A DNA stretch of 64,000 nt, from positions 375,160 through 439,159 of the forward strand of contig NZ_QPMK01000003.1 of the NCBI RefSeq assembly GCF_003344785.1, written 5' to 3'. A program made the position numbers and the translations under genes. The notes under the pieces were generated by a model. The model ran no database searches, was not told the DNA's origin, and worked only from the letters and a program-made list of their open reading frames with translations. Shown piece by piece: positions 1 through 64,000 of this stretch; the stretch's first letter is position 1; each line of letters opens with the position of its first letter. The DNA comes from Thalassococcus profundi. GTDB lineage: Bacteria > Pseudomonadota > Alphaproteobacteria > Rhodobacterales > Rhodobacteraceae.

Positions 1-1261
1 TCTTGCCGCGCAGCCACGGATGCAACGCCTCTGGAAGCGTCACGGATCCATCCGCCTGCTGGCCATTTTCGAGTACCGCGATCAACGCGCGCCCGACGGC
101 GAGGCCGGAGCCGTTCAGCGTGTGCAGGAATGCCGGCTTTCCGCCGTCCGCGGGCTTGAACCGGGCGTTCATCCGCCGGGCCTGGAAATCGCCGCAGGTC
201 GAGACCGAGCTGATCTCGCGGTAGGTGTTCTGCCCGGGCAGCCAGACCTCGATGTCATGGGTCCGCCGCGCGCCGAAGCCCATGTCGCCGGTGCAGAGCA
301 CCACGGTCCGGTAGGGCAGCTCCAGCGCTTCGAGGATGGCCTCGGCGCAAGCCGTCATGCGGGCGTGTTCCTCTTCAGATTTCTCCGGATGGGTGACCGA
401 GACCATCTCGACCTTCTCGAACTGGTGCTGGCGCAACATGCCTGCGGTGTCGCGCCCGGCGCTGCCCGCTTCCGAGCGGAAGCACTGGGTGTGGGCGACG
501 TAACGGCGGGGCAGGTAGCCTTCGTCGACCGTCAGCCCGTTGACGATGTTGGTCAGCGTCACCTCGGCGGTGGGGACCAGCCACCAGCCGTTGGTGGTGC
601 GGTAGCTGTCCTCGCCGAACTTGGGCAACTGCCCGGTGCCCAGCATCATCTCGTCGCGGACCAGCACCGGCGTCCAGGTCTCGGCCAGCCCGTGCTGTTC
701 CACATGGGTGTCGAGCATGAACTGCGCCAGCGCCCGGTGCAGACGCGCCACCCCGCCCGAGAGCAGCATGAAGCGGCTGCCCGAGAGCTTAGCGGCGGTT
801 TCGAAATCCATGCCGGGGATCACGCCCGCGATCTCGTAATGCTCCTTCGGGGTGAAGTCGAATGTGCGTGGCGTGCCCCAGCGCCTGATCTCGACATTGT
901 CCGACTCATCCGCACCGTCAGGCACGTCGGCGTAGGGCAGGTTGGGCAGGCCCAGGAGCAGGGCGGTCAGCTCCTCGTCCAGCGCCTTGGCGCGGGCCTG
1001 CATCTCGGTCACCTCGGCCTTCTTCTCGGCGACCATGGCGCGCAGGCGGTCGAATTCGGCCTCGTCGCCGCTGGCCTTCGCCGCGCCCACGTCCTTGGCA
1101 GCGCGCTTCTGGTCGGCTTGCGCAGTCTCGGCGGCATGGATCGCGGCGCGGCGGTCCTCGTCGAGCTTCAGGACCTGCGCAGAGACCGGCTCGCCCCCGC
1201 GGCGGGTCAGGGCGGCGTCGAAGGCGGCGGGGTCGTCACGAAGGGCGCGGAGGTCGTGCAT
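1..1261 (-). CDS. serS: Seryl-tRNA synthetase (partial, C-terminus cut by window edge)
   Basis: Charges tRNA-Ser with serine in the cytoplasm. Reading leftward from the ATG at 1259-1261, 420 codons are open to the window edge. The N-terminus ([18 protein letters not shown]) is the usual SerRS start and is followed by the alanine/glutamate-rich coiled-coil arm (about residues 30-95). The class II core follows, with the motif 2 stretch [20 protein letters not shown] and a C-terminal motif 3 region ([18 protein letters not shown]). The family is usually about 430 residues, so only about 10 residues are missing. It is divergent from yajC across a 190 bp gap that probably holds both promoters. The identification is firm. 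Confidence 0.97.
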
Positions 1262-1453
1262 GGGGCGGATCCTTGGAATGAGTCGCGCCTGCCTTATGCA
1301 ACATCTTTGCCGGGAGGTGTAGGGCGGGGGTGGCGGCAGCTTCGATCGTCGAGCGGCGGGGCCGGTTTGTCGCCTTGCAAAGCCCCGTCTCACGACATAG
1401 GTAATGCCAAATTCTGCGGGGGGTGCGCCCCGCCTTTGTGACAGGAGCATCCC

Positions 1454-1741
1454 ATGGACGGCAGTGCCTTCGCCCAGTTCATTCCCCTCATCCTCATCTT
1501 CGCGATCATGTATTTCCTGCTGATCCGCCCGCAGCAGAAAAAGCTGAAGGAGCATCAGAAGATGGTCGAGGGGCTGCGCCGGGGCGATCAGGTCGTGACC
1601 CAGGGCGGGCTGATCGGCAAGGTCGTGAAGGTCAAGGAAAGCAACGAGATCGAGGTCGAATTGGCCGAAGGCGTCAAGGTCCGCGTGGTGCAGTCCACCA
1701 TCGCGCAGGTGCTGTCCAAGACCGAACCCGCCAATTCCTGA
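1454..1741 (+). CDS. yajC: Sec translocon accessory subunit YajC
   Basis: A 95-residue inner-membrane protein that associates with SecDF and YidC at the SecYEG translocon. One N-terminal membrane segment (about residues 8-25, ending [10 protein letters not shown]) is followed by the conserved cytoplasmic stretch with [14 protein letters not shown]. An AGGAG ribosome binding site lies 6 bases before the ATG. It is the first gene of a rightward yajC-secD-secF unit, and secD starts 23 bases after its stop. The family match is clear. Confidence 0.96.
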
Positions 1742-1764
1742 TTTTCCTGCCCTAGGCGCCCGTC

Positions 1765-3426
1765 ATGCTTCAGATCGATCTTTGGAAACGCATCCTCATC
1801 TGGGGCATCGTGGCGCTTGGCGTGTTTCTCGCGCTGCCCAATGCCTTCTACACCCGGGTCGAGACGCATAACGACGCGGTGACCGCGATCGAGCGGCAGG
1901 GCGCCACGCCCGAGCGCGAAGCGGTCGCTGCGGGCTGGCCGTCCTTCCTGCCGTCGGGGCTGGTGAATCTCGGTCTCGACCTGCGCGGCGGCGCGCATCT
2001 GCTGGCCGAGGTGCAGGTCGAGGATGTCTATGCCCAGCGGCTCGAGGCGCTCTGGCCCGAGGTGCGCGACGCGCTGCGGCCCGAGCGCGACACGGTGGGC
2101 ACGATCCGCCTGCAGCCCTCTGGTCCGATGGAACTGCGCATCCGCATCTCGCAGCCCGACGGCATGGCCCGGGCGCTCGAGGTGGTGCGCGGGCTGGCGC
2201 AGCCGGTGGTGTCGCTGACCGGCGCCGGAGAGACCGACCTTGCGGTGTCGGGCGATGGCGACGAGATCGTCGTGCGCCTCTCTGAAGCCGAGCGGCAGGC
2301 CACCGACGAACGGACCGTGCGCCAGAGCCTCGAGATCATCCGCCGCCGTATCGACGAGGTCGGCACCCGCGAACCGACGATCCAGCGCCAGGGCAGCGAC
2401 CGCATCCTGATCCAGGTGCCGGGCATCGGGTCCGCCGCCGAGCTGAAGGAGATCATCGGCACCACCGCGCAGCTGACCTTCCAGCCGGTCGTGGGCCGCG
2501 GCGCGAGCGCCAATGACAGCCCCGGCATCGGCAACGAGATCCTGCCGTCGCTGGACGAGGAGGGCGTGTTCTACGAGTTGGAACAGGCGCCTGTCGTCAC
2601 CGGCGAAGAGCTGGTCGACGCCCAACCCAGCTATGACCAGAACGGCCGTCCCGCGGTCAGCTTCCGGTTCAACCCGGCGGGAGCGCGCAAGTTCGGCGAC
2701 TACACCGCCGAGAACATCGGCAACCCCTTCGCCATCGTGCTCGACGACGAGGTCATCAGCGCGCCGGTGATCCAGAGCCATATTCCCGGCGGGTCGGGCA
2801 TCATCACCGGCAACTTCTCGGTCGAGGAGTCCACGAACCTCGCCGTGCTGCTGCGCGCCGGTGCGCTGCCCGCGGGCCTCGAATTCCTCGAGGAACGCAC
2901 GATCGGGCCGGAGTTGGGGCAGGACAGCATCGACGCGGGCAAGATCGCCACGGTCGTCGCCTTCTCTGCCGTGCTGGTCTTCATGTTCCTGAGCTACGGG
3001 CTGTTCGGCATCTTCGCCAACATCGCGCTTATCCTCAACATCGCCCTGCTCTTCGGCTTGCTGAGCCTGATCGGCGCCACGCTGACCCTGCCGGGCATCG
3101 CCGGCATCGTGCTGACCGTCGGCATGGCGGTCGACGCCAACGTGCTGGTCTTCGAGCGGATCCGCGAGGAGTTGCGCACCGCGAAGGGGCCGGCGCGAGC
3201 GATCGAACTGGGCTACGAAAAGGCGCTGAGCGCCATCGTCGACGCCAACCTCACCACGATCATCACGGCGACGATCCTCTTTGCCATGGGGTCGGGGCCG
3301 GTGCGCGGTTTCGCCATCACGCTGGGGCTGGGGATCATCACCTCGGTCTTTACCGCGATCTTCGTCACGCGGCTGATGATCGTCATCTGGTTCGGGCGCA
3401 CCCGTCCGAAAACCATCGAAGTCTGA
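1765..3426 (+). CDS. secD: Protein translocase subunit SecD
   Basis: A proton-motive-force-driven component that pulls preproteins through SecYEG on the periplasmic side. It has 553 residues with an N-terminal membrane segment (about 8-26), the signature LDLRGG at about residues 71-76, a large periplasmic region (about 75-375) and a C-terminal block of five membrane helices containing GMAVDANVLVFERIREE and the GPVRGFAITLGLG region typical of the SecD/RND fold. It lies between yajC and secF, which starts 12 bases downstream. The periplasmic domain is of the usual alphaproteobacterial length. Confidence 0.97.
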   Translation: MLQIDLWKRILIWGIVALGVFLALPNAFYTRVETHNDAVTAIERQGATPEREAVAAGWPSFLPSGLVNLGLDLRGGAHLLAEVQVEDVYAQRLEALWPEVRDALRPERDTVGTIRLQPSGPMELRIRISQPDGMARALEVVRGLAQPVVSLTGAGETDLAVSGDGDEIVVRLSEAERQATDERTVRQSLEIIRRRIDEVGTREPTIQRQGSDRILIQVPGIGSAAELKEIIGTTAQLTFQPVVGRGASANDSPGIGNEILPSLDEEGVFYELEQAPVVTGEELVDAQPSYDQNGRPAVSFRFNPAGARKFGDYTAENIGNPFAIVLDDEVISAPVIQSHIPGGSGIITGNFSVEESTNLAVLLRAGALPAGLEFLEERTIGPELGQDSIDAGKIATVVAFSAVLVFMFLSYGLFGIFANIALILNIALLFGLLSLIGATLTLPGIAGIVLTVGMAVDANVLVFERIREELRTAKGPARAIELGYEKALSAIVDANLTTIITATILFAMGSGPVRGFAITLGLGIITSVFTAIFVTRLMIVIWFGRTRPKTIEV

Positions 3427-3438
3427 GAGGGCCACCCC

Positions 3439-4407
3439 ATGCGCATGCGTCTCGTACCCGAGATCACCAACTGGGACTTCTTCGGCCGCTCGAAGCTGTG
3501 GCTGGGCATTTCGGCGCTGATGATGGTCGTGGCCTTCGTCTCCTTCCTGCTTCAGGGCCTGAACTACGGCATCGACTTCCGGGGCGGCACGACGATCCGC
3601 ACCGAAAGCCCGAGCGCCGTGGACGTGGGCGCCTATCGCGACGCCCTGCAGCCGCTGGAGCTGGGCGACATCACCATTTCCGAGGTCTTCGACCCCAGCT
3701 TTGGCGACGACCGCAACGTTGCGATGATCCGTGTACAGGCACAGGACGATCAGGAGGCGGTGTCGGCCGATCTGATCGCCCAGATCGAGGCGGCGCTGAG
3801 CGAGGTTGCGCCGGACATCACCTTTGCCTCGGTGGAATCCGTCGGTCCCAAGGTGTCGGGGGAATTGATCCAGACCGCGGTGATCGCGGTGCTTCTGGCC
3901 ATCGGCGCGGTGCTCATCTACATCTGGCTGCGGTTCGAATGGCAATTCGCCGTGGGCGCGGTGCTGGCGCTGGTCCATGACGTTCTGCTGACCATCGGCG
4001 TCTTTTCCGAGCTTCAGATCAAGTTCGACCTCGCGATCATCGCGGCGCTGCTGACCATCGTGGGCTATTCGCTCAACGACACGGTGGTGGTCTTCGACCG
4101 TGTGCGCGAGAACTTGATCAAGTACAAGAAGCGCGACCTCAAGGAAGTGCTGAACATCTCGATCAACGAGACGCTCAGCCGGACGATCATGACCTCGCTG
4201 ACCACGATGCTGGCGCTGGTCGCCATGTTCGTGCTGGGCGGCGACGTGATCCGCGGCTTCGTCTTCGCGATGATGTGGGGCATTCTGGTGGGCACCTATT
4301 CGTCGATCTTCGTGGCCAGTGCGATCCTGCTGTGGCTTGGGGTCAAGCGCGACTGGACCAAGCCCGACGCCACCGCCGGAAATCAGTACGCCGACATCGA
4401 TGCCTGA
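3439..4407 (+). CDS. secF: Protein translocase subunit SecF
   Basis: Partner of SecD in the SecDF-YajC complex. It has 322 residues with a first membrane segment at about 22-40, the YGIDFRGGT signature at residues 43-51, and five C-terminal membrane helices with the motif SLNDTVVVFDRVREN. The stop codon overlaps the ATG of the downstream permease gene, suggesting translational coupling. The identification is firm. Confidence 0.97.
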   Translation: MRMRLVPEITNWDFFGRSKLWLGISALMMVVAFVSFLLQGLNYGIDFRGGTTIRTESPSAVDVGAYRDALQPLELGDITISEVFDPSFGDDRNVAMIRVQAQDDQEAVSADLIAQIEAALSEVAPDITFASVESVGPKVSGELIQTAVIAVLLAIGAVLIYIWLRFEWQFAVGAVLALVHDVLLTIGVFSELQIKFDLAIIAALLTIVGYSLNDTVVVFDRVRENLIKYKKRDLKEVLNISINETLSRTIMTSLTTMLALVAMFVLGGDVIRGFVFAMMWGILVGTYSSIFVASAILLWLGVKRDWTKPDATAGNQYADIDA

Positions 4408-5161
4408 CCTGCTGGCCGAGGCCCTGGCGTTGCCGGGGCTGGGCCTTCTGATCGGGACGGTCTTCATCTCGGGCATCGTTTACGGCTTTGCCGGGTTCGG
4501 CGCCGCCATGGTGGTGATGCCGGTCGCCGCCCGCCTGCTGCCCATCGAGGTCGCCGTCGCCGCCTTCAACGTCTCGGCCCTGTCGTCTCTGGTCACCGTT
4601 GTGCCGCGCGCCCTGGGCCAGGTCGAACGGCGCGGCGTGTCGGTGATGATCCTGACCGCGACGATCACCGTATCGCTGGGCATCTGGGTGCTGCGCCACG
4701 CGGATGTCACGCTGCTGCGGTGGGCGGTTGTCGGCGTCTGCACGGTGACGCTGGTGGCGCTGATGGCCGGGTGGCGCACGCGGCTCGCGCCGACGCTGCG
4801 GCTGCGGGCGCTGGTGGGCGGCGCGTCGGGGTTCGTCGGCGGGGCGACGGGGCTGATGGGGCCGGTCATGGTGCTGTTCCAACTCGCGGGCCGCGACAGT
4901 GTGGCGCAGTCCCGCGCCACGGCGGTGGTCTTTCTGACCCTGACCAGCCTTCTGCTGCTGCCGCTCATGGCGGTGCAGGGCGCGCTCACAGGCGCTGCGG
5001 TGGCGCTTGGACTGGTGCTCTTGGTGCCGTATGGCATCGGTACGGCGATTGGCCAGTGGCTCTTTCAACCTAAGCTTGAAAGACTTTATCGTGCCGTGGC
5101 CTATGCTATTATCGCTATGGCAATCCTTTCCGGCTTGCCCTTATGGGATAGAGGAAGCTGA
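4400..5161 (+). CDS. TauE/SafE family membrane permease
   Basis: A 253-residue integral membrane protein with about eight hydrophobic segments and the two-fold internal layout of TauE/SafE (DUF81) proteins. GFAGFGAAMVVMPVA near the N-terminus and GGATGLMGPVMVLFQLAGR in the middle are the usual paired signatures. Members are proposed exporters of sulfoacetate, sulfite or related organic anions, but the substrate here cannot be read from sequence. The ATG at 4400 lies inside the secF stop, so I chose it over upstream in-frame starts within secF. It is followed 1 base later by the Mth938-like gene, so it appears to be part of the sec-ccm gene string. Confidence 0.85.
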   Translation: MPDLLAEALALPGLGLLIGTVFISGIVYGFAGFGAAMVVMPVAARLLPIEVAVAAFNVSALSSLVTVVPRALGQVERRGVSVMILTATITVSLGIWVLRHADVTLLRWAVVGVCTVTLVALMAGWRTRLAPTLRLRALVGGASGFVGGATGLMGPVMVLFQLAGRDSVAQSRATAVVFLTLTSLLLLPLMAVQGALTGAAVALGLVLLVPYGIGTAIGQWLFQPKLERLYRAVAYAIIAMAILSGLPLWDRGS

Positions 5162-5162
5162 C

Positions 5163-5516
5163 ATGCGCCTCAATGAAGTCACGTTCACCGATGCCCTGCC
5201 GGTCGATGGCTATGGCCCCGGTTTTTTCCGTATCGCTGGTAAACCGATCGAAGGCGCCATCTGCCTGAGCGCCAATGGCACCCAAAGCTGGGGCGGCATC
5301 GAGGATGCCGACACGCTGCTGGCGCTGGCGGGCGAGGTGGATGTGCTTTTCGTCGGCACCGGGGCCGAGATCGCGCATCTTCCCACCAGCCTGCGCCAAC
5401 GGCTCGAAGACAGCGGCATCGGGGTCGAGGTGATGAACTCGCCCTCCGCCTGCCGCACCTACAACGTGCTCTTGTCCGAAGGGCGCCGGGTCGCGGTGGC
5501 CGCCGTCCCGGTCTGA
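5163..5516 (+). CDS. Mth938-like domain protein (NDUFAF3-related)
   Basis: A 117-residue soluble protein of the Mth938-like family, whose mitochondrial member NDUFAF3 is a complex I assembly factor. Visible family features are the N-terminal DGYGPGFFRIAG stretch, SWGGIEDADTL, and a central VDVLFVGTGAEIAHLP core strand-loop. In Rhodobacter capsulatus I recall a small ORF of similar size between secF and the hel/ccm genes, which fits this position. Its bacterial role is not settled. The ATG at 5163 is one base after the permease stop. Confidence 0.8.
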   Translation: MRLNEVTFTDALPVDGYGPGFFRIAGKPIEGAICLSANGTQSWGGIEDADTLLALAGEVDVLFVGTGAEIAHLPTSLRQRLEDSGIGVEVMNSPSACRTYNVLLSEGRRVAVAAVPV

Positions 5517-5566
5517 GCCGGCGTTTGGCGCTTTTGCCGGGGAACGAGACGCGCTAAGCCTCTGGC

Positions 5567-6181
5567 ATGAATCTGACGGTTTCCGATCTCAGCGTCGCGC
5601 GCGGCGGCGTGCCGGTGCTGGACGGCGTGGCTTTCGACCTGCCGCCGGGCCGGGCGTTGGTGCTGCGCGGGCCGAACGGCGCCGGAAAGACGACGCTTTT
5701 GCGCACCATCGCCGGATTGCAGCCCGCCGAAGCCGGGCGCATCGAAGGCGCGGAGGATCGCATCGCCTATGCGGGTCACGCGGACGGGCTCAAGGCGATG
5801 CTGAGCGTGACCGAGAACCTGGCGTTCTGGGCCTCGGTATTCGGAACCTCGGACATAGACGCGGCTGTCGCGGCCTTCGACCTTGAAGAGTTGCGCGACC
5901 GGCTGGCGGGCACCCTGTCGGCCGGACAGAAGCGGCGGCTGGGTCTGGCGCGGCTGATGGTGAGCGGGCGGCCCGTCTGGGTGCTGGACGAACCCACGGT
6001 GTCTTTGGATGCCGCCTCGGTGGCGCTTTTCGCATCAGCGGTGCGGGCGCATCTGGGGCAGGGCGGCAGCGCCGTCCTCGCCACCCATATCGACCTCGGG
6101 CTGGCAGAGGCCGAGGTTCTGGACGTCGCGGCCTTCCGCGCCACGCCGCGGGCCGCCGCCGCCGACGAGGCGTTCCTGTGA
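5567..6181 (+). CDS. ccmA: Heme exporter ATP-binding protein CcmA
   Basis: ABC-type ATPase that works with CcmB, CcmC and CcmD in moving and handling heme for cytochrome c maturation, and releases holo-CcmE. It has 204 residues. Walker [10 protein letters not shown] is at about 35-43, the ABC signature LSAGQKRR starts at about 117, and Walker B VWVLDEP is at about 137-143. The length is normal for CcmA. Its last codons overlap the start of ccmB (ORF start at 6178), which implies coupling. Confidence 0.95.
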
Positions 6182-6834
6182 TCGCGCTGCTGCTCCGGGA
6201 TCTCAAGCTTGCGGTGCGGGCCGGGGGTGGATTCGGGCTTGGCCTCGCGTTCTTCCTGATCGTCACGGTGCTGGTGCCCTTCGGCGTCGGGCCGGACACC
6301 GCGTTGCTCACGCGGATCGCGCCGGGTGTGCTCTGGATCGGGGCGCTGCTGGCGTGCCTGCTGTCGCTCGACCGCATCCTCGCGCTCGATTGGGAGGACG
6401 GATCGCTCGATTTGCTGGCCACCGCGCCGCTGCCGATGGAGGGCATCGTCACGGTCAAGGCGCTGGCGCACTGGATCACCACCGGCCTGCCGCTGGTGCT
6501 GGCAGCACCGGTGCTGGGCGTGCTGCTGAACCTGCCGGGGCCGGGATACCTTTGGCTGGTGGTGTCGCTGGCGCTCGGCACGCCGGCGCTGTCGGTGATC
6601 GGCACCTTCGGCGCGGCGCTGACCGTGGGGATCAAGCGCGGCGGACTGCTGCTGTCGCTGCTGGTCCTGCCACTTTACGTGCCGACCCTGATCTTCGGCG
6701 CCGAGGTGGCGCGGCGCGGCGCAGAGGGGCTGGCGGTGTCCACCCCGCTGCTGATGCTGGCCGGGATTTCCTGCGGCGTGCTGGCGCTCTTGCCCTTCGC
6801 CTCGGCGGCGGTGCTGCGGATCAACCTGCGCTGA
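6178..6834 (+). CDS. ccmB: Heme exporter permease CcmB
   Basis: Six-helix inner-membrane partner of CcmA, 218 residues. It opens with [18 protein letters not shown], the typical CcmB N-terminus, and contains [18 protein letters not shown] at 6178 is the start; it overlaps the ccmA stop. The last six codons (ending RINLR-stop) and the DNA just after the gene reappear about 208 bases downstream as a partial duplication in the ccmB-ccmC gap. The coding region itself looks intact. Confidence 0.93.
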
Positions 6835-7133
6835 GAACGAGGAAGTGCCCGGCGCGAACAGCGCCGCAGGTGCCGCGCCATCGCCAGACCGCCCCCCGGG
6901 CTGGCGATTGGGTGCCGTCCGCTCGGAGCATCCGGGAAGCGCAGTGGGTTGAGGAGAAACCGCAATGCTGAAAGGAGCGGTCGCAATCCTACGATTTAAT
7001 GCGTTAGCCCCTGCATTCCTTCACAGGATCAACCTGCGTTGAGCAGAGCGCCCCGGCGCGAACAGCACCGCAGGTGCCGCGCCATCGCCAGACCGCCCCC
7101 CGGGCTGGCGATTGGCTGCCGTCCACTCGGAGC
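6818..7133 (+). repeat. Imperfect direct duplication including the ccmB tail
   Basis: The segment 6818-6929 recurs at 7026-7133. Both begin with GGATCAACCTGCG followed by a TGA (RINLR-stop in the ccmB frame) and continue through GGCGCGAACAGC, GCCGCGCCATCGCCAGACCGC and the CCCCCCGGGCTGGCGATTGG stretch to CTCGGAGC. The offset is 208 bases at the left end and 204 after a small indel. The second copy carries a dead fragment of the ccmB 3' end, so the duplication happened after ccmB was in place. Confidence 0.85.
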
Positions 7134-7216
7134 GTGTGTGGCGTACGGAGACTTCGGGCATAAAGCGCGAAGCTGTACGGGAGGGTCGCCATCCCGCGGT
7201 CTGGCGATGGCGCGGC
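6872..7216. repeat. 21-bp sequence in two direct and one inverted copy
   Basis: GCCGCGCCATCGCCAGACCGC occurs at 6872-6892 and 7076-7096, and its exact reverse complement is at 7196-7216. The last two form perfect 21-bp arms around a roughly 100-base centre that contains GGCATAAAGCGCGAAGC. This resembles the repeats at about 16.4-16.75 kb and 44.1-44.2 kb. The whole 6835-7433 gap (about 600 bases) carries these repeats and no convincing gene. Confidence 0.75.
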
Positions 7217-7433
7217 ACGGGAGGCTTTCGGACCGGTGCCGTTCTCGCCGCTCATCCGTGTCCGTAGGGTGGAATGAAAGCGCGAAACGGCCCGCCAGAA
7301 TCGCCTCACCGCCGTCTGCCGGCAGCGCGCCACCGCTTTCGCAGGGTCACAACCCCGCGCGGAACTGTCACCTTGGCTTTCCGACCGCCTCCAAGTCATC
7401 TAAACAGCAGGGAGCAGAGGGAAATCGCCGCAC

Positions 7434-8162
7434 ATGTCGCTTTGGGAATACGCCAACCCGGTCAAGTTCATCCGCACCACGGATACCGTCCTGCCCTGGG
7501 TCTCGTGGCTGGCACTGGCCTGCCTCGTCGTCGGGCTGGTCTGGGGGTTCTTCTTCACCCCGGACGATTTCCGACAGGGTTCGACGGTCAAGATCATCTA
7601 CCTGCACGTGCCCTCGGCGCTGATGGCGATCAACGCCTGGCTGATGATGCTGGTGACCTCGCTGATCTGGATCGTCCGCCGCCACCACGTCAGCGCCCTC
7701 GCCGCGAAGGCCGCCGCCCCCGTGGGCGCCACCATGACCGTGATCGCTCTGGCCACGGGCGCGATCTGGGGACAGCCGATGTGGGGGACCTGGTGGGCCT
7801 GGGACCCGCGACTCACGTCCTTCCTGATCCTGTTCCTGTTCTACCTGGGCTACATGGCGCTCTGGTCCGCGATCGAGGATGACGACACCGCCGCCGACCT
7901 CACGTCGATCCTCTGCCTCGTCGGGTCGGTCTTCGCACTGCTGTCGCGCTACGCGGTCAACTTCTGGAACCAGGGGCTGCACCAGGGCGCATCCCTCAGC
8001 CTCGACAAGGAGGAAAACGTGGCGGATGTCTTCTATTTCCCGTTGCTCGTGTGCATCGCGGGCTTCGTGCTGCTGTTCGTGGCGCTGGTCTTCCTGCGCA
8101 CCCAGACCGAAATCCGTGCCCGCCGCACCCGGGCGCTTCTGGCACGGGAGCAGCGCGCATGA
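7434..8162 (+). CDS. ccmC: Heme-handling protein CcmC
   Basis: Inner-membrane protein that loads heme on the chaperone CcmE during cytochrome c biogenesis. It has 242 residues and about six membrane helices. The tryptophan-rich heme-handling motif WGTWWAWDPRLT spans about residues 117-128, flanked by the conserved histidines at about 58 (YLHVPSA) and 183 (GLHQGAS). Although 600 bases separate it from ccmB, the strand and order are those of a standard ccm operon. Its TGA overlaps the ccmD ATG. Confidence 0.96.
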   Translation: MSLWEYANPVKFIRTTDTVLPWVSWLALACLVVGLVWGFFFTPDDFRQGSTVKIIYLHVPSALMAINAWLMMLVTSLIWIVRRHHVSALAAKAAAPVGATMTVIALATGAIWGQPMWGTWWAWDPRLTSFLILFLFYLGYMALWSAIEDDDTAADLTSILCLVGSVFALLSRYAVNFWNQGLHQGASLSLDKEENVADVFYFPLLVCIAGFVLLFVALVFLRTQTEIRARRTRALLAREQRA

Positions 8163-8317
8163 TCCCCGATCTGGGCAAATACGCGGGCGCCGTGCTGTCG
8201 TCCTACGCGGTGTCGCTGGCGCTTATCGTGCTGCTGGTCGCGCTCAGCCTCTGGCGCGCGCGCCGGGTCCGGGCGGAGCTTGAGCGGGTCGAACAAAGGA
8301 GCAAGCGCAATGGCTAG
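8159..8317 (+). CDS. ccmD: Heme exporter protein CcmD
   Basis: A 52-residue single-span membrane protein (hydrophobic stretch about residues 10-30, then a basic helix rich in arginine and glutamate). The sequence opens MIPDLGKYAGAVLSSYAVS, a typical CcmD pattern. It stabilises CcmC-CcmE and is needed to release holo-CcmE from the CcmABC complex. It starts in the ATGA overlap with ccmC and its stop overlaps the ccmG start, so three genes are translationally linked. Confidence 0.9.
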   Translation: MIPDLGKYAGAVLSSYAVSLALIVLLVALSLWRARRVRAELERVEQRSKRNG

Positions 8318-8858
8318 GATCTCTCCCCTGGTGGTGCTGCCACCGCTGGTCTTCGCGGGTCTGGCGACGCTGTTCTACACCGGTATGTTCCGCGAAGACC
8401 CGCAGGGCCTGCCATCGACCCGCGTCGGCCAGCCGGCCCCCGCGATCACCGAAGAGACGCTGGCCGATTTCCCGGGACTGGAGCCGGGGATGCTGCAATC
8501 GGGCGAGGTCACGCTGGTGAACTTCTGGGCCAGCTGGTGCCCGCCCTGTCGCGCCGAACACCCGAAGTTGCTGGAGATGCAGGCCGAGGGCATGCAGATC
8601 GTCGGCGTCAACTTCAAGGATACTGCCGGGGCGGCCGAACGCTACCTCGACGACGACGGCAATCCCTTCGCCGCCGTGGCTTTCGACCCGCAGGGCCGCA
8701 CGGCCATCGACTGGGGCGTCACCGCGCCGCCCGAGACCTTTATCGTGGATGGCGACGGCACCGTGCTTTTCCGCTTTGCCGGACCGCTGGTCGGCAGCGA
8801 TTACGAGCAGCGATTCCTGCCCGCCCTGCAGGACGCGACCGCGCCGGATTCCATGTGA
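8310..8858 (+). CDS. ccmG: Thiol:disulfide interchange protein CcmG/DsbE
   Basis: Membrane-anchored periplasmic thioredoxin-like reductant of apocytochrome c cysteines (HelX in Rhodobacter). It has 182 residues with an N-terminal membrane anchor at about 5-25, then a thioredoxin fold with the active site WCPPC (C77 and C80) and the cis-proline loop TAPPETFIVD. I use the ATG at 8310, 8 bases inside ccmD, because it gives the normal signal anchor. It is the last gene of the ccm run. Confidence 0.94.
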   Translation: MARISPLVVLPPLVFAGLATLFYTGMFREDPQGLPSTRVGQPAPAITEETLADFPGLEPGMLQSGEVTLVNFWASWCPPCRAEHPKLLEMQAEGMQIVGVNFKDTAGAAERYLDDDGNPFAAVAFDPQGRTAIDWGVTAPPETFIVDGDGTVLFRFAGPLVGSDYEQRFLPALQDATAPDSM

Positions 8859-8862
8859 AGAC

Positions 8863-8895
8863 GCGGCCCCGGATCGCTCCGGAGGCCGCGCAAGT
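8863..8895 (+). terminator. Hairpin after ccmG
   Basis: Arms GCGGCCCCGGA (8863-8873) and TCCGGAGGCCGC (8878-8889) pair with one bulge, and a short T-containing tail (AAGTTTTCC) follows. It begins 5 bases after the ccmG stop and so probably ends the ccm transcript. It also lies between ccmG and the convergent small gene on the other strand. Confidence 0.6.
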
Positions 8896-8915
8896 TTTCC
8901 CTCGTCGAGCCCGGA

Positions 8916-9047
8916 TCAGAGCTCGCAGACGGTCTCCACCTGCGTCTTGGCACAGGCCGGAGGGTTGTGTGTGGCGGCAAAGGCGCCGAACACGCTGAGC
9001 AGCGCAAGAGCGGCGGCCTGAACGATGGTGACAAGCTTGAACTTCAT
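8916..9047 (-). CDS. Small secreted two-cysteine peptide (hypothetical)
   Basis: A 43-codon reading frame on the minus strand, from an ATG at 9047 to TGA at 8916. It starts MKFKLVTIVQAAALALLSVFG, a good signal-peptide pattern (basic start, hydrophobic core, small residues FAA near position 25). The short mature part, about 18 residues, has two cysteines (ACAKTQ and VCEL). A GAGG lies about 10 bases upstream. I do not recognise a family. A signal peptide with paired cysteines next to a periplasmic thiol-redox gene is suggestive, but it could be a chance ORF. Confidence 0.4.
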   Translation of the reverse strand: MKFKLVTIVQAAALALLSVFGAFAATHNPPACAKTQVETVCEL

Positions 9048-9235
9048 TTTGGTCTGCCTCTGCTGTGGCCCCCTCGTTGGTGGAGGGCCTGAATCGCATT
9101 TACGCAGTGCGACGTGATTCGTCTCGGGTCACGTGCGGGGCAGGCCGGCGATGGGCAGGAAATTGCAAAAGCGCCGCGGCGCGTCGGCGGAAAAACGGGC
9201 AGGCGGGCGCTTTTGGCCGGTGACGGATGGAACCG

Positions 9236-10105
9236 TCAGGACGCGGCGCGACGCTCCAACGCGGTGCCGATGACGGTGTCGAAATCCGCCGGGCTGCGCA
9301 CCGCGGCCATCTCGGCCGCCGGCACGGTCACGCCCCAGTGCCGCGCCATGGCTTCGTAGCGTGGCTGCCGGTGCGCCAGCGCCTGCGCATAGGTCCAGCG
9401 GATGAAGGCGTCGGGGTCCACCGCCTCTTCGGTCAGGTCGTGGGTTTCGAGATACTCCGCCCAGACACGCGCCAGGAACTGCGGCTGGTAGGCCATGGGC
9501 TTGGGCGCCCGGTCGAAGCGGCGGATCAGCTCTTCGGTATGGGCCTCGCTGCCCTCGATCCAGACCAGCAGGCAGCGGCGCGCAAGCTCGGTCAGGATCG
9601 GGTCGGCGGGGTCCTCGGGATCGACCCATTCGCAGATCGAACCGCCCGTGTCGCAGACGAAATGCGGATAGCCGTAAAGGTCCTCGGCCCGGTCGATGAA
9701 GTATGAGGTGTCGAGCAGCGCCTGCTTCTCGGCTTGCGCGAACTGGTCCTGGCGGCGTTTGTAGACATGCATGGCCATGCCGCCGCGCGCCGGATCGCCG
9801 GGCTTGCCGAGGTATGTCGACACGGGCGACAGGTTGTCGAAGGTGATGTTGGACCCAATGTAGATCGAATCGGTCATCAGCAGATCGCGCAGGAACGGCA
9901 CCTTCATCGCCTCGCGCTTGGCGTTGTCGGCGATGTATTCGCCCATGTAGCGCGTGCCGATGCGGTAATCTATGGAGTAATGAAACCAGCCGCCGGCCTC
10001 GCGCAGAAGGTTCGACACATGCGTCTTGCCCAGCCCTGACATGGCGAAAAGCACGACGCGCTTGGCCGGGGCGGCATGCCATTGGGCGGCGGTGTCGTAG
10101 ATCAT
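9236..10105 (-). CDS. P-loop ATPase/kinase-like protein, function unknown
   Basis: A 289-residue soluble protein. A Walker A motif AMSGLGKT lies at residues 21-28 after a short strand (KRVVLF), so it probably binds ATP or GTP. The rest contains acidic and aromatic stretches (DYRIGTRYMGEYI; VDPEDPADPILTELARR) that I do not link to a named enzyme. Related proteins in Rhodobacteraceae are usually labelled simply ATPase. The ATG at 10105 was chosen because Walker A is then at a normal distance from the N-terminus. No operon partner: the next gene upstream on this strand is a permease 67 bases away. Confidence 0.75.
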   Translation of the reverse strand: MIYDTAAQWHAAPAKRVVLFAMSGLGKTHVSNLLREAGGWFHYSIDYRIGTRYMGEYIADNAKREAMKVPFLRDLLMTDSIYIGSNITFDNLSPVSTYLGKPGDPARGGMAMHVYKRRQDQFAQAEKQALLDTSYFIDRAEDLYGYPHFVCDTGGSICEWVDPEDPADPILTELARRCLLVWIEGSEAHTEELIRRFDRAPKPMAYQPQFLARVWAEYLETHDLTEEAVDPDAFIRWTYAQALAHRQPRYEAMARHWGVTVPAAEMAAVRSPADFDTVIGTALERRAAS

Positions 10106-10172
10106 GGGTCGGGCCTTTGCGCCGGGGCGGGACGGGGTCTGCCCGGTGTGGTAGCCAGAGCCGGGGCAGGCG

Positions 10173-11081
10173 TCAAACCCTCTTGGCACCCCGGGCGAAG
10201 ATGCGGCCATCGAGCACCAGCAACCCCAGCGCCAGAAGCGCGAAGCCGGTATAGGCCTGCGGCGCCAGCGCCTCGTCGCGCAGCAGCGCGCCCAGGGTGA
10301 TCGCCACCGGCGGGATCAGCAGCGTCACCAGAAGCAGGTTGCCGGACCCGGCCATCGCCAGCACGCGATAATACAGCAGATAAGCCAGCGCCGTGGCCAG
10401 AACCGCGTAATAGCCGATGGCAGCCCAGCTGCGCAGGCTCAGGTCCAGCGATGGCGGCCCCTCGACCAGAACGGCCAGCGGACCCATCATCAGAGTCGAC
10501 GCGGTGAGCATGCCCGCCGCCGCCACCAGAGGCGGCACGCCGCGCAGATGCACCCGGGCCCAGGCCCCGGCGCAGGCATAGGACAGCGTTCCGGCCAGCA
10601 CCGCCAGCTGCGCCAGACTGCGGATGTCGATCTGCGTGAGAGTGTCCAGCCCGATCGCCGTCGCCACCCCGGCAAAGCCCAGGGCCACGCCCAGCCCGCG
10701 CCGCAGGCTCAGGCGCTCGTCGGCAAAGACCGCCGCCGCGACCAGCACGCCGAAGATCGCCGTGGCCGCGTTGAAGATCGAGGTGAGGCCGGTGGCGATG
10801 TGCAGCTGCCCCCACGCCATGAGCGAAAAGGGCAGCACGTTGTTCAGCAGGCCCATCACCCAGAACGCCCCCCAGATCCGAAGGCCGCGCGGCAGCGGCT
10901 GGCGACGCAGCAGAACCACCGCCCAGAGCACCAGCATCGCCCAGAAGGTCCGGTGCAGCACCGAGGTCAGCGGCCCGATCTCGTCCAGCGCCGTGCGGAT
11001 GGCCAGGAACGACCCGCCCCAGATGAGCGCCAGCAACGACAACTCGGCCCAGGCGCGCGGCGACAGCGACGCCTGTTTCAC
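10173..11081 (-). CDS. EamA/DMT-family permease
   Basis: About 302 residues with ten hydrophobic segments in two EamA repeats (first repeat contains LIWGGSFLAIRTALDEIGPL; second contains SYACAGAWARVHLRG). Members export small metabolites such as amino acids; the substrate is unknown. Starts are uncertain: GTG at 11081 (MKQASLSPRAW) gives the usual N-terminus, while GTG at 11105 has a GGAGG 4 bases upstream. The two-hairpin dispersed element at about 11123-11195 lies just upstream in opposite orientation. Confidence 0.85.
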   Translation of the reverse strand: MKQASLSPRAWAELSLLALIWGGSFLAIRTALDEIGPLTSVLHRTFWAMLVLWAVVLLRRQPLPRGLRIWGAFWVMGLLNNVLPFSLMAWGQLHIATGLTSIFNAATAIFGVLVAAAVFADERLSLRRGLGVALGFAGVATAIGLDTLTQIDIRSLAQLAVLAGTLSYACAGAWARVHLRGVPPLVAAAGMLTASTLMMGPLAVLVEGPPSLDLSLRSWAAIGYYAVLATALAYLLYYRVLAMAGSGNLLLVTLLIPPVAITLGALLRDEALAPQAYTGFALLALGLLVLDGRIFARGAKRV

Positions 11082-11122
11082 GCCGCACCGCCGTTCATCA
11101 CGCACAAGGCCTCCATTCGCCC

Positions 11123-11195
11123 CTCCTTCATCTTGCCGATAAACCTCCAGAGAGCACGAGAGACAGCGTCTCTCGTATCGCGCCACCGGCGCGAT
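11123..11195 (+). repeat. Dispersed two-hairpin element, copy A
   Basis: Begins CTCCTTCATCTTGC, has a linker GATAAACCTCCAGAGAGCA, then stem 1 CGAGAGAC-AGC-GTCTCTCG (11157-11175) and stem 2 ATCGCGCC-ACC-GGCGCGAT (11177-11195). The same plan occurs at 21285-21352 (+) and 52269-52345 (-). It lies between the fadL-type gene and the EamA gene, antisense to both. Confidence 0.85.
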
Positions 11196-11267
11196 TCCGA
11201 GCCTGGCGGGTACATCCATAGGCCAGCCGAGCCCCGCGTCCGACCCGAAACCTGCGCAAACAGGAAA

Positions 11268-11300
11268 GGCCCGCGAATTCGAATTCGCGGGCCGCTTTTA
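11268..11300 (-). terminator. Palindromic terminator downstream of the FadL-like gene
   Basis: A perfect 26-base palindrome (arms GGCCCGCGAATTC and GAATTCGCGGGCC, 11268-11293) stands 29 bases after the stop of the leftward FadL-like gene and is followed on the minus strand by TTTCCTGTTT. On the plus strand it is followed by GCTTTTATTT, so it could work both ways. Confidence 0.75.
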
Positions 11301-11322
11301 TTTCCGAAACAGGGCTCTGTGA

Positions 11323-12642
11323 TCAGAAGTTCATCTGCGCCTTGAAGCCGATGCCGACCACCGAGTTGTCCTCGAAGGAAGCCACGGCCACATCCTGCAC
11401 GCCCGCATCCGCATCGCCGAGCTTGGTGTAGTTGATGCCGCCCGAGATGTTGAACGGACCGTTGACGTAGCGCATGCCCAGGGTCACGCCGAACTGGCCG
11501 TCGGTCGGTCCCAGCGGCGACACGGTGTCGCTGTCGCCTTCGGGTTCGTAGATCAGTGTGATCGACCCGGCGAACTTGTCGTTGAACTGCCGGCCCACGC
11601 CCAGGGTGTAGCGGTGGCTGTCCTCCAGGTTCACGAGGTCCGCGCCCAAGGCGGTGGGCACCACGTCGACGGCCGAGAACTCGGTCCAGCGATAGCCCGC
11701 GGTCAGCAGCGTGCCTTCGGCGATGCCGGTCTGGAATTCCAGGTTCAGCGACTGCGGTGTCACGTATTCCACTTCGTCGCGGATGGTCTGGCCCAGCAGG
11801 CGTTCGGTCGTGTCGGCCTTGTGCTCGATCTCGAAATGGTAGGTGGCGGCAAAGCGCAGGGCGATGTCGGGGATCTCGTAGGCCGCACCGATCAGGTAGC
11901 CCGGCCGGGTGTCGTCCTCCATCTCGAAGCGGTAGCCGCCGGTCGGGAAGAAGTTGGTGAGCGCGCCGTTGGTCTGGTTCGCGAGGACAGCCGAGGCGGG
12001 CGCCGTGGCGCCGCCGCCGACCGGAACCGGCGGCAGGAAGGAGTCGAGCACACCGGCCGCCTGGGCCTGTGCGGCCGCCCCTGCGAGGCCGGCATTGGCG
12101 CCCAGAAGCTGCGGCGTGATGTTCGAGGTGCCGAAGGTATTGTTCGCCGTGGCGGCCGCGGCGCCCAAGGCGATCGGCGTGCGGTAGGCGGTGCCGTTCA
12201 GACCCACCTCGGCGTTCACCTGCTCGGCCTTGATGCCGGCGAAGACGCTGAAGCGGTCGGTGACCTTGTAGCGGCCCACGAAGGTCAGCGCGCGGCTGTT
12301 CAGGTCGGCGAAGGTGCCGCCAAGCGCGCTGGTCGCGGGGTTGTTGTTGTAGTCGACATCGGCGCCATAGGGCTGGTCGAAGATCAGCGAGTAGTTGAAC
12401 TGCTCGTTGATCTGGTTGGTATAGCTGAAGCCATACTGCTGGTAATCCTCGCCGACGTCGTAATCGTTGCCGGCGGCGTCTTCACCGGTGACGCTGGGCA
12501 TGACGTGGCCGAAGCTGACGCTGGTGGTGTTGTTCGCGTCGAAGATCGCCAGGACGCTCTGGCCCGAACGGTCGAGGCCGCCTGCCATGGCCGAACCGGC
12601 GCCGAGTGCGAGCGCCGAGGCGCAAAGCAGTGTTCTTTTCAT
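11323..12642 (-). CDS. FadL-family outer-membrane transport protein
   Basis: A 439-residue beta-barrel of the FadL/OMPP1/TodX family, which lets long-chain fatty acids and other hydrophobic compounds cross the outer membrane. A signal peptide (MKRTLLCASALALGAGSAMAG) is followed by GGLDRSGQSVLAIFD, a roseobacter-type FadL beginning. Repeating alternating-hydrophobicity strands run to a C-terminal aromatic residue (KAQMNF), the usual barrel-insertion signal. The ATG at 12642 follows GAGG by 9 bases. It is monocistronic, with its own terminator. An alanine/asparagine-rich insert (about residues 165-220) is probably an extracellular loop. Confidence 0.9.
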   Translation of the reverse strand: MKRTLLCASALALGAGSAMAGGLDRSGQSVLAIFDANNTTSVSFGHVMPSVTGEDAAGNDYDVGEDYQQYGFSYTNQINEQFNYSLIFDQPYGADVDYNNNPATSALGGTFADLNSRALTFVGRYKVTDRFSVFAGIKAEQVNAEVGLNGTAYRTPIALGAAAATANNTFGTSNITPQLLGANAGLAGAAAQAQAAGVLDSFLPPVPVGGGATAPASAVLANQTNGALTNFFPTGGYRFEMEDDTRPGYLIGAAYEIPDIALRFAATYHFEIEHKADTTERLLGQTIRDEVEYVTPQSLNLEFQTGIAEGTLLTAGYRWTEFSAVDVVPTALGADLVNLEDSHRYTLGVGRQFNDKFAGSITLIYEPEGDSDTVSPLGPTDGQFGVTLGMRYVNGPFNISGGINYTKLGDADAGVQDVAVASFEDNSVVGIGFKAQMNF

Positions 12643-12755
12643 AAGAGTGACCCTCATCCCAAAGTCGGTTGTTCTCCTCTGGGTGGAAACTACGCGGCGC
12701 ATCGCAAATGCGTCAATTTTGACCGTACGTCATGGTGACGCATCGCAACGCAGCG

Positions 12756-13625
12756 TCACCTTTTTGTAACGGATCGTGTTTCGTGCCAGATATTGAAGTA
12801 GTTGGCGCCGAAGATCACAGCAGCCCCCAAAAGCACCAGCGGATCGAGCGCTTCGGCATAAAGCGCCCAGCCGACAAGCGCGATCACCGGCAGCCGGATG
12901 AAGTCGATGGGCATCACAACCGTGGCGGGCGCAAGCCCCAGCGCGGTGGTCAGGCAGAAATGCGCGACGAGCCCCGCGCAGGCGATGAGCACGATCCAGG
13001 GCCAGTTGGCCGCAGAGGGCAGGGCGATGTCGCCGTCGATCCCGGCGCAGAGAATACCGAAGACCGATTGCATCACCGTGAGGTAGAAAAGGATGCAGGT
13101 GATCGTCTCGGTCCGGGTGAGCTTGCGCGTAAAGACCGCCGACCCGGCGAAACCGATGGCCGCGCAGGCCGCCGCCACCAGCCCGATGTGAAAGGTCTCG
13201 GGGCTGGGCCGGGTGACGATCAGGATGCCGATGAAGCCGAAGACGGCGGCGATGGCCCGCGTCCGGGTGAGCCGTTCGCCCAGGATCAGCGGCGACAGCA
13301 GCATGACCCAGAGCGGCGAGGTGAACTCCAGCGCGAAGACCTGCGCCAGCGGAATGACCGCGATGGCATAGAACCACAGGTTCTGTCCGGTGAAGTGAAA
13401 GAGGTTGCGGATCGCATGGGTGCCGAGGCTGCGGCGGGTGATCTGGTGGCGTGTGCCCGCGAGCGTTGCGGCCACGATCACGATCCCCACGCCGATCAGG
13501 CTGCGGTACATCATGATCTCGAAGGTATCGAGGTCGAGGCTCACCGCCCGGCCGGCAATGGCCATGGAGGTGAAGGAGACGATCGCCCCGGACATCCAGA
13601 GGCAGGCGCGGAGTGTATCGGTCAT
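12756..13625 (-). CDS. EamA/DMT-family permease
   Basis: A 289-residue ten-helix transporter with two EamA repeats (RSLIGVGIVIVAATLAG region; FIGILIVTRPSPETFHIGLV at the repeat junction; C-terminal ALVGWALYAEALDPL). It resembles RhaT/RarD-like drug-metabolite exporters, substrate unknown. The ATG at 13625 is preferred over upstream in-frame codons because it begins immediately before the first helix (MTDTLRACLW). It is not closely related to the other EamA gene at 10.2-11.1 kb. Confidence 0.85.
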   Translation of the reverse strand: MTDTLRACLWMSGAIVSFTSMAIAGRAVSLDLDTFEIMMYRSLIGVGIVIVAATLAGTRHQITRRSLGTHAIRNLFHFTGQNLWFYAIAVIPLAQVFALEFTSPLWVMLLSPLILGERLTRTRAIAAVFGFIGILIVTRPSPETFHIGLVAAACAAIGFAGSAVFTRKLTRTETITCILFYLTVMQSVFGILCAGIDGDIALPSAANWPWIVLIACAGLVAHFCLTTALGLAPATVVMPIDFIRLPVIALVGWALYAEALDPLVLLGAAVIFGANYFNIWHETRSVTKR

Positions 13626-13698
13626 TGCGGCTCCCGGGGGCGCGGGCGCGGGATCGAAACCGGGCAAAGGCCGGTATCAGCCGGACCGGACCGCGACG

Positions 13699-13720
13699 CC
13701 GTTTTCTGCGTAGAAAACGG
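13699..13720 (-). terminator. Hairpin between the ABM gene and the EamA gene
   Basis: Perfect stem CCGTTTTCT-GCGT-AGAAAACGG. It lies 33 bases after the stop of the leftward antibiotic-monooxygenase-like gene, so it may end the guaA-ABM transcript. No clean T-run follows on that strand, so this is tentative. It has the same GTTTTC/GAAAAC type of stem as the second hairpin of the 75-bp tandem repeats near 43.8 kb. Confidence 0.45.
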
Positions 13721-13752
13721 GTCGGAAATCTCGAGAATTCCGGTGGCGTCGC

Positions 13753-14022
13753 TCATGCCTCGACCACCGTGTAGTCGCGCGGCAGGCCGCGGGTGATCTC
13801 GGCCCAGGGGCTGCGGGCAGCCCGTGCCTGGTGCGCGTCAAATGCGGCGCGGTCGGCAAAGCGTTCCGATACTGAAAACACGCCTGTGCGCGTCTCGGTC
13901 ACGTCGAACGCTTCGCAGCCCGGCTCGGCCCGTGTCAGCCGGATGTGATCGGGCAGGGCCGCGCGCAGGTCCTCGACCCTTTCGGGCGGGCAGGTCAGCG
14001 TTCCGGTCAGGGTCACTCCCAT
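13753..14022 (-). CDS. ABM-fold monooxygenase-like small protein
   Basis: An 89-residue alpha/beta-barrel (ABM, antibiotic biosynthesis monooxygenase-like) protein. The family pattern is visible as an N-terminal strand ([12 protein letters not shown]), the [12 protein letters not shown] core and the [13 protein letters not shown] segment. Members range from quinol monooxygenases to heme-degrading enzymes and many uncharacterised dimers. It starts 10 bases inside the end of guaA, so it is co-translated with GMP synthase, but a functional link is not obvious. Confidence 0.8.
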
Positions 14023-15575
14023 TCGATGGTGCCCGGCGGTTTGCTGGTGATGTCATAGGTGACGCGGTTGATGCCCGGCACTTCGTTGATGATCCGCGTC
14101 GCGGTCTCGCCAAGGAAATCGTGGCTGAACGGATAGTAATCCGCGGTCATCCCGTCGACCGAGGTGACGGCGCGCAGCGCGCAGGCGAAATCGTAGGTCC
14201 GCCCGTCGCCCATGACGCCCACGGTGCGCACCGGCAGGATCGCGACGAAGGCTTGCCAGATCTCGTCGTAAAGCCCGTGCTTGCGGATCTGGTCAATATA
14301 GACCGCATCCGCCTTGCGCAGGATCTCGAGCTTTTCGCGGGTGATCTCGCCGGGGCAGCGGATGGCAAGCCCCGGACCGGGGAAGGGGTGGCGGCCGATG
14401 AAGCTTGCCGGCAGGCCCAGCTCGTGCCCCAGCGCGCGCACCTCGTCCTTGAAGAGCTCGCGCAGCGGCTCCACCAGTTTCAGCCCCATCTTCTCGGGCA
14501 GGCCACCCACGTTGTGGTGGCTCTTGATGGTGACAGAGGGCCCGCCGGAAAAGCTGACGCTTTCGATCACGTCCGGATAAAGCGTGCCCTGAGCCAGGAA
14601 TTCCGCGCCCTCGATCTCGTTGGCATATTTCTGAAAGACGTCGATGAAGAGCCCGCCGATGATCTTGCGCTTGGTCTCGGGGTCGCTGACGCCGTCCAGT
14701 TTGCCCAGGAACAGCTCGGATTCATCGGCGTGGATCAGCGGCAGGTTGTAGTGCTCGCGGAACATGGTGACGACTTCCTGCGCCTCGTTCAGCCGCATCA
14801 GGCCGTGATCGACGAAGACGCAGGTCAGCTGGTCGCCGATCGCCTCGTGGATCAGCACCGCCGCGACGGAGCTGTCGACGCCCCCCGAGAGGGCGCAGAT
14901 GACCTTCTTGTCGCCCACCTGTTCGCGGATCTTGCGGATCGCTTCCTCGCGGTAGGCATCCATCGTCCAGTCGCCGTTGAACCCCGCGTCCTTGACGAAA
15001 TTCTCGTAGAGCGTCTTGCCGTTCGGGGTGTGATGCACTTCGGGGTGGAACTGCACGGCATAGAAGCGGCGGTCGAGGTCGGCGGTGACCGCGAAAGGCG
15101 CATGGGGCGACGTGCCGTAGACGGCGAAACCGGGCGCGATCCGGCTTACATGATCGCCGTGGCTCATCCAGACCTGTTCGCGCTCCTCGAGGAACCAGCC
15201 CTTGAGCAGGTCGATCCGGTCCTCGGTGGGCTTCACGTAGGCGCGGCCGAATTCGGCGGTGCCCTGGCCGCGCTCGACCTTGCCGCCCAGCATCTGCATC
15301 ATCACCTGCTGGCCGTAGCAGATGCCCAACACCGGCACGCCCAGCTCGAAGACCCTGGCGGGCGGACGGGGGGAGCCTTCGTCGATGACCGATGCGGGTC
15401 CGCCGGAGAGGATCACCGCCTTCGGGGCGAAGTCGTCGAGGAAGGCATCCGTCACCAGGTTGAACGGATGGATTTCGCAATAGACGTTCAGTTCACGCAG
15501 GCGCCGCGCGATCAGCTGCGTCACCTGGGAGCCGAAGTCGATGATGAGGAGGCGGTCGTGCTGGGTCTGAATCAT
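14013..15575 (-). CDS. guaA: GMP synthase (glutamine-hydrolysing)
   Basis: Converts XMP to GMP with ATP and glutamine. It has 520 residues, the standard length. The N-terminal class I amidotransferase has the nucleophile motif GICYGQQVM and the HPEVHHT histidine region. The ATP-pyrophosphatase domain has SGGVDSSV, and the C-terminal dimerisation domain ends with the conserved KPPGTIEWE. The ATG at 15575 is divergent from the Lin0512 pair across 68 bases. Confidence 0.98.
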
Positions 15576-15643
15576 ATGCTCTGATAGGCAGGCGCTTGCG
15601 AAAGTGCAATAAGCGCCGCGACGCCGCTAAGGAGAAACGGGCC

Positions 15644-15988
15644 ATGCGACTGCTGACGGAATTCGGAATGGGCACATCGCTGCGCCGGGGCGACTATACC
15701 GAGGCCGCCGCGCGCGCGGTGCGGGACGCGCTGTGGCACAATTCGATCAACCTGGCGGAGCTTTTCGGCTTCGACAAGGCGGACATGATCATCGACGTGC
15801 AGATCGGCGTGCAGCAGCCCGAGGCGGTGGATGTGGCGGCGATTGCGGCGCTCTTCCCCTACGGCCAGCCGCAGGTGCGGGTTGTCTTCGGCGGGCTCGA
15901 CATCCCGCGACCCGAAGGAGAGGGGAATGCGACAGTGATCGCCAACGTGGCCCTGTCGGTGAGCTTCGACATGGAGCGTGCGGCATGA
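15644..15988 (+). CDS. Lin0512 family protein, first of a tandem pair
   Basis: A 114-residue protein of the uncharacterised Lin0512 family. It starts MRLLTEFGMGTSLRRGDYTEAA and shares this pattern (MGMG-like start, DYT-AA-RA--DA) with the next gene. AAGGAGA precedes the ATG by 8 bases. Its stop overlaps the following ATG (ATGA), so the two paralogs are translated together, which suggests a hetero-oligomer. No function can be read. Confidence 0.75.
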   Translation: MRLLTEFGMGTSLRRGDYTEAAARAVRDALWHNSINLAELFGFDKADMIIDVQIGVQQPEAVDVAAIAALFPYGQPQVRVVFGGLDIPRPEGEGNATVIANVALSVSFDMERAA

Positions 15989-16341
15989 GGCGGATGATCA
16001 TCGAGATGGGCATGGGCAACGACCTGCACGGTCAGGACTATACCAAGGCGGCGAGCCGGGCCATCGAGGACGCGATGCGGCATTCGTCGCTGCCGATTCT
16101 TCCGGCGCTGGGGATGGATCATCGCCAGATGGAGGTCCGCGTGACAGTGGCCGTGGCGCAGCCCGACGCGGTGGATTGCCACGCCCTGGCGGCGGCGATG
16201 CCGCGCGGGACCGTGACGGTGCGGGCGGTTCAGGGGGGCATGGATGTCGTGAACCCGGAGACCGGGGAGGTGACGGTGGTGGCCTCCGCTGCAATCGAGG
16301 TGTTCCTGCCCGAACAGAAGGGGTGGCGGCTGCGGGGGTAG
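15985..16341 (+). CDS. Lin0512 family protein, second of a tandem pair
   Basis: A 118-residue paralog of the preceding gene, starting MRRMIIEMGMGNDLHGQDYT. Both proteins contain the MGMG/FGMG-x-L-x-DYT-x-AA-x-RA core and a similar V-x-V-x-VA-QP-x-AVD segment (QQPEAVD in the first, AQPDAVD in the second). They diverge at the C-terminus. The ATGA overlap with its neighbour indicates a two-gene operon. A repeat-rich gap without genes follows. Confidence 0.75.
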   Translation: MRRMIIEMGMGNDLHGQDYTKAASRAIEDAMRHSSLPILPALGMDHRQMEVRVTVAVAQPDAVDCHALAAAMPRGTVTVRAVQGGMDVVNPETGEVTVVASAAIEVFLPEQKGWRLRG

Positions 16342-16387
16342 GCGGTGCCGGCTTTATCAGATCCTAAGCCCGGTGCGCGCCCTCGTC

Positions 16388-16560
16388 CGGAGCCAAGGCC
16401 GCTTGCGGCCGCCGGGCAGCGGCAGCCAGGCAGACGCACCGGAGGTGCGCTCCCCTAAAGCGGCTCGCCTCTGGCGAGACGGGCTGCCGCTTTGTTTGAG
16501 CCTGGTGCCAATCTTCGTGGTCGTCCGGATGGTGCAGGCATGAAATGCCGAGCGGAGCGG
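16388..16560 (+). repeat. Dispersed intergenic repeat (family 2), copy a
   Basis: Starts GGAGCCAAGGCCGCTTGCGGCC, contains GCCGGGCAGCGGCAGCCAG and its partner GGGCTGCCGCTTTG, then TGGTCGTCCGGATGG and GCATGAAATGCCGAGCGG. It is a diverged neighbour of copy b at 16611-16750. The 16342-16936 gap (595 bases) holds these two copies and no convincing gene. Confidence 0.75.
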
Positions 16561-16610
16561 TCGGTCGCGGCATCCCGCTGGCTGCCGGGCGACATTGGAC
16601 CCGCGTCCCC

Positions 16611-16750
16611 GCCCGGAATCAAGGCTGCTTGCAGCCGCCGGGCAGCGGCAGCCAGCCCCCCCGGGCTGCCGCTTTGGCTGGTCTTGGCGCTACGCCTCGC
16701 GGTCGTCCGGATGTGGCTGGGATAAAGCACGCAGCGGATAAGACCGAGCG
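16611..16750 (+). repeat. Dispersed intergenic repeat (family 2), copy b
   Basis: Starts GCCCGGAATCAAGGCTGC, contains CAGCCGCCGGGCAGCGGC and CCCCCCGGGCTGCCGCTTTG, then GGCTGGTCTTGGC, CGTCCGGATGTGGCTGG and ends GATAAAGCACGCAGCGG. The same order of blocks is present in reverse orientation at 44091-44215. The flank CCCGCTGGCTGCCGGGCGA occurs both before (about 16574) and after (about 16755) this copy. Confidence 0.8.
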
Positions 16751-16936
16751 GCACCCCGCTGGCTGCCGGGCGAGGTCTCGCCCCCGGTCCACGCCCGGAA
16801 CCAACCCCGCTTGCCCCCGCCAATGTCGCTTTCCCCCCTGAAACGGCGCAAATCGCAAATGGCCCTCCGCGCACGCGCGATAGAACCGCCCTCAACCCCG
16901 GGGACGGATCCGGGTGCAGGGACAAGGATGCGGATC

Positions 16937-18481
16937 ATGGCAGAGGCAGAGACACGGCGCAGGACACGCGGCGGCGGCGGAGCGGCGCGGCGGGCGGAAC
17001 GGTCCGCCGTCAGCGTCGAGACCGCGAAGTACATCGAGCGCAACATCCCCAATTTCGAGGTCCTGACCGAAGAGGCGCTCGACATCATCGAGTCCAATGC
17101 CGAAACCGTTCTGGCCGAAATCGGCGTCAACTTCGTCAACAACCCCGCCGCGCTCGACCGCTGGCGCGCCGCAGGCGCCGAGGTGGACGGCGAGCGCGTG
17201 CGCATCCCGCGCGGCCTGGCCAAAAAGCTCTGCGCCACCGCGCCCAAGGAATTCACCCAGCACGCCCGCAACCCCGAGCGCAACGTGGTCATCGGCGGCA
17301 AGAACCTGGTGCTGGCGCCGGTCTACGGCCCGCCCTTCGTGCATGACGTCGAAAAGGGCCGCCGTTATGCCACGATCGAGGATTTCCGCAACTTCGTGAA
17401 GCTGGGCTACATGTCGAAGTGGCTGCACCACTCCGGCGGCACGGTTTGCGAACCCACCGACATCCCCGTGAACAAGCGCCACCTCGACATGCTGCTGGCG
17501 CACATGACCCTGTCCGACAAGCCGTTCATGGGCTCGGTCACCGAACCCAGCCGCGCCCAGGACAGCGTCGACATGTGCAAGATCCTCTTCGGCGAGGAGT
17601 TCGTGCAGCAGAACACGGTGATGACCTCGCTCATCAACATCAACTCGCCGATGACCTTCGACGACACGATGATGGGCGCGCTCGAGGTCTATGCCGCCAA
17701 CAACCAGGCCTGCATCATCAGCCCCTTCATCGTCGGCGGCGCCATGGCGCCGGTGTCGGTGGCGGGCACCCTGACGCAGGTGATGGCGGAATGCCTCGCG
17801 GGCATCGCCTATTCGCAGATCGTCCGCCCCGGCGCGCCGGTGATCATGGGCGCCTTCGTGACCTCGATCGACATGAACTCGGGTGCCCCCACCTTCGGGA
17901 CGCCCGAAGCTGCGCACATCACCTACGGTGCGGGCCAGCTGGCCCGGCGCCTTGGACTGCCCTACCGGTCGGCGGGGTCGTTCTGTGGCTCGAAGCTGCC
18001 GGATGCACAGGCCGCCTACGAGACCGCGAACAGCCTCAACATGGGGCTGCTGGCGGGGGTGAACTTCATGCTGCATTCCTGCGGCTGGCTCGAAGGCGGG
18101 CTGGTCTCCTCCTACGAGAAATTCGTCATGGACGCGGACCAGCTGGGCTGCCTGCATCACCTGGCCCGCGGCGTCGACATCGACGAGAACGCTCAGGCCA
18201 TGGATGCCATCCGCGAGGTCGGCCCCGGCGGGCATTACCTGGGCTGCGCGCACACCCAGGCGAATTTCAAGACCGCGTTCTGGCGCTCGGACCTCTTCGA
18301 CTACAAGCCCTTCGAAACCTGGAGCGAGGAGGGCGCGCGCGACACCATGGCGCTGGCCAGCGTACGGGTGAAACGGCAGCTGGAGACCTACCAGCAGCCG
18401 GCGCTCGATCCGGCCATCGCCGAGGCGCTCGAGGCCTTCGTGGCCCAAAAGAAGGCCGAAGCGCCCGACGCCTTCATGTAA
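16937..18481 (+). CDS. MttB-family methyltransferase, non-pyrrolysine type
   Basis: A 514-residue TIM-barrel corrinoid-dependent methyltransferase of the trimethylamine methyltransferase (MttB) family. Recognisable stretches are SGGTVCEPTDIPVN, FMGSVTEPSRAQDS, YGAGQLARRLGLPYRSAGSFCGSK and HTQANFKTAF. The frame has no in-frame TAG, so there is no pyrrolysine; such homologs demethylate glycine betaine or related quaternary amines in characterised cases. The ATG at 16937 has AAGGA 8 bases upstream and is preferred to the ATG at 16928. No corrinoid protein gene is adjacent. The 3' end overlaps the convergent DUF6477 gene by 8 bases. Confidence 0.88.
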   Translation: MAEAETRRRTRGGGGAARRAERSAVSVETAKYIERNIPNFEVLTEEALDIIESNAETVLAEIGVNFVNNPAALDRWRAAGAEVDGERVRIPRGLAKKLCATAPKEFTQHARNPERNVVIGGKNLVLAPVYGPPFVHDVEKGRRYATIEDFRNFVKLGYMSKWLHHSGGTVCEPTDIPVNKRHLDMLLAHMTLSDKPFMGSVTEPSRAQDSVDMCKILFGEEFVQQNTVMTSLININSPMTFDDTMMGALEVYAANNQACIISPFIVGGAMAPVSVAGTLTQVMAECLAGIAYSQIVRPGAPVIMGAFVTSIDMNSGAPTFGTPEAAHITYGAGQLARRLGLPYRSAGSFCGSKLPDAQAAYETANSLNMGLLAGVNFMLHSCGWLEGGLVSSYEKFVMDADQLGCLHHLARGVDIDENAQAMDAIREVGPGGHYLGCAHTQANFKTAFWRSDLFDYKPFETWSEEGARDTMALASVRVKRQLETYQQPALDPAIAEALEAFVAQKKAEAPDAFM

Positions 18482-18782
18482 CCGCGTCGCGCCCGGCGGA
18501 AAGCTGGGCGCGCAACAGCCGGGCCTCGCCCATCACCGCGCTCAGCACCTCGACGTGATCGCTGACCGAATAGGCGGCGTCGCGGCTGCGGCGCTGTTCG
18601 TCGAACTCGGCCTCGATCTCCAGCAGACGCATGACCGACGCGCCGTGCCCGGGCAGGGCGTGGCTGCCCAGCAGCCGCCGCAGGTGCGGATGGCGGCGGT
18701 AGTCGTTGGCCCCCAACCGCGCCGCGCGCACCAGCAGGCGGGGGCGGCTGAGGGTGGCGAGCAGGCTCAGAATATCGTGCAT
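18474..18782 (-). CDS. DUF6477 family protein
   Basis: A 102-residue arginine- and leucine-rich protein starting MHDILSLLATLSRPRLLVRAAR, which matches the DUF6477 proteins of Rhodobacteraceae. It is probably helical and soluble; it has no catalytic motif I can name. It lies divergent from the DUF6456 gene across a 225 bp, notably AT-rich region, a pairing I know from other Rhodobacteraceae, so the two may share regulation. The ATG at 18782 is used. Upstream in-frame codons run into the AT-rich promoter region. Confidence 0.75.
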   Translation of the reverse strand: MHDILSLLATLSRPRLLVRAARLGANDYRRHPHLRRLLGSHALPGHGASVMRLLEIEAEFDEQRRSRDAAYSVSDHVEVLSAVMGEARLLRAQLSAGRDAVT

Positions 18783-19007
18783 GGAACATTTCCTTGATTG
18801 TGAAATTTCCAAATTACACACGTTTATCGGGTGTTGCGTCCCGCGGCCGATCGCCGTTCGGCGTCTTCACAACTGTTTAGACTTTAGCAACAATGATGAT
18901 TTTTTCGTTACATTGTTAACAAACACGTAACACGTACACTTTTAGGTTGAGCCCGCCCTCGGACCGGCACGGTGCGACAACCATCACATACGGAAGGGTG
19001 ACGGAAT
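18783..19007. promoter_or_regulatory. AT-rich divergent promoter region
   Basis: The only strongly AT-rich stretch in this part of the window (18865-18945, e.g. ACAATGATGATTTTTTCG and TACATTGTTAACAAACACG). It separates the divergent DUF6477 and DUF6456 genes and presumably contains both promoters. CGTAACACGTACAC includes a short direct repeat of GTAACA/CGTACA type. I cannot assign a specific regulator. Confidence 0.5.
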
Positions 19008-20123
19008 TTGGACGGTCATTGCGATTTCGGCAGGCTGCAGTCTCTGCCCGACTGGGTTCCGCAAAACGCGCGGCATTATCTGGCGCATATCGAAGCGGGA
19101 CTTCCGATCCGGGCTCTGGCCCGCGCGGCGGGATGCCATGCGTCGACGGTTCTGCGGCAGGTCCGCAGGATCGAAGCGCAGCGCGACGATCCGCTCATCG
19201 ACGCGGCGCTGCGCCGCCTCGGGACATACCAGCGCCGTTCGCCGTCTTTCGGCCCGGAAAAGGACCACGCGACCATGACCGCCATAGCCCGCATCGAGGA
19301 AACAGAGATCGACGAAAACCGCCTGTCGCGCGAGGCCCGGCGCATCCTGCGTCGGCTTTCCGAAAGCGGCGCCGTGCTGGCGGTGGCGGCCGAGATGGAC
19401 AAGGCGGTGGTGGTACGCGACACCGCGGACGGCGGCACCGCCCGCACCGCCGTGGTCGACAGCGCCGTGGCCCAGGCCATGGCCCTGAAGGACTGGATCG
19501 CCTGCGACGCTCCGGGCCGGATCTCGCGCTACCGGATCACGGCGCTGGGCCGCACGGCCCTCAGCCGGCTGCTCGCCGAGCAGGAAAGCCGCCTGCGCGG
19601 CTTTGCCGAGGCGCAGACCGCCTTTTCCTCGGGCCGGGCGCTGGAGGCGGCGCTGGACGACACCGAAGACAGCCCGCAGCGGCGCAGGTCGGGCTACGCC
19701 CTGTCCGACAGCCCGCTGACGGCGCTCGCCCGGCGCCGCGACAAGACCGGCGCGCCGTTCCTGTCGGACGCGCTGGTCAGCGCCGGCGAACGGCTGCGCG
19801 AGGATTTCGAACTGGCCCAGGTCGGGGCGACGCTGCCGCCCGACTGGGACCTGTCGCAGCCGGTCGGTCCGGACGATCCTCGGGCGCCCCTGCGCGGGGT
19901 CGAAGGCGCGCGGGTGCGGCTTGCCCGCGTGCTGCGCGACCTCGGCCCCGGGCTGTCCGAGATCGCGCTGCGCTGCTGCTGCTACCTCGAAGGGCTCGAG
20001 ACGGCGGAAAAGCGCATGGGCTGGTCGGCGCGGTCGGGCAAGATCGTCCTGCGCATCGCACTGCAGCGCCTCAAGCGCCATTACGACGAAACCACCGGGC
20101 CCGGCGGCGGCCTGATCGGCTGA
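19008..20123 (+). CDS. DUF6456 / helix-turn-helix domain protein
   Basis: A 371-residue protein. An N-terminal helix-turn-helix-like segment (about residues 30-55, [26 protein letters not shown]) suggests DNA binding. A middle winged-helix-like part ([22 protein letters not shown] ... [16 protein letters not shown]) and a C-terminal DUF6456 region ([31 protein letters not shown]-like) follow. The start is a TTG at 19008 preceded by AAGGG about 10 bases upstream; the first plain ATG would cut into the helix-turn-helix. It is likely a transcription factor of Rhodobacteraceae with unknown targets. Confidence 0.78.
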
Positions 20124-20292
20124 TCACAAGACTGCGGCAAGATGTCTGCCGCACCCGATGCACCGCCCCTGGCGATCCTGCGCCGGCCCCGCACGCCTCC
20201 GCATGACGCATAGCGGCCATGCGACACTGGTACTGCCCCGGCACGTGACCTATGCTAGTGACAGGACAACGGAACGTCACGGGGAAAGACCA

Positions 20293-21243
20293 GTGCGAGA
20301 CCTCAAGATACCGCAGCAGCGCCACCCGGAGAAAGCCCACCGCCCGGACAATGCGCAGCCCAAGAAACCCGACTGGATCCGCGTCCGCGCACCGGGCGGG
20401 CAGGGCTATGCCGACACCCGCAAGATCATGCGCGAACACAACCTCGTCACGGTCTGCGAAGAGGCGGGCTGTCCCAACGTCGGCGAATGCTGGAGCCAGG
20501 GTCACGCCACCATGATGATCATGGGCGACATCTGCACCCGCGGCTGCACCTTCTGCAATATCGCCACCGGCCGGCCCGACACGCTCGACGTGTTCGAGCC
20601 CGGCCGCGTCGCCGACGCGGTGCAGAAGCTCGGTCTGAATCACGTCGTCATCACCTCCGTGGACCGCGACGATCTCGAGGATGGCGGCGCCGACCACTTC
20701 GCCCAGACCATCCGCGCGATCCGGCACCGCAGCCCCGGCACCACGATCGAAATCCTGACGCCGGATTTCCTGAAATGCGCGCCCTCGGTGTTGGAAACCG
20801 TGGTGGCGGCGAAACCCGACGTCTTCAACCACAACCTCGAAACCGTGCCCGGGCTCTATCCCTCGGTGCGTCCCGGCGCGCGCTACTTCCACTCCCTGCG
20901 CCTGCTGCAGCGGGTCAAGGAACTCGATCCGTCGATCTTCACCAAGTCTGGCATCATGGTGGGGCTGGGCGAAGGCCGCCAGCAGGTGATGCAGGTGATG
21001 GAGGACATGCGCGCCGCCGATGTCGACTTCCTGACCATCGGCCAGTACCTGCAACCGACGCCCAAGCACCACGCCGTGGATCGCTTCGTCACCCCCGAGG
21101 AATTCGCGGGCTACGAAAAGGCCGCCTACGGCAAGGGTTTCCTGATGGTCTCGGCCACGCCGCTCACCCGGTCGTCCTACCACGCCGGCGACGACTTCGC
21201 ACGCCTGCGCGCAGCCCGCGAAGCCCGGCTCGCCAAGGCCTGA
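20293..21243 (+). CDS. lipA: Lipoyl synthase
   Basis: Radical SAM enzyme that inserts two sulfurs into octanoyl groups to make lipoate. It has 316 residues from a GTG at 20293, with GGGGA 7 bases upstream; this gives the normal family length. The auxiliary cluster cysteines are C55, C60 and C66 ([12 protein letters not shown]). The radical SAM cluster is CTRGCTFC (C81, C85, C88). The C-terminal RSSYHAG serine ligand is present. It stands alone, followed by dispersed element copy B. Confidence 0.97.
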
Positions 21244-21284
21244 CCCGCCCGATCCCGATGCGCCGCCGTCCGACACGGGGCGCC

Positions 21285-21352
21285 CCTTCATCTTGCCAAT
21301 AAACTCCGGAGAGCACGAGAGGCAGCGCCTCTCGTATCCGGCGCAGCCGGAT
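21285..21352 (+). repeat. Dispersed two-hairpin element, copy B
   Basis: Begins CCTTCATCTTGCCAATAAACTCCGGAGAGCA, then stem 1 CGAGAGGC-AGC-GCCTCTCG (21316-21334) and stem 2 ATCCGGC-GCA-GCCGGAT (21336-21352). It is 42 bases after the lipA stop, in the same orientation as lipA, and next to the end of a convergent cytochrome c gene. Compared with copies A and C, the pair A-T in stem 1 is replaced by G-C, and stem 2 differs in sequence but stays paired. Confidence 0.85.
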
Positions 21353-22242
21353 CACTCCCCGCCGGGCAGGGCCTTGAGATAGGCCGCCACCGCCGCACGA
21401 TCCTCAGCAGGAAGCTGCGCGAAATTCTCGATCACCGCCACCATGTGCCCGCCGGCGGAATCGAAATCCGGGGTGAAGCCGCTTTCGAGGTAGTAGGCGA
21501 TGTCGGTCGCGCTCCAGTCGAGCGCGCCTGGGCGCAGGTCCGGGATCGTGCCGCGCCCGTTGGGGTTTGGCGCGCCACCCAGCCAGGCGTCGCGCTCCAG
21601 CCCGCCGAGCGCGTCGCGCGGGGTGTGGCATTCGCCGCAATGGGCCAGCGCCTCGACAAGGTACCGCCCGCGGTCCACCGTCGCGTCCGGGACCTCCTCC
21701 ATCACCCAGTCCTCGCGCAGGTAGAGCGTCTTCCACACACCCAGCGAGCGGCGGATGTTGAAGGGAAACCCGACCTCGTGCGCCGCACTCGGCGTCGCAT
21801 CGGGTGGCAGGGTCTGCCAGAAGGCCCAGAGATCGGCCACGTCCTGAGCGGTCATGCGGGCATAGGCGGTATAGGGGAAGGCCGGGTAGTAATGGGCGCC
21901 CTCGGGCGAGACGCCGCGCTGCACGGCGCTGGCGAATTGCGCCAGCGACCATGTCCCGATCCCGGCCTCGGGGTGCGGAGAGACGTTGGGCGCCACGAAG
22001 GTTCCGAAATCGCTGGGAAATCTTTGTCCGCCCGCGAGCACCCGCTTGGCATCGCCCTCGGCCTCCGGCGCGTGGTGGCAGGAGGCGCATCCGGCCGCGA
22101 CGAAGACCTGTTCGCCCGCGGCCGCATCGCCCGCGCTCTCCGGCACCGCGCTCTCGGGCAGCGGCACGGCGCGGGTGATCCAAAGCCCGCCCGCAAGCAC
22201 GGCCACGGCAAGCGCCGCAAGCAAAATCACTCCCTTGCGCAT
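21352..22242 (-). CDS. Diheme cytochrome c
   Basis: A 296-residue membrane-anchored or secreted electron carrier. An N-terminal hydrophobic segment (about residues 5-22) precedes two cytochrome c domains with heme sites CASCH (C52, C55, H56) and CGECH (C202, C205, H206). The overall pattern (AGGQRFPSDFGTFVAPN, HTPRDALGG, YLKALP) resembles the cytochrome subunits of alcohol/gluconate dehydrogenases and related diheme proteins. No dehydrogenase subunit is adjacent, so its donor is unknown. It lies 9 bases downstream of a cytochrome c' type gene and is likely co-transcribed with it. Confidence 0.88.
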   Translation of the reverse strand: MRKGVILLAALAVAVLAGGLWITRAVPLPESAVPESAGDAAAGEQVFVAAGCASCHHAPEAEGDAKRVLAGGQRFPSDFGTFVAPNVSPHPEAGIGTWSLAQFASAVQRGVSPEGAHYYPAFPYTAYARMTAQDVADLWAFWQTLPPDATPSAAHEVGFPFNIRRSLGVWKTLYLREDWVMEEVPDATVDRGRYLVEALAHCGECHTPRDALGGLERDAWLGGAPNPNGRGTIPDLRPGALDWSATDIAYYLESGFTPDFDSAGGHMVAVIENFAQLPAEDRAAVAAYLKALPGGE

Positions 22243-22251
22243 GCCGGCGGC

Positions 22252-22713
22252 TTAGTTCTGCGAGGCGCGATAGTCGTCGTGGCAGGCCTTGCAGGCATCG
22301 CCGATCTGACCCAGCGCCGGGCCAAGCGCCTCCTGCCCGGTGGCAGCGACCTCCTGCATGTTCGCGGCGGCGGTGCCGAAGCCTTCCCATTTGGTGACGA
22401 AATCGTCGAAATTCTCCCAGATGGCGGGCAGGGCGCGGGTGCCGTCGATGGCCATCTCGTCGCTGCCCTCGGGCCAGTGCGGACCCTGCTGGATCATCGA
22501 CACCGCGACAAGCGTATCCGCGGCGGCTTGTGCAGATTCGGTGTCATACGCGACCTCTCCCTTGGCCATGCCGCCGAGGATGCCGAGGTTCAGCGCCATG
22601 ATGCGGAACTGCCCCTGACGCGCCTTGAGCACGTCGGAAAAATCTTCCTGGGCAAGGGCGGGGGATGCCAGAAGGGCGGCGGCGCAAACGGCCATGGCGG
22701 ATGTCTTGAGCAT
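22252..22713 (-). CDS. Cytochrome c' (class II cytochrome c)
   Basis: A 153-residue periplasmic four-helix-bundle cytochrome. The signal peptide ends ASPALAQ (about residue 22) and the single heme site CKACH is at C141, C144 and H145 near the C-terminus, which is diagnostic of class II. The family binds NO and other gases and serves in electron transfer or NO protection. It is followed immediately by the diheme cytochrome gene. Both would depend on the ccm genes at 5.6-8.9 kb for heme attachment. Confidence 0.9.
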   Translation of the reverse strand: MLKTSAMAVCAAALLASPALAQEDFSDVLKARQGQFRIMALNLGILGGMAKGEVAYDTESAQAAADTLVAVSMIQQGPHWPEGSDEMAIDGTRALPAIWENFDDFVTKWEGFGTAAANMQEVAATGQEALGPALGQIGDACKACHDDYRASQN

Positions 22714-22802
22714 AATCGGTCTCCCTGAATGAACCTAACGTCACCTAGTATGCCGCAGTCCCCGGGCAATGCCGATCACAGCTTGGCGAGCGCGGGGGCA
22801 GT

Positions 22803-22988
22803 TCAGGGGCTCACCCGCATCGGCGCCCGCGTGCCCTCGACGCTCAGCGCCTCGGGCCAGCCGACCCAGCGTTCGACGGCATAAAGCCCCAGACAAACCG
22901 CGATGATCGCCAGCACCAGCTTGACCTTGCCCGCAGAGGGCGGGTTGCGCGCCCAGCGTGCCATGCGCAGCAGGTGGAACCAGTTCAC
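22803..22988 (-). CDS. Small membrane protein downstream of hpt
   Basis: A 61-residue protein with one membrane segment (about residues 23-40, [18 protein letters not shown]) and a basic N-terminus ([18 protein letters not shown]), so the N-terminus is probably cytoplasmic. It starts at a GTG (22988) that overlaps the hpt stop (GTGA). The coupling and sensible topology make it a real gene, but I do not know its role. Confidence 0.65.
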
Positions 22989-23536
22989 GACTCCGCCTCG
23001 CCGGTGAACCGAACCTTGCCGATATAGGGCAGGTTCCGGTTGCGCTGCGCGTAGTCGATGCCGTAGCCCACGACGAATTCGTCCGGGATCTCGAAGCCGA
23101 TCCAGTCGGCGCGGAAATCCACCTCGCGCCGCGATGGCTTGTCCAGCAGCGCGATGGTGCGCAGGCGTGCGGGCTTGCGCGACCTCAGAAGCGCCGTCAC
23201 ATGGCTCAGCGTGTGGCCGGTGTCGACGATATCCTCGACCACCAGCACGTCGCGGCGCTCGATCCCCGACCGCAGGTCCTTGAGCACCCGCACCTCGCGG
23301 CTCGACTGCATCTCGTTGCCGTAGGAGGAGACTTCGAGGAAATCCACCTCGACCGGCAGGTCGAGCTCGCGCACCAGGTCCGCGATAAAGACGAAGGACC
23401 CGCGCAACAGCCCCACCACCACCAGCTTGTCGGTGTCCGAAAACTCTGCGTCGATCTTCACGCAGAGCGCCTCGATCCGCGCGGCGATGGCCTTGGCCGA
23501 GATCATCTCGTCGATGACATAAGGACGCTGAGTCAT
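22985..23536 (-). CDS. hpt: Hypoxanthine phosphoribosyltransferase
   Basis: Purine salvage enzyme converting hypoxanthine (and usually guanine) plus PRPP to IMP or GMP. It has 183 residues. The PRPP-binding loop [13 protein letters not shown] is at about residues 97-109, and the flexible SYGNEMQSS loop is at about 71-79. The ATG at 23536 was chosen because upstream in-frame residues do not match the family. It is divergent from the COQ10-like gene across 67 bases. Confidence 0.95.
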
Positions 23537-23603
23537 GGCTTTCCCTTGAATTTCCGTACTTGGCGTACGACATGGCACAGACTCATGACGAAAACGGGGA
23601 CCG

Positions 23604-24047
23604 ATGCCAACCCATTCCGAAACCCGAAAGCTGCCCTATACCGCGCAGCAGATGTACGATCTTGTCGCCGATGTCGGCTCCTACCCGGAGTTCCTGCCGT
23701 GGTGCGCCGCGGCGCGCATCCGCTCCACCAAAGAGGAGGGCGCGGCGACGGTGATGCTGGCGGATCTGGTAATCAGCTTCCGGGTGTTCCGCGAACGGTT
23801 CGGCAGCCGCGTGACGCTCTGGCCCGAGGACATGAAGATCGACACCGAATACCTCGACGGGCCGTTCCGCTACATGAAGTCGAACTGGGCCTTCCGGGAT
23901 GTGGAAGGCGGGTGCGAAGTGTCCTTCTTCGTCGATTTCGAATTCAAGAACGCCATGCTGCAGGGAATCATCGGGCTGGTGTTCAACGAGGCGATGCAAC
24001 GCATCGTGCGCGCCTTCGAACGGCGGGCGGCGCAGCTTTACGGTTGA
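23604..24047 (+). CDS. COQ10/RatA-type START-domain protein
   Basis: A 147-residue helix-grip (START/polyketide cyclase) protein of the COQ10-RatA family. It starts [23 protein letters not shown] and has YPEFLPWC and [10 protein letters not shown], both typical. In mitochondria and alphaproteobacteria such proteins bind ubiquinone and support its use in respiration. The alternative annotation, ribosome-association toxin RatA, comes from E. coli and is not favoured here. There is no antitoxin partner gene. Single gene. Confidence 0.85.
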
Positions 24048-24155
24048 CCTGTCTGGGCCGCGCAATGGTACCGCGCTGCTCATCCGAAGGGTGAGGTTTG
24101 CCGTCCAATGCTATGACGAGAAAGAGGTTTTTCGATCGAGACGAGGTGAGCGCGC

Positions 24156-24635
24156 TTACATCTCGTCCAGCGCCGTCTGTACCAGCGTCAGCGCATGCAG
24201 CGTCGCCGCCGCGCGTACCGCGGCGCGGCCCAGCGCGCCATGCTCCACGGTCTGGCTGAGCGTGCCCGAAGCCGTCGCCAGCGCATAGCAGACCCGGCCC
24301 TCGGGCTTGTGCTCGGACCCGCCTGGCCCGGCGATGCCGCTGATCGCCACCGCCACATCCGCCCCCGACAGCCGCCGCGCACCCAGGGCCATCTCCCGCG
24401 CCACCTGTTCCGACACGGCGCCGTGCGCCGCCAGCGTGTCCGGGAAAACTCCCAGCATGTCGGTCTTGGCGGCGTTGGAGTAGGTGACGAAGCCGCGTTC
24501 GAAGATCGCCGAGGAGCCCGCGACGTCCGTCAGTGCCGCCGCGACCTTGCCGCCGGTGCAGCTTTCGGCGCAGGTCACCGTCGCGCCCTTGTCGCGGGCG
24601 GTGGCGAGGATGGACTGCGACAGGCTCTCGGTCAC
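24156..24635 (-). CDS. CinA-family nicotinamide-nucleotide amidase domain protein
   Basis: A 159-residue stand-alone C-terminal CinA domain (PncC-like), which hydrolyses NMN to nicotinate mononucleotide and ammonia in the pyridine nucleotide cycle. Family motifs are AESCTGGKVAAALTDVAGSS, GFVTYSNAAK and ISGIAGPGGS. The start is a GTG at 24635 overlapping the pgpA stop, so it is the third gene of the leftward ispDF-pgpA-cinA unit. Confidence 0.9.
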   Translation of the reverse strand: MTESLSQSILATARDKGATVTCAESCTGGKVAAALTDVAGSSAIFERGFVTYSNAAKTDMLGVFPDTLAAHGAVSEQVAREMALGARRLSGADVAVAISGIAGPGGSEHKPEGRVCYALATASGTLSQTVEHGALGRAAVRAAATLHALTLVQTALDEM

Positions 24636-25117
24636 ATCAGCACCCTGTGCGCGAGACCCGCCAGCACGATCACGACGATCGCCGCAAAGACGCCCGCCAC
24701 CACGTCGTCCAGCATCACCCCCAGCGCGTCGCCGCGGCGGTCGGCACGGCCCACCAGCCAGGGTTTCCAGATGTCGAAGACCCGGAACATCACAAAGGCC
24801 ACGATCCAGCCCGGCCACAGCCGCGTGATGTCGGCCTGCATCATCATCGCCCCGTAACTCACTGGAAAGAGGGCGATCCACTGGCCGACCACTTCGTCGA
24901 TGACGATCCAGGACGGGTCGTGATCGGTGCCGCCGGCGGTGATCTTCTGCGTTGCCATCCAGCCCGTGACGAAGACGAAAAAGGTCATGTTCAGCAGGAA
25001 CCAGAAGCCGCCCAGCTGATGCAGACCCCAGGCCACCGGCAGCGCCGCCAGCGATCCCCAGGTGCCGGGTCCGGGGCTCAGGAAGCCGATGCCGAAAAAG
25101 GAGGCGACCCACTTCAT
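24632..25117 (-). CDS. pgpA: Phosphatidylglycerophosphatase A
   Basis: Dephosphorylates phosphatidylglycerophosphate to phosphatidylglycerol at the inner membrane. It has 161 residues and several hydrophobic segments. The family motifs [12 protein letters not shown] and [14 protein letters not shown], and the late [16 protein letters not shown], are all present. Its ATG overlaps the ispDF stop and its own stop overlaps the cinA start. Confidence 0.94.
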
Positions 25118-26244
25118 GCTGTCACCAGGGTGGCCGTTGCCATTGCCGCGATCCCTTCCTTGCGCCCGGTAAAGCCCAGGCGTTCCGACGTGGTCGCCTT
25201 GACCGACACACGGCCCGCTTCGATGCCGATGATCGCCGCAAGTGCCGCGCGCATCGCCGCCGCGTGCGGCCCGATCTTGGGCTCTTCGCAGATCAGCGTC
25301 ACGTCCACGTTCCCGACAGCGTAACCGCGCGCGGCGGCGCGCGCCACCGCATGGGACAGGAAAACGTGGCTTTCGGCGCCTTTCCACTGCGGATCCGAGG
25401 GCGGGAAATGCTGGCCGATGTCGCCATCCGCCAAAGCGCCATAGATCGCATCGGTCAGCGCGTGCATGCCGACGTCCGCGTCGGAATGGCCCGACAGCCC
25501 GCGCTCATGCGGCACCGCGACGCCGCAGAGCATCACGTGGTCGCCCTCCGCGAAGGCGTGCACGTCGAACCCGTTTCCCAGCCGTATATCCAATCCCTGC
25601 TCCAGTATCCGGGCCGCGCGGGCGAAATCCGCGGGCGTGGTGATCTTGAGGTTTTGCTCTGACCCTTCGGTGATGGCGACGTCAAGCCCGGCGGCGCGGG
25701 CCACGGCCACGTCATCGGCGGCGCCGCCGGGATGCGCGCGGTGGGCGGCGAGGATGGCGTCGAAGCGGAACCCCTGCGGTGTCTGCGCGCGGTAAAGCCC
25801 GTCGCGGTCGCGAGTGCCGGTCACCCGGCCGGCGTCGCCGGTCCAGAGCGCGTCGGTCACGGGCAGGGCGGGGGCGGCGGCCTTTGCCGTGTCCAGCGCG
25901 GCGATCACCTCGGCGATGATCTCGGGGCTGACGCAGGGCCGCGCGACGTCGTGGATCAGCACCAGCCTGGGCGGGTCCTCTGCCAGCGCCTCCAGCCCCA
26001 GCCGGACCGAGGCCGCGCGGTCCGCGCCGCCTGGCACGAAAGTGCAGTCGATCCCCTTGGCTGCCGTCTTCGCGGTCTCCATATCGTCCGGGTGGACAAC
26101 CACCACGCACCGGTCCATCCGAGAGAACGCCCTGAGCGTCCAGCGCGCCACCTGAGCGCCCGCCAGCATCTGCCACTGCTTCGGCACCGGTCCCCCGGCA
26201 CGGGTGCCGCGCCCGGCGGCCACGATCAAGGCGGCGATGGTCAT
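25114..26244 (-). CDS. ispDF: Bifunctional IspD/IspF
   Basis: Fused enzyme of the MEP isoprenoid pathway. The N-terminal IspD part (about residues 1-220; [23 protein letters not shown]) makes CDP-methylerythritol. The C-terminal IspF part (about 222-376; [40 protein letters not shown]) forms the cyclodiphosphate. It has 376 residues. The fusion is common in alphaproteobacteria. It is divergent from dusB across 171 bases. Confidence 0.96.
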
Positions 26245-26415
26245 GGGTGTCTCCTTGACCCGGGTGTAGGGTTTGCGCGGCGGCTGCGCAACGGTGCCGC
26301 GGGTTGTGCCGAAAAATTAGGCATTTGTGTCCGTGGTGGGCGCAATATATCCCGCAGATATTGTAGGATGCCGGGGCGCAGGCTAGCGCTGAGACGGTGC
26401 ACAAGGAATAAGCGA

Positions 26416-27399
26416 TTGAACTTGGCTCCCGCCGATATCGACTTCACACCTCCGGTTCTGCTGGCTCCGCTGGCGGGAATCACCGACCTGCCGTTCCGCA
26501 CGCTCGTGTCGCGCTTCGGCGCGGGCCGGGTGGTCAGCGAGATGGTCGCCTCGCAGGAAATGGTGCAGGGCAAGACCGGGGTGCGCGAAAAGGCCGAACT
26601 GGGGTTCGGGCAGGCCAACACCGCGGTGCAGCTGGTGGGACGCGATCCCTACTGGCTGGCCGAGGCGGCGCGCATGGTCGAGGCCAATGGCGCGCGGCTT
26701 ATCGACATCAACATGGGTTGCCCGGCCAAAAAGGTCGTGGGCGGCTATTCGGGATCGGCGCTGTTGCGCGACCTCGACCATGCGCTGCGGCTGATCGAAG
26801 CGGTGGTGGGCGCGGTCGACGTGCCGGTGACGCTCAAGACCCGGCTGGGCTGGGACGATGCCTGCCTCAACGCGCCCGAGCTTGCGCGCCGCGCCGAAGC
26901 GGCCGGCATCCGCATGATCGTGATCCATGGCCGCACCCGCTGCCAGTTCTACAAGGGCCGCGCCGACTGGGCGGCGATCCGGGCGGTGAAGGACGCGGTC
27001 ACGATTCCGGTGATCGCCAACGGCGACATCACCGATACGGCGACCGCGCGCCGGGCGCTCGCTGCCAGTGGCGCCGACGGCGTGATGATCGGGCGGGGCG
27101 CGCAGGGGCGGCCCTGGCTGCTGGCCCAGGTGGCGCATGCGCTCTACGGGGCGCCCGCGCCGAAGGTGCCGCAGGGCAGGGCGCTGGTCGATATGGTGGC
27201 CGGGCACTATGAGGCGATGCTGGGCTTCTACGGCACGACGCTTGGCGCCAAGGTCGCGCGCAAGCATCTGGGTTGGTACATGGATGATGCCGGCACCGAC
27301 GCCGCGCTTCGCCGGGCCATCCTGACCGCGCGGACGCCCGAAGAGGTGCTGGAGCGGCTGCCCGAGGCGCTGATGGACAGCCGGAGGGCGGCGGCATGA
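26416..27399 (+). CDS. dusB: tRNA-dihydrouridine synthase (DusB, NifR3)
   Basis: FMN-dependent reductase of tRNA uridines. It has 327 residues from a TTG at 26416, which has AAGGA 8 bases upstream; this gives the usual N-terminus (NLAPADIDFTPPVLLAPLAGITDLPFR). The catalytic cysteine is C102 in NMGCPAKKV, and the FMN-binding IHGRTR and GRGAQGRPWL motifs are present. In Rhodobacter capsulatus the homolog nifR3 is the first gene of nifR3-ntrB-ntrC, the arrangement seen here. Its stop overlaps the ntrB ATG. Confidence 0.94.
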   Translation: MNLAPADIDFTPPVLLAPLAGITDLPFRTLVSRFGAGRVVSEMVASQEMVQGKTGVREKAELGFGQANTAVQLVGRDPYWLAEAARMVEANGARLIDINMGCPAKKVVGGYSGSALLRDLDHALRLIEAVVGAVDVPVTLKTRLGWDDACLNAPELARRAEAAGIRMIVIHGRTRCQFYKGRADWAAIRAVKDAVTIPVIANGDITDTATARRALAASGADGVMIGRGAQGRPWLLAQVAHALYGAPAPKVPQGRALVDMVAGHYEAMLGFYGTTLGAKVARKHLGWYMDDAGTDAALRRAILTARTPEEVLERLPEALMDSRRAAA

Positions 27400-28478
27400 A
27401 TGCCGAATTCGACGCCAGCCTTTGGTCGTCTCTGCCGGTTCCGGCGATCCTGCTGGATGCCGACCAGTGCATCGCCGACATGAACCCCGCCGCCGAAGGC
27501 TTCATGAACAACTCGGCCAAGTGGCTCTTGGGCCAGCCGATCTGGGACCGGCTGACGGTGGACGCGCCGCTGGAGCAGAGCCTCGAGAGGGCGCGAGAGA
27601 ACGGCACGCCGCTGTTCGTCAACGATGTCGATGTCGGCCCGGGCAGTCGCCCGCCGCTGGTGTGCAACCTGCAGATCGCCCCGGTGCAGGGGCGGCCTGG
27701 CTGGATGATCCTGCTGATCTCGCCGCGGGAACTCGCCGGCCGCATGACCCAGAGCCATTCGGTGAAGTCTGCCGCCAAGTCGGCCATCGGCATGGCCGAG
27801 ATGCTGGCGCACGAGATCAAGAACCCGCTCGCCGGCATCGCCGGGGCGGCGCAGCTTCTGAGCATGAACCTGAGCCAGAGCGACCTGGAGCTCACCGACC
27901 TCATCGTCGAAGAGACGCGCCGCATCGTGAAGCTGCTCGAGCAGGTCGAACAGTTCGGCAACCTCAGCGCGCCGGAACGGCGTCCGGTCAACGTGCATGA
28001 CGTGCTCGACCGCGCGCGGCGCTCGGCGCTGCTGGGCTTCGGCGCACATATGAAGATCATCGAGGATTACGACCCCTCGCTGCCGCTGGCCCATGGCGAC
28101 CCGGACCAGTTGCTGCAGGTGGTGCTGAACCTGCTCAAGAACGCGTCCGAGGCGACCCAGGGCCAGCCCGGCAAGATCCGCCTGCATTCCTTCTATGAAC
28201 ACAGCTTCCGCCTGCGGCGGGCCGACGGGTCGGGCGTGTCGCTGCCGTTGCAGATAGAGGTGATCGACGACGGTCCGGGCCTGCCCGAGAACATCAAGGG
28301 CGACATCTTCGACCCCTTCGTGTCGGGCCGCGAGAACGGCACCGGCCTGGGCCTGGCGCTGGTGAGCAAGATCATTTCCGACCATGACGGCTGGATCTCG
28401 GTGGACTCGGTGCCGGGGCGCACCGTGTTCCGCATCTCGCTGCCCATGGCCCCCCGCGACAAAAAGGAGAAACGCTGA
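27396..28478 (+). CDS. ntrB: Nitrogen-regulation sensor kinase NtrB
   Basis: Cytoplasmic histidine kinase that phosphorylates NtrC under nitrogen limitation, controlled by PII proteins in known systems. It has 360 residues: an N-terminal PAS-like domain (about 10-110), the phospho-acceptor H139 in [11 protein letters not shown], and a HATPase domain with the N box (NLLKNASEA), DDGPGLP and [10 protein letters not shown]. It overlaps both neighbours by a few bases (dusB stop, ntrC start), so the three genes are tightly coupled. Confidence 0.95.
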
Positions 28479-29848
28479 TGGATGGCACGGTTCTGGTTGC
28501 GGATGACGACCGCACGATCCGCACGGTTTTGACCCAGGCCCTGACCCGGGCGGGGTGCAAGGTGCACGCCACCAGCTCTCTTACCACGCTGATGCGCTGG
28601 GTCGGCGAGGGCAAGGGCGACGTGGTGATCTCGGACGTGGTCATGCCCGACGGCAACGGATTGGAAATGCTGCCGAAAATCGCCCAGGACCGGCCCGGCC
28701 TGCCGGTGATCGTGATCTCGGCGCAGAACACGATCATGACGGCGATCCAGGCCGCCGAGGCCGAGGCCTACGACTACCTGCCCAAGCCCTTCGACCTGCC
28801 GGACCTGATGAAGCGCACGGCGCGGGCGCTCGAGAACCGCAACCGCGCACCGCGGCGCGAGGAACCGACGCACAGCGCCGACGGCCCGGACGAACTGCCG
28901 CTGGTGGGCAAGACCGCCGCGATGCAGGCGCTCTACCGGCTGGTGGCGCGGGTGATGAACACCGATCTGCCGGTGCTGATCTGCGGCGAGAGCGGCACCG
29001 GCAAGTCGCTGATCGCGCGAGCGATCCACGACTTTTCCGACCGCCGCACGCTGCCCTTCGTCACCGCCACCGCCGCCGACCTGTCGGAACTCGAAGGTCC
29101 GGCGCGCATCCTCGCGCGGGTCAAGGGCGGCACGCTGCTGATCGACGAGATCACCGATTTCGACGATGAGGTGCAGGCGCGGATCGTGCGGATGATGGAT
29201 GTGCCGGGCGAACACGTGCCGCGTTTCATGGCCACCAGTCAGGGCGATCTGAGCCAGGCGATGGAAGAGGGCCGGGTGCGCCAGGACCTGTATTACCGCC
29301 TGTCGGGCGCGACCATCAACGTGCCGTCCCTGCGTGAACGGGTCGAGGATATCGCGCTTCTGACCGACCATTTCCTGCTGCGCGCCGAACGCGAGGGCGC
29401 GCCGAAGCGGTGGCTTTCGACGGACGCGGCAGAGCTTTTCCGGCAGTATTCCTGGCCCGGCAACGTGCGCCAGCTGGAAAACGCCGTGCGCCGGCTGAGC
29501 CTGACCAGCCGCGCCGAGGAGATCACCCGCACCGAGGTCGAGGCGGTGCTGGGCAACCAGCCCGACACCGGCCCGATCCTGCGCGGCGGCGAGGGCGAGA
29601 AGCTGGGGACCTCGGTGGCCCGTCACCTGCGGCGCTACTTCGACCTGCACGGCAACATGCTGCCGCCGCCGGGGCTCTATACCCGCATCCTGCGCGAGGT
29701 GGAGGCGCCACTGATCGAGATCGCGCTCGAAGCGACGGGCGGCAATCAGGCGAAATGTGCCGATTTGCTGGGAATCAACCGCAATACGCTGCGGAAGAAG
29801 ATCACCGACCTCGATATCCGCGTGACACGCCGCCGCAAATTGATGTAA
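28478..29848 (+). CDS. ntrC: Nitrogen-regulation response regulator NtrC, lacking the GAFTGA loop
   Basis: A 456-residue response regulator: receiver domain with acceptor D53 ([10 protein letters not shown]), AAA+ domain with Walker A GESGTGKS (about 170-177) and Walker B LLIDE (about 220-224), and a Fis-type helix-turn-helix near the C-terminus ([20 protein letters not shown]). The stretch between the Walker motifs ([16 protein letters not shown]) has no GAFTGA sequence, the loop that contacts sigma-54. In Rhodobacter capsulatus NtrC shows the same loss and activates the sigma-70 holoenzyme, so the same is expected here. Confidence 0.95.
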
Positions 29849-29948
29849 AAGAGCCACATAACTGTGGCCGCGCTGCTGTCGGCGGCGAAGAGACCACAAG
29901 ATATGGCGGTTCGCTGCGGGTAGCAGCGCATTGGTGCGAGGTTGGGCT

Positions 29949-32225
<2,277 letters not shown>

Positions 32226-32240
32226 AAGAGGTGACGACCC

Positions 32241-33656
32241 ATGGGCGATATTCTGATTGTCGATGACGAACGCGACATCCGCGAGCTGATTGGCGATATC
32301 CTGGAGGATGAAGGTTTTGCCACGCGGCTGGCCGGCAATTCCAACGAGGCGATGGCCGAGGTCAATACCGAGCCGCCGGCGCTGATGATCCTGGATATCT
32401 GGCTCAAGGACAGCAAGATGGACGGGATCGACATCCTCAAGACCGTCAAGCGCGACAATCCTGACATCCCGGTGGTGATCATCTCGGGCCATGGCAATAT
32501 CGAGATCGCCGTGGCGGCGATCAAGCAGGGCGCCTACGACTTCATCGAGAAGCCGTTCAATATCGACCAGCTGCTGGTGGTGATCCGCCGCGCCATGGAA
32601 ACCAGTCGCCTGCGCCGCGAGAACCAGAAGCTCAAGCGCAAGGATGCCACCGCCGCCGAGATGGTCGGCGAAAGTGCGGCGTTCCGCACCCTGGTGGGAC
32701 AACTCGACAAGGTGACAAAATCGAACGGACGGGTGATGCTGTCGGGACCCGCGGGGTCCGGCAAGGAAGTGGCGGCGCGCTATATCCACGCCCATTCCGG
32801 CCGCGCCTCGGCGCCCTTCGTCACCGTGAACTGCGCCGGCGTGGCGCCCGAAACCATGGAAGAGGTGCTTTTCGGCCGCGAGACGCCCGACCGCGGGGTG
32901 GAGCCGGGCCTGCTCGAGCAGGCCCACGGCGGGGTGATCTATTTCGACGAGGTGGCGGACATGCCGTCCGGCACCCAGTCCAAGATCCTGCGGGTGCTGG
33001 TCGACCAGCAGTTCACCCGGGTTGGCGGCGCCGACAAGGTACGGGTCGACCTTCGGGTGATCTCGTCCACCAATCGCGACCTCGCGGTGGAGATCGAGAC
33101 CGGGCGCTTCCGGCAGGAACTCTACCACCGGCTGAACGTGGTGCCGATCGCGGTGCCGAGCCTCGAGGAGCGGCGCGAGGACATCCCGCTGCTGGCGCGG
33201 TATTTCATCGCCCAGTGCAACAAGACCCAAGGCTTGCCGATGCGCGCGCTGAGCGACGACGCGGTGGCGCTGATGCAGACCATGGTCTGGCCGGGCAACG
33301 TGCGGCAGCTCAAGAACCTCGTGGAACGTGTGCTGATCCTCGGCGACGGCTCCGGCGAGATCGAGGCCCGCGAACTGCCGCAGGACAGCGGCCCGGCGAG
33401 TGCCGAGGAGGGACGGGTGGTGCTGTCGGGGACGCTGGCGACGCTGCCGCTGCGCGAGGCGCGCGAGGCGTTCGAGCGCGAATACCTGCTGACGCAGATC
33501 AACCGCTTCGGCGGCAACATCAGCCGCACCGCGTCCTTCGTGGGCATGGAGCGGTCGGCGCTGCACCGCAAGCTGAAGTCGCTGGGGGTGGTGACCTCGG
33601 CCAAGGGCGGGGCGCGTATCGCGCAGCTCGAGGACGAGGTCGAAGAGGCGGGCTGA
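32241..33656 (+). CDS. ntrX: Response regulator NtrX, lacking the GAFTGA loop
   Basis: A 471-residue response regulator of the NtrYX system, which is linked to nitrogen and redox/envelope control in alphaproteobacteria. Receiver acceptor D52 (LDIWLKDSKMDG), AAA+ domain with Walker A GPAGSGKE (about 169-176) and Walker B VIYFDE, and a C-terminal Fis-type helix (NRFGGNISRTASFVGMERSALHRKLKSLG). The segment after the first AAA+ helix (EEVLFGRETPDRGVEPG) has no GAFTGA. AGAGG precedes the ATG by about 9 bases. Confidence 0.94.
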   Translation: MGDILIVDDERDIRELIGDILEDEGFATRLAGNSNEAMAEVNTEPPALMILDIWLKDSKMDGIDILKTVKRDNPDIPVVIISGHGNIEIAVAAIKQGAYDFIEKPFNIDQLLVVIRRAMETSRLRRENQKLKRKDATAAEMVGESAAFRTLVGQLDKVTKSNGRVMLSGPAGSGKEVAARYIHAHSGRASAPFVTVNCAGVAPETMEEVLFGRETPDRGVEPGLLEQAHGGVIYFDEVADMPSGTQSKILRVLVDQQFTRVGGADKVRVDLRVISSTNRDLAVEIETGRFRQELYHRLNVVPIAVPSLEERREDIPLLARYFIAQCNKTQGLPMRALSDDAVALMQTMVWPGNVRQLKNLVERVLILGDGSGEIEARELPQDSGPASAEEGRVVLSGTLATLPLREAREAFEREYLLTQINRFGGNISRTASFVGMERSALHRKLKSLGVVTSAKGGARIAQLEDEVEEAG

Positions 33657-33988
33657 GCGCCGCTCCTCCGCCCTGGCGGGCGTCCTCGCGGACACCGGGC
33701 AGCATGGGTCCGGCTCCGGATTCACCAGAACAGAGCCTCTGTTCCGCACCCACCCCGCGCCCGGACCTGCCTGACCGCAACCGGCCCCCGCGCCAAGCGA
33801 AATAGCCGTCTCCCCGCGTGCCGCGGGGCCCCTCGGCGATTTCCCTTGTCGCGGCGTCCGCTTCCGGTCCGGTCCGTCCCGTGCGAGGGGTGGCTCCGGA
33901 ACAGAGACCGGTCGGGCGGTGGATTGACCCCTTTGCGGCACTCTGTCATTCAGACCTCTGGACAGGTGCGGCGCGGAGCTGGAACGGC
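33657..33988. other. ntrX-trkA gap with a short perfect inverted repeat
   Basis: About 330 bases without a convincing gene. It contains a perfect inverted repeat GAACAGAG-C-CTCTGTTC at 33728-33744 and a related half (GGCTCCGGAACAGAG) at about 33892. GC-rich stems near 33815 (CCGCGTGCCGCGG) could end the ntrX transcript, but no T-run follows. The repeat could be an operator for trkAH. This is a weak inference. Confidence 0.35.
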
Positions 33989-35365
33989 ATGAAGGTCATC
34001 ATCTGCGGGGCGGGCCAGGTGGGCTGGCAGATCGCCCGCCATCTGTCGGGCGAGCGCAACGACGTGACGGTGGTCGACAACAACCCCGACCTCGTGCGCC
34101 GGGCCACCGACTCGCTGGATGTGCAGGGCATCTCGGGATTTGCCTCTTACCCGGACATCCTCGACCGTGCGGGTGCGCGCGATGCGGACATGATCATCGC
34201 CGCGACCTATTCGGACGAGGTCAACATGGTCACCTGCCAGGTGGCGCATTCGGTGTTCTCGATCCCGCGCAAGATCGCGCGGCTGCGCTCGCAAAGCTAC
34301 CTGACGGCGATCTATTCGGATCTCTACCGCCGCGATCACATGCCCATCGACGTGGTGATCAGCCCCGAGAAGGAGGTGGCGGAGGCGGCACTGCAGCGCC
34401 TGGCGGCGCCCGCGGCCTTCGACACCGAGATCTTCTTCGACGGCAAGGCGCAGCTTCTGGGCCTGACCATCGAAGCCGAATGCCCGGTGGTGAACACGCC
34501 GCTGCGGCAGCTGACCGACCTTTTCTCGACCCTGCGGTCGGTGGTGGTGGGCGTCCGGCGCGAGGGCACGCTCTTTGCGCCTGAATCGGGCGACCAGCTT
34601 TTCGTCGGGGATTCCTGCTACGTCATCGTGCATGCAGACGACATCCGCCGGACCATGGAGATCTTCGGCAAGTCGCTGCGCAAGCAGGAGCGGGTGGTGC
34701 TGGTGGGCGGCGGCAACGTCGGGCTGGCGGTGGCCGAGAACCTCGAGACGCGGGCCGAGCGGGTGCGGGTCAAGATGATCGAAAAGAACCGCAAATGCGC
34801 CGAACGCGCGGCAGAGGCGCTGGAACGGACCATCGTGCTGCATGGCGACGGGCTGGATGCGAGCCTGCTGGCCGAGGCCAATATCGAACGCGCCGATGCG
34901 GTGCTCTGCGTCACGGACGACGACAAGACCAACATGCTGGCGGCGGTGCGCGCCAAGGCCGCGGGCTGCCCGATGGCCATCGCGCTCATCAACGATCCGA
35001 CGCTGGTGCCGCTGATGGAGCCGCTGGGCATCGACGCCTACATCAACCCGCGCGCCACGACGGTGAGCTCGATCCTGCGCCACATCCGCCATGGCCGCGT
35101 GCGGCAGGTCTATTCCATCGGCGATGCCGAGGCCGAGGTGATCGAGGCCGAGGTGCTGTCGACCTCGCCCATCGCCGGCAGCCGCATCCGCGAGATCGAC
35201 TTTCCCGAAGGCGTGCTGGTGGGGGCGGTGCTGAAGGGCGACAAGGTGGTCAAGCCCACCGGGGCGTTGGTGATCGACGAGGGCGACCTGATCGTCATCT
35301 TCGCGCTGAGCAAGGACGTGGCCGAGGTCGAACGTCTGCTGCAAGTCTCGATCGACTTCTTCTGA
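33989..35365 (+). CDS. trkA: Trk potassium uptake NAD-binding subunit TrkA
   Basis: Cytoplasmic gating subunit of the Trk potassium system. It has 458 residues and two RCK units, each with a Rossmann nucleotide-binding start (VIICGAGQVGWQIA at about 3; VVLVGGGNVGLAVAENL at about 236) followed by TrkA-C domains. The ATG at 33989 directly precedes the first Rossmann strand. It is 3 bases upstream of trkH and so is in one operon with it. The closeness to ntrYX is the usual alphaproteobacterial order. Confidence 0.95.
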   Translation: MKVIICGAGQVGWQIARHLSGERNDVTVVDNNPDLVRRATDSLDVQGISGFASYPDILDRAGARDADMIIAATYSDEVNMVTCQVAHSVFSIPRKIARLRSQSYLTAIYSDLYRRDHMPIDVVISPEKEVAEAALQRLAAPAAFDTEIFFDGKAQLLGLTIEAECPVVNTPLRQLTDLFSTLRSVVVGVRREGTLFAPESGDQLFVGDSCYVIVHADDIRRTMEIFGKSLRKQERVVLVGGGNVGLAVAENLETRAERVRVKMIEKNRKCAERAAEALERTIVLHGDGLDASLLAEANIERADAVLCVTDDDKTNMLAAVRAKAAGCPMAIALINDPTLVPLMEPLGIDAYINPRATTVSSILRHIRHGRVRQVYSIGDAEAEVIEAEVLSTSPIAGSRIREIDFPEGVLVGAVLKGDKVVKPTGALVIDEGDLIVIFALSKDVAEVERLLQVSIDFF

Positions 35366-35368
35366 GCC

Positions 35369-36883
35369 ATGCAGCGCCTGCTTGCCCTGCCGCTGTTCCT
35401 GGTGCTGACCATCATCACCTGCGCGTCGATGATCCTGCCGGCCGCGGTGGCGCTGGCGGGCGAGGATTTCCACGATGCGCGCAGTTTCTTCTACGCGGGC
35501 CTTGTCGGGCTGGTGCTGTGTGTGATGATCGCCGTGGCGCAGGCGACGCGGGTGCACAACCAGAGCGCCCTGCGGCAGCTTCTGGCATTGCTGGCCGCAT
35601 TCCTGGTGCTGCCGGCGATCATGGCGGTGCCGTTCTACGAGGCGGTGCGCACCACGACCTTCGTCAATGCCTATTTCGAGATGGTGTCGTCCTTCACCAC
35701 CACCGGGGCCACGCTTTTCGAGCCGTCGCGGCTGTCGGCCACGGAGCACCTCTGGCGCGCGCAGGTGGGCTGGCTGGGCGGGCTGCTGATGTGGGTTGCG
35801 GCGGCGGCGATCCTCGCGCCGCTGACCCTGGGCGGGTTCGAGGTCACCGCCCTGGGCGAGCCGGGACAGACCGCGCCTGCGGACCGGGGACGTCGGGCGA
35901 TCGCCGATCCGGCGCGGCGGCTGTCGCGCAGCCTGCATGCGCTGCTGCCGGTCTATGCGGGGCTGACGCTGGCAATGTGGATCCTGCTGCAGGTGCTGGG
36001 AGATTCGCCGCTGGTGGCGCTTTGCCACGCGATGTCGGTGATGGCCACCTCGGGCATTTCGCCGGTGGGGGGCGCGCAATTCGCCACCAGCGGCATTGCC
36101 GGAGAGGTCATCCTCTTTCTTTTCATGTTCTTCGCCCTGTCGCGGCTGACCTTTTCCGGCGACACCGGCAATTCGAGCCGCAGCGGCCTGCGGGACGATC
36201 CGGAATTCCGCATGGGCCTGGTGATCGTCGTGACGGTCCCCACGGTGCTGTTCCTGCGGCACTGGCTGGCGTCCTTCGACGTGGGCGACGAGGAAAACCT
36301 GATCGCCGGTATCCGCGCCTACTGGGGGGCCATGTTCACCACGCTGTCGTTCCTGACCACCACCGGGTTCATCAGCGCCGACTGGTCCACCGCGCAGAAC
36401 TGGTCGGGGCTGAGCACGCCGGGGTTGATCCTGCTGGGCCTGGCGCTGATCGGCGGCGGCGTGGCGACCACCGCCGGCGGGGTCAAGCTGCTGCGGGTCT
36501 TCGCGCTCTATCTCAACGGTTTGCGCGAGATCGAGAAGCTGGTGTATCCGTCCTCGGTCGGCCGCTCCAGCATCATGAGCCGCCGCATCCGCAAGGAGGG
36601 CGCCTTTATCGCCTGGGTGTTCTTCATGCTTTTCGCGTTGACCCTCGCGGCGGTGGCGCTGGGGCTGGCGGCGCTTGGCGTGGCGTTCGAGCCGTCCTTC
36701 GTGCTGGCCATCGCCGCGCTCACGAACACCGGGCCGCTGATCGCCGTCGCCGCCGAGGCCCCGATCGCGGTGTCGCAGATGGGCGCGGGGATCAAGGCGT
36801 TCCTGGGCCTTGCCATGGTGCTGGGGCGGGTCGAGATGCTGGCGCTTTTCGTGATGCTGAACCCGGATATGTGGCGCGACTGA
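35369..36883 (+). CDS. trkH: Trk potassium transporter membrane subunit TrkH
   Basis: Ion-conducting subunit of Trk. It has 504 residues in a fourfold M1-P-M2 layout. Four filter-like loops are visible: SSFTTTGATLF (about 110), MSVMATSGISPVGG (about 225), LSFLTTTGFIS (about 330), and AALTNTGPLI (about 450). Paired with trkA immediately upstream. The identification is firm. Confidence 0.95.
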   Translation: MQRLLALPLFLVLTIITCASMILPAAVALAGEDFHDARSFFYAGLVGLVLCVMIAVAQATRVHNQSALRQLLALLAAFLVLPAIMAVPFYEAVRTTTFVNAYFEMVSSFTTTGATLFEPSRLSATEHLWRAQVGWLGGLLMWVAAAAILAPLTLGGFEVTALGEPGQTAPADRGRRAIADPARRLSRSLHALLPVYAGLTLAMWILLQVLGDSPLVALCHAMSVMATSGISPVGGAQFATSGIAGEVILFLFMFFALSRLTFSGDTGNSSRSGLRDDPEFRMGLVIVVTVPTVLFLRHWLASFDVGDEENLIAGIRAYWGAMFTTLSFLTTTGFISADWSTAQNWSGLSTPGLILLGLALIGGGVATTAGGVKLLRVFALYLNGLREIEKLVYPSSVGRSSIMSRRIRKEGAFIAWVFFMLFALTLAAVALGLAALGVAFEPSFVLAIAALTNTGPLIAVAAEAPIAVSQMGAGIKAFLGLAMVLGRVEMLALFVMLNPDMWRD

Positions 36884-37007
36884 CGCGCCATTGCCGCAGC
36901 CGGACATTTTCGGGCTTTTTGCACTGGAAGTTCCCGAATCCGCACCCCATACTTGGCGATGATCCACCGCGCCGATCCGGGCGTGCGCAAGAAAAAAGGC
37001 AATTTCA

Positions 37008-37247
37008 ATGGCTTCGGACAGACAAAACCTTCAGGACGCGTTCCTCAACCACGTCCGGAAAACCAAGGTTCCGGTGACCGTTTTCCTGATAAACGGCGTG
37101 AAATTGCAAGGCGTGATCACCTGGTTCGACAATTTCTGCGTGCTGCTGCGCCGCGACGGTCAGTCGCAGCTTGTCTACAAGCATGCGATTTCGACCATCA
37201 TGCCGGCCCAGCCGATCAACCTGTATGACGGCGAAGACAACAATTGA
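37008..37247 (+). CDS. hfq: RNA chaperone Hfq
   Basis: Hexameric Sm-like protein that matches small regulatory RNAs with mRNAs. It has 79 residues: Sm1 region [27 protein letters not shown] and Sm2 motif YKHAIST are present. The C-terminus is short and acidic (GEDNN), as usual in Rhodobacteraceae. AAGG lies 8 bases before the ATG. Its stop overlaps a TTG start for hflX. Confidence 0.97.
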
Positions 37248-38518
37248 AAGAACATGACCGCGGTGTGACCCGGGCCTGGGTTCTTCACCCCGACATCAAA
37301 TCCGACCGCGACCGCCGTGTGGCGGGGCCCGCGCTGGACGAAGCCGTGGCCCTGGCCGCGGCCTTGCCCGATCTCGAAGTGGTCGGATCCGAAATCGTGC
37401 CGCTGCCCAAGCCCCATGCCGGGCATCTGTTCGGCACCGGCAAGATCGAAGAGCTCAAGGCGCGGATCGCAGCGGCAGAGGTCGAGCTGGTGCTGGTCGA
37501 TGGGCCGGTGTCGCCGGTACAGCAGCGCAACCTCGAAAAGCAATGGGGGGTCAAGCTGCTGGACCGCACCGGTCTGATCCTGGAGATCTTCTCGGATCGC
37601 GCCGCCACCCGCGAAGGTGTGCTGCAGGTCGAAATGGCGGCACTGTCCTACCAGCGCACACGGCTGGTGCGGGCCTGGACCCACCTGGAACGGCAGCGGG
37701 GCGGGCTTGGTTTCGTCGGCGGTCCCGGCGAGACGCAGATCGAGGCGGACCGCCGCGCCATCGACGAACAGCTGGTGCGTTTGCGCCGGCAGCTCGACAA
37801 GGTCGTGAAGACCCGCGAGCTGCATCGCAAGGCGCGCGCCAAGGTGCCGTATCCGATCGTCGCGCTGGTGGGCTATACCAACGCCGGGAAATCGACGCTG
37901 TTCAACCGGCTCACCGGGGCCGAGGTGATGGCCAAGGACATGCTCTTCGCCACGCTCGATCCGACGATGCGGGCGGTGAAGCTGGCCAACGGGCTCGACG
38001 TGATCCTGTCGGACACGGTGGGGTTCATCAGCGACCTGCCCACGGAACTGGTCGCCGCCTTCCGCGCCACGCTCGAAGAGGTGCTGGCGGCGGACCTGAT
38101 CGTGCATGTGCGCGACATCAGCCACGATAACACCGAGGAACAGGCCGAGGACGTGCGCGGCATCCTCAAGTCGCTGAAAGTGTCCGAGGACACGCCGCAG
38201 ATCGAGGTCTGGAACAAGGTCGACCTTCTTGAGCCGCAGGCCCGCGATGCCGCCCGCACCCGGGCCGAGCGCGAGCCGGACATCCTTGCGCTCTCCGCCC
38301 TCACGGGCGAGGGGCTGCCGCAGTTTCTGGAGACGGTGAAGCAGCGGCTTGAGACGGAGACCACGGTCGAGACGCTGGTGCTGCCCTTCGATCAGGGCCA
38401 CCGCCGGGCCTGGCTCTTCGAGCGCGGGCTGGTCGAGGAAGAGCGCGAAACCGAAGACGGCTTCGCGCTCACCGTGCGCTGGTCCGAGCAGCAGAAGCGC
38501 ACTTTCGAGACGGTCTAG
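37244..38518 (+). CDS. hflX: GTPase HflX
   Basis: Ribosome-associated GTPase that splits stalled ribosomes after stress. It has up to 424 residues: the N-terminal HflX domain ([26 protein letters not shown]), a GGxGE coiled-coil linker ([15 protein letters not shown]), and the G domain with GYTNAGKST (about 210), [10 protein letters not shown] and NKVD. Two starts are possible: TTG 37244, overlapping the hfq stop, and GTG 37265. The hfq-hflX neighbourhood is conserved in many proteobacteria. Confidence 0.94.
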
Positions 38519-38528
38519 ACGCGAGCGC

Positions 38529-40175
38529 CTAGGACGCGCTGCCCTCTTCGGACCTGTCGGGTTCGAAGCAGTCCAGATCGGGCCGCGTGCCGATGCTGAT
38601 ATGGTCGATATCCTCGTTCGCGAGGCCGATGATCAGCGACGGGATCATCATGCTGACCAGCACGAAGATCGGCAGGCCGACCACGGTGATGACCTGTTGC
38701 AGAGCCGTCAGGCCAGCCTCGCCGGCAAGAATGATCAGCATCGCCGCCACCAGCCCTTCGGCCGCGCCCCAGAACACGCGCTGATGCACCGGTCCGGGGG
38801 TGGCGTTGCCGGTGCAGAGCATGTCGACCACCAGTGACGCCGAATCCGACGAGGTGGCGAAGAAGATCGCCACGATCACCACGGCAAAGCCCTGGATGAA
38901 GGTGGTCCAGGGAAGTTGCTCGAAAAAGGCGAACATGGCCAGCGGCACGCTTTCGGCCACCGCGTCGCTGATCGCCCCGGCCTGGTCGCCCATCGCCTCG
39001 CGCGCGGCGGCGCCGAGACCGTCGAACTCCATCGCCTGCCAGCCGAAGATCGCGAACCAGATCAGCGTGAAGAGCGACGGGGCCATCAGAACGCCGAAGA
39101 CGAATTCCCGGATCGTGCGCCCGCGCGAGATGCGCGCCACGAAAAGCCCGATGAAGGGCGACCAAGTCACCGTCCAGGCCCAGTAGAACACCGTCCAGGA
39201 TCCCTGCCAGCCCCAGTCGTCGTTGCCGGGGTTGTTGTTGGCCAGCATGTCGTTCCAGAAGGCCAGCCGCGGCAGGTTCTCGAAATAGAGCCCGAAGGTC
39301 TCCACGATGCCGCGCAGCAGGAACAGGGTGGACCCGCAGATCAGCACGAAGATCATCAGCGCCACCGCCATGCCGATGTTGAGGTTCGACAAGAGCTTCA
39401 CGCCCTTGTCGAGCCCGACGACGATCGAGGTGACCGCGACGCCGGTCAGAACTGCGAGGATGCAGACCTGCACGAAGGCGCCGTCGCCGGTGCCGAAGAG
39501 CTCGTTCAGGCCGGCGGCGATCTGGCTGGACCCGAGGCCCAGCGACACCGCGACGCCGAAGAGGGTGCCAAGCACGGCGGCCACGTCGATGGTCTTGCCG
39601 ATGGGGCCGTGGATGCGCTCGCGCAGCAGCGGGTAGAAGACCGACGACACCCGCACCGGCAGTTCGTAGCGGTTGATGAAATAGGCGAAGGCCAGACCCG
39701 GCAGGGTGAAGATCGTCCAGGTGTGCAGGCCCAGATGGTAGATCGCGATGGAGATGGCGTCCTTGGCCGCCTCTTCGCTGTAGGGTTCGATGCCGGGCAG
39801 GGGCGGGGTGGAGAAATGCGAGATCGGCTCGGCCACGCCCCAGAACATCAACACCGTGCCGATGCCGCCGGCAAAAAGCATGGTGAACCAGCTGAGGTTC
39901 GAATACTCGGGCCGCGATCCCTTGCGGCCCAGCCGGATGTGCCCGTGCCGCGACATCGCGACCCAAAGCAGGAAACCCAACCAGACGTTGACGCCAAGGA
40001 TGAAGAACCAGCCCAGATTGGTGACGATCCAGGCACGGCCCGCCGCAAAGGCGTCGCCGATGGGGCCGGGGGCGATGACCAGCGCCAGCACGAACACCAG
40101 TGTCAGAGCGGCCGATGTAAAGAAAATCGCGGGATCGGTCCTCAGACCCAGTTTCCGAGCAAGTTCGTCCATCAT
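38529..40175 (-). CDS. BCCT-family transporter (betaine/carnitine/choline type)
   Basis: A 548-residue twelve-helix transporter. It has the conserved BCCT core YWAWTVTWSPFIGLFVARISRGRTIREFV and the GFLLWVAMSRHG region. Substrates in the family are quaternary ammonium compounds such as glycine betaine, choline, carnitine or DMSP. It may feed the MttB-type methyltransferase at 17-18.5 kb with substrate, but the genes are not linked. The start is one of two consecutive ATGs (40175/40172) after a GGGGG. The 3' end is 10 bases from the convergent hflX. Confidence 0.9.
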   Translation of the reverse strand: MMDELARKLGLRTDPAIFFTSAALTLVFVLALVIAPGPIGDAFAAGRAWIVTNLGWFFILGVNVWLGFLLWVAMSRHGHIRLGRKGSRPEYSNLSWFTMLFAGGIGTVLMFWGVAEPISHFSTPPLPGIEPYSEEAAKDAISIAIYHLGLHTWTIFTLPGLAFAYFINRYELPVRVSSVFYPLLRERIHGPIGKTIDVAAVLGTLFGVAVSLGLGSSQIAAGLNELFGTGDGAFVQVCILAVLTGVAVTSIVVGLDKGVKLLSNLNIGMAVALMIFVLICGSTLFLLRGIVETFGLYFENLPRLAFWNDMLANNNPGNDDWGWQGSWTVFYWAWTVTWSPFIGLFVARISRGRTIREFVFGVLMAPSLFTLIWFAIFGWQAMEFDGLGAAAREAMGDQAGAISDAVAESVPLAMFAFFEQLPWTTFIQGFAVVIVAIFFATSSDSASLVVDMLCTGNATPGPVHQRVFWGAAEGLVAAMLIILAGEAGLTALQQVITVVGLPIFVLVSMMIPSLIIGLANEDIDHISIGTRPDLDCFEPDRSEEGSAS

Positions 40176-40284
40176 GTCCCCCGTTGAATTCGTTAAGATA
40201 TTCGGGGTTAACGCAACGTCGTTCCGCAATGTTCCGAGATTTCTGGCAACCTGGACGTGTGGGGCGTCGGGCAGGCGCGCAGCG

Positions 40285-42750
40285 TCAGTCGGTGGTCAGC
40301 CGTGTCACGCCCACCGCCGCCGCGCGCGCGAGGTCGATGTCCAGCGACATGGGAATGTACTCTCCGCGCCGCCAGAGTTCGCCCAGGTCGTCGTAGTGGC
40401 GCGACAGGAAATGACCCGATTGCCCGGTGGAATTGATGAAGACCGAACTGTCGGGATCGGCGAAGTCGTAGACGCCGCGATAGCCCGCCCCGTGCACGTT
40501 CTGGAACGGCATCGGGTCCTGTCCGCTGGTGCGCCCGCGTTGCAGCGTGTTGTCGCCGCCGCTGGTGCTTTGCCGGATGTTGACGAAGTAGCGCAGCACT
40601 GGCACCTCGCCCAGCACCGGATGGTCATGGGTGGCCTGGTGCGCATCGCCCCAGCGCAGGGATTCGAGCGCCGTGCCAAAATTTTCGCCGATCCAGACCA
40701 GCGCGTCGTCCAGCGCCAGCCGCGAGATGTCGGTGCAGCTCTCTTCCGCCGCCGAGCGGATGATGTCGCACCAGGCCGAGGCGCCGTCCACGTCGCGGAA
40801 GACGCGCTCGATGAACAGCGGCTCGACGTGGTCGAATTCATCCGCCAGCGGGCCGAGGTCGTCGCGGATCAGCCGGTCCTGCAGCGCCCGCAGCCAGGCG
40901 GCGTAGATCAGCGGCTCGGGCAGGTGCTCGTTCATCTCGCCGTTCCAGTTGGCCAGCAGGTCCAGCGCGCGCTGGCGCTGGCGTTCGGGCGTGCCTTCGG
41001 GCGCGGCCTCGCCGGTGAACCACAGATCGGCGCCGATCAGCGGCAGAAGCGACCGCGCCGTAAAGGACACGGTGTCGAGCTGCGCCTCGATGAAGCTGTC
41101 GCGCGTGTGCACCTCGCGGCCCTGCATCAGCCCCTGCCAGCGCATCACCCGCTGGCTGTCGCCCCATTCGAAGCTGACATGCATGGGGAATGGCCGGTCG
41201 ACGACCTTGTTGTTGGTGTTGCCGACGATCCCGCCCGAGGGCGAGAGGAATTCGGGATTGGCGGAGAAGGGCAGCATGCCCTGCCAGCGGTTCGCCTCGA
41301 TCCAGCCGGGGCTGGGCAGGCGGCCCTGGCTCTGATGCGCGGCGTCGCGGCGCGGCATGGCGCCGATGGTCTTGAGCGCAATGGTCTCGTTATCCGCCAG
41401 TGTCAGGTTCTGCGACGGCGCGACGTAGCCTTCGGAGAGCGCCAGCGCCTCTTCGACATCATGGGCATGCATCAGGCCGATGGCGGCGCTGATCGAGGTA
41501 TCGCGCCCCGAGAGTGCCGTCCAGGCCAGCGACACGACATGGCCTTCGGGCGTGATGCTGGCAAGGTCGAAGCGGGTGCCCGGCAGGACCGGGCCGTTGT
41601 CGGTCCAGCGCAGGGTGATGGTGATCGGGGCCGCGTCCTTGATCTCGATGATCGACCGGCGGGTGCGAAACGCTTTGAACCCCTCGGGCGTGCGGTATTG
41701 CTCGGGATTGTCGGGGTTCAGTTCCTCGATGTAGAGGTCCTGGTCGTCGAGGTAGGACGAGGTGATGCCCCAGCCCAGATCCTCGGACCGGCCCAGCATG
41801 ATCGCGGGAACGCCGGGGATGGTGCCGCCGATGACACCGCCGGAACTCAGTTGCAGCCGCGCGAGATACCAGATCGCGGGGGCGGTGAAGCCCAGGTGCG
41901 GATCGTTGGCCAGCAAGGTGCCGCCCGAGGCGGAGCGGGTGGGGTCGGCGGCCCAGGCGTTCGACGCGCCCGCCAGCCCGCGCCGCGGCACCGGCCAGAG
42001 GGCCGGACGGTCCTGCGCGGGCGTCGCGGCGGCAAAGCGGGCTCCGGCGGGAAAGAGCGCGCTGTATTCCGGCAGCGCGGCCAGGCCCTGGCCGGGAATG
42101 TCGGGCAGGATATCCGCCAGCCGGTCCTCGTCGGGGAGTTGCAGCGACGTGCGGGCGCGCAGCACCTCGTCGCCGAGGTGGCCCGATAGCTGCAGCGCCA
42201 TGAGTTTGACGATGGCGATGGAATCCGCGGGCTGCCACGGTGCGATGGGCGCGTTGAACAGGAAGAATTCGGGCGCGCCGCGGCCAAGAGAGTCGGCGTT
42301 GATCTCGTCGATGCGGGCGTTGACGCCGCGGGCATAGGCATCGAGCGCATCGCGGGTGCGGGCATCCTGTGCCTCGACCGACTGTACCGCCAGCGGGTAA
42401 AGGTCGAGGCGGCGCAAGAGCTTGTCGGTCTCGACCGTGCGGGTGCCGAAGACCTCGGAGAGGCGGCCCTGCACGGTGCGGCGCAGCAGGGTCATCTGCC
42501 ACAGACGGTCCTGCGCGTGAACGTAGCCCAGTCCGAAAAAGGCATCGCGGTCGGACTGCGCGAGGATATGCGGCACGTTGGAATTGTCGCGCACGATCTC
42601 GATATCGCCGGTGATGCCCGAGACCGCCAGCGCCTTATCGTAATCGGGCAGGGACCGCGAGCCCAGGTAATAGACCACCAGCACCGCCAGCAACGACAGC
42701 AGGATCGCCGCCGATGCGAGCCGCAGCAGCCATCTGAACAGGAAGCCCAT
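40285..42750 (-). CDS. Penicillin acylase family (Ntn-hydrolase) protein
   Basis: An 821-residue precursor of an N-terminal-nucleophile hydrolase. It has an N-terminal membrane anchor (about residues 8-28), an alpha-chain region (FGLGYVHAQDRLWQM is diagnostic), the autoprocessing nucleophile S263 in GASNAWAAD, and a long beta-chain (NDPHLGFTAPAIWYLARL; GIVGNTNNKVVD). Members cleave penicillins, acyl-homoserine lactones or other amides; substrate unknown. The ATG at 42750 follows a GGAG. It is divergent from the beta-hydroxyacid dehydrogenase. Confidence 0.9.
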   Translation of the reverse strand: MGFLFRWLLRLASAAILLSLLAVLVVYYLGSRSLPDYDKALAVSGITGDIEIVRDNSNVPHILAQSDRDAFFGLGYVHAQDRLWQMTLLRRTVQGRLSEVFGTRTVETDKLLRRLDLYPLAVQSVEAQDARTRDALDAYARGVNARIDEINADSLGRGAPEFFLFNAPIAPWQPADSIAIVKLMALQLSGHLGDEVLRARTSLQLPDEDRLADILPDIPGQGLAALPEYSALFPAGARFAAATPAQDRPALWPVPRRGLAGASNAWAADPTRSASGGTLLANDPHLGFTAPAIWYLARLQLSSGGVIGGTIPGVPAIMLGRSEDLGWGITSSYLDDQDLYIEELNPDNPEQYRTPEGFKAFRTRRSIIEIKDAAPITITLRWTDNGPVLPGTRFDLASITPEGHVVSLAWTALSGRDTSISAAIGLMHAHDVEEALALSEGYVAPSQNLTLADNETIALKTIGAMPRRDAAHQSQGRLPSPGWIEANRWQGMLPFSANPEFLSPSGGIVGNTNNKVVDRPFPMHVSFEWGDSQRVMRWQGLMQGREVHTRDSFIEAQLDTVSFTARSLLPLIGADLWFTGEAAPEGTPERQRQRALDLLANWNGEMNEHLPEPLIYAAWLRALQDRLIRDDLGPLADEFDHVEPLFIERVFRDVDGASAWCDIIRSAAEESCTDISRLALDDALVWIGENFGTALESLRWGDAHQATHDHPVLGEVPVLRYFVNIRQSTSGGDNTLQRGRTSGQDPMPFQNVHGAGYRGVYDFADPDSSVFINSTGQSGHFLSRHYDDLGELWRRGEYIPMSLDIDLARAAAVGVTRLTTD

Positions 42751-42869
42751 TTTCGTCTCCGTCTCCCGCACTAGGTCCGGTGCAAAGGGCGTATCTCGGG
42801 ATCGCGGCCTTGCCAAGGGGCGGACCGGCGGGAATAACGGGCGCAACGCAGCGAAAGAGGGAGAGAACG

Positions 42870-43742
42870 ATGGCCAAGGTGGCATTTCTGGGATTGGGCG
42901 TGATGGGCTATCCGATGGCGGGGCATCTGGCCCGGCGCGGGCACGAGGTCACGGTCTACAACCGTACCGCCGCCAAGGCCGAGGCCTGGGTCGAAGAGCA
43001 CGGCGGCGCCTGGGCGAAAACCCCGGCAGAGGCGGCGCGGGGCAAGGAATTCATCATGGCCTGCGTCGGCAACGACGACGATCTGCGCTCGGTCTGCACC
43101 GGCGAAGGCGGCGCTTTCGGGGGCATGGACCGTGGCGCGATCTTCGTCGATCACACCACCGTATCGGCCAAGGTCACGGCAGAGCTGTATTCCGAGGCCA
43201 AGACCTTGGGCCTGTCCTTTGTCGACGCACCGATCAGCGGCGGCCAGGCGGGGGCCGAGAACGCAGCCCTTTCGGTGATGTGCGGCGGGGATCAGCCGGC
43301 CTATGACATGGCCGAACCGGTGATCGACACCTATGCCAAGCTCTGCCGCCGCATCGGCGAAAGCGGTGCCGGGCAGATGACCAAGATGTGCAACCAGATC
43401 GCCATCGCCGGGCTGGTGCAGGGGCTCTCCGAAGCGCTGCATTTCGCCGAGAAGGCGGGGCTCGACGGCCGTGCGGTGGTCGAGGTGATCAGCCAGGGGG
43501 CCGCCGGGTCGTGGCAGATGTCGAACCGCTATGAAACGATGCTGGACGACCATTTCGATCACGGCTTCGCAGTCGACTGGATGCGAAAGGATCTTGGGAT
43601 CTGCTTGCAGGCCGCCGACGAGGTGCAGGCCTCGCTGCCGGTCACGGCGCTGGTGGACCAGTTCTACAAGGACGTGCAGAAGCAGGGCGGCGGCCGGTGG
43701 GACACCTCGAGCCTTATCCGCCGCCTGCGCGCCTTGGGGTGA
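42870..43742 (+). CDS. NAD(P)-dependent beta-hydroxyacid dehydrogenase
   Basis: A 290-residue member of the 3-hydroxyisobutyrate dehydrogenase family, which also includes tartronate semialdehyde reductases. The Rossmann start FLGLGVMGYPMAGHL (about 6-20), the substrate motif DAPISGGQAGAE (about 119-130) and catalytic K172 (GQMTKMCNQ) are all present. AGGGAG precedes the ATG. A tandem array of four 75-bp units with terminator hairpins follows its stop directly. Confidence 0.9.
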   Translation: MAKVAFLGLGVMGYPMAGHLARRGHEVTVYNRTAAKAEAWVEEHGGAWAKTPAEAARGKEFIMACVGNDDDLRSVCTGEGGAFGGMDRGAIFVDHTTVSAKVTAELYSEAKTLGLSFVDAPISGGQAGAENAALSVMCGGDQPAYDMAEPVIDTYAKLCRRIGESGAGQMTKMCNQIAIAGLVQGLSEALHFAEKAGLDGRAVVEVISQGAAGSWQMSNRYETMLDDHFDHGFAVDWMRKDLGICLQAADEVQASLPVTALVDQFYKDVQKQGGGRWDTSSLIRRLRALG

Positions 43743-44042
43743 GCCGCGCCCGGAAAAGGCTCCGGGGGAGCCTTTTCAGCGGCGAACGCGGTTTTCGCAA
43801 GAAAACCGCCGGGGCAAGCCGCGCCCGGGCAAGGCTCCGGGGGAGCCTTTTCAGCGGCGAACGCGGTTTTCGCAAGAAAACCGCCGGGGCAGGCCGCGCC
43901 CGGGAAAGGCTCCGGGGGAGCCTTTTCAGCGGCGAACGCGGTTTTCGCAAGAAAACCGCCGGGGCAAGCCGCGCCCGGGAAAGGCTCCGGGGGAGCCTTT
44001 TCAGCGGCGAACGCGGTTTTCGCGAGGAAACCGCTGGGGTCA
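43743..44042 (+). repeat. Four tandem 75-bp repeats
   Basis: Units start at 43743, 43818, 43893 and 43968 (exactly 75 bases apart), each beginning GCCGCGCCCGG. Each unit has hairpin 1 AAGGCTCC-GGG-GGAGCCTTTT and hairpin 2 GCGGTTTTC-GCAA-GAAAACCGC. In copy 4 hairpin 2 reads GCGGTTTTCGCGAGGAAACCGC. Units are nearly identical, so the amplification is recent or kept uniform. The 43743-44423 gap contains this array and the family-2 repeat copy c. Confidence 0.95.
43754..43776 (+). terminator. Rho-independent-type terminator (first of four)
   Basis: AAAAGGCTCC-GGG-GGAGCCTTTT begins 12 bases after the dehydrogenase stop. A strong stem with a four-T tail supports termination. The same hairpin recurs in the three later 75-bp units, near 43830, 43905 and 43980. 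Confidence 0.75.
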
Positions 44043-44090
44043 GGGAGAGTCGAGCCACCGTCGGGCCGCGGTGCGGCGATCCGGCTCTGC

Positions 44091-44215
44091 CGCTCAGCAC
44101 TTTATACCAGCCAAATCCGGACGACTTGTCAGCGTCGTGCCAAGCCCAGCCAAATCGCCGTGCCGGGGGGCGGCCCGGCGATGGCGCGGCGGCGGCCAGG
44201 GGCCGCCTTGATTCC
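44091..44215 (-). repeat. Dispersed intergenic repeat (family 2), copy c
   Basis: Read on the minus strand it has the same block order as copy b at 16611-16750: CGCGGAATCAAGGCGG, CGGGCCGCCCCCCGGCACGG, GCGATTTGGCTGGGCTTGGC, GTCGTCCGGATTTGGCTGG, TATAAAGTGCTGAGCGG. The core CGCGCCATCGCCGGGCCGC also matches the 21-bp sequence of the ccmB-ccmC gap. Confidence 0.8.
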
Positions 44216-44423
44216 GCGCAGCGACGAGGTCCGAACCAACGAACAGAGGGGCGGCCCGACCCCTCGCGGCAGGTTTGGCGGCGTCAAACTCACCTTGCGG
44301 TCCGTGGATGCGCGGCACCGGCCTGGCACATGACCGGCGTGATGACGTGCCGCTGGTGAACAGTCGCGGGTCGACTACAACATGGCGCCTGTCTCTGACG
44401 GGGCATGGCATCGACCAATCGCC

Positions 44424-45758
44424 TTAGAACCGCAGCGACACCCGCAGCCCCGGCGCTTTGTCCGAAAGCTCCAGACGCGCCTCGTGCAGGGACGCGACCA
44501 CCTCCACCAGGCTCAGACCCAGCCCGCTGCCCGGCGTGCCGCGGCTGCGGTCGAGCCGGTAGAGCCGTTGCAGCACCAGCCCGCGCTCTGGCTCGGGGAT
44601 GCCGGGACCGGTATCGGCCACCCAAAGCACCGGATGCGGGCCGTTCGATGCGCCCAGGGTGATCGCCGTGCCGGAGGGCGTGTGGCGCATGGCATTCTCG
44701 ATCAGGTTCGCCACCGCCTGGCCCAGCAGGTTGCGGTCGCCGGTCACCGGGATCGTGTCCGCGTCGGCAGGCAGGTCCAGCGTCAGGCTCTGGCCGTTCT
44801 CTGCCGCCGAGGGTTCGAAGACCTCGTGGAAGGTCCGGCAAAGCTGCGCGAGGTCCACCGTGGCAAAGCGTGAGCGGGGCGTGCCCGCCTCGACCTGCGC
44901 GATCTGCAGTAGGGCGTGGAAGACCGAGACGATATCCTCGAGCTCCGCCCGCGCCTCGGCCACCTTCTCCTGCGCCTCCGAATCCAGCGCGTGCCGTTCG
45001 GCCAGATCGTCCAGGTGCAGGGCGACGCGCTGGATCGGCGTCTTGAGGTCGTGCGCGATGTCCGAGGACACCTGACGCAGGGTCTCGACCGAGGCTTCCT
45101 GCGCGCGGGCCATCTGGTCGATCTTGCGGGCGATCTGCGCCAGATCCTCGCCCCAGCCGGGCGTGTCGCCGATCCGCGCCGACAGCGTGCCGGTGGTGAG
45201 CCGGTCGAGGTCGTCGCCGATCACCGCCACCTGCCGTGCCGATCGGCGGGCGAAGTAAAGACCGCCAGACACCGCGATCAGCACCGTGGGCAGCAGGCTC
45301 AGCGCCAGAATGTTCAGGAACACGCCGCGCAGGGCGTCGATCTCGGCCCGGCTGCGCGCGATGGTCAGCTGCCCGCCATAGAGCCGAGCGGTGAGCGCCA
45401 GGTAGCGCCCCGGCAGCCCGGCGCGATCCTCGCCCAGGCTCACGATGTGGTAGCCCTCGTCGTCGCGCGCGATGAAGGCGTTGCCGTAATGCTGGCGGTT
45501 GGCGGCGTAATAGCTCAGCACCAGCCGGTTCGGATCGGTCTCTGCCGCCTCGGCTTCGACCAGCTGCGCCAGCGCGGCACCGCTCGGGGCGGCGCGGAAC
45601 CCGGTCATGTCCTGCCGCAGATCCTCGCGGATCGTGTCCTCGAAGGACCGCTGGGTGATCACGTAGCTGGTGGCGAGGCTCAGCAGGCTGACCACCGAGA
45701 AGAGCAGCACGAGGCCAAGCGCCAGCCGCAGCGGGGTGGAGCGCAGCAGGCGGCTCAT
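44424..45758 (-). CDS. Two-component sensor histidine kinase
   Basis: A 444-residue membrane kinase. Two membrane segments (about 12-34 and 147-170) flank a periplasmic sensor domain, then a HAMP-like linker, acceptor H236 in SSDIAHDLKTPIQRV, and a HATPase domain (NLIENAMRHT; DTGPGIPEPERG; GSGLGLSLV). It overlaps the response regulator stop by 4 bases. The pair is divergent from a Do-type protease, hinting at an envelope-stress circuit, which is inference. Confidence 0.92.
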   Translation of the reverse strand: MSRLLRSTPLRLALGLVLLFSVVSLLSLATSYVITQRSFEDTIREDLRQDMTGFRAAPSGAALAQLVEAEAAETDPNRLVLSYYAANRQHYGNAFIARDDEGYHIVSLGEDRAGLPGRYLALTARLYGGQLTIARSRAEIDALRGVFLNILALSLLPTVLIAVSGGLYFARRSARQVAVIGDDLDRLTTGTLSARIGDTPGWGEDLAQIARKIDQMARAQEASVETLRQVSSDIAHDLKTPIQRVALHLDDLAERHALDSEAQEKVAEARAELEDIVSVFHALLQIAQVEAGTPRSRFATVDLAQLCRTFHEVFEPSAAENGQSLTLDLPADADTIPVTGDRNLLGQAVANLIENAMRHTPSGTAITLGASNGPHPVLWVADTGPGIPEPERGLVLQRLYRLDRSRGTPGSGLGLSLVEVVASLHEARLELSDKAPGLRVSLRF

Positions 45759-46426
45759 CCGTCGATCCGGTAGCCCGCACCGCGCACGGTCTGGATCAGG
45801 TCCGGCTCGAAGGGTTTGTCGACCTTGGCGCGCAGCCGGCTGATATGCGTTTCGACCACGTTTGTCATCGGGTCGAAGGAAATGTCCCAGACCGATTCCA
45901 GCAACATGGTGCGGGTCTGCACGCGGCCCTTGCGGCGCAACAGGTGTTCGAGAATGGAGAATTCGCGCGGCAGCAGGTCGATCTCCTGCCCGCCGCGGGT
46001 CACCTTGCGTGTGATCAGGTTCATCTCGAGGTCTGCGGCGCGCAGGACGGTTTCCTGCTCCACCGCCTGCGGGCGGCGGGCAAGGGCGCTGACCCGGGCC
46101 GACAGTTCACCGAAGGCGAAGGGCTTGGTGAGGTAATCGTCGCCGCCGGCGTTCAGACCGTCGATGCGGTCGTCGACGCTGCCCAGCGAGGTCAGGAAGA
46201 GCACCGGCGTGCGGTTGCCGGCGGCGCGCAGGGTCTTGACCAGCGTCATGCCGTCGACCTCTGGCAGCATCCGGTCCACCACCATGACATCGTAGCCGCC
46301 GCCCGTGGCCTGCACCAGCCCGTCGCGGCCGTCGGTCACGAGATCGACCGTGTGGCCTTCTTCGCGCAGTCCGCGGGCGATGTAGCTGCCGGTGGTGGCG
46401 TCGTCTTCGACAACGAGAAGTTTCAT
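45755..46426 (-). CDS. OmpR-family response regulator
   Basis: A 223-residue regulator with receiver domain (MKLLVVEDDATTGSYIARGL; acceptor D51 in VVDRMLPEVDG; K in YLTKPF) and a C-terminal winged helix (LLRRKGRVQTRTMLLESVWD; VVETHISRLRAKV). The ATG at 46426 is the start; upstream in-frame residues lie in the promoter region. It is co-transcribed with the kinase that follows. Confidence 0.93.
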   Translation of the reverse strand: MKLLVVEDDATTGSYIARGLREEGHTVDLVTDGRDGLVQATGGGYDVMVVDRMLPEVDGMTLVKTLRAAGNRTPVLFLTSLGSVDDRIDGLNAGGDDYLTKPFAFGELSARVSALARRPQAVEQETVLRAADLEMNLITRKVTRGGQEIDLLPREFSILEHLLRRKGRVQTRTMLLESVWDISFDPMTNVVETHISRLRAKVDKPFEPDLIQTVRGAGYRIDG

Positions 46427-46603
46427 TGGGACCGCAATCGCTGAATGGCGGGTGCAAGCCCGCGGAAGTGCACGGAACATGAGCCTTTTGGTCCGCCGTG
46501 TGAAGCTTCGTTGGTGTTAAAAATTTGTATAGGCCCGGCCAAGCGGCTGTGAGGCGCAGGCGTCAGATAGGCAGCATCGCAAGAGCAAAACAACGGAGTT
46601 TGC

Positions 46604-47722
<1,119 letters not shown>

Positions 47723-47783
47723 GGCGCGAATTCCGCAGGTGAAGGTCCCCCCGAAGCTTGCGGGATCATCCTTTAGGGGATGC

Positions 47784-47818
47784 GCGGTCCGGTGTCGAAA
47801 GACGCCGGGCCGCTTTTT
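47784..47818 (+). terminator. Rho-independent terminator after the protease gene
   Basis: Stem GCGGTCCGGTGTC (47784-47796), tetraloop GAAA, stem GACGCCGGGCCGC (47801-47813), then TTTTTGTTTT. It lies 61 bases after the protease stop and is a classical intrinsic terminator. Confidence 0.88.
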
Positions 47819-47942
47819 GTTTTATCCTTCGCCTGCTGTCGGCCTGCGACGCGGGCAGCGCGCCGCTAATCTGCCGCTTCTTCCTCAAAATTGCCCAAAT
47901 GTCCGTTTAAGCGGGATGCAACCAGCTTTGACGGAGACCGCC

Positions 47943-49016
47943 ATGCCCAGAGACACCGCCGAATCCCGGGTCGACTATATCGCCCGGTCCGCCGAAGACT
48001 TTTTCGGCCAGGAACTGGACGACATCTCGGCCCCCGGCGGCGAAAGCCGGTCGAGCTTCCGTCTGCATTTTCCCGACCGCACGGTGATCGCCACCCTGCG
48101 CCCGAACTTCCGCCGCACCCATCTCGAAGGCTATGTGCTGGGCCAGTTGTCGGAGCATTGCGACGACGTGCCCCGCGCGCTTGGCGTGGTCGAGGAAATC
48201 CTGTTTCAGGAAGACGTCGGCGGCCGCCGGCTCAACGTCGCCATCGCCGAGGTCGAGGGGATCGAGCAGCACGAGATGGCCCACGCGGCGGTGTCGTCGA
48301 TCTTCCGTTTCCAGAGTGCCGCGCGCAAGACCGACTTGGCCGAGATGCTGCCGCACCTGGGCGACAATGCCGAATGGTACGAGAATTTCATCGGCGCGGT
48401 GGACGCGCTCGAACCCTACGGAGGCGGCATCCCCGACAGTTTCGACCCCTATGCGGTGCTGGATGCGCTGGACGTGCCGAAGACGCAGTTCATCAAGTGG
48501 GACTGCCGGTCGGGCAACGCGGCGCTCGGGGACGACGGGCGGCTGCGCTGGTTCGACTTCGAATATTCCGGCATCCGCCACGGCGCCGAGGATTTCGCCT
48601 GGCTCATCGGCGACGAGGCCTGGCCGATGGACCCGAGCGACATGGTCGATATCGTCATCGACGCCTTCGACCCCGAATGCGGCCACACCATGGACGCCTA
48701 TTTCGAATACCTGTCGCATTACACCGTGTTTCACTGCATCCAGCGCTTCAAGCTGATCGTGAAAGAGGCGGAAAAGCGCGGCTGGCAGAAGAAAGAGAAG
48801 GTGCGCAAATACGACGATGCCGGGATACATCCGGATTTCGCCGCCCATATCTGCAAGGTCGGCGGGTATTTCGCGGCGCAATATCCGCTGACGTCCTGCC
48901 TGCGCGATCATTTCGAAGCGGCGGAAAAGAACTTCCGCACGCTATCTGAACGCGACGCGCGGCGCGAGGACAAGCGGATGAAGAAACTCAAGCGCCGCCG
49001 GGTGTTGCGGGCCTGA
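47943..49016 (+). CDS. Aminoglycoside-phosphotransferase-like (APH-fold) protein
   Basis: A 357-residue protein with a kinase-like C-terminal half. The catalytic-loop equivalent reads KWDCRSGN (HGDxxxxN in typical APHs; the first H is replaced by K) and the metal motif is WFDFEYSG. Other visible features are an N-terminal lobe with SRSSFRLHFPDRTVIATLRP and a basic C-terminal tail (RREDKRMKKLKRRRVLRA). Substrate unknown. The ATG at 47943 has GGAG 6 bases upstream. It is 7 bases from the acetyltransferase gene, so a two-gene operon is likely. Confidence 0.72.
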   Translation: MPRDTAESRVDYIARSAEDFFGQELDDISAPGGESRSSFRLHFPDRTVIATLRPNFRRTHLEGYVLGQLSEHCDDVPRALGVVEEILFQEDVGGRRLNVAIAEVEGIEQHEMAHAAVSSIFRFQSAARKTDLAEMLPHLGDNAEWYENFIGAVDALEPYGGGIPDSFDPYAVLDALDVPKTQFIKWDCRSGNAALGDDGRLRWFDFEYSGIRHGAEDFAWLIGDEAWPMDPSDMVDIVIDAFDPECGHTMDAYFEYLSHYTVFHCIQRFKLIVKEAEKRGWQKKEKVRKYDDAGIHPDFAAHICKVGGYFAAQYPLTSCLRDHFEAAEKNFRTLSERDARREDKRMKKLKRRRVLRA

Positions 49017-49023
49017 GCCGAGC

Positions 49024-50259
49024 ATGCTGGACCAGTCCCCCGTGACCCAAGACGCCGCGGCGCGGAGCGCACCACAGCCCGTCGTCGACGTCATCGACGC
49101 CTACGAGGCCTTCGAGGCGCTGCGCCCGGCCTGGAACGCGCTCTTTGCCCGCGATCCCGAGGCGACGCTGTTCCTGTCCTGGGCCTGGCTGGCCGAGGGC
49201 CTGTCGGAAAACCCGCGCCGCTGGCGCATCTTCGTCGCGCGCAACCCGCACCAGCTTAGCCAGATCGTCGCCGTCCTTCCGCTGCGCCTGCGCGTGCACT
49301 GGAGCCGCGAGCGCGAGGAATTCACCACCGAATGCGACGCCGCCGGACGGCTGCTGCACAGCCTCTGGACCGGCCTGCTCTGCGATCCCGACTGGGAAGA
49401 GGCGGCCATGCCGGCGCTGGCGCGGGCGGTGGCGCAGACGCCCTGGACCGAGCTGTCGCTGCGCTATGTCCGCAGCACCCGCCGCGCCGAGGCATTCGCG
49501 GCGGCGTTCGATCCCGCGGAGTTCCGGCTGAGCTGGAAGACCTACACGGTCAACGCGGGCGCCACCGACAACCTTGTCGCGCCGCGCCTGGTGCTGCCGC
49601 TGAGCTTCGAGACCTGGCTGCAGACCGCGCCGTCGCGGGGCGTGCAGGACCTGATCCGCCGCACGCGGCGGCGTTATCTCGACAGCGGGCGCTGGACGCT
49701 CACCCGCAGCGATGCCGACACCCACGAGCGCGACCGCGAGGCGCTGCTGGCGCTTTGGGTGGCGGAACGCGGGGTGAAAAGCGGCTCTGACGAAGCGCAG
49801 GCGCTGGCCGAGGGGTTCCGCAGCCGCCTAGACCTGGCGCGCCGGCTGGGTTGCCTCGACCTGAGCGTCTTGTGGGACGGGGACACGCCGGTCGGCGCGG
49901 TTGCGCATCTGCTCGATCACGACATGGACCGGATGCACCTCTTGCTCATGGGCCGCGATCCCGGTGACGCGCCGGGCGCGCCCGAGCTGATCCTGATTCC
50001 CGAAAGCATCCGCTGGGGCATCGACCAGGGCTTCGACCGCTACGAGTTCGGGGCCGGGGACCAGCCGTGGAAATTCGCCTTTGGCGCGCAGCGCCGCGAG
50101 ATGCGGTATTTTGCCCTGCGCCGCCGCGCCGCGCCGCGCGCCTTCGCGCTGGACCGGCTGTGCCTGCCGGATGCGGTGGAGCGGGTGGCCGAGATGGTGC
50201 GCATGGGCAAGACCGAGCGCGCGCAGCAGGGGCTCGACCAGCTCAAGCAGCTGGTCTGA
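49024..50259 (+). CDS. GNAT/CelD-BcsL-type acetyltransferase
   Basis: A 411-residue protein of the BioF2-like/CelD acetyltransferase group, with two GNAT-type halves. The second half shows the conserved FHRLLA-like position as DRMHLLLMGRDPGDAPGAPELILIPESIRWGIDQGFDRYEFGAG and then PWKFAFGAQRREMRYFALRR. Members often act in polysaccharide or cell-surface modification. Co-directional with the APH-like gene just upstream, 3' end convergent with the GAPDH-like gene. Confidence 0.8.
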   Translation: MLDQSPVTQDAAARSAPQPVVDVIDAYEAFEALRPAWNALFARDPEATLFLSWAWLAEGLSENPRRWRIFVARNPHQLSQIVAVLPLRLRVHWSREREEFTTECDAAGRLLHSLWTGLLCDPDWEEAAMPALARAVAQTPWTELSLRYVRSTRRAEAFAAAFDPAEFRLSWKTYTVNAGATDNLVAPRLVLPLSFETWLQTAPSRGVQDLIRRTRRRYLDSGRWTLTRSDADTHERDREALLALWVAERGVKSGSDEAQALAEGFRSRLDLARRLGCLDLSVLWDGDTPVGAVAHLLDHDMDRMHLLLMGRDPGDAPGAPELILIPESIRWGIDQGFDRYEFGAGDQPWKFAFGAQRREMRYFALRRRAAPRAFALDRLCLPDAVERVAEMVRMGKTERAQQGLDQLKQLV

Positions 50260-50265
50260 GGACGC

Positions 50266-51243
50266 TCAGCCGCGTGCCGACATGCGCCGGGCCATGTCGA
50301 TCATGCGCGCCGAAAAGCCGTATTCGTTGTCGTACCAGCCGAAGATGCGCAGCTGATCGCCTCTGGGCAGGGTTTCGGGCAGGGCGATGACCAGCGACTC
50401 GGGCCGGCCGCGCAGGTCCGTCGACACGCAGGGATCGTCGGTCCAGCCGATCACCTCCGATGCCTCGGCGAGCGCCCGGAGCGCGTCCTCCGCAGGTCCT
50501 GCGGGCGGCGACGACAGCCGCAGCGTCACGTCGATGGCCGAGACCGAGATCACCGGCACACGCACCGCCGCTCCCGTGACCCGTCCCGCGATGTCAGGCA
50601 GCACCAGGTCGATCAGGTGCGTGGCGCTGGTGGTGGTGGGCACCATTGACACCGCCCCGGCACGGCTGCGCGCGAAGGGCCCGCGCGGCGCGTCGACCAT
50701 GGGCTGGCTGCCGGTGTAGCAATGCACCGTGGTCATGTGCCCCGACAGGATGCCGAAGCGGTCCTGCACGGCCCGCAGTAGCGGCGCGAGCGCGTTGGTG
50801 GTGCACGACGCGTTCGACACGATCCGTGCATCGCCCAGCGTGTCCTCGTTGGCGCCCAGCACGATCGTCCGCTCGGCCTCGTCGCAGGGGCCGGAGATGA
50901 GGACGCTGCGCGCGCCGGCCTTTAGCCCCTGTGCCGCATGGGCGCGGGTCTGGATCGTCCCGGTGCAGTCCATCAGCACATCGACTCCCGAGAGATCGAG
51001 ATCGCCCAAGGCGCGCCTGCCGGTGAAGGGGATGCTCCGGTCGTCGATCCGCAGCATACCGGCCTCGGCGCGGACCCGGCCCGGGTAGGGGCCGAAGACG
51101 CTGTCGTACTGGAAGAGATAGGCACAGGTGGCGGGATCGGCGATGTCGTTGATCAGCGCCAATTCGATATCCGGATGGTGACGCAGCACCTGGCGCAGGA
51201 CCGTGCGACCGATCCTGCCGAACCCGTTCAGCGCGATGCGCAT
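50266..51243 (-). CDS. GAPDH-family dehydrogenase attached to the bhc cluster
   Basis: A 325-residue type I glyceraldehyde-3-phosphate dehydrogenase paralog (or erythrose-4-phosphate dehydrogenase-like). NAD-binding GFGRIGR is at 8-14 with D33, the catalytic C147 is in SNASCTTN, and H174 is in TTVHCYTGSQ. Compared with housekeeping GAPDH the residue after TTN is A instead of C and the loop YTGSQPMVDAPRG differs, so the substrate may differ. It starts 15 bases after the bhcD stop, and AAGG is located in that gap, so it is likely the last gene of the bhc operon. Confidence 0.85.
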   Translation of the reverse strand: MRIALNGFGRIGRTVLRQVLRHHPDIELALINDIADPATCAYLFQYDSVFGPYPGRVRAEAGMLRIDDRSIPFTGRRALGDLDLSGVDVLMDCTGTIQTRAHAAQGLKAGARSVLISGPCDEAERTIVLGANEDTLGDARIVSNASCTTNALAPLLRAVQDRFGILSGHMTTVHCYTGSQPMVDAPRGPFARSRAGAVSMVPTTTSATHLIDLVLPDIAGRVTGAAVRVPVISVSAIDVTLRLSSPPAGPAEDALRALAEASEVIGWTDDPCVSTDLRGRPESLVIALPETLPRGDQLRIFGWYDNEYGFSARMIDMARRMSARG

Positions 51244-51258
51244 GGTCTTGGCCTTACG

Positions 51259-52227
51259 TTAGAAATCCACCTCGAGGGCGACGCCCTTTTCGACCGCAAG
51301 CTCTACCACTTTGGCGGCGGTGGCAAGGTCCTGAAGGCCGACTCCGGTGCCGTCGAAGAGGGTGATGTCCTCGTCGCTTGTCCGGCCCGGATGGCTGCCG
51401 TTGATGACGGCGCCGATCTCGGTGATGTCGCTCTCTTCGATCAGCCCTTCGGCGATGGCATGCTGTGCCTCGCCGATGGAGATGCTCTGCGCCACCTCGT
51501 CGGTGAAGACGCGTGCGCGCTTCAGCAGTGCCGCTTCGACCTCCTGCTTGCCCTTGGTGTCGGTGCCCATGCAGGCGATATGTGTGCCAGGAGAGACATG
51601 CGCATCCATCAGGGTCGGATCGAAGCTCGAGGTGATCGAGATGATCACGTCGGCGTCGCGGCCCAGCGTCGGCAAGTCGACCTCTTCGAAGGGCAGGCCC
51701 AGCTCGGCGGCGCAGTCTGCAAGGCGGGACAGCATCTCTGGATGATAGTTCCAGCCGATGACCTTCTTGAAATCCCGGTGTTTCACGGCGGCCTTCATCT
51801 GGAACACCGACTGGTGCCCGGCGCCGATCATGCCGAGGACTTCGCTGTCCTTGCGCGCCAGGTGCTTGATCGACACCGAGGAGGCGGCGGCGGTGCGCAG
51901 CGCGGTCAGCAGGTTGCCGCCCACCATGGCCGAGACCTTGCCGGTGTCCGGATCAAACAGGAACACGGTGGACTGGTGGTTGATCAGTCCGCGCTTTTCG
52001 AGGTTGTGCGGCCAGTAGCCCCCGGCCTTGAGGCCCAGCGACCCGCCGGCGCTGTCGAACCCGCCCTTGAAGCCGTAGAGCGCGTCCTCGTGGCCGATCG
52101 CCTCGCGGACCACGGGGAAGTTGTACGCGTCCTTTGCGGCCATTGCGGCGAAGACCTGCTCGACCGCGTCGAAGGCGGCTTCGGGGGTGATGAGGTCGGA
52201 GATCACGGATTCGGGAACGATGTGCAT
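51259..52227 (-). CDS. bhcD: Iminosuccinate reductase BhcD
   Basis: A 322-residue member of the ornithine cyclodeaminase/mu-crystallin family, the fourth enzyme of the beta-hydroxyaspartate cycle. It reduces iminosuccinate to aspartate with NADH. The Rossmann motif GMIGAGHQS is visible, and the N-terminal GFKGGFDSAGGSLGLKAGGYWP is typical of the BhcD group. The ATG at 52227 follows an AGGA. It is separated from bhcC by 121 bases that hold element copy C, unlike the tight spacing of bhcA-bhcB. Confidence 0.92.
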   Translation of the reverse strand: MHIVPESVISDLITPEAAFDAVEQVFAAMAAKDAYNFPVVREAIGHEDALYGFKGGFDSAGGSLGLKAGGYWPHNLEKRGLINHQSTVFLFDPDTGKVSAMVGGNLLTALRTAAASSVSIKHLARKDSEVLGMIGAGHQSVFQMKAAVKHRDFKKVIGWNYHPEMLSRLADCAAELGLPFEEVDLPTLGRDADVIISITSSFDPTLMDAHVSPGTHIACMGTDTKGKQEVEAALLKRARVFTDEVAQSISIGEAQHAIAEGLIEESDITEIGAVINGSHPGRTSDEDITLFDGTGVGLQDLATAAKVVELAVEKGVALEVDF

Positions 52228-52268
52228 GGGGGTCCTTTCAGGCCGGCAGGCCGCCTGCCGGGAATTGG

Positions 52269-52345
52269 ATCGCCCGGGGTGCCCCCGGGCGATGCGAGAG
52301 ACGCTGTCTCTCGCGCTCTCTGGAGTTTGTTTGCAAGATGAAGCC
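52269..52345 (-). repeat. Dispersed two-hairpin element, copy C
   Basis: On the minus strand it begins CTTCATCTTGCAAACAAACTCCAGAGAGC, then stem 1 CGAGAGAC-AGC-GTCTCTCG (within 52294-52314), then stem 2 ATCGCCCGGGG-CA(G/C)-like loop-CCCCGGGCGAT (52269-52293, 11 paired bases). It begins right after the bhcC stop, in the direction of the bhc transcript, and ends before the bhcD ribosome binding site. It may act as an intra-operon processing or attenuation site; this is inference. Confidence 0.85.
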
Positions 52346-52348
52346 GGA

Positions 52349-53512
52349 TCAGTAGGCCTTGCCGCGCGCAGAGACCGGCCAGAGGGTTTCGACCTTGCCG
52401 TTGCGGACGCCCACGTACCAGTCGTGCACGTTGCACGTCGGATCGCAGTGGCCGGGCACGAGGCGCAGCTTGTCGTTGACCTTGAGCACACCGTCGGGGT
52501 CGGAGACGACGCCGTGCTCGTCGGAGCATTTGACGTATTCCACGTCCGTCCGCCCGAAGATCACCGGCAGGCCGCTGTCCACCGACTGCGCCTTGAGGCC
52601 AGCGTCGACGATGGCCTTGTCGGCCTTGGCATGGCTCATGACGCTGGTCAGCAGGAACAGCGCGTTTTCCCATTCGCCGCGGTCGATGCGGTTGCCGTCC
52701 TTGTCCAGGATGCGGCCGTAGTCAGCATCCATGAAGGCGTAGGAGCCGCACTGCAGCTCGTTGAAGACGCCGGAAGCGGATTCGAAGTAGTAGGATCCGG
52801 TGCCGCCGCCGCCGACGATGTCGCTCTCGATGCCTTCGGCCTTGAGCAGTTCCAGCGTTTCGGAGACTTGGCTGATGGCGATGTCGGTCTTGGCCTTGCG
52901 GTCCTCGTAGCTGTCCATGTGCTGCATCGCGCCCTGGTAGGCCTGGATGCCGGCATATTTCAGGCCGGGTGCCGCGTCGATGGCCTTGGCGAGCTCGACG
53001 ACCGGCTGGCCGTACTGCACGCCGCAGCGGCCCGCGCCCACGTCGATTTCCACCAGGCATTCGATCTGCGTGCCGTGTTTCTGGGCTGCGGCCGAGAGGT
53101 CGGCCACGTTGTCCAAGTCGTCGACGCAGCAGATGGTGCGCGCGCCCAGCTTTGGCATCCGCGCAAGGCGGTCGATCTTGGCGGGGTCGCGGACCTGGTT
53201 GGAGACCAGCACATCCTTGATGCCGCCGCGGGCGAAGACCTCGGCCTCGGAGACCTTCTGGCAGCAGACGCCGACGGAGCCGCCGAGCTTTTCCTGCAGC
53301 AGCGCCACGTCGACGGATTTGTGCATCTTGCCGTGCACGCGGTGGCGCATGCCGTGCGACTTGGCGTAATCGCCCATCTTCCTGATGTTGCGCTCGAGCG
53401 CGTCGAGGTCGAGCACCAGGCAGGGGGTCTGGATCTCGGATTCGTCCATGCCGGGCAGGGCGGGCACGTCGAAGCCCACCTCGAGGTCGGAATAGTCGGT
53501 GATATCTTTCAT
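52349..53512 (-). CDS. bhcC: beta-Hydroxyaspartate aldolase BhcC
   Basis: PLP- and metal-dependent enzyme of the D-threonine aldolase family that condenses glycine with glyoxylate to (2R,3S)-beta-hydroxyaspartate. It has 387 residues. The probable PLP lysine is K62 in HRVHGKMHKS, and the C-terminal metal-site region PGHCDPTCNVHDW is present. The first part (MKDITDYSDLEVGFDVPALPG) matches the group. GGGAG precedes the ATG. It is 45 bases from the bhcB stop. Confidence 0.93.
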   Translation of the reverse strand: MKDITDYSDLEVGFDVPALPGMDESEIQTPCLVLDLDALERNIRKMGDYAKSHGMRHRVHGKMHKSVDVALLQEKLGGSVGVCCQKVSEAEVFARGGIKDVLVSNQVRDPAKIDRLARMPKLGARTICCVDDLDNVADLSAAAQKHGTQIECLVEIDVGAGRCGVQYGQPVVELAKAIDAAPGLKYAGIQAYQGAMQHMDSYEDRKAKTDIAISQVSETLELLKAEGIESDIVGGGGTGSYYFESASGVFNELQCGSYAFMDADYGRILDKDGNRIDRGEWENALFLLTSVMSHAKADKAIVDAGLKAQSVDSGLPVIFGRTDVEYVKCSDEHGVVSDPDGVLKVNDKLRLVPGHCDPTCNVHDWYVGVRNGKVETLWPVSARGKAY

Positions 53513-53557
53513 GGTCTCATCTCCCGTTGAGAACTGTGAATGGATGGAGGACGCCGG

Positions 53558-54538
53558 TCAGAGCGTCCAGGGCAGCTTGTCGAGATCGACATTGCCGCCG
53601 GTGACGACGACGCCCACGCGCTTGCCGCGGAACACCTCGGGGTTCTTGAGGATCACCGCGAGCGGCACGGCGCAGCTGGGCTCCATCACGATCTTCATGC
53701 GCGCCCAGGTGAGTTTCATCGCGTCGATGATTTCCTGCTCGGAAGCGGTGAGGATGTCGGTCACATGCTGGCTGACGAAAGCCCAGGTGTTTTCCTTCAG
53801 CGGCACCTTCAGACCGTCGGCCACGGTGTCGGGCGCGTCGTCGGCGATGATGTGCCCGGCCTTGAAGCTGCGCATGGCATCATCGGCCTGTTCGGGCTCG
53901 GCCGCGTAGATCTTCACATCCGGCGCCAGCGTCGAGAGCGTGAGGCAGGTGCCAGAGATCATGCCGCCGCCGCCAATGGGGGCGACCACGGCATCAAGAC
54001 CGTGGCCGTACTCGGCCTCCATCTGCTCCATCAGTTCCTTCGAACAGGTGCCCTGGCCCGCGATCACCCGCGTGTCGTTGTAGGGATGCACGAATTCCGC
54101 GCCGGTCTCTTCCTGCACCTTGGCAAAGGTGGCCTCGCGGCTGCTGGTCGAGGGTTCGCATTCGGTGATGATGCCGCCGTAGCCGCGCACCGCGTCCTTT
54201 TTCGCCTGCGGCGCAGTGCGTGGCATGACCACGTGGCAAGGGATGCCGCGGCGGCCTGCGGCGTAGCTGAGCGACAGGGCGTGGTTGCCGGAACTGTGGG
54301 TGGCGACGCCGCGGGCCGCTTGTTCGTCCGACAGGCCGAAGACCGCGTTGGACGCGCCGCGCACCTTGAAGGCACCGGCCTTCTGGAAGTTCTCGCACTT
54401 GAAGAACAGCTCTGCGCCGGTCTTCTCGTTGAGAAAGCTCGAGGTCAGCACCGGGGTGCGGTGGATGTACGGCTTGATCCGCTCGTGCGCGGCAAGCATG
54501 TCGGCATAGGTTGGCAGTATGTCTGTCATGTCCTTCAC
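53558..54538 (-). CDS. bhcB: beta-Hydroxyaspartate dehydratase BhcB
   Basis: PLP enzyme of the serine/threonine dehydratase fold that converts beta-hydroxyaspartate to iminosuccinate and water. It has 326 residues, PLP lysine K59 in NFQKAGAFKVRGA, and the glycine-rich phosphate loop IGGGGMISG. The start is a GTG at 54538 overlapping the bhcA stop (GTGA), preceded by GGAGG with 7-base spacing; the ATG at 54529 has no usable site. Coupled to bhcA. Confidence 0.93.
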   Translation of the reverse strand: MKDMTDILPTYADMLAAHERIKPYIHRTPVLTSSFLNEKTGAELFFKCENFQKAGAFKVRGASNAVFGLSDEQAARGVATHSSGNHALSLSYAAGRRGIPCHVVMPRTAPQAKKDAVRGYGGIITECEPSTSSREATFAKVQEETGAEFVHPYNDTRVIAGQGTCSKELMEQMEAEYGHGLDAVVAPIGGGGMISGTCLTLSTLAPDVKIYAAEPEQADDAMRSFKAGHIIADDAPDTVADGLKVPLKENTWAFVSQHVTDILTASEQEIIDAMKLTWARMKIVMEPSCAVPLAVILKNPEVFRGKRVGVVVTGGNVDLDKLPWTL

Positions 54539-55725
54539 GCGGCAGCCTCCGTTGCGATGGGGGTTCCGTGGCGGTAGACCGCTTGCGCGGCCCCCACTCC
54601 GGAGCCCAGGGTGATGTTCAGGCCCAGGTCCGCCATGACCATTTCCGCCGTGGCGATGCCCGACAGGGCCATGGCATCGGTCAGCTGGCCCAGGTGGCCG
54701 ATCCGGAAGACCTTGCCGGCCACGTCGCCAAGCCCGGTTCCGAAGGCCATGCCATATTCATGTGCGGCACGTTCGACGATTGTCGAGGCATTGAAGCCCT
54801 CGGGCGTGCGAATGGCCGTCACGGTGTTGGAATAGAGATCGGGGCTCACCGCGCAAGGGCTCATGCCCCAGGACTTGACCGCGGCGCGCACACCGTCAGC
54901 GATGCGGGCATGGCGGGCGAAGACGTTGTCGAGCCCTTCGGACAGCAGAATGTCGGTGGCGAGCTTCAGACCGTTCAGCAGGCCCACGGCGGGCGTGTAG
55001 GGATAGGCGTTGGCCGCGTAGCCCTTGCGCATGTCGTCGATGCTCCAGAATGTTCGGGGCAGGGTGGCGGACTTGCTGGCGGCGACGGCCTTTTCCGAGA
55101 AGCAGGCGATGGCGAGCCCCGCGGGCAGCATGAAGCCCTTCTGGCTGCCGGTCACGGCCACATCCACGCCCCAGTCGTCGAAGCGGAAGTCCATCGACCC
55201 GATGGAGCTGACGCCGTCGACCAGCAGCAGCGCGCCGTGGCCCGCCGCATCCATGGCGCGGCGCAGGCCGGCGATGTCCGACACCACGCCGGTTGCGGTC
55301 TCGTTATGGGTGGCGAGCACGGCCTTGATCCGGCCTTCGGTGTCGGCGCGCAGGATCTCTTCGAACCGCGCGACCGGCAGGCCTTCGCCCCAGGGCACGT
55401 CGACCTGTGTGACGTCGAGGCCGAAGCGCTGGCACATGTCGATCCACTTGTGGCTGAACATGCCGTTGCGCGCGGCGAGGATGCCGTCGCCGGGGTTCAG
55501 CGTGTTCGACAGCGCCGCTTCCCAGCCGCCGGTGCCGGAGGCGGGGAAGATGAACAGCTCGCCGCGGGTGGTCTTGAGCACCTTTTTGCAGCCGTCGATG
55601 GCCGGGTGCAGGATCGTCGCGAAGAGCGGCGAGCGGTGGTCGATCGTCGGCATGTCGCAGGCCTTGCGGATCGCCTCGGGAATGTTGGTCGGGCCGGGGA
55701 TGAAGACCGGGTTCTGAATGCTCAT
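54535..55725 (-). CDS. bhcA: Aspartate-glyoxylate aminotransferase BhcA
   Basis: Class V PLP aminotransferase that makes glycine and oxaloacetate from glyoxylate and aspartate, the first step of the beta-hydroxyaspartate cycle. It has 396 residues, PLP lysine K196 in VTGSQKGFMLPAG, and the aspartate of LLLVDGVSSIGS. A strong AGGAGG lies 8 bases before the ATG. It is the first gene of the leftward bhcABCD-GAPDH transcript. Confidence 0.94.
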   Translation of the reverse strand: MSIQNPVFIPGPTNIPEAIRKACDMPTIDHRSPLFATILHPAIDGCKKVLKTTRGELFIFPASGTGGWEAALSNTLNPGDGILAARNGMFSHKWIDMCQRFGLDVTQVDVPWGEGLPVARFEEILRADTEGRIKAVLATHNETATGVVSDIAGLRRAMDAAGHGALLLVDGVSSIGSMDFRFDDWGVDVAVTGSQKGFMLPAGLAIACFSEKAVAASKSATLPRTFWSIDDMRKGYAANAYPYTPAVGLLNGLKLATDILLSEGLDNVFARHARIADGVRAAVKSWGMSPCAVSPDLYSNTVTAIRTPEGFNASTIVERAAHEYGMAFGTGLGDVAGKVFRIGHLGQLTDAMALSGIATAEMVMADLGLNITLGSGVGAAQAVYRHGTPIATEAAA

Positions 55726-55787
55726 GGGCGGTGCCTCCTGGGTTCTGCATCCTGTCTACAATCTGCCCGTTTGCTGGGCAATTTTTT

Positions 55788-55865
55788 TGAAAACGTTTTT
55801 CATTTTTGGTATGATAAGAAAAACCGAATTGAAACAGGCGCTTGTATTTTTCATGATGTGAAAAA
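55788..55865. promoter_or_regulatory. Two palindromes in the bhcA-bhcR intergenic region (candidate BhcR operators)
   Basis: Palindrome 1 TGAAAA-CGT-TTTTCA at 55788-55802; palindrome 2 TTTTTCA-TGATG-TGAAAAA at 55847-55865. Both are built from the same TGAAAA/TTTTCA half-site, within an otherwise AT-rich 166-base divergent promoter. BhcR of Paracoccus denitrificans is known to bind the bhc promoter region in a glyoxylate-sensitive way. That these exact palindromes are the sites is inference. Confidence 0.55.
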
Positions 55866-55891
55866 CATTTTTGGAAACTTTGGAGACCACC

Positions 55892-56737
55892 ATGGCAGAG
55901 ACTCAGGACACGCAGACCGGCAAGACCACGTCCCGGGCGCGGGGGCGGCCGCGCGCCTGGACCGACCGGACCGACCAGAACACCATCAAGTCGCTGGACC
56001 GCGCCATGGAGGTGCTGGAACGGCTGTCCGAGATGAACGGCGCGACGCTTTCGGAGCTCGCGGGCGCATTGGACCAGGCGCCCGCCAGCGTCTACCGGGT
56101 GCTCTACACGCTCGAGGCGCGGGGCATCGTCGATTTCGATTCGGGCGCGCAGGTCTGGCACATCGGCGCCGGGGCGTTTCAGATCGGCTCGCGCTTCCTG
56201 CGCCGCACCTCGCTGGTGGAACGCGCGCGCCCGGCGCTGCGCGACCTCATGCAGGCGACCGGAGAGACCGCGAACCTGGGCATCGCGCGGGACGGGCAGG
56301 TGCTGTTCCTGAGCCAGGTGGAGACCCAGGCGACGATCCGCGCCTTCTTTGCTCCGGGAACGATGTCGCCGATGCATGCCTCGGGCATCGGCAAGGCGCT
56401 GCTGGCGCAGATGGGGCCGGAGCGGGTGGCGGCGATTCTCGACCGGCACGGGGCGGAGCGCTTCACCGAACACACGCTGACCGGGGAGGCGCTGACGGCG
56501 GACTTGGCGGAAACGCGGGCGCGCGGCTACGCGGTGGATGCGGAGGAAAAGAACCTCGGGATGCGCTGCATCGCGGCGCCGATCTTCGATGTCCACGGCG
56601 AGGCGGTGGCGGGCATTTCGGTCTCGGGGCCGGCCAACCGCATTCCCGACGACTCCATCGCCGCGACCGGCGGGGTGGTGCGGGACGCGGCACAGGCTGT
56701 CACGCGCGGGATCGGGGGACGGGCGCCCGCGGCATAG
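55892..56737 (+). CDS. bhcR: IclR-type regulator BhcR
   Basis: A 281-residue IclR-family transcription factor: N-terminal winged helix (about 30-95, SLDRAMEVLERLSEMNGATLSELAGAL) and C-terminal effector domain (about 110-270, GTMSPMHASGIGKALLAQM; GISVSGPANRIPDD). It stands divergent from bhcA, as in characterised bhc clusters, where it controls the operon in response to glyoxylate. The ATG at 55892 has GGAG 6 bases upstream; an upstream TTG at 55871 has none. Confidence 0.92.
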   Translation: MAETQDTQTGKTTSRARGRPRAWTDRTDQNTIKSLDRAMEVLERLSEMNGATLSELAGALDQAPASVYRVLYTLEARGIVDFDSGAQVWHIGAGAFQIGSRFLRRTSLVERARPALRDLMQATGETANLGIARDGQVLFLSQVETQATIRAFFAPGTMSPMHASGIGKALLAQMGPERVAAILDRHGAERFTEHTLTGEALTADLAETRARGYAVDAEEKNLGMRCIAAPIFDVHGEAVAGISVSGPANRIPDDSIAATGGVVRDAAQAVTRGIGGRAPAA

Positions 56738-56780
56738 GCCGCGGCGCCCAGGTAAAACTCTTGGCTGCGGTCTGGCGCGG

Positions 56781-57647
56781 TCAGGCGACGTTTTCGAGTT
56801 TCACATCCGGGGTCACGCCCAGGGCAAAGCACACGTCGCGCGTCAGTTCCGGGCGGTTCAGCGTGTAGAAGTGCAGCTTGTCGACGTCGCCGTCGATCAG
56901 CTCGGAGCACAGCTCGGTCGCGATGGCGGTGGCCAGCAGATCCTGGCGGTTGTCGCGCTCGGCGGTCTCGAAGGCGTCGATCACCCATTGCGGGATGACC
57001 GTGCCGCAGCTTTCAGCGAAGCGGCGCGCGCCCTTCCAGTTCTCGATCGGCAGGATGCCCGGCACGATGGGCTTGTCGATCCCGGCTTTCACGCAGGCGT
57101 CGCGGAAGCGGAAGAAGGTTTCGGATTCGAAGAAGAACTGCGTCAGCGCCTCGTCCGCCCCGGCATCCAGCTTGCGCTTGAGGTATTCGATATCGGCGGC
57201 CTGGTCGCGCGCCTCGGGGTGGACGTCCGGATAGGCTCCGACGCGGATGGTGAAGTCGCCCGCATCCTTCAGCCCTTCGATCAGTTCCACCGACGATGCG
57301 AATCCTTCGGGGTGGGGGGTGAAGCCGTCCGCCCCCTTGGGCGGATCGCCGCGCAGCGCCACAATGTCGGTCACACCTGCGGCGGCGAAGTCGCGGGCGA
57401 TCTGCAGGGTTTCCTCGCGGGTCGCCTCGACACAGGTCAGGTGCGCGGCGGTGCGCAGGCCCGAATGTTTGTGCAGCGTCGCCACCACATCGCGGGTGAG
57501 GTCGCGCGTTGTGCCGCCGGCGCCGTAGGTGACCGAGACGAAGCGCGGCGCCAGCGGCGCCAGCACATGCACGGTGTCCCAGAGACGGAAAGTCGCCTCG
57601 ATGTTCTTGGGGGGGAAGAATTCGAAGGAAATCTCGGGTCGGGTCAT
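56781..57647 (-). CDS. metF: 5,10-Methylenetetrahydrofolate reductase
   Basis: Flavin enzyme that makes 5-methyl-THF for methionine synthesis. It has 288 residues; the TIM barrel has the N-terminal SFEFFPPK motif (about residues 7-14), VTYGAGGTTRDLT, and DIVALRGDPPKG. AAGG lies 8 bases before the ATG. It is divergent from a LysR gene that has features of MetR, with a candidate MetR palindrome between them. Confidence 0.96.
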   Translation of the reverse strand: MTRPEISFEFFPPKNIEATFRLWDTVHVLAPLAPRFVSVTYGAGGTTRDLTRDVVATLHKHSGLRTAAHLTCVEATREETLQIARDFAAAGVTDIVALRGDPPKGADGFTPHPEGFASSVELIEGLKDAGDFTIRVGAYPDVHPEARDQAADIEYLKRKLDAGADEALTQFFFESETFFRFRDACVKAGIDKPIVPGILPIENWKGARRFAESCGTVIPQWVIDAFETAERDNRQDLLATAIATELCSELIDGDVDKLHFYTLNRPELTRDVCFALGVTPDVKLENVA

Positions 57648-57713
57648 GGTCGGGGCCTTGAATCTGAGGGGGCGATCCTGTCGCGTTACCGTCTTGTCGC
57701 ATGGCGGGGGATG

Positions 57714-57726
57714 TGAGACAAACTCA
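57714..57726. promoter_or_regulatory. Candidate MetR-type operator
   Basis: TGAG-ACAAA-CTCA, a perfect 4+4 inverted repeat with a 5-base spacer between the metF and LysR starts. The layout resembles the TGAA-N5-TTCA MetR consensus. A further half (CTCATCAAC) follows at about 57731. Assignment is by position and pattern only. Confidence 0.5.
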
Positions 57727-57760
57727 TAAATCTCATCAACAACATGAAGCGAACGCGGAT

Positions 57761-58666
57761 ATGCATATCGAGTTCCGTCATCTGCGCACGATCAAGGCCA
57801 TTCACCAGGCCGGGGGCCTCGCCCGCGCCGCGGATCAGCTCAACATCACCCAGAGCGCACTCAGCCACCAGATCAAGGGGCTCGAGGACCAGGCCGGGGT
57901 GGAGCTCTTTGTGCGCCGCTCGAAGCCGATGAAACTGTCGCCGGCGGGGCTGCGCCTGTTGCGGCTGGCCGAACAGGTCCTGCCGCAGGTCGAGGCGCTG
58001 CAGGAGGAGTTTTCCGGCCTGCGCGACGGGTCGGCGGGCCGCATGCACATCGCCATCGAATGCCACGCCTGTTTCGAATGGCTGTTTCCGGTGCTGGAGC
58101 GGTTCCGCAAGAGCTGGCCGGACGTGGACGTGGACATTCGCCCGGGACTGGCTTTCGATGCGCTGCCAGCACTTCTGAAGGAAGAGGTTGACCTCGTCGT
58201 GTCCTCGGATCCCGAGGACATTCCGGGCGTGACCTTTACCGAACTATTCGATTATCAACCGGTTTTCGTCGCGTCGTCACAGCATCCGCTGACCGACAAG
58301 CCCTACGTCGAAGCCGAGGACTTCCGCGGCCAGACTCTGATCAGCTACCCGGTGGAGCGGTCGCGGCTCGACGTCTTCAGCCAGCTTCTGACCCCGGCCA
58401 AGGTCGAACCGGGGGCGATCCGGCAGGTCGAACTGACGGCGGTGATCCTGCTGTTGGTGGCCAGCAACCGCGGCGTCGCGGTGCTGCCCGACTGGGTCGT
58501 GCGCGAGGTGAAGTACAATTCCGACTACGTGACGCGGCCGCTGACGCAACGGGGCATCACCCGCAGGCTTTACGCTGCGACGCGCAGCGATGACGTGGGC
58601 AAGGGATATGTCACCGACCTCATCGCCTTTGCCAAGGCCGAGGCAGGCCGGTTGCAAGGTCTCTGA
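57761..58666 (+). CDS. metR: LysR-family regulator, MetR-like
   Basis: A 301-residue LysR-type regulator: winged helix (about 3-62, MHIEFRHLRTIKAIHQAGGLARAADQLNITQSALSHQIKGLE) and a co-inducer domain. The IECHACFEWLFPVLERFRKSWPDVDVDI segment is typical of MetR, which uses homocysteine to control met genes. Placement divergent from metF agrees. The ATG at 57761 is used because it gives the standard LysR N-terminus. The gene name is an inference from similarity and context. Confidence 0.85.
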   Translation: MHIEFRHLRTIKAIHQAGGLARAADQLNITQSALSHQIKGLEDQAGVELFVRRSKPMKLSPAGLRLLRLAEQVLPQVEALQEEFSGLRDGSAGRMHIAIECHACFEWLFPVLERFRKSWPDVDVDIRPGLAFDALPALLKEEVDLVVSSDPEDIPGVTFTELFDYQPVFVASSQHPLTDKPYVEAEDFRGQTLISYPVERSRLDVFSQLLTPAKVEPGAIRQVELTAVILLLVASNRGVAVLPDWVVREVKYNSDYVTRPLTQRGITRRLYAATRSDDVGKGYVTDLIAFAKAEAGRLQGL

Positions 58667-58747
58667 GACACCGGAATTTTTAGACACAGGGGAATTATCC
58701 CGGCGCGCAGGGCGAGCCGGGGCTGAGGGCACCGAAACGTGGCGTTG

Positions 58748-58954
58748 TCAGAGCAACGACAGGTCCGAGGCCATTTCGCGGCCGTCGCGGCCTTCGCTCA
58801 GCTCGTAGCTGACTTTCTGATCGTCGGCGAGCCCGGTAAGGCCCGACCGTTCCACGGCCGAGATGTGCACGAAGACGTCCTTTCCGCCGCCTTCGGGTGC
58901 GATGAAGCCGTAGCCTTTGGTGGTGTTGAACCATTTCACGGTGCCGGTCGGCAT
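58748..58954 (-). CDS. cspA: Cold-shock protein (CspA family)
   Basis: A 68-residue single cold-shock domain that binds single-stranded nucleic acids. RNP1 (KGYGFIAP) and RNP2 (VFVHI) are intact, and the start MPTGTVKWFN is typical. The ATG at 58954 has AGGAGAC upstream. Divergent from the Spx/ArsC-like gene across 199 bases. A specific role in cold response is not shown by the sequence. Confidence 0.93.
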   Translation of the reverse strand: MPTGTVKWFNTTKGYGFIAPEGGGKDVFVHISAVERSGLTGLADDQKVSYELSEGRDGREMASDLSLL

Positions 58955-59153
58955 GATCCGCGGTCTCCTTCTGGTCTTGTCTTTCCTGGCGGTGCGTCCG
59001 ATCCCACCGGGGCCGGCAACACTCCCCAATCCTGCGTCCGTTTTATGACGGATGCGCAACAAAGGATCGCACGAGATTGCCAAAAAGCAAGAAAAAGAGG
59101 GTCGCAAACCCTTGAGCCGGCCATTATTTCAGCACTCAGCGAAGGGAGTGACG

Positions 59154-59468
59154 ATGATCCTTTACGGTCTGAAGACCTGCGACACCTGCCGCAAGGCCCG
59201 CAAGGCGCTGCCCGATGCGGATTTTGTCGATGTCCGCGACGACGGCGTGCCCGAGGAGATTCTGAAACGCGCGCTCGGGCGGTTCGGCCCGGCGCTGGTC
59301 AACACCCGCTCCACCACCTGGCGCGACCTGTCCGAGGCCGAGCGCGCGAACGACCCGCTTGCGCAATTGCAGACGCATCCGACGCTGATGAAGCGTCCGC
59401 TCCTCGTCGCGGGCGATACCATGTACCTGGGGTGGACCCCGGACGTGCGTAGAAGCCTGGGGTTCTGA
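59154..59468 (+). CDS. Spx/ArsC-family thioredoxin-fold protein
   Basis: A 104-residue ArsC/Spx/YffB-type protein. It has an N-terminal CDTC (C9 and C12) redox pair and the RPLLVAGD motif near the end, as in the YffB subgroup. Arsenate reduction is not implied, since no ars genes are close. AGGGAG lies 5 bases before the ATG. It is followed after 1 base by a small membrane-protein gene. Confidence 0.85.
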   Translation: MILYGLKTCDTCRKARKALPDADFVDVRDDGVPEEILKRALGRFGPALVNTRSTTWRDLSEAERANDPLAQLQTHPTLMKRPLLVAGDTMYLGWTPDVRRSLGF

Positions 59469-59469
59469 G

Positions 59470-59838
59470 ATGCGCAACGCGGCACTGGCCCTGGGCATCA
59501 TCGCGGGCTGCTTCGGCATGATCGTCGGCTTCGTCGGGTTCGGCTATACCGAACTTGCCCGCAATTTCTCCGAGGTCGAGGAGGCCTTCGGCATGTTCGC
59601 CGACCCCGAACTGGTGCGCATCGCGTCGATCCTGTCGCCAATGCTGGCCATCGCGGGCGGGGCCATGGCGCCGTCGCGGGCCTTTCTGGGCGGGCTGTTC
59701 CTGATCCTGTCGGCGGCGGGCATGTACATGGCCTTCGGCTTCAATGTCTTCACCATGTTCCCCATCGCCTTTGCCGGTCTGGGCGGCGTGCTGGCGCTGG
59801 CCGCGGGCAAACCGGACGAGCCCAAGGCGCATTTCTGA
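59470..59838 (+). CDS. Small four-helix membrane protein, unknown
   Basis: A 122-residue hydrophobic protein with about four membrane segments (around 5-25, 50-68, 70-90 and 93-113) and a short charged tail. Resembles uncharacterised Rhodobacteraceae membrane proteins. It begins 1 base after the Spx/ArsC-like gene and so is probably co-transcribed. No functional motif is visible. Confidence 0.65.
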   Translation: MRNAALALGIIAGCFGMIVGFVGFGYTELARNFSEVEEAFGMFADPELVRIASILSPMLAIAGGAMAPSRAFLGGLFLILSAAGMYMAFGFNVFTMFPIAFAGLGGVLALAAGKPDEPKAHF

Positions 59839-59844
59839 CGCCGC

Positions 59845-60600
59845 TCATTCGGCCATGAACCGCCGCATCACCTCGGCTTCCTGATCCTGCATCATCGCAT
59901 GCGCGGTCTTCATGTGGTCGCGCATGATCTGCCGCGCGCGATCCGCGTCGCCCGCGCGCAAGGCAGCCACCAGATCCATCTGGTAGGCGCGGCCCTTGCG
60001 CCAGAGCCGTTCGTTGGGCGGCTCGTAGAGCCTGCGGGTCACGGTAAGGTCCGACAAAATCTGCGCCATGAAGCCGATGCAGAACCCCAGCAGCGGATTG
60101 TCCGAATACCGCGCCAGCTTGCGGTGGAAGGCCAGCGAGGCGACATGCTGGTCGCGCTCTTCCTCGGGGCTTTGCGCCGGGCGGTCATAGGCGGCGACCA
60201 GCGCGTCGAGCTCCGCCAGCTGCGCGTCGGACAGTTTCCCCGCAAGGGACGCGGCCAGTTCCGGTTCGAGCAGTTCGCGCAGGGCATAGATGTCGTCGAT
60301 GGACAGGCCCTTGAAGTAGAAATAATTTCCGAGCAACGCCCGTGCGCGCTCCTCGGTCACTTCACCCACAAAGGACCCGCCGCCGGGGCCGGTGCGCGTC
60401 TCGACCAGGCCCTGCGCTTCGAGAATGCGCATGGCCTCGCGGATCGTGCTCTTGGACATGCCGAAACGCGTGATCATCTCGGCCTCGCCGGGCAGGCGGT
60501 CGCCGCGGCGCAGGCCCCTCTCGACCACCCAGCTCTTGATCGCTTCGGCCACCTGCAGGGGGCGGCGGCGCTTGGGTTCGGATTTGGCGGGCAGGTCCAC
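59845..60600 (-). CDS. GntR/FadR-family transcriptional regulator
   Basis: A 251-residue regulator: N-terminal winged helix (about 15-80, GDRLPGEAEMITRFGMSKSTIREAMRILEAQGLVETRTGPGGG) and a helical FCD ligand domain (about 95-235, with the metal-type residues in YALRELLEPELA and FHRKLARYSDNPL). Ligand unknown. The start is a GTG at 60600, which gives a normal family N-terminus; no strong ribosome binding site is seen. Divergent from the rhodanese-ChrB gene, which may be its target. Confidence 0.88.
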   Translation of the reverse strand: MDLPAKSEPKRRRPLQVAEAIKSWVVERGLRRGDRLPGEAEMITRFGMSKSTIREAMRILEAQGLVETRTGPGGGSFVGEVTEERARALLGNYFYFKGLSIDDIYALRELLEPELAASLAGKLSDAQLAELDALVAAYDRPAQSPEEERDQHVASLAFHRKLARYSDNPLLGFCIGFMAQILSDLTVTRRLYEPPNERLWRKGRAYQMDLVAALRAGDADRARQIMRDHMKTAHAMMQDQEAEVMRRFMAE

Positions 60601-60787
60601 GGTGGGGTTCTTTCGGTCGGGGCGGCGACGAATTTATCATGATTGATATTTCCGGCAAGGGCGGCGCGCGAGGTTGACCGGCGGGCGGTGCGAACGCTAT
60701 CACATCCAAATGGGGCACGCGGATGCCTCGTGAGGCGCCAGCCCAAAGACCGCATCCTGTCTTTCCTGCCGATGGAGGAGGATGCCG

Positions 60788-61600
60788 ATGGCGTCGCCAA
60801 CCGAAATGACCCCGAACCAGCTTGCCCGCCAGATCGGCACACCGGATTGCCCGGCGCTGATCGATTTGCGCATCGACGCGGATTTCGATGCGGACCCCGT
60901 TTTCATTCCCGGCGCACGGCGACACTCCGCCGCTGACATCGTTGACCTGGTGCCCGCGCTGACCGTCCGTCGGGCGGTCCTCTATTGTCACAAGGGGCTG
61001 AAAATCAGCCAGGGTGCTGCGGCGATCCTGCGTTGCGAGGGTGTGCAGGCAGAGACGCTCGAGGGCGGCATGGTCTCCTGGCGCGACGCCGCGCTGCCGA
61101 CAGTGACTGCCGCAGCGTTGCCGGTGGCACAGACCAGCGGCGGCACGCTCTGGGTCACCCGCGCCCGGCCCAAGATCGACCGCATCGCCTGTCCCTGGCT
61201 CATCCGCCGGTTCGTCGACCCGATGGCGCGCTTTCTCTTCGTGGCGCCCTCGCAGGTCGATCTGGTCGCGGAGCGTTTCGGCGCGACCGCTTTCGACATG
61301 CCGGACGGCGCCTGGAGCCATCGTGGCGCGTTTTGCACGTTTGACACAATGCTCGCCGAATTTGGCCTGAAGGTTCCGGCGCTCGACCGGCTGGCCGAGA
61401 TCGTGCGCGGCGCGGATACCGACCGGCATGACCTCGCGCCTGAGGCGGCCGGGCTTCTGGCGGTGTCCCTGGGCCTGTCGCGCATGTACCGCGACGACCT
61501 GCAACAGCTCGAGGCGGGCATGGGGTTGTATGACGCGCTCTATCGCTGGGCGCGGGATGCGCAGGACGAGGGCCACGATTGGCCTGCGGCGAAGGGGTGA
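60788..61600 (+). CDS. chrB: Rhodanese-ChrB fusion, chromate resistance protein
   Basis: A 270-residue protein with an N-terminal rhodanese domain (about 8-105; active cysteine C67 in YCHKGLK) and a C-terminal ChrB-like domain (about 115-265; TRARPKIDRIACPWLIRRFVDP is diagnostic). ChrB proteins regulate or support chromate resistance and are usually next to chrA. The ATG at 60788 has GGAGGA 5 bases upstream. chrA starts 4 bases after its stop. Confidence 0.85.
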   Translation: MASPTEMTPNQLARQIGTPDCPALIDLRIDADFDADPVFIPGARRHSAADIVDLVPALTVRRAVLYCHKGLKISQGAAAILRCEGVQAETLEGGMVSWRDAALPTVTAAALPVAQTSGGTLWVTRARPKIDRIACPWLIRRFVDPMARFLFVAPSQVDLVAERFGATAFDMPDGAWSHRGAFCTFDTMLAEFGLKVPALDRLAEIVRGADTDRHDLAPEAAGLLAVSLGLSRMYRDDLQQLEAGMGLYDALYRWARDAQDEGHDWPAAKG

Positions 61601-61604
61601 GGTC

Positions 61605-62873
61605 ATGGCGGAAGATCGGACAGCCGTGCGTTGGGCGACGCTATTCGCCGTTTTCCTGCGCATCGGCCTGATGTCTTTCGGCGGGCCGGCGGCGCAGATC
61701 GCGCTGATGCACCGGATGCTGGTCGAGGATACGCGCTGGCTGAGCGAGCGGCAGTTCATGGGCGGGCTCAGCTTTTGCATGCTGCTGCCGGGGCCCGAGG
61801 CGATGCAACTGGCCACCTATTCGGGCTGGCGGTTGCGCGGCGTGCCGGGCGGGCTGCTGGCGGGCGGATTGTTCGTCGGGCCCGGGGCGCTTGTGATCCT
61901 GGCCCTCGCGTGGGTCTACGTGGCCTATGGCGACGTGCCGCTGGTCGAAACGCTGTTCCTGGGCATCAAGGCGGCGGTGCTGGTCATCGTGCTCGAGGCG
62001 CTGTTGCGGGTGTCGCGCAAGGCGCTGCGCGGCCCGCTGCACTGGGCGCTGGCGGCGGCGGCCTTCGGGGCGCTGTTTTTCTTCGCCTTGCCCTATCCGC
62101 TGATCGTGGTGGCGGCGGCGCTGGTCGGAGCGGTCGCGGCGCAGGGCGAGACGCCCGAAGCCGCGCCTCCGTCCGTGTCCTGGCGCGCGACACTCCTGAC
62201 GCTGGCGGCCGGCGTGGTGCTCTGGCTCGGGCCGCTCTGGCTGCTGGACGCGGTGACGGGCAGCGCCTTCCTGACCGCGCTGGGGCTGTTCTTCGCCAAG
62301 CTCGCGGTTGTGACCTTTGGCGGTGCGTACGCGGTGCTGGCCTACATGGCGCAGGACGTGGTGACGGGCTACGGCTGGCTGACCGCCGGAGAGATGATGG
62401 ACGGGCTGGGCCTGGCCGAGACGACGCCCGGTCCGCTGATCCTGGTCACGCAGTTCGTGGGCTTCGTCGCGGGTCACACCCAGGGCGGCATCGGACTGGC
62501 GCTGGCGGCCACCGTCGTGACGCTCTGGGTGACCTTCGTGCCCTGCTTTCTGTGGATCTTCGCGGGGGCGCCGTATATCGACTGGATCGACGGCCAGCCG
62601 CGGCTGAGCGGCGCGCTGTCGGGCATCACCGCCGCCGTGGTGGGGGTGATCCTGAACCTGGCCATCTGGTTCGCCCTGCACGTGCTCTTTGCCGAGGTCA
62701 GCCGGGTCGAAAGCGGCCCCTGGACGCTCTGGGTGCCTGATGCCGCCAGTTTCGACTGGCGGGCCGGACTGCTGGCGGTGCTCTGCGCGGTGCTGCTGCT
62801 GCGGCTGCATCTGGGCCTGGGCTGGGTGCTGGCGGCCTCGGCGCTGGGGGCGGTGGCGCTGAACGCGGTCTAG
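61605..62873 (+). CDS. chrA: Chromate transporter ChrA
   Basis: A 422-residue long-chain CHR-family membrane efflux protein with two homologous halves. First half: SFGGPAAQIALMHRMLVE, LSFCMLLPGPEAMQLATYSGW. Second half: VTFGGAYAVLAYMAQDVV, DGLGLAETTPGPLILVTQFVGF. It expels chromate driven by the proton gradient. The 3' end overlaps the convergent P450 gene by 4 bases. Linked with the ChrB gene just upstream. Confidence 0.93.
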   Translation: MAEDRTAVRWATLFAVFLRIGLMSFGGPAAQIALMHRMLVEDTRWLSERQFMGGLSFCMLLPGPEAMQLATYSGWRLRGVPGGLLAGGLFVGPGALVILALAWVYVAYGDVPLVETLFLGIKAAVLVIVLEALLRVSRKALRGPLHWALAAAAFGALFFFALPYPLIVVAAALVGAVAAQGETPEAAPPSVSWRATLLTLAAGVVLWLGPLWLLDAVTGSAFLTALGLFFAKLAVVTFGGAYAVLAYMAQDVVTGYGWLTAGEMMDGLGLAETTPGPLILVTQFVGFVAGHTQGGIGLALAATVVTLWVTFVPCFLWIFAGAPYIDWIDGQPRLSGALSGITAAVVGVILNLAIWFALHVLFAEVSRVESGPWTLWVPDAASFDWRAGLLAVLCAVLLLRLHLGLGWVLAASALGAVALNAV

Positions 62874-64000
62874 CGGGTCAGCCAGAGCGCTGACAGCCCG
62901 TGGAAATGGTAGGTCTGCGCGTATCGCGGCGCGTCTGCCAGCCGCAGACCCGGCAGGCGGTCGAAGAGGATCGGCAGGGCGATCTGCAATTCCAGCCGGG
63001 CCAGCGGCGCGCCGACGCAGAAATGCGGCCCGCCGCCAAAGCTGAGATGCGGCGCGCTGGCGCGGCTTGGGTCGAAACGGTCGGGGGCGGCGCAGACCGC
63101 GGGATCGCGCGCCGCGGAGGCCAGCAGCAGCGCCACTTCGTCGCCGCGGGCGAAGCGGTGGCCGAAGACCTCTGCGTCCTCGTGGGCGATGCGCGTGAAC
63201 ATGTGCAGCGGCGGATCGAAGCGCAGGATCTCCTCTGTCGCGGCGGCGGCGGTGTCGGTTGTGACCGACTGACCGTGTTCGAGCAGCGCCTTGACCCCGT
63301 TGCCGATGGTGTGGACGGTCGCCTCGTGCCCGGCGTTGAGCAGCAGGATGCAGGTGGCGATCAGCTCCTCCGTGGAAAGCCGCGCGCCGTCCTCTTCGGC
63401 GGCAATGAGATGCGTGATCAGGTCGTCGCGCGGATCGTCGCGGCGGGCGTCCACGTGGCCGCGCAGGAAGGCGGCGAAGGCCTCGGCCGCTTCGGCCGCC
63501 GCCAGTTCCACCGCGTGGCTGCGGCCGGCCTGGTACATCGCGACCATGGTGTTCGACCAGTGCAGCAGCCGGTCCGCCATGTCCTCGGGCACCCCCAGCA
63601 GCCGGGCGATGACGATGACCGGCAGCTTCTGCGCGAAGCCGGGCAGGAGGTCGAATGCTCCCTCCGCGGGCAGCCCGTCGATCAGGTCGTGCGCCAGCGC
63701 CGCGATCTCGGGACCGAGCGCGGCGATCCGGCGAGAGGTGAAGGCACGCAGCACCAGCCCCCGCAGGCGGGCGTGCCGGGGGCCGTCGATCTCGAGCATC
63801 GAGTGATCCTCGACCCGGTAGAAGGGCGCCAGGTGCGGCGGCACCGGCGGGGCCAGGTCGGCGGGCCGTTCGCGCCCGAACCGCCGGTCGCGCAGCAGCG
63901 CGTGCACGGCGGCATGGCTTGCCGCGCAGGGCATGGCGTAGTCTTCCCACCACGCAAGGTCGCCCGCGGCGCGCAGGCGGGCGTAGAACGGGTAGGGGTC
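62870..64000 (-). CDS. Cytochrome P450 (partial, N-terminus cut by window edge)
   Basis: A soluble bacterial-type P450 monooxygenase. At least 376 residues are present and the frame stays open to the window edge (DPYPFYARLRAAGDLAWWEDY precedes the first ATG inside the window). Visible motifs are the I-helix LLNAGHEATVH, the ExxR-containing EEILRFDPP region, and the heme loop FGGGPHFCVGAPLARLE with the cysteine ligand. Substrate and redox partners unknown. The 5' end is missing by about 20-30 residues. Confidence 0.92.
   Translation of the reverse strand, partial: DPYPFYARLRAAGDLAWWEDYAMPCAASHAAVHALLRDRRFGRERPADLAPPVPPHLAPFYRVEDHSMLEIDGPRHARLRGLVLRAFTSRRIAALGPEIAALAHDLIDGLPAEGAFDLLPGFAQKLPVIVIARLLGVPEDMADRLLHWSNTMVAMYQAGRSHAVELAAAEAAEAFAAFLRGHVDARRDDPRDDLITHLIAAEEDGARLSTEELIATCILLLNAGHEATVHTIGNGVKALLEHGQSVTTDTAAAATEEILRFDPPLHMFTRIAHEDAEVFGHRFARGDEVALLLASAARDPAVCAAPDRFDPSRASAPHLSFGGGPHFCVGAPLARLELQIALPILFDRLPGLRLADAPRYAQTYHFHGLSALWLTR

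Follow-up and report, generated by a model that had tools for sequence, protein, structure and literature searches.

The genes bhcRABCD of Paracoccus denitrificans, as presented in the text of PMC11323563, include an IclR-type bhcR divergent from the four enzyme genes; BhcR is described there as glyoxylate-responsive and as binding the region that corresponds to the bhcR/bhcA intergenic region. In the main text of that paper, neither "glyceraldehyde" nor "GAPDH" was found. Another described case is PykF of Pseudomonas aeruginosa, encoded in a gcl/allantoin cluster and reported in PMC8637920 and PMC12694930 as an extra lower-glycolysis isozyme beside a glyoxylate pathway. A mutant of this second pyruvate kinase grew poorly on allantoin, although the authors leave room for a polar effect (PMC8637920). 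PykF is a different enzyme, associated with the glyoxylate carboligase route in a gammaproteobacterium, and serves here as a precedent by analogy, not as a relative. Among the open-access matches listed, no title or beginning of an abstract was recognized as pairing bhc genes with a GAPDH gene or with purine-breakdown genes; an earlier mention in the original description of the beta-hydroxyaspartate cycle, reportedly from 2019, is possible. The terms GAPDH, glyceraldehyde, and bhc were not found in the searched text of PMC12214560, nor hydroxyaspartate in that of PMC11698098.

In the window (the whole 64,000-nucleotide stretch of Thalassococcus profundi DNA analyzed here), the same enzymes, by profile, were found with a divergent IclR-type regulator gene. 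On the minus strand lie bhcA (L-aspartate-glyoxylate aminotransferase, 54535 to 55725; NF045640, 714 bits versus a cut-off of 650), bhcB (beta-hydroxyaspartate dehydratase, 53558 to 54538; NF045641, 602 versus 550), bhcC (3-hydroxy-D-aspartate aldolase, 52349 to 53512; NF045642, 755 versus 690), and bhcD (iminosuccinate reductase, ATG start, 51259 to 52227; NF045643, 599 versus 500). On the plus strand lies bhcR (55892 to 56737; NF045644, 410 versus 350), with an ATG start and an alternative TTG start at 55871 proposed by the ORF tool. bhcB starts with GTG, and its first 4 bases are also the last 4 of bhcA. The order and coordinates agreed with the earlier note, and its claim of a complete beta-hydroxyaspartate cycle cluster held, since all five proteins, the four enzymes and the opposite-strand BhcR, exceeded their NCBIfam equivalog cut-offs; these profile scores, rather than a tree, gave no sign that the proteins fall outside the Bhc clades. 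The PLP and nucleotide-binding motifs said to be retained were located in all four enzymes: GSQKG at residue 193 of BhcA, FKVRGA at 57 and GGGGMISG at 189 of BhcB, RVHGKMHKS at 58 of BhcC, and GMIGAGHQ at 134 of BhcD. Together with NGFGRIGR at 6 and SNASCTTN at 143 of the GAPDH-like protein, we take these to be PLP, nucleotide, and catalytic motifs. The best solved chains were 6qkb, D-3-hydroxyaspartate aldolase, for BhcC (E = 2.2e-210) and 6rqa, iminosuccinate reductase, for BhcD (E = 1.5e-145). For BhcB, the best solved relative was a probable serine racemase; for BhcA, it was a serine-glyoxylate aminotransferase; no cycle enzyme was listed for either at the E-values asked. Judged by its sequence, bhcRABCD here is the ordinary set of genes with which bacteria build cell material from the two-carbon acid glyoxylate; the cycle itself is already known.

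In contrast to the description of bhcRABCD in P. denitrificans, known to us from the paper text only, bhcD in the window is followed by a GAPDH-like gene (50266 to 51243, minus strand). The 15 bases at 51244 to 51258 that separate the bhcD stop from the GAPDH ATG, as had been noted before, contain AAGG. The product has both GAPDH domains of Pfam, Gp_dh_N and Gp_dh_C (PF00044, 91.4 bits versus 31.7; PF02800, 111.6 bits versus 24.4). Its score with the GAPDH-I model TIGR01534 was 313.2 bits, below the equivalog cut-off of 367.2. We therefore classed it as a GAPDH-fold protein of a separate clade with a putative function. This clade was recovered with an SH-aLRT of 100 in a quick LG+G4 tree, in which 69 of 159 inner branches were weak and for which the program warned of long branches meeting at the outgroup. 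Among 40 relatives, full-length identity to the window protein was 58 to 76 percent within the clade and at most 45 percent for other GAPDHs; for clade members on plasmids it went down to 54 percent. A divergent GAPDH of genome G005, beside a BhcR-like regulator (locus L018), resembled a sister but was dropped as one: it was 48 to 56 percent identical to other GAPDHs of eight genomes and 45 percent identical to the window protein. It was kept as a control, the sole one of 21 controls with a BhcR-like neighbor.

An alignment of 149 clade proteins showed conserved active-site residues. Cys149, His176, Thr179, Arg231, and Ser148 were present in all 149, position 208 was Thr in 128 and Ser in 21, and the NAD-type Asp32 was found in 147; we assume for these residues the usual GAPDH numbering and roles as catalytic, phosphate, and NAD sites. 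Type I GAPDH (TIGR01534) shares both domains and the catalytic and phosphate-site residues with the window protein, but the latter scores under the cut-off, falls in its own clade, is an extra copy, and carries distinctive substitutions. Gly209 was changed to Ser in 149 of 149 clade proteins and Asp181 to Ser in 147 of 149, and the clade also has Asn236Ser and Arg replacing Asn at window residue 278, whereas the first residue at these four positions was kept by 10, 10, 11, and 11 of 11 ordinary GAPDHs. Since the GAPDH-I score is below the cut-off and Gly209Ser and Asp181Ser are clade-wide, an altered substrate is possible. GAPDHs of the GapB type are NADP dependent and gluconeogenic, and Asp32 marks the NAD type. 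Because Asp32 is kept, NAD is likelier than NADP for the clade, and assignment to the GapB type was set aside.

The clade was present in 166 of 394 genomes of the family. It was the only GAPDH match in 2 of the 166 (G231 and G412, 62% and 72% complete), in per-genome counts that may include gene fragments. BhcD and the clade GAPDH occurred together in 93 of the 394 genomes, the GAPDH alone in 73, BhcD alone in 73, and neither in 155 (odds ratio 2.7, raw and not corrected for kinship). The presence of ureide genes was useless as a genome-level correlate because the marker occurred in 354 of the 394 genomes.

Clade genes were listed for 150 of the 166 genomes, and neighborhoods comprised 140 of them plus the window; they end at contig ends, and the linkage statistics are without kinship correction. 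Those of G004, G286, G266, G410, G397, G241, G218, G054, and G055 were left out, with the genes of G004 and G286 being bhc-adjacent by coordinates. Within 8 kb of the 141 loci, bhc genes were found at 38, ureide (purine-breakdown) genes at 69, both at 24, and neither at 58, the last number rising to 69 when two genes were required. In 30 of 35 bhc-linked loci, the clade gene lay directly behind bhcD on the same strand, with a gap of 19 to 338 bases by match ends. Because this gene order was seen again in other genera, with bhcR or without an annotated bhcR, the arrangement is not chance. The companion was found in Rhodobacterales, Agrobacterium, and Rhizorhabdus, at a minority of bhc clusters. 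In the comparison of neighborhoods proposed earlier, the gene recurred behind bhcD. It was intact at three loci with a decayed bhcD. Since 73 of 166 genomes with BhcD have no clade gene and 58 of 141 loci are unlinked, the cycle does not need this GAPDH. That the gene stands outside the described cycle was supported, whereas its description as a local extension of the bhc string was not, as it is more often linked to ureide genes and is kept at loci that lost bhcD. The best interpretation of the window GAPDH is a separable isozyme; the gene is not unique to this locus, nor does it add a fifth enzyme to the cycle.

We consider it fairly probable that the product of the gene behind bhcD is a second GAPDH isozyme, NAD dependent and phosphorylating, from a distinct alphaproteobacterial clade. 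It would be bundled with glyoxylate catabolism, and carbon would pass through it at the triose-phosphate step. Under BhcR, the cycle would convert glyoxylate and glycine to beta-hydroxyaspartate, then to iminosuccinate, aspartate, and oxaloacetate. The clade GAPDH, presumably cotranscribed with bhcD, would handle the glyceraldehyde-3-phosphate (GAP)/1,3-bisphosphoglycerate step as this carbon goes from oxaloacetate into gluconeogenesis, in conditions for which the housekeeping GAPDHs may be unsuitable. In Rhizorhabdus, a malic enzyme gene follows the clade GAPDH gene, and malic enzyme is given as one of the gluconeogenic enzymes of glyoxylate-grown Paracoccus in the text of PMC11323563. The clade enzyme may be an optional companion of pathways that feed the triose-phosphate node or take from it. 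Most of these would be glyoxylate routes (the beta-hydroxyaspartate cycle and ureide breakdown), with De Ley-Doudoroff or glucosylglycerate genes as occasional cases. DgoK and/or a KDPGal-type aldolase, the product of which is GAP, was encoded near the clade gene at 5 of 141 loci (3 within 3.5 kb), and glucosyl-3-phosphoglycerate genes at 5 of 141 (4 within 1.5 kb). The small number of these contexts was counted against our reading, as were the unlinked loci, the BhcD genomes that lack the clade gene, the low GAPDH-I score with the clade-wide changes, the NAD-type Asp32, unlike the NADP-dependent GapB, and the presence of the clade gene in only 27 plasmid records versus 113 for BhcD. Paracoccus accounted for 12 of the 113 and for none of the 27.

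The same reaction could be bundled for another reason: glyoxylate or another pathway aldehyde would block the thiol of the housekeeping GAPDH, and the clade isozyme would tolerate it. We regard this as unlikely, though it agrees with the clade gene being linked both to genes that make glyoxylate and to genes that use it, and with substitutions throughout the clade that lie in the phosphate site or close to it. The P. aeruginosa authors suggest the same for their second pyruvate kinase, but hydroxypyruvate, the sole inhibitor that they name, had no differential effect (PMC8637920). The few De Ley-Doudoroff loci would also need no such tolerance. Less probable still is a new oxidoreductase that derives from GAPDH but acts in glyoxylate metabolism on some substrate besides GAP. 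The gap in identity to other GAPDHs, the low GAPDH-I score, and, at window residues 278 to 283, an Arg and RPES-like stretch particular to the clade would fit it, but Thr179 and Arg231 are invariant, and a few loci link the clade to GAP-producing and 3-phosphoglycerate-using genes.

An erythrose-4-phosphate dehydrogenase-like enzyme supplying PLP synthesis would share the GAPDH fold and suit BhcA, BhcB, and BhcC, whose families are known to use PLP (PF00291 among them). This is very improbable and was discarded on profile scores, residues, and linkage: the TIGR01532 model gave 224.8 bits versus a cut-off of 530.55, below the GAPDH-I score; at positions 179, 181, and 209, Escherichia coli Epd aligns with Met, Asp, and Lys, unlike the clade; and linkage to ureide genes, whose products to our knowledge are not PLP enzymes, has no place in such a reading. 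A meaningless adjacency of frequent, mobile GAPDH copies, suggested by the many unlinked loci and the plasmid-borne clusters, is hardly credible given bhc or ureide genes within 1.5 kb of 74 of 141 clade loci versus 0 of 21 ordinary GAPDH loci, the identical gene order in three taxonomic orders, and at least 26 changes of bhc linkage on the GAPDH tree, many branches of which are weak (starred branches only force fewer label changes: 9 for bhc only, 12 for both, and 15 for ureide only).

The neighborhoods turn one odd neighbor of bhcD into a testable group with conserved active-site residues, often beside glyoxylate pathways. bhcRABCD often sits inside purine-to-glyoxylate clusters. The data suggest that the glyoxylate source need not be glycolate only, purine breakdown being another, so that purine-derived glyoxylate, and not only algal glycolate, may feed the cycle in marine bacteria; this would alter ecological interpretations of the cycle that are based on genomes and transcripts. 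More tentatively, and with rather low probability, the cycle could be the carbon end of purine breakdown in many roseobacters and the GAPDH clade a glyoxylate-tolerant triose-phosphate isozyme, jointly forming one purine-to-sugar-phosphate module transferred as a block, including on plasmids.

The bhcR/bhcA intergenic region (55726 to 55891), between divergent starts, is presumably a shared control region and contains two promoter-like sites on the plus strand (55787 to 55857, as consensus matches only). An Rfam scan over 49900 to 57000 gave no match. The stretch between bhcC and bhcD (52228 to 52348, minus strand) could form three tandem hairpins (fold z = -4.31) and is partly a dispersed repeat, part of it scoring at 40 places in the genome, its own copy included. 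The flanking marker metF, for methylenetetrahydrofolate reductase, lies at 56781 to 57647 on the minus strand (TIGR00676, 318 bits versus 294). The 80 loci examined by name are the closest ones because they are the best 80 of 539; among them, Paracoccus acridae (L314) has the clade gene with no bhc or ureide genes around, and in 9 of the 80, all without bhc, metF precedes the GAPDH gene at a distance of no more than about 1 kb.

The beta-hydroxyaspartate cycle (bhc) cluster occupies 50266-56737 of the window, in a genome of 4.78 Mb. A check of the open reading frames bore out the frames, order and strands given in the earlier note, with bhcR on the plus strand divergent from bhcA, bhcB, bhcC and bhcD on the minus strand. 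The cluster had also been called complete, and BhcA to BhcD and BhcR each scored above their NCBIfam equivalog cut-offs. The cycle in the window is the known one and had been recognised correctly. The best PDB matches of BhcC and BhcD were the solved enzymes 6qkb and 6rqa, respectively; the matches listed for BhcA and BhcB at the E-values asked included no cycle enzyme. The GAPDH-like gene (50266-51243, minus strand) indeed starts 15 bases past the bhcD stop, and it ends 6 bases from a convergent GNAT gene (49024-50259). No terminator-like sites were found on the minus strand between 50150 and 56000.

The GAPDH-like product has both GAPDH domains and scored 313 bits against the type I GAPDH equivalog, below the cut-off of 367. 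Among 40 relatives, full-length members of its clade were 58-76% identical to it, and non-clade GAPDHs at most 45% over the full length; for plasmid members, the identity was as low as 54%. A tree that combined 149 clade proteins with 13 outside it, made with a quick method and under a program warning about long branches, set the clade apart by a branch with an SH-aLRT of 100. The clade gene was found in 166 of 394 genomes sampled from the family (E<=1e-90). Of these 166, only G231 and G412, whose completeness is 62% and 72%, had no other GAPDH match. The clade protein is therefore an extra isozyme. Taken with the gene neighborhoods described below, it is a recurrent isozyme and an optional companion of the bhc cluster; no description of such a clade was found in the open-access literature searched.

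We then compared the active sites, using residue numbers and roles that we take to hold for GAPDHs. The catalytic Cys149 and His176 were invariant in the 149 clade proteins, as were Ser148, Thr179 and Arg231; position 208 was Thr in most (128) and otherwise Ser (21), and Asp32 was retained in 147. Gly209 was replaced by Ser in all 149 and Asp181 by Ser in 147, each original residue being kept in 10 of 11 ordinary GAPDHs. In 99% of the clade, Asn236 was changed to Ser and the Asn at window residue 278 to Arg, followed by an RPES-like stretch; both Asn residues were present in 11/11 ordinary GAPDHs. These residues point to an NAD-dependent enzyme with a phosphorylated triose substrate and a retouched phosphate site.

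The neighborhoods were examined in the window and around 140 further clade genes (fetched from 150 listed, out of 166), reaching up to 8 kb to either side, with neighbors called by tblastn using a reference panel. Of these 141 loci, 14 had bhc genes only, 24 had bhc and ureide genes, 45 had ureide genes only and 58 had neither; when at least two genes were demanded, the numbers were 20, 16, 36 and 69. Bhc or ureide genes lay within 1.5 kb at 74/141 clade loci versus 0/21 ordinary GAPDH loci. A BhcR-like neighbor was seen at 1 of these 21 controls. At locus L018 (G005:C6, GAPDH at 90553-91533), a non-clade GAPDH is divergent from a BhcR-like IclR regulator 48% identical to Sulfitobacter BhcR. 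Where BhcD was accompanied by one or more other bhc genes (35 loci), the GAPDH gene was co-directional and within 400 bases behind bhcD in 30; in the other five, it lay at 535, 772, 2014 or 4623 bases or, once, on the opposite strand. These 30 loci are a minority of the 166 genomes with BhcD. Among named GTDB loci (best 80 of 539 relatives), 40 had ureide genes only, 9 both, 5 bhc genes only and 26 neither. Eight of 27 clade-gene matches on annotated plasmids were examined: bhcABCD-GAPDH was found in Limimaricola, bhcRABCD-GAPDH in Tateyamaria, Agrobacterium (two) and Rhizorhabdus (under generic gene names, with a malic enzyme gene overlapping the GAPDH gene end by 4 bases), and the bhc-GAPDH order interrupted by one extra gene in Sulfitobacter faviae. 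Alloyangia had GAPDH-uraH, and Aliiroseovarius M344 had neither kind of linkage. Glycine is, beside glyoxylate, the second substrate of the bhc cycle; among the glycine-cleavage genes, with no identity floor, gcvH matches lay within 8 kb of the clade gene at 21/141 loci (L099-L238 and the window) and gcvP matches at 10/141.

The isozyme and the cycle are separable. BhcD occurred in 166/394 genomes, together with the clade gene in 93 and without it in 73; a further 73 had the clade gene without BhcD, and 155 lacked both (odds ratio 2.7, p 3e-6, kinship ignored). On plasmid records, BhcD was found in 113 and the clade gene in 27. Bhc linkage requires a minimum of 26 changes on the GAPDH tree, fewer changes being forced by well-supported branches. 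The metF gene, which flanks bhcR in the window, lay within about 1 kb before GAPDH in 9 of the 80 named loci (best 80 of 539 relatives), all without bhc, so the bhc block was gained or lost between metF and GAPDH. A search of 103 unlinked loci and G002 revealed bhcD pieces directly before an intact GAPDH gene in three genomes: 27 residues of the C terminus in G002, 102 residues of the N terminus in G274 (which has a full BhcD elsewhere) and 24 residues near the C terminus in G309. No such pieces were found in the downstream control stretches. The isozyme can therefore outlive the cycle genes.

The bhcRABCD genes are often located in purine-breakdown clusters. Of 113 plasmid BhcD records, three were examined. 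Leisingera (L337) and Ruegeria AD91A (L339) have the order ureidoglycine aminohydrolase-bhcR-bhcABCD-nucleobase permease-ureidoglycolate lyase-allantoinase-uraH-puuD-xdhA, with AmiS/UreI before the permease in Leisingera only, and no GAPDH gene was found in the stretches inspected; Pseudosulfitobacter (L338) has guaD-ureidoglycine aminohydrolase-bhcRABCD. Among the matches listed (the first 150 for each gene), 78 genomes had both bhcD and a ureidoglycine aminohydrolase gene; the two lay within 10 kb of each other in 39, and 27 of these had no linked GAPDH. In T. profundi, the ureide genes lie away from the cluster (G000:C2:392506) and a GlcD-like gene is present at C2:300635 (448 bits, below the cut-off of 568), so that either purine or glycolate is a possible glyoxylate source.

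A gluconeogenic route requires a GAPDH. The clade gene would furnish this step, controlled along with the glyoxylate pathway, and supplying it under such control is the most likely role of the isozyme. According to PMC11323563, the bhc cycle converts two glyoxylate to oxaloacetate, feeding the TCA cycle and gluconeogenesis. The same paper names malic enzyme, PEP carboxykinase and aldolase as gluconeogenic enzymes and finds them decreased when the regulator CceR is lost during growth on glyoxylate. The closest parallel is a second pyruvate kinase of P. aeruginosa, also encoded in an allantoin/glyoxylate cluster (PMC8637920, PMC12694930). Its mutant is described as growing poorly on allantoin despite the main isozyme, with polar effects possible, and the authors suggested that an intermediate inhibits the main isozyme (PMC8637920).

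Two further contexts were seen, each at 5/141 loci. DgoK and/or a KDPGal-type aldolase, named like the lactonase from sequence and not from a profile, were near the clade gene: both with a lactonase within 3.5 kb at L219 and L216, all three at 4-5.4 kb at L195, DgoK directly before the clade gene at L179, and DgoK at 6.4 kb at L138. The other comprises genes for glucosyl-3-phosphoglycerate synthase (below its equivalog cut-off) and phosphatase (above the subfamily cut-off, 169/165, and below the equivalog one), within 1.5 kb at four loci, three of them also bhc-linked. Because both contexts share the triose-phosphate node, GAP/1,3-BPG is favored as the substrate over a new aldehyde. An aldehyde dehydrogenase gene, more than 55% identical to the L219 copy, directly follows the clade gene at 7/141 loci (L179, L190, L192, L209, L210, L216 and L219), all without bhc or ureide genes.

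Finally, the bhcC-bhcD gap (52228-52348) contains three tandem hairpins at 52262-52345, whose stems comprise 9, 11 and 8 pairs around loops of 3, with a fold z of -4.31. This stretch may set how strongly bhcABC is expressed relative to bhcD-GAPDH. Part of it is a dispersed repeat with 40 scored places in the window's genome, the gap copy counted, among 119 candidates. The repeat was absent from the relatives G002 and G004 at E<=1e-6 and present twice in G001 and four times in G003, where one copy also lies directly 5' of bhcD.
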